Source: a virus. Taken from it: 28,965 nt of DNA. Shown here one piece after another: positions 1 through 28,965 of this stretch (positions are counted from its first letter, which is position 1; every line of letters begins with the position of its first letter). The DNA lies in the IMG/VR virus record IMGVR_UViG_3300014838_000064, positions 1 to 28,965 of that record. One strand, given 5' to 3'. Made by a program: the position numbers and the translations under genes. The notes below the pieces were generated by a model. It was not told the DNA's origin and made no database searches. It saw nothing but the letters and a program-made list of their open reading frames with translations.

Positions 1-808
1 CAAAAAGTTCGGTATCAAAAGTGAGTAAGTTAAACCCTGTGCCTGAAGTAGTCACAGCCCCATTTCTATAAACACTAAACTTATAAGGGTTAAATGGTAT
101 TGCTCCTGCTAAGGCTCCATGAGGGTTACGAGTCTTAGAATAGGAGTTAAGAGTTATGGCTGAGTTGGCAACTGTAGCACCTGCTAGACCTGCGATGGTG
201 AGAACGGTAGCCGCTACTGCGGTAACTACGAAGTATTTAACGGTAGAAGATTGAGTAAGCTGGAGATAGTCGCCTATGTCATATTTGGTAGTAGCGTTAG
301 TAGGAACGGTGATTGTTGAGGCAGAGGCGTAAGTCCAAGTTTCGGCGGCACTTACCCACCCCGTAATAACTCCAGTAGGTGAAAGGTTCTTAATTGTAGC
401 GGAAGTAGTAACATTAAGAGTATCGGTGGTCATTCCGCCAGTGTTTGAGATAGCTTCGTGAGTACCATTCTGGTTGTGCTCCATTAAGATACCGGCAGTA
501 ATCATGTCTAGGGTAGTAGCTGAAACGTAGTCAATAACTGTCGCTCCAGAGGTGTGAGTCTGGTTAGTACCATAAGTCCACTCTACATTGGTAACAGTCG
601 CTCCTGAGACTATTCCGGTAAAGACTTGCTTAAGGGTAGGGGTAGCAGCATCTACTGTAAAAACTACAACGTCACCGTTAGAGTAGTTGGTCATTCCACT
701 TATACCAACTGTAGTGGCTCCGGGGGCAATAGTACCACTAAGAGTCATGGCTACAGTGTTTTCAAAAACTGTTGGGAAGAACTCGGTTACTGAATCAATG
801 TTTGGCAT
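1..808 (-). CDS. Tail fibre or receptor-binding protein, C-terminus cut by window edge
   Basis: The frame is open from an ATG at 808 to the window edge (269 codons visible), so the C-terminus is missing. The protein starts MPNIDSVTEFFPTVFENTV, is rich in Thr, Ser, Val and Gly, and looks all-beta. A His-Asn-Gln-Asn-Gly segment follows at about residue 110. The last visible stretch (SVYRNGAV, then TFDTELF) resembles the start of the C1q/TNF-like head domain that caps many phage fibres; this is a resemblance I recognise, not a search result. An AAGGA box lies about 11 nt before the ATG. As the last visible gene of the leftward virion operon, directly after the tail genes, a host-contacting role is likely but not proven. 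Confidence 0.6.
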   Translation of the reverse strand, partial: MPNIDSVTEFFPTVFENTVAMTLSGTIAPGATTVGISGMTNYSNGDVVVFTVDAATPTLKQVFTGIVSGATVTNVEWTYGTNQTHTSGATVIDYVSATTLDMITAGILMEHNQNGTHEAISNTGGMTTDTLNVTTSATIKNLSPTGVITGWVSAAETWTYASASTITVPTNATTKYDIGDYLQLTQSSTVKYFVVTAVAATVLTIAGLAGATVANSAITLNSYSKTRNPHGALAGAIPFNPYKFSVYRNGAVTTSGTGFNLLTFDTELF

Positions 809-838
809 TTTTATTTTATCCTTTTTCTTTATTCTACA

Positions 839-2893
839 CTAACTTGCCTGTAATCGCCATGTATGAGGCATACCGGCCTCGGTGGCTGTCTCAGTTATCT
901 GGAGGGTCCGAAGGACGTACTGAGAAGAGGGGTCTTGGGTGGTAATACGGTACTGGTAGGCGTTTAGCTCTTTGTTAACGATAAAATACCGCTTAGAGGT
1001 ACTCTCAGCGTAGGCATCTACGGCCTGAGATGAATCATCCCAGTAGTCGGTATCCCAGGCAAACTGGTCCCAACCGGTGTTAGTTGAACCAAGGGTGTTT
1101 AGGGTAGGCATAGTGGCAGATTTTTGGAGGGCAAAGCCGTGGGTTCGATCTACTCCGTTAAGTTCAATATATATGTCAGCCAACTGGCCGCTGAACTCCA
1201 CATAGGCGGTATCAACGTAGCCAAAGCCAAAGCGGTCTTTTTGGGTAGGCATAAGGCCTGTTACTAGGGAGGTAATGAAGGCCTCGCCATAATCACCTCG
1301 GATATTGGCTGAAGTCTCGCTTAAGGTATCATCGCCCGGCTTCCAGAACAAAAGGTGGTTAGTCCCGGTCGTATCGGTGTACTGGAACATTCGCTCCATA
1401 CCTATTGAATAGGCCTCTGGTAGGAAGGCTCTACGCTCGGTATCGTAAAGAATGGTCTGATTGTTAACGCTAGAGCTGAAGGGAGCTGAGATAAATACCT
1501 TAGCTAGGTAATAGTAAGCTGAGATCCCACTGGTGGCCGCTGGGTTAATCCCATCAACTAGGGTAGGACGGATATTGGCTGAGTATTCGTCAGATGATAG
1601 TAGGTTGAAGAGCGACTGTCTAGAGCCTAGGTCATAAATGGCCTGATAGTTAAAGAACATGAAGTCATTTTCCACAGATACAACGGAGTTAGGAGCCGGT
1701 GTACCTCTAGAACCAGCCAGCTTGTTAGCTGAGGGCTGAGTAAACTGAGTATCCAGTAGGGTAGTGGCCGTTAGAGAGATCTGCCAGATACATCCCCTAG
1801 TGTCGGCGGAGTTACAGAAGACCGTAGTAAGAGGATCGCCCTTCCCGTCCCTATAATCTACTACTTGAACGGGGAAGAACTGAGAGCCTAGTTGAAGGTC
1901 AATATATCCTCCATCGTAAGCATCGGAGAAGTAGCCAACAAAGGGACCAGAACCAGTCCACCAAACTCTATAAGGATAGTCTCGGTCTTCTACGCCCCAC
2001 ATTCTTGCTCCAATTGCTACAAGCTCCCTCACACGGGGACCCCCAGTAGTGTTTTCCAGCGGAGCAGTAGTATTAGGGTTAGTGGCCTGTTGGCCGTTGT
2101 CTACATAACCAGGAGAGGCTGTAGCCCCTACTGAGTTAAGGTAGTAATCATTGTTAGCGGCATCATCAGAGACGTTATCGGCCAGGTAAATATCGTACCG
2201 AACAGCACCAGTTACAGCAGCCCACGCTAGGGTAATGTAGTAAGAACCGGTGTCAGTTGGATCCCATGATTCTCTAGAAACGTTTGTGGTTATGGTGCCA
2301 GAAGCTGAGGCCTGAGTAAAACCTACGGAGTTAACGGCTGAGATTCTATAAAAGTATTGATAAACCCCGGTAGTAAGACCAGTAGCCACTACCGTGGGTG
2401 TAGTAGGAGCTGAGATAGCCACGAATGGTACTAGCGTTGTAGTCCCATTGTACCTAACTGGGTAGTCATAGCCGTTAGTGATATACATATAGTTGTTGCC
2501 AGAGCCATCAGAAGACCCTTGGGTGAAATAACACTTCTGGCCCGGAGTAAAGGTCGCCCCAGTACAAGCCGTCCAGGTTTGGCCGTCATTTAGTGACTGA
2601 TAAACTACTCCGTTGGCTACTAGGACCATCTGGTTAGCTAGTAAACCACTCTGGTACATAGCCGCCCCATCTATGGCGTAAGTACTAGGGTTAGTGCCGT
2701 ACCAGTCGGTTCCCCAGCGTGGACCGGGAGCTCCCTTTTCGTATAGAAAGATGTTGATGGCTTCTTTTAGGGCCGTAGAGGGCAAATTAGACTCTTCAAT
2801 TAGAGTAATAACCCCTTGCTGAAAAGTCCCCTGAGTTAGAGTCTGCTCAGGAGGAGCTTTCATTGGGAAACTGACTTGGATGTCTTCAGCCAA
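839..2893 (-). CDS. Tail protein, possible nozzle-like (tail tube end) protein with FN3-like segment
   Basis: 684 aa, stop TAG. The start is TTG: it sits 7 nt after a strong GGAGG that overlaps the last codons of the gene upstream, and no ATG is better placed. Residues about 60-150 contain short beta motifs typical of propeller blades (VLVANGVVYQSLNDG, MYITNGYDYPVRYNG). About 160-270 look like a fibronectin type III or Ig-like insert (YQYFYRISAVNSVGFTQ). Coming straight after a probable adaptor, and given its size, it could be the podovirus nozzle (role of T7 gp12). A tail-surface beta-propeller is the alternative. Family membership would need a structure-based search. Confidence 0.55.
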   Translation of the reverse strand: MAEDIQVSFPMKAPPEQTLTQGTFQQGVITLIEESNLPSTALKEAINIFLYEKGAPGPRWGTDWYGTNPSTYAIDGAAMYQSGLLANQMVLVANGVVYQSLNDGQTWTACTGATFTPGQKCYFTQGSSDGSGNNYMYITNGYDYPVRYNGTTTLVPFVAISAPTTPTVVATGLTTGVYQYFYRISAVNSVGFTQASASGTITTNVSRESWDPTDTGSYYITLAWAAVTGAVRYDIYLADNVSDDAANNDYYLNSVGATASPGYVDNGQQATNPNTTAPLENTTGGPRVRELVAIGARMWGVEDRDYPYRVWWTGSGPFVGYFSDAYDGGYIDLQLGSQFFPVQVVDYRDGKGDPLTTVFCNSADTRGCIWQISLTATTLLDTQFTQPSANKLAGSRGTPAPNSVVSVENDFMFFNYQAIYDLGSRQSLFNLLSSDEYSANIRPTLVDGINPAATSGISAYYYLAKVFISAPFSSSVNNQTILYDTERRAFLPEAYSIGMERMFQYTDTTGTNHLLFWKPGDDTLSETSANIRGDYGEAFITSLVTGLMPTQKDRFGFGYVDTAYVEFSGQLADIYIELNGVDRTHGFALQKSATMPTLNTLGSTNTGWDQFAWDTDYWDDSSQAVDAYAESTSKRYFIVNKELNAYQYRITTQDPSSQYVLRTLQITETATEAGMPHTWRLQAS

Positions 2894-2897
2894 AGGA

Positions 2898-3671
2898 TTA
2901 TCCTCCTATACCAGAGTTGGTTAGAGCTGGTGTATTAGTTGGCCCAAAGTTACCACTCTGGTTAGAGTCGTTTAGATTCCACGGATCGCCGGGAGTACCA
3001 GTACCATTCTTAAGCTGCATCCCCTTAAGAGCTACCTCAGAGTCTTTTTCTCTCTGTTGGAAGAACGGGTTACGAGTTTCGAATAGTCTAGCACCCTGCA
3101 TAGAGGCAATAAGGAAGGTAGAATCTGGACACTCTGAGATAGTTGTACCATCTTCTTGGACGTTGCCTAAGCCATCTGCGGTAAGAGTAGCATTGAAGTA
3201 GGTTGGTTGCATATACATAGGGAAGTCTATAACCCAACCGAAGTTAGAAGAGCCAGAGAAGTTCAGCGTCATGCTCCAACCGATCTGTTCACCGCCCGTG
3301 AAATAGGCATAGGGAGAGTTGGCATTTTGCATCTGCACATCTTGGAGCTTAACTACTCGGATATGGATATAGGAGCCGCTTACAGGATCGGTCATCTGGA
3401 TAAAACCCCCCGGTCTAGCCATGTTATCTGGGCAAGCATAGGTTGTTATAATTGGGTTAGCTGAAGTCCCTTGATAGGTTTCGACAAAGCCCTGCTGGGA
3501 AGCCGTGGTCCAAAGTACATCCCACTCTTCAGCATCTACGTTAGCCCACCGCCTGATTGCCCGGTTGCCGGCATAGACAGCTAGAGCCCACTCTGGGTCA
3601 GTAACACCAGGAATAGCGTTGTCGCCTCTGAAGAGTCCATAATACTCCTGGAATATATTTTGAAAATCCAT
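2898..3671 (-). CDS. Probable head-tail adaptor (gatekeeper-type) protein
   Basis: 257 aa, ATG start with GGAG 6 nt upstream. The N-terminal part (DPEWALAVYAGNRAIRRWANV, then EEWDVLW) is the amphipathic helical pattern common in podovirus adaptor proteins (role of T7 gp11), where helices pack on the portal. The middle is beta-rich and aromatic (GWSMTLNFSGSSNFGWVIDF). The C-terminal 40 residues are Gly/Asn/Thr-rich and probably disordered. Order and spacing (adaptor followed at once by a 684-aa nozzle candidate) support the call. It ends 4 nt before the next start codon, so the two are translationally linked. Confidence 0.55.
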   Translation of the reverse strand: MDFQNIFQEYYGLFRGDNAIPGVTDPEWALAVYAGNRAIRRWANVDAEEWDVLWTTASQQGFVETYQGTSANPIITTYACPDNMARPGGFIQMTDPVSGSYIHIRVVKLQDVQMQNANSPYAYFTGGEQIGWSMTLNFSGSSNFGWVIDFPMYMQPTYFNATLTADGLGNVQEDGTTISECPDSTFLIASMQGARLFETRNPFFQQREKDSEVALKGMQLKNGTGTPGDPWNLNDSNQSGNFGPTNTPALTNSGIGG

Positions 3672-3681
3672 TTAATACTCC

Positions 3682-4026
3682 TTATTGTGTTACAGGCTCT
3701 GGTTGTATCTGGGCCAAAGGGATCATTGGCTTCATTGGTTGTCGAGCCAGGGCTACACGTGGGCCCAGGAAAGCCTGGAGAGGAACGTGCAAACCTACGG
3801 CTGGATGATAGGCTATGTTCTGAGCAATAACTTGGGGGTCTATACCATGAGGAATCATCTGATTAGCACCACCGCCTCCTGAAAGGCCCATATTGCCAGC
3901 TACAGGGGCTGGTGAAACTCTTGGAGATGGCGAAGCAGTAACTCCACCAAAAGCTGAGGTTGGGTTACCTTGTAAACCCCCTGAACCTGTTACTGGTATC
4001 ATACTTTGTATATCTGTTGTTTTCAT
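3682..4026 (-). CDS. Small Pro/Gly-rich virion-operon protein, unknown
   Basis: 114 aa. Preceded by an AAGGA box. The protein is rich in Pro, Gly, Ala and Met, with few charged residues and no transmembrane pattern. Residues about 60-90 (MIPHGIDPQVIAQNIAYHP) may form a short helix. I recognise no family. Its place between the giant 1741-aa protein and the adaptor gene suggests a minor virion or assembly factor. A possible extended -10 (TGC then TAAAAT) precedes it in the gap after the 1741-aa gene. Confidence 0.5.
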   Translation of the reverse strand: MKTTDIQSMIPVTGSGGLQGNPTSAFGGVTASPSPRVSPAPVAGNMGLSGGGGANQMIPHGIDPQVIAQNIAYHPAVGLHVPLQAFLGPRVALARQPMKPMIPLAQIQPEPVTQ

Positions 4027-4059
4027 TTTGTTTTAATCCTTTTCTTTATTTTAGCACTA

Positions 4060-7000
4060 CTATTGACTTATTGGTACACTTTTGATCTTCAATTTCCCCC
4101 CCTGCGGTCTTTTAGTCCGAATCATTTTAGGCTTAGGTAGAAAGATTTTACTCTTGTAAGCTTTGCGGATATAGGCCTTCTTACCAGCATACTTAACGGC
4201 GGCCACGGCGTGAGATCTCTCCATATCATCTAGTAATTTAGTTACCTCTGAACTAGAGCCTCCTCCTGAAGAACTATTAGCATAGGCGGCGGCTGGGTTT
4301 ACTGAATAGTCGGTTGTACCATCAGATGCAACTTCGGGGTTAATGTCATATTGGCCAAGATCATAGATACTCTTAAGGTTAGCCTGAGAAAGGTTATCAC
4401 CTACAAACTTGGCTTGGCCGGCAGTTAAGCTCAGATTGTACTCATCAACACTAGCCATGTAGTTCTGCATATCATTGAAGGCTGTAGGGTTAGCAGTTCT
4501 AAGAGAAGTACGCTCAGTCTTAGAGGCGTTAGTATAGTCGGTCATCCAGCTCTCTAGAGCTGCTGGAGCAGTAGGATAATTCTTAAGTAGGGGCTCATTC
4601 AGTCCAGCTCTTCGGGCATTTTCGTAGTTGAACATAGCATTGAAGGCTTGTTCTACCTCTGGGTTTTGGGCTAAGAACTGGGCCCGTTGAGTCGAGGTGT
4701 CACTACTCATACCGTAGTACTGGTTAACTAGATTCTGGGTAGCCTGAGGGATCACTGGGTAGGGTACTCCACCAGGGGTAATTTGAGGGGCTGTTGAGCC
4801 CTTAAGCCCTCCTGAGGACTGGTACAGCTTGTTCATGGCTGTAGAATAGGTAGCCACGTTATTCTCGTAGGTGTTTATGAGCTCCTTATTATTGGCGTAA
4901 ATTACGGCCGCTGTATCATTAGCATCGGTGCCTGGGTCTGAAGACTTAAGCTGCTCGTAGCGAATAAGGGTCTGTTGGTCCTTGGCTGATAAATCGTAGA
5001 GGGGGTTAGAGGGCTCTCCGTGAGCTTTAGCGAAGGCATTTTGTTCATTCAAGGCCTTTAAAACGGCTGGGTTATCGGCCATAGTGGTCCACTTGCTAAT
5101 CTCATAGTTAGAGTTATTATAAATGGCGGCTACCTGGGCCTTAGATAGATTCTGATTCCAACTAGGCTCTACTTGGTCTAGAGCTCCTTGGTTATCTGCT
5201 GAAAGTCCCTCTCGAACCAGAGTCCTGTTGTTCATTATCTGCATAACTGGGGCTGTAGGGTTGGCTGAAACACGGCCTACACCGCTTATGTCTATGGCGG
5301 CTTCTCCTGGACTGATTGCTGACTGGCCACCAGAAGCTATCTTTACGAACTTATTGTTAGCTAGGGCTGGTATATTCTCTAGGGCTCTAGCTCCTGGCTG
5401 GAAAGGAATAGGGGCTATGGCGTTAAGGGCCTGCCCAAGATCTTCACCGGCAGTTAAGCCGTGGCCGTGCATTGGGGCACCGTAGAAATCAGCATTGTTA
5501 ACCTCTTCTTTAACGAAGGCTGCAAAGGCTGATAGGTTACCGCTGGCCTCACTACTTAAGCCGGATAGTTTGTCGGGGTTGTTCTTGTTGAAGGCTGGAG
5601 CTACAGCTCTATATACCTTGTTGGTAACAGTGGCTAGAAGGTTAATCTGTTTGGGGGTACCTCCGGCAGTCTTCCAAGGAGTCTGGACCGTAGGGTTAAC
5701 TAGCTGAGTAGCTACAAACTTCAGTACCTGCTTAGGGTTATCCCCAATTTGGTGGTTAGAGATAGCCTGTAGAGTGCCGGGAGTAGCTAACATAGCTGCA
5801 CGGGTTGTTATCATCTGCCGGGCCATACGTCCCTCAATAGTACCCAAAGTACGGGGATCCAGAGCTGCCATCAAGGTTCTAAACTGACCCTCGTTATAGT
5901 CTACGGCTAGAATACCCCTAGCCGCCCATTTAAACTGAGTAGGAGTAAAGCCGTTCAAAAGACGATTAACCCCACCGAACATATTGTTTACACCCTTAGA
6001 GGCATCCATTAACTTGTCGAAGTCATCGGTGTTATTCATATCAAGACCCTTGGTAAACTTATCAAAAACGGCTAGCTTAGAGTAGACAATTTGACGTTCA
6101 AACAAGGCTGCATGAAGCTGTTTGAAGCCTGGGATCTTGTTTATGCCTGAGTCGAACTCGTCTCCAGCCCCTAGAGTAAGACCACTACCTAGAGCCTTCT
6201 GGAGAGTGCCATCTGACTCCCATTTATCCATGCTATCCAAGAAAGCGGTTGGGCTACCCCACGCTTGCATGGCCTTAGGGGCTGTTAGGGGATCTAGCCC
6301 CACATGGCTAAGTTCTATGTTAATGTTGTGAAAACCACTACCACTCAACTTAGCGTCTTTAGCGGCTTTGTTCATAATATCGTAGACCTTAGCGACTTTT
6401 CCACCAATGTTATCGCTATAGTTAGCCATAGCCTTGGAGTTTATTCGATCTGCAAGCTCTTTATTAGTGAAAACGTTGTTGAAGTCATGCAACGCTTGGT
6501 GAGCAGCTAACTTATCTCCACCATAACTGGCCGCATTGTCTCCAAACGCCTGTCTCAGGCCATATAGGAGGTTGTGCTGGGTGATATTAGTCTTAGCTGA
6601 GCCAATGTCCTTAGTAAGGTCTTCGTGGAAGTTGGCTGAAGTTCTAACACGCCCAGTGGTCTCTTCTAGATCGGCGTAGTTATTAAAGTGTCTAGCCTCA
6701 GCATAGCTGTGATCCTGGCCTTCTTTAGGAGCTGAGGGTTCAAACTCTGAGCCATCTGGGTTAGCACTAGAAAAACCGGCTCCATAATTCTGTCTATACG
6801 GAGTAATATCGTAGGGATCGGAGATCCTTCGGGCCTCATGGATATAGTCTTGAACGTGAGATGCTCTATTGGCATAGTCTAGGAAGGCTGCTCTATCGGT
6901 CTCTGGTAGGTTTTCAGCCACAGTCTCTGGTGAATGGTCTCTTAGACTATCGGCTGCTTCTTGAGCTGCCGGAGTTAGTTTTCCCCATAGTCTATCAGCT

Positions 7001-9285
7001 ACACTCTGGTTGTAGTCCAGCATATTACGGAAGCCGGTGGCACGGGCCAAGGCCTTGTTGATAATTAGGTTACGGACCGTTCTGCTCCGGGCAAAGATCT
7101 TGCCTAGCCGGTTGGGGTTAACAGTGTCAACGTCTGGGTTAGCTATTTTATCGTGGAGAGGATTGTTCTCAACTGCCCCTATCTTACTAGCATGTGGGTT
7201 GTCTTCAATAATACCAACAGCTTTTTTGGCCTCTTCTAGGTCTTCACCGGTAGCGTCCATATAGGCCTTTACAAGGGCAGCATCACTATCGCCACGCTTA
7301 ATACCTTCTAATATGGCTGAATCACCATCAGCATTTCTGTAGCCCTCCATAGCAGGAGGGTTGGCTTCTTCTTCAGCAGACTGTTTTTCTAGGTTAGCTC
7401 GGTCTTCAGCACTAAAGGCTCCTTCGTTAAGGTTGGGAGCGTTGGGATTGTCCTTAAGGTTAATCTCCAGAGGCTTGACTGGGGTTGGTTCAGATTCTGG
7501 AGCGGTAGAGTCCAGCGACTCAGCTTCACCGGGGATAGATCTAGCGGTAACAAAGCCTGGTTGAGATGAGGTAATTCTAACCCCCCTCTTAGCCGTTAGG
7601 TTTATGTCTGGGTATTTATCATCAAGAGCCTGCTTGGCTACAGAATAGTTCTTAGCATGATTACGCTCCATCTCCTGAAGAGTGGTTAATCGGACCTTCT
7701 GAGAGCGGAGCTCATTTCTAATAGCATCTGTTTGAGTGTGTGTTTTAACAGATTTATCGAAGGCTTTTTGAGCCTGGTTTACCTTATCCTGAACACCTTT
7801 TATAGTGTCTCTGGTATCGCCTAACAAAGCTCCGGCTTGGCTCTTAGCTGTAAACTCAGGAGAATGAGTCTTATCAAAAAGATTCTGGATGAATGGATTA
7901 GCTGGAGCCCCCTTAGGTAGCTGCCACTTGGCCTTATCATAGCCTAAGCCCTTATCAGCCTTGACGAAGTTCTCGTAGTCAGCTTCTGCCTTGGCTCGGG
8001 CAACCACATTATCAAAGTTCTCGGGGTGGGCAGCAATCTGCTGAGCGGCCATAGATTTATATTCAGCTAAAGATTTTACGGGGGCGGCCTTAGCAGCGGC
8101 TCGAGCATCAGCTTCTTTCATGTCAGCCATCTTTAACTGGCTTGCTACGCCACTAATCTTATCAACTAGCTCTTGTTGAGCCCCAGATACCTTAGACCAG
8201 TCTAGAGCTGGATCCTGCATATCATGGTCAAACTCTTGGGCTGCTGAGTTAGATTGTAGTAGATCGTCTGGAGCTGCCGGAGTGTCTACTGGTAACGGTT
8301 CAGGAGTAGGGGGTAATACACCTCCTTCTTCTGGGTTAGCTACAGGTGAGGTAGCTAGCTTCTTCATAATAGCGTCTGGAGAAGCATCCACGGGAGTTAC
8401 GGCATCCGATGGAGCGGGGGGTGTATTCGGTATTGGAGTCACGCCTGGAATATCGGGAGGAGTCACTGGGGTATTGTTGATACCACCCACCTCATCAAGG
8501 GGAGACAGATTGTCTTTAGCACTACCAACCACTCGACTTACCCCATTAAATAAAGGATCGGTAGCGGTGCCTAACTGTTCTCCAATCTTACCGGCCCCCA
8601 AAGGAGCCGCAGCATCAAAGGCTGCCGTTAGACCGGTGTTTATAACGGCTGATGGAGTTCCTTGACCTTGATTAGCCGTTTTATAAGCGTTCTCTAGAGA
8701 GGGTATAGGAGCACTCCCAAAAATGTCTTTTAGTATAGGGTTTGTAAACTTAGGTCCTACCACTGAAGTTGGAGAGTTGGTGAAAGGAGCCGCTACCGTT
8801 AGACCTACCTGGGCCCCGGCTCTAGGAATAAATTGAGCGAAACTTTTAGCTGTACTGCCTAGGTTATCTATAGCTGCTTTATTGTCTGCTGGAGTAACCG
8901 TCCCCGGCATTATTTCATCCCGAGCCAGAGTAAATGCACTCTTCGCTACCTTGATACCGGGCATGGCTAGGCTTTCACCCTCGTTAAGAGCAGCCTTACC
9001 AGTTCTGTTTAACAAGCTATTGTCGTTGGTATCAGTCGGCACCATAGGTGGTGGGGCTAAGGCTAGAGGGTTAAGACTAGGAGAAGTAGGAAGACCAGAA
9101 TTAGGGTCTGGGGTTGAAAGAGGATTAGGGGCAGTCGTAATAGGCTTAGACACGTTCGGAGTACTATTACCGAATATATCATCGCTAACGTCTTTAACCC
9201 CCCCAATTACATCATTGGCACCTGTACTTAAAGCACCTCCTATTGCATCGAGGATTGATCCTTTACCTGTTAGTTTGAGTCCCAT
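4060..9285 (-). CDS. Giant virion protein, probable internal/ejection protein
   Basis: 1741 aa, the largest gene of the window, stop TAG. The start ATG lies 3 nt after the stop of the preceding 340-aa gene, so it is translationally coupled. It opens with a Gly-rich amphipathic segment (SILDAIGGALSTGANDVIGG), followed by about 300 residues of Pro/Thr/Ser-rich linker, then long Ala/Lys/Glu helical regions (about 350-560) that could be coiled coils. The last 50 residues are strongly basic (many Lys/Arg). Size, low-complexity linkers, helical body and position before the tail genes fit the large ejection proteins of podoviruses (as T7 gp16). I see no clear lysozyme or peptidase motif, so an enzymatic domain is not claimed. 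Confidence 0.55.
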   Translation of the reverse strand: MGLKLTGKGSILDAIGGALSTGANDVIGGVKDVSDDIFGNSTPNVSKPITTAPNPLSTPDPNSGLPTSPSLNPLALAPPPMVPTDTNDNSLLNRTGKAALNEGESLAMPGIKVAKSAFTLARDEIMPGTVTPADNKAAIDNLGSTAKSFAQFIPRAGAQVGLTVAAPFTNSPTSVVGPKFTNPILKDIFGSAPIPSLENAYKTANQGQGTPSAVINTGLTAAFDAAAPLGAGKIGEQLGTATDPLFNGVSRVVGSAKDNLSPLDEVGGINNTPVTPPDIPGVTPIPNTPPAPSDAVTPVDASPDAIMKKLATSPVANPEEGGVLPPTPEPLPVDTPAAPDDLLQSNSAAQEFDHDMQDPALDWSKVSGAQQELVDKISGVASQLKMADMKEADARAAAKAAPVKSLAEYKSMAAQQIAAHPENFDNVVARAKAEADYENFVKADKGLGYDKAKWQLPKGAPANPFIQNLFDKTHSPEFTAKSQAGALLGDTRDTIKGVQDKVNQAQKAFDKSVKTHTQTDAIRNELRSQKVRLTTLQEMERNHAKNYSVAKQALDDKYPDINLTAKRGVRITSSQPGFVTARSIPGEAESLDSTAPESEPTPVKPLEINLKDNPNAPNLNEGAFSAEDRANLEKQSAEEEANPPAMEGYRNADGDSAILEGIKRGDSDAALVKAYMDATGEDLEEAKKAVGIIEDNPHASKIGAVENNPLHDKIANPDVDTVNPNRLGKIFARSRTVRNLIINKALARATGFRNMLDYNQSVADRLWGKLTPAAQEAADSLRDHSPETVAENLPETDRAAFLDYANRASHVQDYIHEARRISDPYDITPYRQNYGAGFSSANPDGSEFEPSAPKEGQDHSYAEARHFNNYADLEETTGRVRTSANFHEDLTKDIGSAKTNITQHNLLYGLRQAFGDNAASYGGDKLAAHQALHDFNNVFTNKELADRINSKAMANYSDNIGGKVAKVYDIMNKAAKDAKLSGSGFHNINIELSHVGLDPLTAPKAMQAWGSPTAFLDSMDKWESDGTLQKALGSGLTLGAGDEFDSGINKIPGFKQLHAALFERQIVYSKLAVFDKFTKGLDMNNTDDFDKLMDASKGVNNMFGGVNRLLNGFTPTQFKWAARGILAVDYNEGQFRTLMAALDPRTLGTIEGRMARQMITTRAAMLATPGTLQAISNHQIGDNPKQVLKFVATQLVNPTVQTPWKTAGGTPKQINLLATVTNKVYRAVAPAFNKNNPDKLSGLSSEASGNLSAFAAFVKEEVNNADFYGAPMHGHGLTAGEDLGQALNAIAPIPFQPGARALENIPALANNKFVKIASGGQSAISPGEAAIDISGVGRVSANPTAPVMQIMNNRTLVREGLSADNQGALDQVEPSWNQNLSKAQVAAIYNNSNYEISKWTTMADNPAVLKALNEQNAFAKAHGEPSNPLYDLSAKDQQTLIRYEQLKSSDPGTDANDTAAVIYANNKELINTYENNVATYSTAMNKLYQSSGGLKGSTAPQITPGGVPYPVIPQATQNLVNQYYGMSSDTSTQRAQFLAQNPEVEQAFNAMFNYENARRAGLNEPLLKNYPTAPAALESWMTDYTNASKTERTSLRTANPTAFNDMQNYMASVDEYNLSLTAGQAKFVGDNLSQANLKSIYDLGQYDINPEVASDGTTDYSVNPAAAYANSSSGGGSSSEVTKLLDDMERSHAVAAVKYAGKKAYIRKAYKSKIFLPKPKMIRTKRPQGGKLKIKSVPISQ

Positions 9286-9288
9286 TTA

Positions 9289-10311
9289 TTATTGCCCCGG
9301 TATTGTGTTGTTCTGTGGGTTCCCTAGTGTTAGTGGTATTAGTGAAGGAGGTGGTGCTCCATTTGTAGTTGTTCCAGTAGTAGGAGTAGTAGAGAAGGTA
9401 TTACCTGAAGCCGGTACCACACCAGCATTAGAGGCAGCTTCAGCCGCAGTAGCAGTCTGATCAGCAGTGGCAGGTGCAATTTGGCCAAGCATACCTTGGT
9501 AGTTAGCGTCTACCTGGGCTAAATCAGCCTGGGCCTGTTGAACGATCTGGTTCTGAATCTGTTGAGAGTTAACTGAGTTGGGGTCACCACCAAGGTAAGT
9601 AATCTGAGTCTCCAAAGCATCCAAAGCCGAGGTAGCCTGAGACGTAATACTAGCAATGGCCGTGTCTCTAGCCGAATCAAGTTGGGTCTTGTCGGCCCCT
9701 TCAATGTTATTTAGGTCACTTTGCTGAACATCTTGGGCTTCATTACCTGTAGCGGCTGTGTTATTAGCAGTGTTAACTCCCGTGTTACCTTCATTAGCGT
9801 AAGCCCTAGCGGCGGCCGTGGCCGCACTAGAACTAAGAGCCCCAGTGTTACCTAATTGAACCCCAGTGCCCTGGATACCGTTTTTAATCGTGTCCATTAA
9901 CTGTTTAATAGTGTTAATTTGGGTAGTACCAATCTGGGTTCTAGCCAAGTCAATAGCGTTCTGAGAGTTCTGGACGTTGCTCTGATCGTTAGTCCCTAAA
10001 GTGGTTATGGCTTGGTTGCCCTGAGCCGTTCCAGCAGTTCCAGCCGCCTGGGCTGATGTCGTTCCTTGAGTAATAAGAGCTGTAATTTTATCTTGAAGAG
10101 AGGGGGTAGGCGTTGGAGTCGGTGTGGGGGTTGGAGTTGGAGTAGGCGTGGGCGTCGGGGTTGGTGTGGGGGTAGGGGTTCCCACGCTCACTGTACCAGA
10201 GGTAGGGAGAGTGTTACCGGGAGCAGATGAGGGGGCACCACTGACATCCACGGACCCACTGGCGGGACTAAGAGATGAACTTCCGGCTGGGATTATACTG
10301 TTTGGTAACAT
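9289..10311 (-). CDS. Thr-Pro-repeat virion protein, possible smaller ejection protein
   Basis: 340 aa. An extended -10 (TGA then TATAAT, 10333-10338) and an AAAGGA box precede the ATG. Residues 45 to about 74 are an uninterrupted Thr-Pro dipeptide repeat. Residues about 75-290 are rich in Ala, Gln, Asn and Thr with heptad-like spacing (QQIQNQIVQQAQADLAQVDA), suggesting a long helical or coiled-coil body. The tail is a Thr/Gly/Pro linker. Lying just before the 1741-aa gene and coupled to it, it may be the partner ejection protein (as T7 gp14), but this is inferred from position and composition only. Confidence 0.5.
   Translation of the reverse strand: MLPNSIIPAGSSSLSPASGSVDVSGAPSSAPGNTLPTSGTVSVGTPTPTPTPTPTPTPTPTPTPTPTPTPSLQDKITALITQGTTSAQAAGTAGTAQGNQAITTLGTNDQSNVQNSQNAIDLARTQIGTTQINTIKQLMDTIKNGIQGTGVQLGNTGALSSSAATAAARAYANEGNTGVNTANNTAATGNEAQDVQQSDLNNIEGADKTQLDSARDTAIASITSQATSALDALETQITYLGGDPNSVNSQQIQNQIVQQAQADLAQVDANYQGMLGQIAPATADQTATAAEAASNAGVVPASGNTFSTTPTTGTTTNGAPPPSLIPLTLGNPQNNTIPGQ
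10107..10180 (-). repeat. Hexanucleotide-like repeat encoding Thr-Pro dipeptides
   Basis: On the plus strand the unit reads GGNGTN, repeated about 12-15 times inside the 340-aa gene. The third bases vary freely between units while the Thr-Pro dipeptide is kept, so the repeat is held by selection on the protein rather than being a recent slippage product. Confidence 0.8.
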
Positions 10312-10344
10312 TTTTTGTTTTCCTTTTTTTATATTATATCACTA

Positions 10345-10689
10345 TTAAGTTGTGCTTCCAGATTTCTTACCGACTACTAGTTTAAGCTGTTGCCACAAAG
10401 TTTCAACGGTTGTATCCGAATAAGTAATTACAATGTCACAAAAATAGTTACCCGCCGTAGGTATATCACCGGTCTGTCGTACATAGGAAATAACCCCATT
10501 GGTTACATCTGTTACGGTGCACCCTTGGTGGCTTGTATTAGTTATGGTTGTGTTGTTCTGGGCGATCACTAAAGCTACGCTACACCCAGAAAGGTTAATT
10601 GCTACGCCATTTCGTTGACAAGTCAGTACTATAGGGGGGGCAGTATTACCTTCGACTGTTTGTATTGTTTGAAGAAGTCGGCTTGCCAT
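10345..10689 (-). CDS. Ig-like baseplate/fibre protein (BppU N-terminal type)
   Basis: 114 aa. It has the strand pattern seen in BppU_N-like phage domains: ISGCSVALVIAQ-type strand, a conserved NGVISYVRQTGDIPTAGNYFCDIVITYSD core and a final strand before a basic tail. Such domains attach fibres or receptor-binding proteins to the virion. The ATG sits just after the stop of the repeat-protein gene upstream, whose last codons supply the GAAGGA ribosome site, so the pair is coupled. Four Cys are spread through the domain. Function as an adaptor or decoration module is inferred from the fold type. Confidence 0.55.
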   Translation of the reverse strand: MASRLLQTIQTVEGNTAPPIVLTCQRNGVAINLSGCSVALVIAQNNTTITNTSHQGCTVTDVTNGVISYVRQTGDIPTAGNYFCDIVITYSDTTVETLWQQLKLVVGKKSGSTT

Positions 10690-10697
10690 ATTTGTTT

Positions 10698-11675
10698 TTA
10701 TCCTTCGACATCTACATCGGTGTCACTAGTTTTTATTATTTGATTAGCTAACTCTCCAGTCTCAGTTGAGACTACTTGAGTACTGGTTACATCATCTATT
10801 GTACTACTTGTTGAGATAATTGCACTAGCATTGTCTTGAGCGGTGGCACTTTGAGAAAGGCTGTATATAATTGCAGTAATAGGAGTAAATACAGGGCTGA
10901 TGTAAGTTACCTGTACTCCACCTTGAAATAACAGAGTAGCTGCAGATTGAGAAACTGAGGTACTGCGAAATACAGAGAATGTCTGAGTCCCACCCGTAAA
11001 TGTTAGAGTAGCGTGGACCTGAGCAATGCCTACATCTATAATAGAGGCTATCGTTTGAGTTCCCCCTGTGAAAGTTAAGACAGCGTGGGCTTGAGCTATA
11101 GATGCGTCTTGAATAGAGGCAACTACTTGAGTGCCCCCCGTAAAGGTTAGGCTAGCACCAACCTGAGCCACAGCTCCGAACTGAGTCGTAACAATTGCCT
11201 GAGTACCGCCCGTGAAGGTTAGGGTTGCATATGTCTGGCTTATTGAAACTATGTTGACTGTAGCAATTGACTGAGTACCACCTGTAAACGTTAATACAGC
11301 AGCAGATTGAGAATCGGCTGTATTAGTTTTGACAACTTGTGTTCCTCCACTAAATGTCAAGGTAGCAGCTGATTGGGTTACTATTCCAAAGGCAGTAGTG
11401 GCTATTGCTTGAGTTCCCCCAGTGAATGTCAATGTGGCATGAGTTTGGGCAATCTGAACATCGTTAACTGTGGCTATAGCTTGTGTACCACCAGAGAAAG
11501 TAAGAGTAGCTGCCGATTGTGCTACCTGACTATCTTGTATAGATGCTACGGTCTGCGTTCCTCCTGTGAAGGTTAGGGTAGCTGCAGATTGAGAAACCGT
11601 GGCATTAATAACACCACCAAGAGGTGCGTATTGTTGTCTGTGGGGTATAGGGAAACTTCTACCAAACCTAGACAT
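10698..11675 (-). CDS. Ten-fold beta-repeat virion protein
   Basis: 325 aa. After a short basic N-terminus, residues about 20-265 consist of ten repeats of roughly 23 residues with the core ATLTFTGGTQ followed by a hydrophobic strand. The units alternate in their spacers (TVASIQD, AIATTAF), which suggests a two-unit super-repeat. The tenth is degenerate (LLFQGGVQ). The C-terminal 50 residues are Ser/Thr/Asp-rich. This is a beta-solenoid or string of small beta modules, a typical fibre or capsid-surface design. The start follows GAGG and overlaps the region of the previous stop. Confidence 0.6.
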   Translation of the reverse strand: MSRFGRSFPIPHRQQYAPLGGVINATVSQSAATLTFTGGTQTVASIQDSQVAQSAATLTFSGGTQAIATVNDVQIAQTHATLTFTGGTQAIATTAFGIVTQSAATLTFSGGTQVVKTNTADSQSAAVLTFTGGTQSIATVNIVSISQTYATLTFTGGTQAIVTTQFGAVAQVGASLTFTGGTQVVASIQDASIAQAHAVLTFTGGTQTIASIIDVGIAQVHATLTFTGGTQTFSVFRSTSVSQSAATLLFQGGVQVTYISPVFTPITAIIYSLSQSATAQDNASAIISTSSTIDDVTSTQVVSTETGELANQIIKTSDTDVDVEG

Positions 11676-11678
11676 GGG

Positions 11679-12425
11679 TTACCTCGTTGCTGCTCTGTTA
11701 AGAGCTTGAATTATACTAGCTCCTAAAGAGTTATTTAAGTTACCTATATCTTTGCCTATCGGAGGACTGCCTTGACCCGATGGGTCATAAAATGTCGCAA
11801 CGCCACCAGTGTTTACGAATGAAACTCCAAGTGTAAAGGTTGCAGTTTGAGCACCAGTTGAGCTGACTAACTTACTCTCCATGGCTGCTGAGCCATCAGA
11901 TGTGTTATCAATAGAGGTCAGGTTGGTGTAGCCCGCACCCAAAGCGAAGGTAGAAGCCGTACCTACATAAGTTCCTACTCCTACAACCAACTCTATTGCT
12001 TCGGTAGTCGCTGCCGAAGCTCCTGACGTACAGGTAGTAGAAGCGGTGTTCAACTGAGCCATACTCTTGTCTAGAGTAGGAGTACCAATGAACCCATTAA
12101 AGTATTGGACCACAACCGATACGTTCGTAGAAGCAGAGTTATAATTTACCGTTACAGTTGGACTTGCTTTAGCTGTAGTAATCTTAGCCCAGTAGGTAGC
12201 CTGATAAAGAGTTAAGGAGTTACCAATACTTGCCCCTGATATAAGTGTATAAGTATTAGGAGTAGTGGCATTATCCGTTACCGAAGTAACAGCATTAGCC
12301 CCACCAGTAAAAACTATAGTTACAACAACAATTTGACCAAGGGCAAATGTGTTAGTAAAGGCTGCTGTGGTCGCAACACCCGTACCATTGGCGATGGTTT
12401 TACCTTCGACAAATGCCAGAGCCAT
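11679..12425 (-). CDS. Beta-sandwich surface protein
   Basis: 248 aa, mostly Thr, Ser, Ala, Val and Gly. The sequence has the signature spacing of a common exported or phage-surface jelly-roll domain: VTSVTDNATTPNTYTL, then a Tyr-Trp-Ala strand with SPTVTVNYNS, then VVVQYFNGF around residues 50-125. Related domains often bind carbohydrate; that role is only suggested here. The last 30 residues (GKDIGNLNNSLGASIIQALN) may be a helical anchor. It starts 6 nt after the stop of the gene upstream. Confidence 0.5.
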   Translation of the reverse strand: MALAFVEGKTIANGTGVATTAAFTNTFALGQIVVVTIVFTGGANAVTSVTDNATTPNTYTLISGASIGNSLTLYQATYWAKITTAKASPTVTVNYNSASTNVSVVVQYFNGFIGTPTLDKSMAQLNTASTTCTSGASAATTEAIELVVGVGTYVGTASTFALGAGYTNLTSIDNTSDGSAAMESKLVSSTGAQTATFTLGVSFVNTGGVATFYDPSGQGSPPIGKDIGNLNNSLGASIIQALNRAATR

Positions 12426-12431
12426 GGGAGA

Positions 12432-12926
12432 CTACTCTTCCCAAATCACATAGCAATAAGCGTTTACAGTTGTACCAGCAGTTACACGGATTCGTAAGAA
12501 CTGAGAAGCTGCTATTTCAGGTTCTCTACCTAATGGGTATTGCTTTATATATTGGTTTGTTGGAGCGACTAGCTGTAGGTCAAAGTACCTTAGGTTGGCT
12601 ACAGAACCTTCTGTACCAGGACTGAAACAGGTTGCTGCTGTACCACCGACACACAGTGAAGCCACTGCATTAGGGTCACCAAAAGTTGTTGGGGTAAGAG
12701 ATGTACCTACAGAAGCACCGACAGTAGTACCAAAGAGTTCTACCTCTATTGGAGTTGCTGCTGCAGAACCATCAAAACTAATCCCCCACTCTAAGATAGT
12801 GATATTAGTAGTCGAGGGAGTGGCTATTTGGAGAAGTGTCTTAATAGATGTACCAGTAGCTACTTTAACCAAAGCTGCTGTAGTTGGAGTTGCACCGTTT
12901 GCTGCCCAGTATATTTTTCTTGCCAT
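12432..12926 (-). CDS. Beta-rich virion protein
   Basis: 164 aa, stop TAG. Starts MARKIYWAANGATPTTAALV and ends with a predicted strand pair (RIRVTAGTTVNAYCYVIWEE). The pattern resembles phage structural proteins that sit in fibre or decoration clusters, but I cannot name a family. AGGAG precedes the ATG and overlaps the stop of the gene upstream. Its neighbours on both sides are similarly small, Thr/Ala-rich beta proteins, so a shared surface assembly is plausible. Confidence 0.5.
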   Translation of the reverse strand: MARKIYWAANGATPTTAALVKVATGTSIKTLLQIATPSTTNITILEWGISFDGSAAATPIEVELFGTTVGASVGTSLTPTTFGDPNAVASLCVGGTAATCFSPGTEGSVANLRYFDLQLVAPTNQYIKQYPLGREPEIAASQFLRIRVTAGTTVNAYCYVIWEE

Positions 12927-12935
12927 GATTAACTC

Positions 12936-13388
12936 CTAGCTTGAAGCTGCATTGAGCACGCCATTCGTAGCGTCCCAGGTTATTACAAATGTACCACCAC
13001 CTGAAGCTGTTTGAGTACCCCCGAAGTCTACGTTACAGATTGGGTGTCCAGAAACTATGTAAAGTTTGGCTGCTACTGCACTAAATCCTGCCCCTGTAGC
13101 GGTCCAAGTTGTAGTTCCCGCAGAACCACCACCGAAAGCACCTGTAATTTTAGCTAACTGAGGAGTGGTACTAGCTGTACTTAGTGTCCTAGTTCCTACA
13201 GCACCACCACCTGTGGTGTAACCATTAGCTGAAGCAACCTCTGTACCAGATGTGGTATAAGCGGTGTCTGCTGCTGTGAAGGTTGAGGCACTGAATAATG
13301 CACAGTTTACTGTTGCAGTTGTCCAGGCGACTCCACCGATTAGGGAATCATTTACAATTATCGTATATAAGTGAGTTACTACAGCCAT
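12936..13388 (-). CDS. Phage fibre/decoration-type beta protein
   Basis: 150 aa, stop TAG. The order of elements (VNCALFSAST, GYTTGGGAVGTRTL, a Trp-x-Ala-Thr strand, then HPICNVDFGGTQTASGGGTFVITWD) is that of a phage structural family I recognise from many tailed phages, whose exact role is usually unassigned. The C-terminus carries the FGG and FxITW elements of that pattern. GAGG before the ATG overlaps the end of the 66-aa gene upstream. Confidence 0.5.
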   Translation of the reverse strand: MAVVTHLYTIIVNDSLIGGVAWTTATVNCALFSASTFTAADTAYTTSGTEVASANGYTTGGGAVGTRTLSTASTTPQLAKITGAFGGGSAGTTTWTATGAGFSAVAAKLYIVSGHPICNVDFGGTQTASGGGTFVITWDATNGVLNAASS

Positions 13389-13389
13389 T

Positions 13390-13590
13390 TTATGCCTCGC
13401 TCTCTGGGTTTAGGATATGCACAGGCATAACTGGTCCTGAAAGGGCAATATGGGTACTAATCTTAGGGTTGCCATCTGCGTCAGTTTCGTGATGGTCAGT
13501 AGTAATTACTTTACCCTTAATAGTAGATGTACTACCGTCAGGGTGACCAATCTTAAATTCTCGTTCTTCTTCTGTTACTGTTGGTTCCAT
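13390..13590 (-). CDS. Small acidic/polar protein, unknown
   Basis: 66 aa with an AAAGGA box before the ATG. It has a charged N-terminus (TEEEREFKIGHPDGS) and a beta-like middle (STIKGKVITTDHHETDADG) with paired His. No family recognised. It lies between the 80-aa protein and the fibre-type cluster, and its end supplies the ribosome site of the next gene, so it is a genuine operon member. Confidence 0.5.
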   Translation of the reverse strand: MEPTVTEEEREFKIGHPDGSTSTIKGKVITTDHHETDADGNPKISTHIALSGPVMPVHILNPESEA

Positions 13591-13617
13591 TTTTATTTTC
13601 CTTTTGTTATAACTAGG

Positions 13618-13860
13618 TTATATAAGTCTAGTGTACGCTGAAAGTTCTTCTAAATCAATAAAGGCGGTTTCACTGTTAATGGTTAGTTTAAAGATCATAT
13701 CCCGCTTAGCAGCTTCGTTTAAGTCCCACTCCATGCTTATGGTTGCATGGCCCCCGTGATCTTTTAAATCAGCTCTAGTTAGGTGATAAACTATGGCATC
13801 TCGGAATCTAGTGGTCTTATCCCGGATAGTGGTTAGGTCTTTTTTGGTAGCTTGACGCAT
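13618..13860 (-). CDS. Small charged protein coupled to GroES-like gene, unknown
   Basis: 80 aa. Its ATG shares one base with the TAA stop of the co-chaperonin gene (TAATG), so translation is coupled. The protein is basic at the N-terminus (MRQATKKDLTTIRDKTTRFRD) and alternates charged and hydrophobic residues later (HATISMEWDLNEAAKRDMIFKLTI), compatible with a small alpha/beta fold. I do not recognise it. The coupling suggests it is made in proportion to the co-chaperonin. Confidence 0.5.
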   Translation of the reverse strand: MRQATKKDLTTIRDKTTRFRDAIVYHLTRADLKDHGGHATISMEWDLNEAAKRDMIFKLTINSETAFIDLEELSAYTRLI

Positions 13861-14111
13861 TATAGTACCGCTATTAGCCCTGATTGGGGCACCACCACAA
13901 GGTCCTTAGCTATATCTACAGAGGCATAGACTTTAAACTGTACCCGGTCCCCCACCTTAACACCCACTACCCCCATAGCTATGTGAGTCACAACGCCCTG
14001 GGGAGGATAGGTCTTTATCTGTTCGTGTAGGTATAAACCAGAGGCTGTTTTCTCTTCAACCGGATCCACCTTAACGGCAATATAATCATGTAGAAGAGTT
14101 TTTATTTCCAT
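13860..14111 (-). CDS. GroES-type co-chaperonin
   Basis: 83 aa, close to the 90-100 aa of bacterial GroES. It keeps the family layout: an N-terminal strand (LLHDYIAVKVDPVEEKTASG), the mobile-loop region with SGLYL where host GroES has GGI-V-L, then PPQGVVTHIAMG, VKVGDRVQFKVYA and a final GLIAVL. It should form a lid for a GroEL chamber, probably the host's, to fold virion proteins such as the capsid, as T4 gp31 does. No GroEL is present in the window. An extended -10 (TGC then TATACT) ends 6 nt before the ATG with no ribosome site between, so it is probably made from its own leaderless mRNA. Confidence 0.85.
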   Translation of the reverse strand: MEIKTLLHDYIAVKVDPVEEKTASGLYLHEQIKTYPPQGVVTHIAMGVVGVKVGDRVQFKVYASVDIAKDLVVVPQSGLIAVL

Positions 14112-14117
14112 AAGGGT

Positions 14118-14123
14118 AGTATA
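14118..14123 (-). promoter_or_regulatory. Extended -10 promoter of the co-chaperonin gene
   Basis: TATACT preceded by TGC on the minus strand. It lies directly after the terminator at 14127-14155 and 6 nt before the ATG, so transcription would begin at or next to the start codon. Confidence 0.6.
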
Positions 14124-14126
14124 GCA

Positions 14127-14155
14127 CCAAAAAACGGCTTGCGAGAAGCCGTTTT
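14127..14155 (-). terminator. Rho-independent terminator
   Basis: Ten-base arms AAAACGGCTT and AAGCCGTTTT around a 5-nt loop. On the minus strand six T follow the stem. It ends the transcript of the Pro/Glu-rich gene, or of the short promoter at 14192, before the co-chaperonin promoter. Confidence 0.8.
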
Positions 14156-14191
14156 AGGGATAATTTAAAGGAGGGCCTTACGACCATCCAT

Positions 14192-14200
14192 ATTATAGCA
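14192..14200 (-). promoter_or_regulatory. Extended -10 promoter just downstream of the Pro/Glu-rich gene
   Basis: TGC followed by TATAAT on the minus strand, about 40 nt before the terminator at 14155. It could yield a very short RNA, or feed the co-chaperonin gene when the terminator is passed. Unlike the tRNA leaders, I see no segment upstream that pairs with the terminator's 5' arm. Confidence 0.45.
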
Positions 14201-14201
14201 C

Positions 14202-14843
14202 TTAGCTAGGTGAGCCGGATGGCTGAGTAGGTTGTAGCTCAGGAGCTAAACCAACAATCTGACCATCGGGGCCAATTTCTACCTGGCCACTGTCATTCTT
14301 GGGAAAATTAGCGATGACATCATCGTTAGTTTGAAGCCCAATGTTTGAACCGTCTACCCCTACACTAGGAGCAGCTACAATTTGCTGGGGAACTTGGCCA
14401 ACAGCTTCTTCAACTGGACTAAGGTCCTTCTCAGCCAAAGCCTCTTCGACTTTAGCTTCCTCTTCATGCTTTTCAGCCTCGTCCTCATGGACTACAGCCT
14501 CTTCAGCCTCAGTATGAACTGGGGCTTCTGGAGCTACTGGAGTTTCCACAGGTGCTGGTGTATCTTCTACAACAGGAGCTACTGGAGCGTCTACTGGAGT
14601 AGGAGGTATTTCAGGTGTCGTAGGCGTAGCTTCGACAGCCGGAGTAACCTCTGGGGCAACGGGCTCTTCAACTGGTTCACTAGTATCTTCTACTGGTGTT
14701 TCAGCCTCTGGAGCATCCGCTGGTGCATCAACCACTGGGATTGAAGTCACAGGGGCTTCTGTTACGGCTGGAGTGTCTACAGGGGCTTCTGGAGCTACTG
14801 TAGGGTCACTGGCAGGAGTAACAGGAGTGTTTTGATCATCCAT
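14202..14843 (-). CDS. Pro/Ala/Glu/Val-rich low-complexity protein
   Basis: 213 aa with GAGGA before the ATG. Residues about 1-115 are a string of short acidic repeats built on P-V-E/D-T/A-P. Residues 115-145 are Glu/Ala/Lys-rich and may form a helix (DEAEKHEEEAKVEEALAEKD). The C-terminal 60 residues are more complex (ANFPKNDSGQVEIGPDGQIVG). Extended, charged linkers of this type occur in capsid-associated or fibre-like proteins. Its place two genes after the capsid gene suggests a head-surface or assembly role, but I cannot assign a function. Confidence 0.5.
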   Translation of the reverse strand: MDDQNTPVTPASDPTVAPEAPVDTPAVTEAPVTSIPVVDAPADAPEAETPVEDTSEPVEEPVAPEVTPAVEATPTTPEIPPTPVDAPVAPVVEDTPAPVETPVAPEAPVHTEAEEAVVHEDEAEKHEEEAKVEEALAEKDLSPVEEAVGQVPQQIVAAPSVGVDGSNIGLQTNDDVIANFPKNDSGQVEIGPDGQIVGLAPELQPTQPSGSPS

Positions 14844-14878
14844 ATTAAAATCCTCTTTTAGTTTGTATATCTATTGTA

Positions 14879-15397
14879 CTAGAAAGCACTAACTTCTTGC
14901 CATGTCATTGATACAATCGCAGAAATAGCAGTAGTCAAACAGTTAATAGATACTGCTGTACCCGGTGTTAGAACCAATGCACCCTGAACATCATCTAAGA
15001 TGTAGGTTTGGCTAACTGAGCCACTAGCAACTGGACCACCTACACCACGAACAACAACTGGTGCTGCTGGTAGGGTAGCGGCGGAAGCTGCAAGACCCAC
15101 TGGTTGCTGAGAACTTCCTAATTTAGCACTTCTAACAGTTAGGGCTGTTACCTGAGTAACTGCGGCAGCAACTGGGTTAGTGTTAGCTGCATAGACGATA
15201 GTAGCGATACCGGCAGGTGCACTTGTGATCGCAACAGTTGTCTGAAGAATCAACAGGTTCATGCCAGATCCGACTGGGTTAGTTAGTGTAAAACCAGTCT
15301 GAGTGGTACTTAGAGCGGTGGATAGGGCTTGCCCAGCCTGGTTAGAGGCTACGAAAACCGCATCATTTCCGTTTTGAATATAGGTTGCTTTTCCCAT
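14879..15397 (-). CDS. Putative capsid decoration protein
   Basis: 172 aa, stop TAG, AAAGGA before the ATG. Small, neutral, rich in Ala, Thr, Val and Ser with alternating strands (MNLLILQTTVAITSAPAGIATIVY) and no charged clusters. It follows the capsid gene directly, the usual place of head-decoration or head-fibre genes in many phages. No family motif is visible, so the role is inferred from position and composition. Confidence 0.45.
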   Translation of the reverse strand: MGKATYIQNGNDAVFVASNQAGQALSTALSTTQTGFTLTNPVGSGMNLLILQTTVAITSAPAGIATIVYAANTNPVAAAVTQVTALTVRSAKLGSSQQPVGLAASAATLPAAPVVVRGVGGPVASGSVSQTYILDDVQGALVLTPGTAVSINCLTTAISAIVSMTWQEVSAF

Positions 15398-15464
15398 TAT
15401 ATTTATTTCCTTTTTGTTTAGTTTAAAGGGGCTGTACGCCAGCCCCTAAGCGGTCAGTGTAAGA

Positions 15465-16316
15465 CTAAGCGGCTGTAGTTCTAGATAGCGATACTAAAGC
15501 GGTTGAACGCTCAACAGCTACCCCATAGATACAGTGAAGTACGGCCTTCATACCAATAGCGTCAACAGAGTCTTCCATCTTGTAAGTTGGAGGCAACTGC
15601 ATAGCGATTGATAGAGCCTTTTTGTGGAAGAACACATCGTAGCCTGAGCCACCGGTAACAACAACGTTGTTACTCATGTGTAGTTCCATGCCGTATAGAC
15701 GACCCACTAGAGAGTCATTTGAGGCAGTTTCTTTAACAGCGATACCAGTTTGACCAGTCTGATCGTAAGCAACGTACTTGTTTACGTTTAGAAGGTCACC
15801 CTCAGTGTAGCTACCAATGATACCGTAACGTTCGCTTCGTGGGACGTTGTTAGAGTCAAAAGTAGTAACAATTGAGATGATGTTAGGGTCAGTAACAGTT
15901 GCACCGGCTGAAACAGTAGTTCCCGCACCTGTGTAAAGAGAGGCGATGTCTGTGTCAACTTGTCGGGCAACAGCCTCAGCCTGAGCAGCTCGGTAAAGAG
16001 ACTGTAGGTCATAGCTGGCCTGTACCTTAGCAATATCCTCAATTAGAACGGCTGAGTAAGTTTGCTTGTTAATGTTAATAGTGATCGTAGTCTCAGTGTT
16101 AGCATCGTAAGTTACGTTTGTGCTTGCAGCCTTGCTACGAGCGTTCAATGTACCTAGGAACGGTACGTTGATGATGTTACCACCATCCTGAACTAGGTTA
16201 CCTCTTTGGGTAATAAGGTCCTGGAATCGTAGAGCCTTATAGAAAGGTAGTTCTACTTCCTTAGTCCACTTTTGGGCGATTAGATACGCTTCAGTGGAGG
16301 TTGTTACATCTGCCAT
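15465..16316 (-). CDS. Major capsid protein, HK97 fold
   Basis: 283 aa. An N-terminal helix (STEAYLIAQKWTKEVELPFYKA) leads to a FQDLI segment and the strand-rich E-loop-like region (INVPFLGTLNARSK...TYDANTETTITININK). Residues about 95-135 form the long spine-helix candidate (VLIEDIAKVQASYDLQSLYRAAQAE). The later P-domain and A-domain parts (YGIIGSYTEGDLLNVNKY, then GRLYGMELHMSNNVV and DVFFHKKALSIAMQ) match the usual order of HK97-fold coats. Scaffold and portal genes lie upstream. GAAGGA precedes the ATG. Confidence 0.85.
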   Translation of the reverse strand: MADVTTSTEAYLIAQKWTKEVELPFYKALRFQDLITQRGNLVQDGGNIINVPFLGTLNARSKAASTNVTYDANTETTITININKQTYSAVLIEDIAKVQASYDLQSLYRAAQAEAVARQVDTDIASLYTGAGTTVSAGATVTDPNIISIVTTFDSNNVPRSERYGIIGSYTEGDLLNVNKYVAYDQTGQTGIAVKETASNDSLVGRLYGMELHMSNNVVVTGGSGYDVFFHKKALSIAMQLPPTYKMEDSVDAIGMKAVLHCIYGVAVERSTALVSLSRTTAA

Positions 16317-16358
16317 GATATTTTATTTCCTTCTCGTTTATTTGTTTTTTAAAAGAAT

Positions 16359-17201
16359 CTACTTATGGAGTGACGCTAGGTAAGCATCGGAGGCCTCTTT
16401 ACCACCCTGTTTAAAGTATTGATCTGATGTCATACGTCTTACAGAGATAGCTGCGGCTTCTGGGCTGCTATCGTCAAAGCCATTGCCCCCAGTAGTTGCA
16501 CGGGCTTGGCCGCTAGGGCGTACACCTGTCTTCTGGGACTGCTTATTTACATTGTCAACAGATTTGTTCTTCTGAGCTGTCGCATAGCGATCCATCTTAT
16601 TAAACTCAGCTTCTGCAAAATCTTTAAATCGAACGCTAGGTTTTTGAATCGTTATTCTACCGGTTCTTTCGTCTTTGGTCATTCCAATGAAAGCGATATA
16701 GTCTTGAACCAAGTCTTTCTCTACATCTGGGGTCAATTTGTCTTCGTATTTAGCTGAGACACGCTCACCATCAATGTCGAAGTTTGTTTCCCAGAGCTTA
16801 GTGTTTACTTGACTCTCCCCCTGCCGGAATCCGGTATTTAAGCCCTCTGCGAAGCGGTTTTTGCCAAAAGCAAGCCTGTCTTCTTCGATAGCTTTGGGGT
16901 CATATTCTTCACCTTCTTTGTATTCAGTCGGTTTATAAGACTTGTCGGTTGAGAATAGATCCGTAGTGTTATTATCCCTGGCATTATGCTCTTGGATCTC
17001 TTTACTAAGTTTGTCAATATAACGGTCATGTCTAACTTCGTTACGGGGTTTTTGGGCCCCTTCTTCGGTAGACTCGTTGTCTTCGGTGGCTTTGCCAGCC
17101 TCAGTACCTTCAACCTTAGTTACACTCTCATCGGTTTGGTTTTCCGATTCACCTGATTTACTTGTATCAAGTGTTTTTTCGTCCTCTACAGGATCTGCCA
17201 T
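16359..17201 (-). CDS. Capsid scaffolding protein
   Basis: 280 aa, stop TAG, AAGGA 5 nt before the ATG. Very hydrophilic: the first 60 residues are almost all Glu, Asp, Lys, Thr and Ser, followed by charged helices (RHDRYIDKLSKEIQEHNARD) and a more basic C-terminus (MTSDQYFKQGGKEASDAYLA). Composition, length and position between portal and capsid genes are those of podovirus scaffolds, which guide capsid assembly and bind coat through a basic C-terminal region. No protease gene is visible nearby, so release of intact scaffold, as in P22, is likely. Confidence 0.7.
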   Translation of the reverse strand: MADPVEDEKTLDTSKSGESENQTDESVTKVEGTEAGKATEDNESTEEGAQKPRNEVRHDRYIDKLSKEIQEHNARDNNTTDLFSTDKSYKPTEYKEGEEYDPKAIEEDRLAFGKNRFAEGLNTGFRQGESQVNTKLWETNFDIDGERVSAKYEDKLTPDVEKDLVQDYIAFIGMTKDERTGRITIQKPSVRFKDFAEAEFNKMDRYATAQKNKSVDNVNKQSQKTGVRPSGQARATTGGNGFDDSSPEAAAISVRRMTSDQYFKQGGKEASDAYLASLHK

Positions 17202-17262
17202 ATATGTCCTTTTTGTTATCAGACCACGTTAGATTAGGCTCGGTCGCCGCCATTGATTTTAA

Positions 17263-17550
17263 TTATAACTGCTTTTTTGCTTCAGCGTCAAGTTCAGCCT
17301 GATTAGCCAGTACTATTGGCTTAAAAAGTGGTTTACCCTCGTTAGAAGTCCCAACAAGCACCGTATTTAGGTGATCGTAAGAGGTTCCGTGAACGTGTTG
17401 ACCCTTGTTACACTCAATATAAGGGCCTCTAGCCTTCCAAAGATGAACATGATCGTCCAGCTTAATTGTTGAGTCTCCATGTCTAATATGCTCTGGTGGT
17501 TCTACCCCAGCATCTATATAGTCTTGGTCAGTTCTAAGCCGGTTAACCAT
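17263..17550 (-). CDS. Small protein, unknown, coupled to the 104-aa gene
   Basis: 95 aa from the ATG at 17550. An in-frame ATG 45 nt further upstream exists, but GGGAG lies just before 17550 and the short form overlaps the stop of the preceding gene by only 8 nt, the usual coupled design. Sequence MVNRLRTDQDYIDAGVEPPE, then several His (DDHVHLW, GQHVHGTSYDH) that could bind metal, then a conserved-looking KPLFKPIVL strand. I recognise no family. It sits between portal and scaffold. Confidence 0.55.
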   Translation of the reverse strand: MVNRLRTDQDYIDAGVEPPEHIRHGDSTIKLDDHVHLWKARGPYIECNKGQHVHGTSYDHLNTVLVGTSNEGKPLFKPIVLANQAELDAEAKKQL

Positions 17551-17857
17551 TATCGCTCCCTTGAATAAAGTTAATCCAAGACTCCATCTCTTCAATTACA
17601 GCATTACCTACCGCCGAGTAGAAAGCAGCATCAATTTTAGGCATATTATTATATTTAACACCTCCGGGAGTCTGAGCCCGGTAAGCCTCTTGGCGTTGTC
17701 TACCGAAGTCAACAAACTCCTTCCACTGTTTGGACTTGCTTACGCTTTTCTTACGCTTTTCGTCAGCATCATCTGGCGTGGTCTCTGGCACTTCAATACT
17801 AAAGTCCTCACTCATTGGTCTAAGACCAGTTAGGGGTTTACTTCTTTCGTCTTCCAT
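17543..17857 (-). CDS. Small charged protein after portal, unknown
   Basis: 104 aa, AGGAG before the ATG. It begins 20 nt inside the end of the portal gene, in another frame. The first half is polar and charged (DEKRKKSVSKSKQWKEFVDF), the second is helical and hydrophobic (AFYSAVGNAVIEEMESWINF). A head-completion or packaging accessory role fits the position. No family recognised. Confidence 0.5.
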   Translation of the reverse strand: MEDERSKPLTGLRPMSEDFSIEVPETTPDDADEKRKKSVSKSKQWKEFVDFGRQRQEAYRAQTPGGVKYNNMPKIDAAFYSAVGNAVIEEMESWINFIQGSDNG

Positions 17858-19985
17858 TTAATAGGTCTCCTATATTCTTATGAGCTGCTGCAATCACAGG
17901 GTCATGGATAACCGCACCGCTAGGCATTACCTCTGGATCGGGTTTCTTTTCTGGAGCCGCTGGAGGAGTAGCAGCCGCTGTTACCTCAGGGCTCTTGCTC
18001 TGGGAATCGTGAGCCTTAATGCCTAGTTCAACGTTCTTCTGTTGCTGGTCAACGGTTAGAGCTGAGGCGTTTGGAGGAATCTGATAGTTCTGCTTCTGGA
18101 GTTCCTGCATCTGGGCCCATTCTGGCATATCTTTATAGGCCATAGTATCAACTACTTCAGGTGGTTTTTGCTGGGGGGTCTGGGAAGCTTGCTGTTGCTG
18201 GTAGGCCTGGAACTCTTCAGGAGTCATCTTTCTAAAGATCTTACCCATTTCTGGTACGTCAGCTAGATCCTCTTCGAGTTTGGCGGCCTGGACCATATCA
18301 AGCATCCACCCCTGAGCGTTCATCTGAGTCATTACGTTCTGCAAACTTCCGATATTCTTAATGAAGCTCTCTAGGTTCTGTAGCTGGGTGGCCTTGTCAG
18401 CAAGAGCTGAGGACCCCATGTCTAGGTGGAAGCGAGTAGTTAGGCCCTTAAAGAACGATGGCTTAATGGTCATGCGGGCACTTTGGCCAGAATCACTTAT
18501 ATCTAGCATTTTCTTAAGATCATCGCTCCAACCAGCGGCATCTATGTCTTCAAAATCATCTACAAATAGGTCAACTGGGATGTCTTCGGTGCCAATGGTA
18601 CCAAATAGCCCCATACAACGGTCTTCTAGCGTCTCAATCTTGGACTCTATATAGAAGCGGTCCTGGTTGTCTCTGGCACTCTCACGCTGTTGTTGCTGTT
18701 GAACCCCGGAGTCAGTCTTAGAGAAGCTAGAGTCTCCTGCACCGGCGGCTGTCATAGAGGTATCAGTAGTGCCGGCCTGGTTAACCATCGCTCCATTCAT
18801 CATAGTCTTAGCGGCCTGGTAAGTAGTTAGACCAACTGGGTCGGTTCGGTACTCTCTAATTGAGTTTAAGACTGTCTCCTGCCAAATAGCCCCTGGATCC
18901 TGAGTAATAGAGCTCTTAACAACTCCGGCTGGGTTAATAATCGTTGGAGGGTACAAACTACGCTTAATGGAGGCAAAGTAGAAGTTATCCAGACCATCAG
19001 AAGCAAACTGCAACGGCTTAGCTCGCTGGAAGTCTCCTAGGCCATAAAAGTTATCAAACAAAGGTGTAGCATATTTCACAACAAACGGTATTTTGCCATT
19101 CTTGTGAGGATTTCTGATAACCCTTATGATTACACCGTTGTACTCCGGAGCAAAAGTAACCCAGTTCCCGTCTTCACCGGCTTCATAGCGAGTGGATAGC
19201 ATGATTCGGCCCTTTTCAGGCTGGCTCTGTCGTTCACGGGTAATCAGTGAGTCTCTTCGGCTGTCTGGAGTTCGGAGTTTCTCTTCGATCATCTCAATAA
19301 GGGTCTTAATTTCGTCAGTGTCCCAACCAGAGTCTTCACCATCCTCTCCGTATTCGTCCAAAATTGACTCTAGATAAACCTGAGACACATAAGTAATAGC
19401 ATTACAGTAGTCCATGTCATCAACCGAGGCTCTACCTATCTGCGGTACAAAGTTACGAGGGTGCCAAAGCCAACAGTTTGGTCCAATGTAGTCATCGCTT
19501 ACGTCCCAGTCATAGTACATAGGCATAAACCCATAAACGCTTGAATAAAACTGCCAGTTTCGGTACTTCTCTAGAAGTGGAGACTGAGCGTTCATGTTGG
19601 GAAGCATATATTTTTGTCTAATTATGTCGAGTACAGCGGCGGCTCCCTCGTCTTTTTTGCCAGCGGCTGTCATGTTACCAGAAGGTAACTGGCCCATAAC
19701 CCTGGCTGAGCGTTCCTGATAAATAGTAGTGGTTCGACCGTCACTTAGGCCATTCTGAATCTTTTTACTAACTGAATCGTAGGGCTTAGAGATCAGCATA
19801 GCCTCGTAAGCATCAAAGTTCTGGACGTAGTTATCGTGGGCTAGTAGGTCGTAGCGGAAATCACGCCTAACAACCTCTATATACTCTTCTTTTTCGGTCT
19901 TGGTGGCTGTTTTTGGATCAATAGATATCTCACCATACTGCCCCCCATAGGTTTCATCATTACTGGCTTGAGGTGCTTTGGCCAT
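17838..19985 (-). CDS. Portal protein (podovirus type)
   Basis: 715 aa, in the size range of P22-like portals. After a polar N-terminus come helices with DFRYDLLAHDNYVQNFDAYE, then NWQFYSSVYGFMPMYYDWDV and LWHPRNFVPQIG, typical of the wing and clip regions where portals carry Tyr/Trp-rich strands. Residues about 340-430 contain the stem and crown candidate (FASDGLDNFYFASIKRSLYPP). The C-terminal 120 residues are Gln/Pro/Ala-rich, as in portals with an extended barrel. Large terminase upstream, scaffold and capsid downstream complete the packaging order. The start overlaps the end of the 102-aa gene by 26 nt. Confidence 0.8.
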   Translation of the reverse strand: MAKAPQASNDETYGGQYGEISIDPKTATKTEKEEYIEVVRRDFRYDLLAHDNYVQNFDAYEAMLISKPYDSVSKKIQNGLSDGRTTTIYQERSARVMGQLPSGNMTAAGKKDEGAAAVLDIIRQKYMLPNMNAQSPLLEKYRNWQFYSSVYGFMPMYYDWDVSDDYIGPNCWLWHPRNFVPQIGRASVDDMDYCNAITYVSQVYLESILDEYGEDGEDSGWDTDEIKTLIEMIEEKLRTPDSRRDSLITRERQSQPEKGRIMLSTRYEAGEDGNWVTFAPEYNGVIIRVIRNPHKNGKIPFVVKYATPLFDNFYGLGDFQRAKPLQFASDGLDNFYFASIKRSLYPPTIINPAGVVKSSITQDPGAIWQETVLNSIREYRTDPVGLTTYQAAKTMMNGAMVNQAGTTDTSMTAAGAGDSSFSKTDSGVQQQQQRESARDNQDRFYIESKIETLEDRCMGLFGTIGTEDIPVDLFVDDFEDIDAAGWSDDLKKMLDISDSGQSARMTIKPSFFKGLTTRFHLDMGSSALADKATQLQNLESFIKNIGSLQNVMTQMNAQGWMLDMVQAAKLEEDLADVPEMGKIFRKMTPEEFQAYQQQQASQTPQQKPPEVVDTMAYKDMPEWAQMQELQKQNYQIPPNASALTVDQQQKNVELGIKAHDSQSKSPEVTAAATPPAAPEKKPDPEVMPSGAVIHDPVIAAAHKNIGDLLNGRRKK

Positions 19986-20268
19986 AGTTTTTTATCTCTT
20001 TATTTTTAATAGTTATCAGTACTATTGTACCCTTTTTAAAATCAATCTCAAACTCTAGTTTACCCTCTAAAAGCCCAAAAATCATGCTATTTAGCAGTTT
20101 TTCTAGGTCTTTGAAGGCTGAAATGTTAGATTTTGGCTTGATTTGACTACTTTTATAAAATGTTACAGTATCAGTTTTAGAGCGGTGCCGGTGGACTACA
20201 ATCTCCCCAAAGCCTAGCTCGGTAGTCATGTGCTCAAGGTCTCTAATCCACTTAGGGGTATTATCCAT
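19960..20268 (-). CDS. Small protein between terminase and portal, unknown
   Basis: 102 aa. It begins WIRDLEHMTTELGFGEIVVH, with basic residues around 28-45 and two amphipathic segments (FKDLEKLLNSMIFGLLEGK, then FEIDFKKGTIVLITIK). Such small alpha/beta proteins between terminase and portal are common and usually unassigned. There is no ribosome site before the ATG. TATAGT lies 7 nt upstream, so it may be read from a leaderless internal transcript or by coupling to the terminase gene 15 nt upstream. Confidence 0.5.
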   Translation of the reverse strand: MDNTPKWIRDLEHMTTELGFGEIVVHRHRSKTDTVTFYKSSQIKPKSNISAFKDLEKLLNSMIFGLLEGKLEFEIDFKKGTIVLITIKNKEIKNYGQSTSSQ

Positions 20269-20283
20269 GTTAACAACTATACT

Positions 20284-21657
20284 CTAGTTAGACAGCGGCA
20301 TACCATATTCGCCAAAGGCCATCTTGGGGGCTGGTTTATCGTCTTTAGTACCCCCCCACTTGAGGTAGAGGGCTAGGTAGCGGATACCGTCAGCGTGGTC
20401 ATCATCAAACTTAACCGGTAATTCACTAGTTGGCCGATCTCGCTTAGCTTCAGCGTACTTGTACTGCTCAAAGTTTAGGATAGTATAGCGACAGTTGGAG
20501 GTTATTATTAACTGAGGTTTAGGGTCTCCAATCAACTGGATACGGGGCTTCATTCTTACGGTTAACAGCCCAATTCCAGAGATAATAGAACCGGACTTCT
20601 TGGGACTAGGTTGGCAAGGTAGGCCCTTTTGCTGCATATAGGTAATAAGATCTGGTCGGGCTGAGTCACCAATAATAGCTGTGATCCGCTTATCAGCCAT
20701 TTTTAGCTTAATCATCTCTATAACATCGTCCAAAGAGGTCTCAGTAACGTGGATCTCGTCATAAACCCACCAGCGGTCTTCAATGTCTACCCTAATAAAG
20801 TTAACAGCCATAGGGTGTTCTTTGGAGTTACCAAAGTCAATAGTAACGTAGTCGGTGCCCTGTTCTGGGACCATATCTGGGGTACAAACATGGGTAGAAC
20901 GCTTAAATACTGGATAAACTGATCCTTGCACGGCTCTAAACTCCAATTCCATTTCCTGTAAGAAGGCATTAAGCAAGCCCTTTTTATCGGCCTCTTTTCG
21001 CTCATTAGCTACCCAGTCTGGGTCAATTACCGGGTTATCCCGCCAAGTAGCCTTTGAAAAGTACCAGCCATTAGCCTTAACGTTAGCATATTCCAACATA
21101 TCATACCAGTGGTTATACCCCTTAGGAGTACCCATGAAAGCTGCCCAACCCTTAGTTGTTGTAAAAAAGTACTTATAAACCTCTTCCCAGTTATCTGGGT
21201 TCTGGTCAGCGTACTCATCAAAGATAATTCCGTGAGCCTTGTTACCTCTGTGGGTATCAGCCTGGTCCGATCCTAGTAGTCTAATCGAAGAAGGAGGTAG
21301 ATCGGGGTTATGGTGGACGTTAACCCAGCCAAAGCCAGGTAACTTCATCGGTCCTTCCATGTGGTTAAAGGTAACTCGGAGCTCATCGTTGTTAATACCC
21401 TGTTTAGGGTTAATTAGCTGTTTAGGGATAGTGTGAAGGTACTGCTTCCAGACAACCTGAGAGGCCTGAGAGTAGGTCCTAAAGACAATAAAGTACTGTC
21501 CTTGTCGCATACAGGCGGCGATCCAGGCCATATAGACCGACCACATAGTTTTACCGACCTGCCGACCCCAAAACAGTGTTCCACGCTTATAGCCGTCAAC
21601 TAGAAAGGCTCTGTGAGCCTCGATTTGCTTCTGGTGCGGTGTATATATTACCGCCAT
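20284..21657 (-). CDS. terL: Terminase large subunit (packaging ATPase-nuclease)
   Basis: 457 aa, stop TAG. The motor that threads DNA through the portal and cuts it. ATPase domain: Walker A GRQVGKT at 31-37, Walker B GIIFDE at 143-148 with catalytic Glu148, and coupling motif GTPKG at 176-180. The RNase H-like nuclease follows with acidic residues D274 (TIDFGNS), D331 (IIGDSA) and D420 or D423 (DDDHADGIRY). All key residues are present and length is normal. It starts 5 nt after the stop of the 257-aa gene. Confidence 0.95.
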   Translation of the reverse strand: MAVIYTPHQKQIEAHRAFLVDGYKRGTLFWGRQVGKTMWSVYMAWIAACMRQGQYFIVFRTYSQASQVVWKQYLHTIPKQLINPKQGINNDELRVTFNHMEGPMKLPGFGWVNVHHNPDLPPSSIRLLGSDQADTHRGNKAHGIIFDEYADQNPDNWEEVYKYFFTTTKGWAAFMGTPKGYNHWYDMLEYANVKANGWYFSKATWRDNPVIDPDWVANERKEADKKGLLNAFLQEMELEFRAVQGSVYPVFKRSTHVCTPDMVPEQGTDYVTIDFGNSKEHPMAVNFIRVDIEDRWWVYDEIHVTETSLDDVIEMIKLKMADKRITAIIGDSARPDLITYMQQKGLPCQPSPKKSGSIISGIGLLTVRMKPRIQLIGDPKPQLIITSNCRYTILNFEQYKYAEAKRDRPTSELPVKFDDDHADGIRYLALYLKWGGTKDDKPAPKMAFGEYGMPLSN

Positions 21658-21662
21658 AGGGG

Positions 21663-22436
21663 TTAACTTAGTTCTTCGTTGTCAATCTTAGGTACAGAGT
21701 TACCAAAACCCTTAACGTTAGACTTAGTAACGACTTTTACTACTGTTCCACCAACAGCCTCTTCTTTTGAGTCCACATTTAGCTGGAAGTTGCGAGGTGG
21801 GAAGAAAATAGCTAGTAACCACTGTTGGATACGAGCATAGCGAGTTCGATCTAAGAGCTCTCTCAGGCCTTCCGGGGTGACTTCTAGGCCTTCATCCGAG
21901 GCGTAGATCATAGCTAGCTCTTCGTCTTCGTTGAGGTGAAGCGTCTGAATGACTATAGATCGGTCCATTTCCTCTCCATGGTCATCAAACATATTCTGGT
22001 AAAGAGTAACGTGGAAGGTTGGCTCCTGGGTACTAATACCGGACTTAGTTTCGTAGGGCTTGGAGTCTATATCCCAAGTAATGAAGTAGTTTTCTCTCAT
22101 AGAGAATCTAGATAGTCGAGGTTCGTCTAGTAGCTGCTCCCGAGGATCTGGGTAATAATCTGGAGAGATATTAAACTTAGTGAAAGTTCCGACCATCTGG
22201 CCCTGTGGGTTAAGTTGAAGGCCAATTCCAGGCGTTAGAGACGGTGCTGGAGTCTTGTCGGTCACAGTTCCACTAGATAAACGATTAACTAAATCGTTGA
22301 ACTGGTCTGTTGTTAAGGTTATTAGTTGAGGACTGTTTGTTTGGGGGGTTTTTGTTTGAGGTTTTTTAGCGGCCTTAGCGGCTGCCATTTTTTCACCGAA
22401 GGCTTTCCGCTCTTCAGGTGTCCATTTCTTTGGCAT
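21663..22436 (-). CDS. First gene of the virion operon, unknown
   Basis: 257 aa, preceded by GAGGGG and by a strong promoter. The N-terminus (WTPEERKAFGEKMAAAKAAKK) is a basic helix followed by a Gln/Thr/Pro linker. Residues about 85-200 look like an alpha/beta domain (RENYFITWDIDSKPYETKSG, then FHVTLYQNMFDDHGEEM). It lies where small terminase often sits, but it does not look like one, and a better candidate lies at 27916-28344. A packaging or regulatory role is possible but unproven. Confidence 0.55.
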   Translation of the reverse strand: MPKKWTPEERKAFGEKMAAAKAAKKPQTKTPQTNSPQLITLTTDQFNDLVNRLSSGTVTDKTPAPSLTPGIGLQLNPQGQMVGTFTKFNISPDYYPDPREQLLDEPRLSRFSMRENYFITWDIDSKPYETKSGISTQEPTFHVTLYQNMFDDHGEEMDRSIVIQTLHLNEDEELAMIYASDEGLEVTPEGLRELLDRTRYARIQQWLLAIFFPPRNFQLNVDSKEEAVGGTVVKVVTKSNVKGFGNSVPKIDNEELS

Positions 22437-22474
22437 TTTGTTTTCCCCTCAATGTTAATGTGTTTACAAAATAA

Positions 22475-22503
22475 ACTATAGCACTACATATAGGGACTTG
22501 CAA
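22475..22503 (-). promoter_or_regulatory. Promoter of the leftward virion operon
   Basis: On the minus strand -35 TTGCAA (22498-22503), 17-nt spacer, extended -10 TGC-TATAGT (-10 at 22475-22480). Transcription would start near 22468, about 30 nt before the first virion gene. Confidence 0.65.
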
Positions 22504-22542
22504 ACCACTAAGCGGAAGCGTATAGTCCCTAATACTATTTAG

Positions 22543-22598
22543 TACTTCGTGTACAAATAGAAAACCCCTCTTTCAAGGGGCTAGCTACTTCGTGTACA
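22543..22598. repeat. 13-bp direct repeats flanking a terminator
   Basis: TACTTCGTGTACA occurs at 22543-22555 and 22586-22598, 43 nt apart. One copy lies before and one after the terminator hairpin on the minus strand. Each copy holds a GTAC-5 nt-GTAC inverted repeat (with a flanking G in the first copy), so it could act as a protein operator or as an RNA hairpin. Confidence 0.65.
22561..22580 (-). terminator. Rho-independent terminator before the virion operon
   Basis: Minus-strand stem CCCCT/AGGGG with a 6-nt loop, followed by TTTTCTATTT. It lies about 25 nt after the predicted start from the promoter at 22613-22642, so that transcript would stop early unless the terminator is overcome. 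Confidence 0.7.
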
Positions 22599-22612
22599 TA
22601 AATTGTACCGTT

Positions 22613-22642
22613 ATTGTAGCAGACTTATGACTGAGGTGTCAA
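22613..22642 (-). promoter_or_regulatory. Strong sigma70-type promoter, minus strand
   Basis: -35 TTGACA (22637-22642), 18-nt spacer ending in TGC, -10 TACAAT (22613-22618): near-consensus on all three elements. Its transcript runs at once into the repeat-flanked terminator and then the virion operon. Confidence 0.75.
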
Positions 22643-22675
22643 GAGTAACAGCGACTTTAATAAAACTGAAATAAA

Positions 22676-22812
22676 TCTTAGAGGGTAGACCATAGTGGGG
22701 GCAACATCTGAGGGCGTGACCTCCGACCTGGCTTACTCTCTAAGTGAATAGAGTTCTCAGATCTCTTAAAGATTAACCATAAAGTATCTACCAGGGATAA
22801 TGCCCTCCTAGT
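22676..22812. other. Gene-free stretch with hairpin potential
   Basis: Between the divergent promoters I find no ORF. CTTAGAG pairs with CTCTAAG about 60 nt later and encloses GAGG/CCTC. Alternatively GGTAGA pairs with TCTACC near 22790, so two exclusive folds are possible. The strand and any transcript are not clear. Confidence 0.35.
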
Positions 22813-22831
22813 GTCTTAAAATAGCTTATGG

Positions 22832-22837
22832 TATAAT
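22832..22837 (+). promoter_or_regulatory. Extended -10 promoter of the 58-aa gene
   Basis: TGG followed by TATAAT, 6 nt before an ATG. No convincing -35 box. Transcription would start at the start codon. Confidence 0.6.
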
Positions 22838-22843
22838 AGATTC

Positions 22844-23020
22844 ATGGCTAGCGATAATCAGCTAAAGAAGTATGTCAATTCCAGACATATTAACCAGCCC
22901 AGGATATCGGCTGAGGTATTGGCTAAATTGATTGCTTGGAAGAACGAACTTAGTGGTAAAAATAACAGCATCTACGAAGAGCATCTTATAGCCGAAGAGA
23001 AAAATGAGCAGTTATTTTAA
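22844..23020 (+). CDS. Small protein upstream of the tRNA blocks, unknown
   Basis: 58 aa, stop TAA. It opens MASDNQLKKYVNSRHINQPR, then a helix candidate (ISAEVLAKLIAWKNELSG) and an acidic C-terminus (EEHLIAEEKNEQLF). No family recognised. No ribosome site precedes it; a perfect TATAAT ends 6 nt before the ATG, so it would be a leaderless mRNA. It is the first rightward gene of the window, diverging from the virion operon, and ends just before the promoter of tRNA leader 1. Size and helical makeup suggest a small regulator or inhibitor, which is a guess. Confidence 0.55.
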   Translation: MASDNQLKKYVNSRHINQPRISAEVLAKLIAWKNELSGKNNSIYEEHLIAEEKNEQLF

Positions 23021-23028
23021 ACGTATGA

Positions 23029-23034
23029 TATAAT
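23029..23034 (+). promoter_or_regulatory. Extended -10 promoter of tRNA leader 1
   Basis: TGA followed by TATAAT. The predicted start (about 23041) falls at the ATG of the 21-codon leader. The -35 region is weak. Confidence 0.65.
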
Positions 23035-23041
23035 GGATTTT

Positions 23042-23107
23042 ATGAAAACTATATGCCAACCCACCAATAAGGATGCCCAGCCAGAAGCAAAGGCGGATTT
23101 GACGTAG
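23042..23107 (+). CDS. Leader peptide 1 of the tRNA operon (attenuator candidate)
   Basis: 21 codons, stop TAG. After Met the peptide contains Lys x3, Thr x3, Ala x3, Gln x2, Pro x2, Asp x2, Ile, Cys, Asn, Glu and a single Leu; it has no Phe, Tyr or Ser. All these amino acids except Leu are served by tRNAs of the 20-gene block that follows. It uses ATA, both Gln codons and both Lys codons, which match anticodons UAU, UUG/CUG and UUU/CUU in that block. Codons 17-19 (AAGGCGG, 23090-23096) can pair with the 5' arm of the terminator at 23130-23162, giving an antiterminator. The mRNA appears leaderless. A regulatory peptide is inferred. Confidence 0.65.
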   Translation: MKTICQPTNKDAQPEAKADLT

Positions 23108-23129
23108 TTTTAGAACCTTTTTGAACCTC

Positions 23130-23162
23130 AAACCGCCTTCCCTTCACCGGAGGCGGTTTTTT
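23130..23162 (+). terminator. Terminator/attenuator in front of tRNA block 1
   Basis: Stem of 9-11 bp (AAACCGCCT with AGGCGGTTT) and six T, ending 5 nt before the first tRNA. Its 5' arm CCGCCTT (23133-23139) is also fully complementary to AAGGCGG in leader 1, so the two structures exclude each other. Confidence 0.85.
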
Positions 23163-23167
23163 AATAT

Positions 23168-23241
23168 AGGTAATTAGTACAATAGCAGTACGATGGATTC
23201 CAAACCCATAAACGAGGGAGCATTACCTTCATTACCTGCCA
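23168..23241 (+). tRNA. trnW: tRNA-Trp (anticodon CCA), non-canonical elbow
   Basis: Acceptor AGGTAAT/ATTACCT is perfect, discriminator G73 as in bacterial Trp tRNA. D-loop AATAGCA has A18 G19, and T-loop is AGCATTA (A54, G55, C56, U58) instead of TTCGANN. The 54-58 pair is inverted from U-A to A-U. One A31-C39 mismatch in the anticodon stem. First gene of block 1. Confidence 0.88.
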
Positions 23242-23246
23242 GATAA

Positions 23247-23322
23247 CGGAATGTCGCCTAGTGGTATGGCACACGGTTTGGGGCCGTGAACAATTTGGGT
23301 CCGATTCCCAACTTTCCGACCA
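23247..23322 (+). tRNA. trnP: tRNA-Pro (anticodon UGG)
   Basis: Loop TTTGGGG gives anticodon TGG with G37 as usual for Pro, and C1-G72. D-loop has GG. T-loop is TCCGATT, so residue 55 is C instead of U. One T-T mismatch at 6-67. Only Pro tRNA of the window; must read all four CCN codons if used alone. Confidence 0.9.
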
Positions 23323-23397
23323 GTATCCATGGCTTAATGGCTGAGCAGCGGTCTTTTAAACCGCCCTATGATGGTTCGATTCCATCTGGATGCACCA
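23323..23397 (+). tRNA. trnK: tRNA-Lys (anticodon UUU)
   Basis: Starts directly after the CCA of tRNA-Pro. Full cloverleaf, loop CTTTTAA, D-loop with GG, canonical T-loop TTCGATT. Partner of the CUU isoacceptor 71 nt downstream, which has the altered elbow. Confidence 0.93.
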
Positions 23398-23398
23398 A

Positions 23399-23467
23399 GC
23401 TCTAGACACGGAGTTAACAAGGTGTTCTAAGCCTTACACCTGGGTTCGATCCCCAGCTAGAGTACCA
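23399..23467 (+). tRNA. trnR: tRNA-Arg (anticodon UCU) with shortened D-arm
   Basis: 69 nt. Acceptor GCTCTAG/CTAGAGT (G1-U72), anticodon stem AAGGT/GCCTT with loop GTTCTAA, canonical T-arm CTGGG-TTCGATC. Only 13 nt lie between acceptor and anticodon stem instead of about 19, and no normal D-stem forms. Confidence 0.8.
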
Positions 23468-23468
23468 A

Positions 23469-23543
23469 GGGTTTGTAGCTTAACAGTGAAGCACCTGCCT
23501 CTTAAGTAGGATATCGTGGGGGCAGCACCCACCAAACTCACCA
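23469..23543 (+). tRNA. trnK: tRNA-Lys (anticodon CUU), non-canonical elbow
   Basis: Complete cloverleaf: acceptor GGGTTTG/CAAACTC, D-stem GCTT/AAGC, anticodon loop CTCTTAA. D-loop AACAGTG gives A18 G19, and T-loop GGCAGCA gives G54, G55, C56, G58 on a perfect GTGGG/CCCAC stem. Confidence 0.88.
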
Positions 23544-23617
23544 TGTGGATTAGTTTAAAAGAAGAACAGTGCTCTGATACAGCATAAACAAAGGGGCAGT
23601 ACCTTTATCCACAACCA
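23544..23617 (+). tRNA. trnI: tRNA-Ile (anticodon GAU), non-canonical elbow
   Basis: Abuts the previous CCA. Perfect acceptor TGTGGAT/ATCCACA, anticodon loop CTGATAC, D-loop AAAAGAA (A18 G19), T-loop GGCAGTA on AAAGG/CCTTT. Confidence 0.87.
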
Positions 23618-23618
23618 A

Positions 23619-23692
23619 TCGGCTATCGTTCAATAGCAGGACATCAAGCTTATATCTTGACAAACTTGGGGCAGAACCAAGTAGCCGGACCA
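23619..23692 (+). tRNA. trnI: tRNA-Ile (anticodon UAU), non-canonical elbow
   Basis: Loop CTTATAT gives anticodon UAU, which reads AUA directly. Most bacteria use a CAU tRNA with lysidine instead. D-loop AATAGCA (A18 G19), T-loop GGCAGAA on CTTGG/CCAAG, acceptor TCGGCTA/TAGCCGG with a T1-G72 wobble. Confidence 0.87.
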
Positions 23693-23766
23693 GCTCTGTT
23701 AGTTTAATAGTAGAACATTGGTGTTACATACCAAATACGAGCGTGCGATTCGTTCACAGAGTACCA
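23693..23766 (+). tRNA. trnV: tRNA-Val (anticodon UAC), hybrid elbow
   Basis: Abuts tRNA-Ile. Loop GTTACAT, D-loop AATAGTA (A18 G19), T-loop TGCGATT: U54 and A58 are normal but residue 55 is G. This shows the 18-55 change without loss of the 54-58 pair. Confidence 0.88.
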
Positions 23767-23767
23767 A

Positions 23768-23842
23768 AGCCTTATAGCTCAACAGACAGAGTACCGGTCT
23801 TCGAAACCGATGATGAGGGTGCAATTCCTTCTAGGGCTACCA
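23768..23842 (+). tRNA. trnR: tRNA-Arg (anticodon UCG), hybrid elbow
   Basis: Loop CTTCGAA. UCG replaces the usual bacterial ACG, so no inosine is needed. D-loop AACAGACA (A18 G19), T-loop TGCAATT (G55). A C27-A43 mismatch. Followed by a 105-nt gap holding a small ORF. Confidence 0.88.
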
Positions 23843-23862
23843 ATTTAACAAAAAGGGGTATC

Positions 23863-23967
23863 ATGCCAAGAGATGATCGCTGTATCGGATGTGGTTGCTG
23901 GAGAGTATCAGATATGTCAGTAATCTGTATCCACAAGTGTTTAATGTGTTGGCGGAAGCCGAAGTAG
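23863..23967 (+). CDS. 34-aa Cys-rich mini-protein inside the tRNA block, possible zinc binder
   Basis: 34 aa from an ATG preceded by AAGGGG, stop TAG. It has CxxCxC at residues 7-12 and CxHxxCxxC at 22-29, six Cys and one His in all, enough for one or two zinc sites. It fills most of the only long spacer of block 1 (other spacers are 0-5 nt), and its last 20 nt overlap tRNA-His. So mRNA translation and tRNA maturation would compete. Possible tRNA- or RNA-binding partner; function unknown. It could also be a chance ORF in a spacer, but the Cys pattern argues against this. Confidence 0.45.
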   Translation: MPRDDRCIGCGCWRVSDMSVICIHKCLMCWRKPK

Positions 23968-24025
23968 TCGAGGCCCTAGCCTGTGAAGCTAGACTAAGCG
24001 GGTGCAAGTCCCGTCTGCCACCCCA
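23948..24025 (+). tRNA. trnH: tRNA-His (anticodon GUG), hybrid elbow
   Basis: Loop CTGTGAA. A 5' extra G (-1) faces C73, the histidine identity pair, and the 3' end is CCCCA. Mismatch T1-C72. D-loop contains A18 G19 (GTAGT), T-loop TGCAAGT (G55). The 5' end overlaps the 34-aa ORF. Confidence 0.87.
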
Positions 24026-24029
24026 AGAT

Positions 24030-24103
24030 GATCCTGAAGTGTTACGATAGCACGTTACCTTGTCAGGGTAAGAGCACGGGTTTGACTCCCGTTAGGATCG
24101 CCA
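24030..24103 (+). tRNA. trnD: tRNA-Asp (anticodon GUC) with swapped 19-56 pair
   Basis: Loop TTGTCAG, discriminator G73 as in Asp. D-loop TACGATA places G18 A19, and T-loop TTTGACT has U55 U56. The universal G19-C56 pair is thus replaced by A19-U56 while 18-55 stays G-U. Confidence 0.87.
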
Positions 24104-24108
24104 AGTAA

Positions 24109-24182
24109 TTCTTTGTAGTATAGCGGTAATACACCTGGCTGTTAACCAGAAGTCCGTGGTTCGAACCCACGCAAAGGAGCCA
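24109..24182 (+). tRNA. trnN: tRNA-Asn (anticodon GUU)
   Basis: Loop CTGTTAA, discriminator G73, D-loop with GG, canonical T-loop TTCGAAC on CGTGG/CCACG. C27-A43 mismatch. Confidence 0.93.
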
Positions 24183-24187
24183 TATAA

Positions 24188-24262
24188 GGATCGTTGGCTG
24201 AGTGGTAAAAGCTACCGCCTGCAAAACGGTGTACATCGGTTCGACTCCGATACGATCCTCCA
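24188..24262 (+). tRNA. trnC: tRNA-Cys (anticodon GCA)
   Basis: Loop CTGCAAA, discriminator U73 (the cysteine identity base), D-loop with GG, canonical T-loop TTCGACT. C31-A39 mismatch. Confidence 0.93.
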
Positions 24263-24266
24263 AAAA

Positions 24267-24340
24267 GCCGGATTAGCTCAATAGTAGAGTTACAGTTTTG
24301 TAAACTGAAGACCTGGGGGCAGTACCTAGATCCGGAGCCA
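24267..24340 (+). tRNA. trnT: tRNA-Thr (anticodon UGU), non-canonical elbow
   Basis: Loop TTTGTAA. D-stem GCTC/GAGT with loop AATAGTA (A18 G19), T-loop GGCAGTA on CTGGG/CCTAG. Acceptor pairs except G1-A72. Only Thr tRNA of the window. Confidence 0.86.
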
Positions 24341-24416
24341 GTGGGTGTAGTGTTAATGGCTAACACGCCTTCCTTCCAAGTAGGAGCTCAGAGTTCGAAT
24401 CTCTGTACCCGCACCA
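24341..24416 (+). tRNA. trnG: tRNA-Gly (anticodon UCC)
   Basis: Abuts tRNA-Thr. Loop CTTCCAA, D-loop with GG, canonical T-loop TTCGAAT on CAGAG/CTCTG. T30-T40 mismatch. Only Gly tRNA; none would read UGA. Confidence 0.92.
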
Positions 24417-24420
24417 TTTA

Positions 24421-24494
24421 GGGCTTTTAGGTCAATAGTAGACTCATTGCTTTGCAAGCAGTATACGACGGGGCAGAACCGTCAAGGTCCACCA
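24421..24494 (+). tRNA. trnA: tRNA-Ala (anticodon UGC), non-canonical elbow
   Basis: Loop TTTGCAA. Acceptor GGGCTTT/AAGGTCC contains G3-U70, the hallmark identity pair for alanine, so charging should be intact. D-loop AATAGTA (A18 G19), T-loop GGCAGAA on GACGG/CCGTC. Confidence 0.9.
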
Positions 24495-24497
24495 TTT

Positions 24498-24574
24498 CGA
24501 GTGTTAGGCAAGTGGCTTAAGCCGTTAGTTTTTCACACTAAAGATCATGGGTTCGAATCCCATACACTTGACCA
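24498..24574 (+). tRNA. trnE: tRNA-Glu (anticodon UUC)
   Basis: Loop TTTTCAC with C38 typical of Glu. D-loop with GG, canonical T-loop TTCGAAT on ATGGG/CCCAT. Discriminator is A where bacterial Glu tRNA usually has G. Confidence 0.9.
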
Positions 24575-24578
24575 TTTA

Positions 24579-24653
24579 CAGCGTAGGGGCAGAAAGCTAA
24601 GCCGCTACCCTCTCAAGGTAGAATACTGGGAGCATTACCCAGTACGCTGACCA
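24579..24653 (+). tRNA. trnE: tRNA-Glu (anticodon CUC), non-canonical elbow
   Basis: Loop CTCTCAA, perfect acceptor CAGCGTA/TACGCTG and anticodon stem. T-loop AGCATTA on CTGGG/CCCAG, the same as in tRNA-Trp. D-loop has AAAGC where A18 G19 can be placed. Residue 8 is G instead of U. Confidence 0.84.
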
Positions 24654-24654
24654 A

Positions 24655-24728
24655 TTGCGTGTCCTCTAAAGGTAGGAGAGAGGCCTTTGAAACCTTTAAT
24701 CTTGGTTCGAATCCAAGCGTGCAAACCA
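24655..24728 (+). tRNA. trnQ: tRNA-Gln (anticodon UUG)
   Basis: Loop CTTTGAA, U1-A72 as in bacterial Gln, D-loop with GG, canonical T-loop TTCGAAT on CTTGG/CCAAG. C31-A39 mismatch; discriminator A rather than G. Confidence 0.92.
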
Positions 24729-24731
24729 TAA

Positions 24732-24806
24732 TTGGGAGTCGTCTAACCGGTAGGACAGTACCCTCTGAAGGTATAGATCTAGGTTCGAAGCCTAGCACCC
24801 AAACCA
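24732..24806 (+). tRNA. trnQ: tRNA-Gln (anticodon CUG)
   Basis: Loop CTCTGAA, U1-A72, D-loop with GG, T-loop TTCGAAG on CTAGG/CCTAG. A6-A67 mismatch. Last gene of block 1; no terminator follows before the next promoter. Confidence 0.92.
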
Positions 24807-24815
24807 TTATGACTA

Positions 24816-24844
24816 TTGACTAATCACTAAGCATTTGTTATACT
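24816..24844 (+). promoter_or_regulatory. Strong promoter of the structured RNA region
   Basis: -35 TTGACT (24816-24821), 17-nt spacer ending in TGT, -10 TATACT (24839-24844). Best plus-strand promoter of the window. Expected start about 24851. Confidence 0.8.
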
Positions 24845-24850
24845 CCTTAT

Positions 24851-25256
24851 GTATAGTTCTTTGAAATCTGTCCGTAGTCACCTAATAAGTTGCTACACAC
24901 GGCTAAGGTCATCAAATCGGATCGAAAGATCTACGGATGTCGGCATAATAATCAAAAGCTGGTGTCGAGTGCTTGAAAGAGCGAGGAGAAGTGCGAACCC
25001 TTGAACAAATACAATTTAAACTTGTAATGTTTGGTTGCGGGCCGCCATCTGACTATAAGTGCGGGCTGAAAGCTCGATCGACTTATAATCAGTTCGGCCC
25101 GCTGTCTTCAATGGCGAGTGTGGAGGGGTTTGTGATGTCAAATAACGATGGTTATTTACTGGTGCTTGCAAGCGAATCTGGGGAAACCTGGTGAAGCCTC
25201 TACAGGAGGAAGTGGTAGTCTGAGGACTTTGACCTATGGGCAGTTTTGGAGGAATT
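24851..25256 (+). ncRNA. Candidate large structured RNA between the tRNA blocks
   Basis: About 400 nt with a strong promoter and no convincing ORF. It is full of helices: TCCGTAG/CTACGGA (24871-24877 with 24931-24937), GCTT-GAAA-GAGC at 24971, TACAA/TTGTA at 25010-25026, a long rod formed by GCGGGCCG/CGGCCCGC (25037-25044, 25095-25102) and the 12-bp CTGACTATAAGT/ACTTATAATCAG with one mismatch, AAATAAC-GATG-GTTATTT at 25140, a GAAA-capped stem at 25178-25191 and AGTC-TGAG-GACT at 25217. Three hairpins end in GAAA, which supports the plus strand. Large ornate phage RNAs such as GOLLD and ROOL often lie beside tRNA genes; placement fits, but I cannot assign a family. It could also be a long leader of the 41-aa gene. 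Confidence 0.55.
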
Positions 25257-25382
25257 ATGTCAACATTTAAAGTATTACCATATAATAAACCAGCCGAATT
25301 AGAGAAACTACTTGCCGAAGGGTATATGGTTAATGGCGTATTCAGCCATACATCTAAAGCCATACTAATTTTAAAGAAATGA
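25257..25382 (+). CDS. 41-aa protein, unknown
   Basis: 41 aa, stop TGA, with a strong GGAGG (TGGAGGAATT) just before the ATG. Sequence begins MSTFKVLPYNKPAELEKLLA, then GYMVNGVFSHTSKAILILKK, a small beta-alpha-beta pattern that could be a nucleic-acid-binding mini-domain. The stop overlaps the ATG of the next ORF (ATGA), a clear sign of coupled translation and good evidence that both are real. It would be read from the promoter at 24816 through the structured RNA. Confidence 0.65.
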   Translation: MSTFKVLPYNKPAELEKLLAEGYMVNGVFSHTSKAILILKK

Positions 25383-25501
25383 CTAACTTTGACGGCCGGT
25401 TCAGTACAGTTATCCGTAAAAGTGTTAGAAAACTGTTTTTTAAAGAGAAAAATAAGGGCCAGTTAATAAATGACTTGCTTGAAAAGTATTATAAGGTATA
25501 A
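25379..25501 (+). CDS. 40-aa basic protein coupled to the 41-aa gene, unknown
   Basis: 40 aa, stop TAA. Its ATG overlaps the previous TGA. The sequence is basic in the middle (VIRKSVRKLFFKEKNKG) and ends in an amphipathic helix (QLINDLLEKYYKV). This resembles short regulators, but it is too short for a full ribbon-helix-helix fold. The stop codon lies within the -10 box of the tRNA-Met promoter. Possibly a small RNA-binding partner of the neighbouring 41-aa protein. Confidence 0.6.
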   Translation: MTNFDGRFSTVIRKSVRKLFFKEKNKGQLINDLLEKYYKV

Positions 25502-25502
25502 T
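25475..25502 (+). promoter_or_regulatory. Promoter of tRNA-Met and block 2
   Basis: TTGCTT (25475-25480), 16-nt spacer, TATAAT (25497-25502). The expected start is at the first base of tRNA-Met. Confidence 0.65.
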
Positions 25503-25509
25503 GGTTTTT

Positions 25510-25585
25510 AGCAGGTTACTAGTTCCGGTGAACTAGCTGGTCTCATAAGCCAAGTAGAGGAGTTCGACTCTCCTACCAGCCACCA
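25510..25585 (+). tRNA. tRNA with CAU anticodon (Met, initiator or Ile2)
   Basis: Loop CTCATAA gives CAU. D-arm is an unusually long perfect hairpin CTAGTTC-CGGT-GAACTAG; T-arm AGGAG-TTCGACT-CTCCT is canonical. Acceptor AGCAGGT/ACCAGCC has mismatches A1-C72 and A4-A69. An unpaired 1-72 is a hallmark of initiator tRNA, but the anticodon stem lacks three G-C pairs. Since a UAU Ile tRNA is present, Met is more likely than Ile2. Confidence 0.75.
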
Positions 25586-25603
25586 AATTAAAGGATTAAA
25601 CAG

Positions 25604-25663
25604 ATGAAATACTTACTATCGTTTTCAAGTTTGTATCTCTCCCAGTCAGGGGCTTCTGTTTAG
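25604..25663 (+). CDS. Leader peptide 2 of the tRNA operon (attenuator candidate)
   Basis: 19 codons, stop TAG, AAGGA 8 nt before the ATG. After Met-Lys the peptide reads YLLSFSSLYLSQSGASV: six Ser, four Leu, two Tyr, one Phe, that is 13 of 18 residues. The tRNAs downstream are Phe, Tyr, three Leu and two Ser, nothing else. Leader codons TTA, CTA and TTG are the exact complements of the three Leu anticodons UAA, UAG and CAA; TCA and AGT suit Ser UGA and GCU. Codons 15-18 (AGGGGCTTC, 25648-25656) pair with GAAGCCTCT (25691-25699), the 5' arm of the terminator. The design is that of an amino-acid operon attenuator. Confidence 0.72.
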   Translation: MKYLLSFSSLYLSQSGASV

Positions 25664-25691
25664 TGTAATCGAAAATCGTTCTTGCGAAAGG

Positions 25692-25719
25692 AAGCCTCTC
25701 CCAACCGAGAGGCTTTTTT
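25692..25719 (+). terminator. Terminator/attenuator in front of tRNA block 2
   Basis: Perfect 9-bp stem AAGCCTCTC/GAGAGGCTT, loop CCAACC, then six T. It ends 5 nt before tRNA-Phe. The 5' arm can pair over 9 bp (one G-U) with the end of leader 2 instead. Confidence 0.9.
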
Positions 25720-25723
25720 ATAT

Positions 25724-25798
25724 GTCTTCGTAGCTTAACGGTTTAAGCATCCGCCTGAAGAGCGGAGGATTGTGGTCCGACTCCACACGTTGACACCA
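25724..25798 (+). tRNA. trnF: tRNA-Phe (anticodon GAA)
   Basis: Loop CTGAAGA, D-loop with GG, T-loop TCCGACT (C55) on TGTGG/CCACA. Acceptor GTCTTCG/CGTTGAC has two T-T mismatches in the middle. First gene after attenuator 2. Confidence 0.87.
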
Positions 25799-25801
25799 TT
25801 A

Positions 25802-25872
25802 GCCGTGGCGTGCAGGGCACTCAACTGACTGTAAATCAGGAGACGAAGGTTCGATTCCTTCCCATTGCACCA
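25802..25872 (+). tRNA. trnY: tRNA-Tyr (anticodon GUA), short variable loop and small D-arm
   Basis: Loop CTGTAAA; canonical T-arm GAAGG-TTCGATT-CCTTC. The D-arm shrinks to GTGC-AGG-GCAC. The variable loop is only about 4 nt, although bacterial Tyr tRNAs have a long variable arm. One C3-T70 acceptor mismatch. Confidence 0.82.
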
Positions 25873-25949
25873 GCTCACATAGCCCAACTGGAAGAGGCAT
25901 AAGTTTCAAAAGCTTATTTGTGTAAGTTCAAATCTTACTGTGAGTACCA
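25873..25949 (+). tRNA. trnL: tRNA-Leu (anticodon CAA) without long variable arm
   Basis: Abuts tRNA-Tyr. Loop TTCAAAA, acceptor GCTCACA/TGTGAGT (G1-U72), D-loop with GG, T-loop TTCAAAT. Variable loop TTTGT has 5 nt; bacterial Leu tRNAs are class II with a long arm. Confidence 0.87.
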
Positions 25950-25950
25950 A

Positions 25951-26026
25951 GCTCTCCTATCCCAACGGTAGAGGAAGTGGTTTTAGAAACCATCAAGTGT
26001 CAGTTCGAATCTGACGGGGAGTACCA
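25951..26026 (+). tRNA. trnL: tRNA-Leu (anticodon UAG) without long variable arm
   Basis: Loop TTTAGAA, acceptor GCTCTCC/GGGGAGT (G1-U72), D-loop with GG, T-loop TTCGAAT on GTCAG/CTGAC. Variable loop CAAGT, 5 nt. Confidence 0.88.
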
Positions 26027-26102
26027 GCTCGATTAGCCCAGCGGCAGAGGCAAACGACTTAAGATCGTTAAAGGCTCAGTTCGAATCTGAGATCGAGTAC
26101 CA
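26027..26102 (+). tRNA. trnL: tRNA-Leu (anticodon UAA) without long variable arm
   Basis: Abuts the previous gene. Loop CTTAAGA, acceptor GCTCGAT/ATCGAGT (G1-U72), D-loop with GG, T-loop TTCGAAT on CTCAG/CTGAG. Variable loop AAAGG, 5 nt. Its acceptor and D-arm resemble the other two Leu genes, so they look like recent duplicates. Confidence 0.88.
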
Positions 26103-26105
26103 TAC

Positions 26106-26194
26106 GGAAGATAAAGCAGCTCCATGGAGGGGCGACTGGCCTTGAAAACCAGGCTACGGCAACGTACGGGGGTCGGTTCCTCTGTCTTCCGCCA
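26106..26194 (+). tRNA. trnS: tRNA-Ser (anticodon UGA), class II
   Basis: 89 nt. Acceptor GGAAGAT/GTCTTCC, G73, loop CTTGAAA. Long variable arm TACG-GCAA-CGTA with a GNRA loop. T-loop GTCGGTT is odd (G54 and G58, with U55 C56 kept). D-arm pairing is poor. Confidence 0.87.
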
Positions 26195-26195
26195 A

Positions 26196-26283
26196 GGTAG
26201 ATTAACTCTTTAGGAAAGGGGATCGCCCGCTAAGCGAATCGCAGGGTAAAATCTGTCAGTTTCGAGTACTGAGTCTACCGCCA
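26196..26283 (+). tRNA. trnS: tRNA-Ser (anticodon GCU), class II, C33
   Basis: 88 nt. Acceptor GGTAGAT/GTCTACC, G73, variable arm stem CAGG/TCTG, T-arm TCAGT-TTCGAGT-ACTGA. The anticodon loop is CCGCTAA, so residue 33 is C instead of the nearly universal U. Last gene of block 2. Confidence 0.86.
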
Positions 26284-26286
26284 TGA

Positions 26287-26292
26287 TATTAT
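26287..26292 (+). promoter_or_regulatory. Extended -10 promoter of the 145-aa gene
   Basis: TGA followed by TATTAT, 6 nt before the ATG at 26299, starting 4 nt after the CCA of tRNA-Ser. Implies a leaderless mRNA. Confidence 0.5.
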
Positions 26293-26298
26293 TAAATA

Positions 26299-26736
26299 AT
26301 GAACGAAAAACAAAACTTTATAAGCAGACCAGTTTGGTATGTAGATCAAGAAGAGAGAGTTATCCCAGCTAGTGCTGTAGACAGACACCATGTAGCCTTC
26401 CCTAGAGACCAGTTTAAGCACAGAAAAGGCCTACAGTTCAGATCGCTAGGCGGTATGGTCCATAGAATATCAATTGCCGGCCACCGAGAACTCCACGCCA
26501 GCGTAGAGGCCCCACCACCAATCTCCCAGAAGCTAATAGATAACATTACCCATAATCAACAGAACATGGGCGATCTAGACCCTCTGACACGTTTAAACTA
26601 CACCATTAACTACCTAGGGTGTTTAGCAGACTCTGGAGGTCAAGTAAGCCGTGAAGCTGATGAGCTACTGTGGAATCTAATTGAACAAAGAACCTATATC
26701 CAACTGGGTAAGGTTACTCTTTTGGAAGATATCTAA
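26299..26736 (+). CDS. HHxxFPR...HxxLH family protein (HNH-like), unknown role
   Basis: 145 aa, stop TAA. Residues about 27-68 carry DRHHVAFPRDQF, then GHRELHASV followed by a Pro-rich turn (APPPIS). I recognise this His-His-x-x-Phe-Pro-Arg ... His-x-x-Leu-His layout from uncharacterised bacterial and phage proteins that resemble HNH/His-Me finger domains, but no nuclease activity can be claimed. The C-terminal half is helical (NYTINYLGCLADSGG, EADELLWNLIEQRTY). No ribosome site is visible; the -10 box lies 6 nt before the ATG. It ends in a 4-nt convergent overlap with the 68-aa minus-strand gene. Confidence 0.6.
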   Translation: MNEKQNFISRPVWYVDQEERVIPASAVDRHHVAFPRDQFKHRKGLQFRSLGGMVHRISIAGHRELHASVEAPPPISQKLIDNITHNQQNMGDLDPLTRLNYTINYLGCLADSGGQVSREADELLWNLIEQRTYIQLGKVTLLEDI

Positions 26737-26939
26737 CGCTGAAGTTCCCAGCTCTTTGAAGCCCCTACCCAGCGGTACATTAGACCATCGTCACCTAGTC
26801 CAATAATATATAGACTAACCCCAAATTGACCGACTGTAGCCACTGTATTAGCTGATACGATCCCCACACTGGCTGGTTTGGGTTCGGACTTCCGAGCTGG
26901 TCCTTTGTCTTTGAATATCTCTTCTAGATCTTTTGCCAT
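26733..26939 (-). CDS. Small protein, third gene of an accessory operon, unknown
   Basis: 68 aa, stop TAG, AGGAG 7 nt before the ATG overlapping the stop of the zinc-ribbon-like gene. The N-terminus is charged (MAKDLEEIFKDKGPARKSEP). The rest looks like a small beta domain (TVGQFGVSLYIIGLGDDGLMYRWV), of the WYxWD-like sort that ends in a Trp-rich strand. No family assigned. Confidence 0.55.
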   Translation of the reverse strand: MAKDLEEIFKDKGPARKSEPKPASVGIVSANTVATVGQFGVSLYIIGLGDDGLMYRWVGASKSWELQR

Positions 26940-26948
26940 TTAAAACTC

Positions 26949-27137
26949 CTATTTAAACTGTTTAACTGTCTCACCACCCATGTTAGACAACCTGTCTTCT
27001 TTGGGTGCGGCATCGCCTTCTTTAAAGATACCACAAAGTGAGCATAGGTAGTGGGCAACGGTCTTACCGCCTGATTTCATGGTATAGGCTAATTTGAAGT
27101 CGTGTTTACAGGGATTTTCTGGCCACATATCACTCAT
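26949..27137 (-). CDS. Small zinc-ribbon-like protein
   Basis: 62 aa, stop TAG. Contains CKH at 10-12, Tyr-rich strands with His29, and CSLC at 32-35, a plausible C/H-CxxC zinc site. The basic middle (KSGGKTVAHYLCSLCG) suits nucleic-acid or protein binding. Its ATG overlaps the TGA of the upstream gene (ATGA), so it is coupled. The pair may act together as a regulator. Confidence 0.55.
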   Translation of the reverse strand: MSDMWPENPCKHDFKLAYTMKSGGKTVAHYLCSLCGIFKEGDAAPKEDRLSNMGGETVKQFK

Positions 27138-27454
27138 GGCATCTCGTCTACGGGAACTACTGTTGGTTCGGTGTATCTGGTAGACATGCTAGGAGTGCCT
27201 ATGATTCTCTTTACGGGTTTAGGAAGGTTTGGAGAGATTTTAGCTGAGTAACCCGGCTTAGTTGGATCATTGGCTTCTTTAAGGGTCTTAGGGAGCTTCA
27301 TATTGGAGTGAGTGGTAAAGGGGATGGTTATTGTATTGCCTATCTTAGCAGAGTCCTTGGCTACTGTAATCCAATGGTTCACCTGTACTGACTTGTTGGC
27401 TAGGGAGTTCCAGAACTCTTCATTCTCTTTTTTAATATAAATTGTGGTTTGCAT
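27134..27454 (-). CDS. Small protein with ribbon-helix-helix-like N-terminus, possible repressor
   Basis: 106 aa from the ATG at 27454, stop TGA. An ATG 39 nt upstream is in frame, but its extra residues (Cys/Tyr-rich) look untranslated, and an extended -10 (TGT, TACGCT) ends 6 nt before 27454. The N-terminus QTTIYIKKENEEFWNSLANK has the strand-helix pattern of Arc/CopG-type DNA-binding proteins. The rest is Pro/Thr-rich. Two 12-bp direct repeats cover its promoter, which suggests self-repression. First gene of a three-gene operon. Confidence 0.55.
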   Translation of the reverse strand: MQTTIYIKKENEEFWNSLANKSVQVNHWITVAKDSAKIGNTITIPFTTHSNMKLPKTLKEANDPTKPGYSAKISPNLPKPVKRIIGTPSMSTRYTEPTVVPVDEMP

Positions 27455-27463
27455 ATATTTAGC

Positions 27464-27493
27464 GTAACACAACACAATACTGTAACACAACAC
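27464..27493. promoter_or_regulatory. Tandem direct repeats over the promoter, possible operator
   Basis: GTAACACAACAC at 27464-27475 and 27482-27493, 18 bp apart centre to centre. On the minus strand they overlap the -10 (TACGCT) and the likely -35 (TTGTGT) of the 106-aa gene. Such spacing would put bound dimers close to one face of the helix. Confidence 0.55.
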
Positions 27494-27915
27494 TGTATTA
27501 AGGTGGGGGGTGTTTTGCTGAGTGGGAAATATAGAGGTATAAGTCCATCTTATCTATTTATATATATACCTGTACGATAAATGAAACATCGCCATGGCCG
27601 GGGGTGGTTCGGCCAAGGTAGAAAAAAAGGGAACTGTTTGGCAAGGAAACTACAATCTTGAGATATTACTACACCATATATAGTGTGTAGTTGAGATGTC
27701 TAGTTGGGGATCTCCGTCCACCCCTAGTGAAGATGTCGCACAAGATATATTGTACGACACTATTATAACATCATTTATGCCCGAAAACAGGCCTTTATAC
27801 CAAAACGATAATCCCTAGAACAGAGATAAACTGCTATTGACAAGATTTTTACTAGAAAAAGCGAATCTCTGGAGAACAGGTTGAAGCCACAACAGAGGCC
27901 ACAATCTAAAACAAC
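27494..27915. other. Gene-free region with several hairpins
   Basis: No ORF supported. It holds inverted repeats: TGGCCG/CGGCCA near 27594-27615, CTACAC/GTGTAG near 27670, a stem with GGGG/CCCC near 27706, and GTCG-c-ACAA/TTGT-a-CGAC near 27732-27755. These could be operators, replication signals or structured RNA. I cannot decide which. Confidence 0.35.
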
Positions 27916-28344
27916 CTAATCCGGCATAACATCCAAAACTTCTTCACCCTCCCCCGGTTCAACCTCCCCATCACCCGTTAGATTGATTGAGATCCTAACC
28001 ACACTTGTTTGTTGTTCAACCTTAACTGTAGACTTACCATGCAAATGATCATAAGCATACTGAGCGTTTTGGGTCGCTATCTCTCTTTGTCTAGGCTTCG
28101 GAGAATCCATCCAATCCTTTACGGTCCCAACAATAGCACTCTCGAATAGATGATTATATTCAGCTAGGCCCATTTTAATAACGTCTGTCTTCATAAGGTT
28201 GGAGCCTATCTTACTAGCAGTCAACCGATCTTTATGTTTGTACCCGGCAGCAATGGCACTATCCGCCAACGTCTCAGTAGGATGATCTATTCTTCTTTTT
28301 AAAAATGCGTCTCTCTTTGGAGATATTACAGGCTTCTTAATCAT
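27916..28344 (-). CDS. Probable terminase small subunit
   Basis: 142 aa, stop TAG. The N-terminal half matches the small-terminase helix-turn-helix plan: KRDAFLKRRIDHPTETLADS, then AIAAGYKHKDRLTASKIGSN and LMKTDVIKMGLAEY, the run that in this family reads as 'naT-AA--AGY----A---gs-ll'. After a helical linker the C-terminus holds VVRISINLTGDGEVEPGEGE, a strand plus acidic tail also typical. Such subunits bind packaging sites and recruit the large subunit. It lies about 6 kb from the large terminase, across the RNA region. A TGC-TATAAT box ends 6 nt before the ATG, so the mRNA is probably leaderless. Confidence 0.65.
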   Translation of the reverse strand: MIKKPVISPKRDAFLKRRIDHPTETLADSAIAAGYKHKDRLTASKIGSNLMKTDVIKMGLAEYNHLFESAIVGTVKDWMDSPKPRQREIATQNAQYAYDHLHGKSTVKVEQQTSVVRISINLTGDGEVEPGEGEEVLDVMPD

Positions 28345-28350
28345 GTTTAG

Positions 28351-28356
28351 ATTATA
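28351..28356 (-). promoter_or_regulatory. Extended -10 promoter of the small terminase gene
   Basis: Minus strand TGC followed by TATAAT, 6 nt before the ATG at 28344. Confidence 0.65.
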
Positions 28357-28441
28357 GCATTATAGGCTTTTAAAACGCTTGTAGTTGTAGAATAATCAAC
28401 AATATACCTCTGTAATATCAACACATCTAACCAGTAAGCTA

Positions 28442-28469
28442 TTGACATATAAATATAAGCGAGTACAGT
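28442..28469 (+). promoter_or_regulatory. Promoter of the right-edge RNA region
   Basis: TTGACA (28442-28447), 16-nt spacer, TACAGT (28464-28469). Diverges from the small terminase gene and reads into the structured region. Confidence 0.6.
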
Positions 28470-28965
28470 AGTTAATAGAGTTCAGCGATCACATCAACCA
28501 ACTAGCACGATTCACAACTTAATACCCGGTAACACATAATAAGGTGTGATTTACCACTTCAAAGCCTATAAGGTATAACCCGGGTTAATAGTTGTCTTTA
28601 ACAATTGAGCAGTTTAATAGTTACAGAATACCTCACAATGGTAGAGGCATAGAATCCTACCTAGCATAATTAAGTTGTATGTTAGGAGCAAGTTGGTCTA
28701 TAGCTTAATTGTGTAACTAATTTAGATATATAACAAAAGATTCGGAGTTGCAATATCACTTCGGTAGGTAGTAGCCTACAAACTATATATCTATTCATAC
28801 TGATAATAAGCAAAGTTGCAACAATAGTGAGGCAACACAATAGGGTATAACTTAACACTATAAACTACGCCACCCTTATTATCAGTATCTATATCTAGGC
28901 TATAGAGTGTGTTAGCTAGTTCTAGACTAGAGTTAATCGTGCTAATACATCAGGGTGAACAGAAG
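28470..28965 (+). ncRNA. Candidate large structured RNA, cut by window edge
   Basis: About 500 nt with no ORF and a promoter at its left end. Long-range helices include a perfect 13-bp TACTGATAATAAG/CTTATTATCAGTA (28798-28810 with 28875-28887), a 10-bp TAGATATATA/TATATATCTA (28723-28732 with 28784-28793), ACCCGG/CCGGGT (28524-28529 with 28580-28585), TCCTA/TAGGA near 28655-28687 and GTTGC/GCAAC (28815-28836). Smaller hairpins fill the gaps. The density suggests an ornate phage RNA; the A+T-rich composition also raises chance pairing. The 3' end lies beyond the window. Confidence 0.45.

Follow-up and report, generated by a model that had tools for sequence, protein, structure and literature searches.

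Predicted leader-peptide attenuators ahead of tRNA gene blocks in an uncultured tailed phage and two relatives

Introduction

Transcription attenuation by a translating ribosome is known from the amino-acid operons trp, his, leu, thr, ilvGMEDA and pheA, and has been described and modelled (PMC1183508). The loci considered here share with these operons a short leader ORF rich in codons that report on supply, an intrinsic terminator and, where the ORF ends, an antiterminator that excludes the terminator; several leaders also show a possible protector pairing between element 2 and the start of the ORF. The present loci differ in that the genes under control would be tRNA genes rather than genes for biosynthetic enzymes, the carrier is a virus, each leader covers between 4 and 10 amino acids and as many as 12 tRNA species, and the mRNA is apparently leaderless.

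Leader-peptide attenuation also acts on aminoacyl-tRNA synthetase genes, as in E. coli pheST with its leader pheM. In bacilli, histidine leaders precede hisS and hisZ (PMC2965389). These systems resemble the present one in that their target belongs to the charged-tRNA supply machinery and their leader contains the cognate codon; they respond to one amino acid and yield a protein, whereas here tRNA is the product and the blocks are multi-specific. T-box riboswitches likewise sense tRNA charging and control termination of translation-related genes, as is proposed here. They do so by direct RNA-RNA contact and have no leader peptide, whereas the present loci have a leader ORF and no Rfam T-box match.

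The reason why phages carry tRNA genes has been debated for decades, and control of phage tRNA expression is little discussed in the literature searched. Phage-encoded tRNA arrays are clusters that have been proposed to replace tRNAs destroyed by host defences (e.g. PMC10264068, PMC11555353, PMC6409571). The genes described here are clustered in the same way; unlike those arrays, for which the literature searched mentions no leader attenuators, they are preceded by putative ones. A preliminary description of this DNA had proposed attenuation with tRNAs as the controlled product and knew of no viral tRNA operon with such logic. Openly licensed literature on phage tRNA, tRNA operons and leader peptides yielded no viral or cellular example either, an absence that is not proof. 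The class of mechanism is an established one, and the novelty lies in its target, in how many tRNAs are sampled and in the viral setting.

Results

A tRNA array shared by three viral genomes

The window, the whole stretch of DNA analysed here, is a 28,965-nt fragment of an uncultured virus (IMG/VR record IMGVR_UViG_3300014838_000064, positions 1-28,965) that encodes a terminase and a major head protein. At its right end lie ~28 tRNA genes on the + strand (23168-26283; a few anticodons were read by eye), a dense cluster in a tailed-phage genome, as in known phage tRNA arrays. They span all 20 amino acids, Met being included only if a tRNA with anticodon CAU is a Met tRNA. A terminase search led to two contigs, L003 and L004, with the same array in the same gene order. 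Their array regions have diverged in sequence from that of the window, which makes the three-way comparison useful. DNA patterns from the middle leader (below), tRNA-Lys(CUU) and tRNA-Ser(UGA) had matches only in L003 and L004. Among ~80 terminase or head-protein relatives, many of them short fragments, arrays were found in the window, L003 and L004 alone; a downstream 145-aa ORF used as query returned no relatives, and genome-collection scans found no provirus or host.

A further contig, L002 (IMG/VR 3300033134_000009), has a 95% identical major head protein, yet its 36.7 kb hold no tRNA array, so the array may be quickly gained or lost. Many tRNAs of the three arrays (23168-24806 in the window) have non-canonical T loops (GGCAGNA, AGCATTA, TGCGATT and others, versus TTCRANY), often conserved per tRNA type across genomes, and ARAGORN misses many of the genes concerned.

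The Phe-Tyr-Leu-Ser block

The second block of the window comprises the following features, all on the + strand.

25510-25585, + strand: tRNA with anticodon CAU, seen in the sequence directly behind a -10-like TATAAT (25497-25502)
25590-25595, + strand: Shine-Dalgarno-like AAAGGA, seen in the sequence 8 nt upstream of the leader ATG
25604-25663, + strand: leader ORF of 19 codons, MKYLLSFSSLYLSQSGASV and stop, recognised by composition, codon match and conservation in L003 and L004
25647-25662, + strand: element 2 (antiterminator strand), 3′ end of the leader ORF, pairing with the terminator 5′ arm
25688-25719, + strand: intrinsic terminator (elements 3 and 4), -17.2 kcal/mol, ending 4 nt before tRNA-Phe
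25724-26283, + strand: putatively controlled block of seven tRNAs behind the terminator
25724-25798, + strand: tRNA-Phe(GAA)
~25802-25872, + strand: tRNA-Tyr(GUA), anticodon read from the sequence
25873-25949, + strand: tRNA-Leu(CAA)
25951-26026, + strand: tRNA-Leu(UAG)
26027-26102, + strand: tRNA-Leu(UAA)
26106-26194, + strand: tRNA-Ser(UGA)
26196-26283, + strand: tRNA-Ser(GCU), read from the sequence

The preliminary description had remarked that 13 of the 18 residues after Met in the 19-codon ORF are Leu, Ser, Tyr or Phe, and that the seven tRNAs behind the terminator serve exactly these four amino acids. Both statements are borne out by the sequence (one tRNA each for Phe and Tyr, three for Leu and two for Ser). 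Given a background of 0.21 for these residues in the virus group, the binomial probability of such a composition is 3.5e-6, and comparison with 20,000 in-frame windows of real viral proteins gives p = 5e-5. A cognate codon is present for each of the seven tRNA species. The Leu codons TTA, CTA and TTG fit the three Leu anticodons, as had been claimed, and one CTC is additionally present. The postulated pairing of the leader end with the terminator 5′ arm was likewise recovered: 25647-25662 pairs at -16.4 kcal/mol, against a dinucleotide-shuffle mean of -8.8 (p = 0.004). When the mutually exclusive structures were modelled, element 2 was left free only by a ribosome within the first ~12 codons.

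Comparison of leaders in related phages, which the preliminary description had suggested as a check, favours its proposal. In both relatives that have this tRNA block the leader is intact, similar in composition and different in sequence; the three peptides ahead of Phe-Tyr-Leu-Leu-Leu-Ser-Ser are MKYLLSFSSLYLSQSGASV (window), MKALFSLSSLYLSSLLEEAS (L003) and MKAFYSLSSLVLSDKGVAF (L004). In L003 and L004 this leader has its own mutually exclusive antiterminator and terminator. A CAU tRNA stands at the equivalent place in both, ahead of the leader of the last block; in the window, transcription from the TATAAT at 25497-25502 would continue into the Phe-Tyr-Leu-Ser leader.

L004 also has a short predicted RNA without an evident ORF between the CAU tRNA and the last leader (~6345-6470, minus strand); it comes with a TATAAT box and a terminator of its own.

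The first and middle blocks

The three genomes hold eight leaders: two in the window and three in each relative, L003 and L004 having three attenuated blocks. The first block of the window is organized as follows.

23026-23034, + strand: extended -10 promoter TGA-TATAAT, 7 nt upstream of the leader ATG; a leaderless mRNA is predicted
23042-23107, + strand: block 1 leader ORF, MKTICQPTNKDAQPEAKADLT and stop, with 19 of 20 residues within the block's set of 15 amino acids
23089-23103, + strand: element 2 of the block 1 attenuator, pairing with the terminator 5′ arm at -16.4 kcal/mol (shuffle p 0.002)
23130-23159, + strand: block 1 intrinsic terminator, a hairpin
23168 onward, + strand: first part of the tRNAs, Trp, Pro, Lys(UUU), Arg(UCU), Lys(CUU), Ile(GAU), Ile(UAU), Val and Arg(UCG), the Arg(UCU) anticodon being read from the sequence
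to 24806, + strand: tRNAs after a small Cys-rich ORF, His, Asp, Asn, Cys, Thr, Gly, Ala, Glu(UUC), Glu(CUC), Gln(UUG) and Gln(CUG)

The first-block leaders of the relatives are MITICPKPVNKRDTHIV (L003) and MFTRCTVKPINKRDIHVSLVSAA (L004). Intergenic gaps in the window block are 0-5 nt, apart from the surroundings of the Cys-rich ORF. In L003 and L004 a middle attenuator, with leaders MNYVTTQQEAGITH and MNYVTTQQAEGTIG, stands ahead of Thr-Gly-Ala-Glu-Glu-Gln-Gln, the third gene in L004 having anticodon GCA. This attenuator is absent from the window, where the Cys and Thr genes are 4 nt apart. Block 1 of the window corresponds to two blocks fused, and its single leader has residues of both: it contains Gln, Ala and Glu codons, which the block 1 leaders of the relatives lack in their sensing part. 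Because this block spans 15 amino acids, its leader is statistically weak when taken alone; it has a single Phe/Tyr/Leu/Ser residue.

The GCA gene of L004 (6919-6993, minus strand), third in the middle block, has a Cys anticodon yet the G3-U70 pair typical of tRNA-Ala, and occupies the position of tRNA-Ala(UGC) in the window and L003; the L004 array showed no UGC-anticodon loop. The small Cys-rich ORF inside the first block is present in two of the three genomes (window 23843-23948, beginning MPRDDRCIGCGCWRV; L003 ~3965-4070, minus strand, beginning MTKWEPRCPSCGCWRT).

Leader ends pair with the terminators

Between each leader ORF and the first gene of its block lies a terminator hairpin of -11 to -17 kcal/mol, as expected of an attenuator; that of block 1 in L003 has a poor U tract. 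The last codons of every leader, or its stop and the bases just after, can pair with the terminator 5′ arm. This pairing exceeded that of dinucleotide shuffles in seven of the eight (p 0.001-0.007; combined p 5e-11), the middle leader of L004 being the exception (p 0.30).

To model the ribosome position, bases covered at each codon were removed and the nascent RNA was folded up to the terminator loop. For each of the eight leaders, the model gave a nascent antiterminator with the A site at codon 2 to ~11-16 that was weakened or lost nearer the stop, least cleanly in the middle leader of L004. An antiterminator that excludes the terminator and is masked by a ribosome near the stop is therefore indicated in seven of eight leaders by the shuffles and in eight of eight by ribosome position. 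Cognate residues are concentrated within the predicted sensing zone (64/82, versus 17/37 after it; Fisher p = 6e-4; the count excludes the first leader of the window, whose set covers 15 amino acids). The model, with its sensing zone, accounts for the division between codons that fit the tRNAs and codons dictated by pairing.

The first codons pair with element 2 when most of the leaders are folded at full length, a possible protector (1:2) that would favour termination in an untranslated leader; this pairing is absent in the first leader of the window and weak in its second. At full-length equilibrium the terminator was favoured at nearly every ribosome position in L003_1, L004_1, L004_2 and L004_3, which means that a switch there would rely on the order of folding during transcription. 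This preference marks a limit to what the calculation shows and may be a weakness of the attenuation model. Equilibrium folding of the full leader was rejected as a sole test, as attenuators act during transcription.

Leader residues match the block that follows

In all eight cases the residues of a leader fit the tRNAs behind that leader and not those of other blocks. When residues were shuffled among the leaders of one genome, the observed match had p = 1e-5 (L003), 4e-5 (L004) and 3e-5 (window). Compared with in-frame windows of viral proteins, the three Phe/Tyr/Leu/Ser leaders lie at the extreme (p = 5e-5, 5e-5 and 2e-3), and so does the first leader of L003, with 14/16 residues in its block's set (p = 3e-4); the remaining leaders are individually modest by this measure.

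The match extends to codons. Cognate codons are present for 11/13, 6/7 and 7/7 tRNA species in the successive blocks of L003, for 12/13, 5/6 and 6/7 in L004, and for 12/20 and 7/7 in the window; the block 1 values of L003 and L004 have p = 5e-5 each against random in-frame windows. The block 1 leaders of these two contigs include codons for both Lys and both Ile isoacceptors, and that of L004 also for both Arg isoacceptors, while the middle leaders have CAG and CAA for the two Gln tRNAs. The tRNA-Trp that opens block 1 has its codon in none of the leaders. Residue order is scrambled between relatives and composition is kept (TTQQEAGITH versus TTQQAEGTIG), as would be expected if the codons, and not the peptide, matter. 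Because the leaders are homologous and come from three uncultured contigs, the eight are only partly independent.

A general sensor of slow translation would open the operon whenever a ribosome is slowed, be it by antibiotic, starvation or shut-off, with the tRNA match as a by-product. The folding model does respond to ribosome position rather than codon identity, and leaders with many different codons would react to many stresses. We nevertheless regard such a sensor as quite unlikely, since the leaders of one genome are specific to different blocks (residue-shuffle p 1e-5 to 4e-5) and the match reaches the level of isoacceptors, which a general sensor does not need.

Start signals and the case for leader translation

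An extended -10 box, defined as TGN plus at least 4/6 of TATAAT, sits 6-7 nt before the leader ATG in seven of the eight leaders; such boxes precede ~1% of ATGs in these sequences. Transcripts should consequently start at or next to the ATG, and the seven leaders are probably leaderless mRNAs. The eighth, that of window block 2, has no -10 box near its ATG; it follows the CAU tRNA and has AAAGGA 8 nt upstream instead. That the ORF persisted through a change in the type of start signal supports translation of the leader, and the leader ORFs are accordingly predicted to be translated. Each is a short ORF with cognate codons, and seven lie at a predicted transcript start, the arrangement expected of an attenuator leader.

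These features bear on T-box-like control, in which uncharged tRNA would bind the leader RNA directly and stabilise the antiterminator, the ORF being incidental. A terminator/antiterminator pair ahead of translation-related genes is the usual T-box layout. Searches of the window and its relatives gave no T-box or other Rfam match besides tRNAs, and T-box control, for which a conserved structure with a specifier loop would be expected, was rejected. The ORF is intact in all eight leaders, with its ATG right behind a promoter or Shine-Dalgarno-like motif, and the leaders carry codons for 5 to 12 tRNA species, more than a single specifier would account for; we consider this reading highly improbable. 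The least credible reading is that the terminators only insulate the tRNAs from upstream transcription and the ORFs are chance or functional micropeptides: small ORFs are common and other phages have terminators near tRNA genes, but here a start signal, ORF and terminator with tRNAs directly behind recur in every case, the composition and pairing tests reject chance, and a composition that is conserved in scrambled order speaks against a functional peptide.

No convincing leader came from a scan of eight tRNA-rich reference phages; this is a weak negative, as the scanner (ARAGORN with strict terminators) recovers only five of the eight known leaders.

Discussion

The anatomy of these leaders, its conservation, the match of residues to blocks, and the pairing with its position can be read directly from the three genomes. 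They make it very probable that each tRNA block is governed by a trp/his-type, ribosome-mediated transcription attenuator with tRNA as its output. In the proposed mechanism, RNA polymerase would begin at the leader and a ribosome would load at once on the mostly leaderless ORF, which lists codons for the tRNAs behind the terminator, roughly one codon per species. With the listed charged tRNAs plentiful, the ribosome would reach the last codons and cover element 2, the terminator would form, and the tRNAs would not be made. With a listed charged tRNA scarce, we infer that the ribosome would stall upstream, element 2 would pair with the terminator 5′ arm, and read-through would increase as polymerase enters the tRNA block. 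As new tRNAs would relieve the stall, each block would be a self-limiting supply of its own tRNAs. The virus thus appears to make a tRNA block only when the ribosome is short of those tRNAs. The idea that the tRNAs themselves are the controlled product is supported at the sequence level, in that leaders are conserved in relatives and leaders of other blocks match their own tRNAs.

Loss of tRNA is the more sensible signal, because extra tRNA helps against a missing tRNA and not against a missing amino acid. More speculatively, the usual trigger may be loss of host tRNA, through host shut-off or tRNA-cutting defences. Both such defences and phage tRNAs acting against them have been documented (PMC10264068, PMC11555353), and the leader attenuators may be linked to them. 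We think it likely that a virus with a complete tRNA set for 20 amino acids gauges its own translation in this way: the multi-codon leader of each operon would sample the encoded tRNAs and open that block alone on shortage, a feedback replacement of tRNAs, possibly directed against defence, and the first known attenuator to sense its own tRNA product.

If this is true, tRNA shortage is for the virus a regulated signal, answered by supplying tRNAs one block at a time as they are needed, and the tRNA-replacement hypothesis becomes directly testable. Leader-peptide attenuation, hitherto acting on enzymes and one to three amino acids, would then reach tRNA genes and ~ten amino acids, and the compact design could serve as a sensor of charged-tRNA species.

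Other sequences in the window and its relatives

A stretch of ~400 bases is conserved in the window (24853-25257), L003 (676-1071) and L004 (3978-4392), with 70% identity between window and L003; its orientation relative to the array is reversed in L003 and L004. It has no Rfam match at E up to 1 and is a candidate unknown non-coding RNA.

Two related phages, L101 (~745-830, plus strand) and L102 (~700-800, minus strand), contain sequence resembling a tRNA whose parts are rearranged: the T arm and 3′ acceptor strand precede the 5′ acceptor strand, D arm and anticodon arm, and the acceptor halves are complementary. These are possible circularly permuted tRNA genes.
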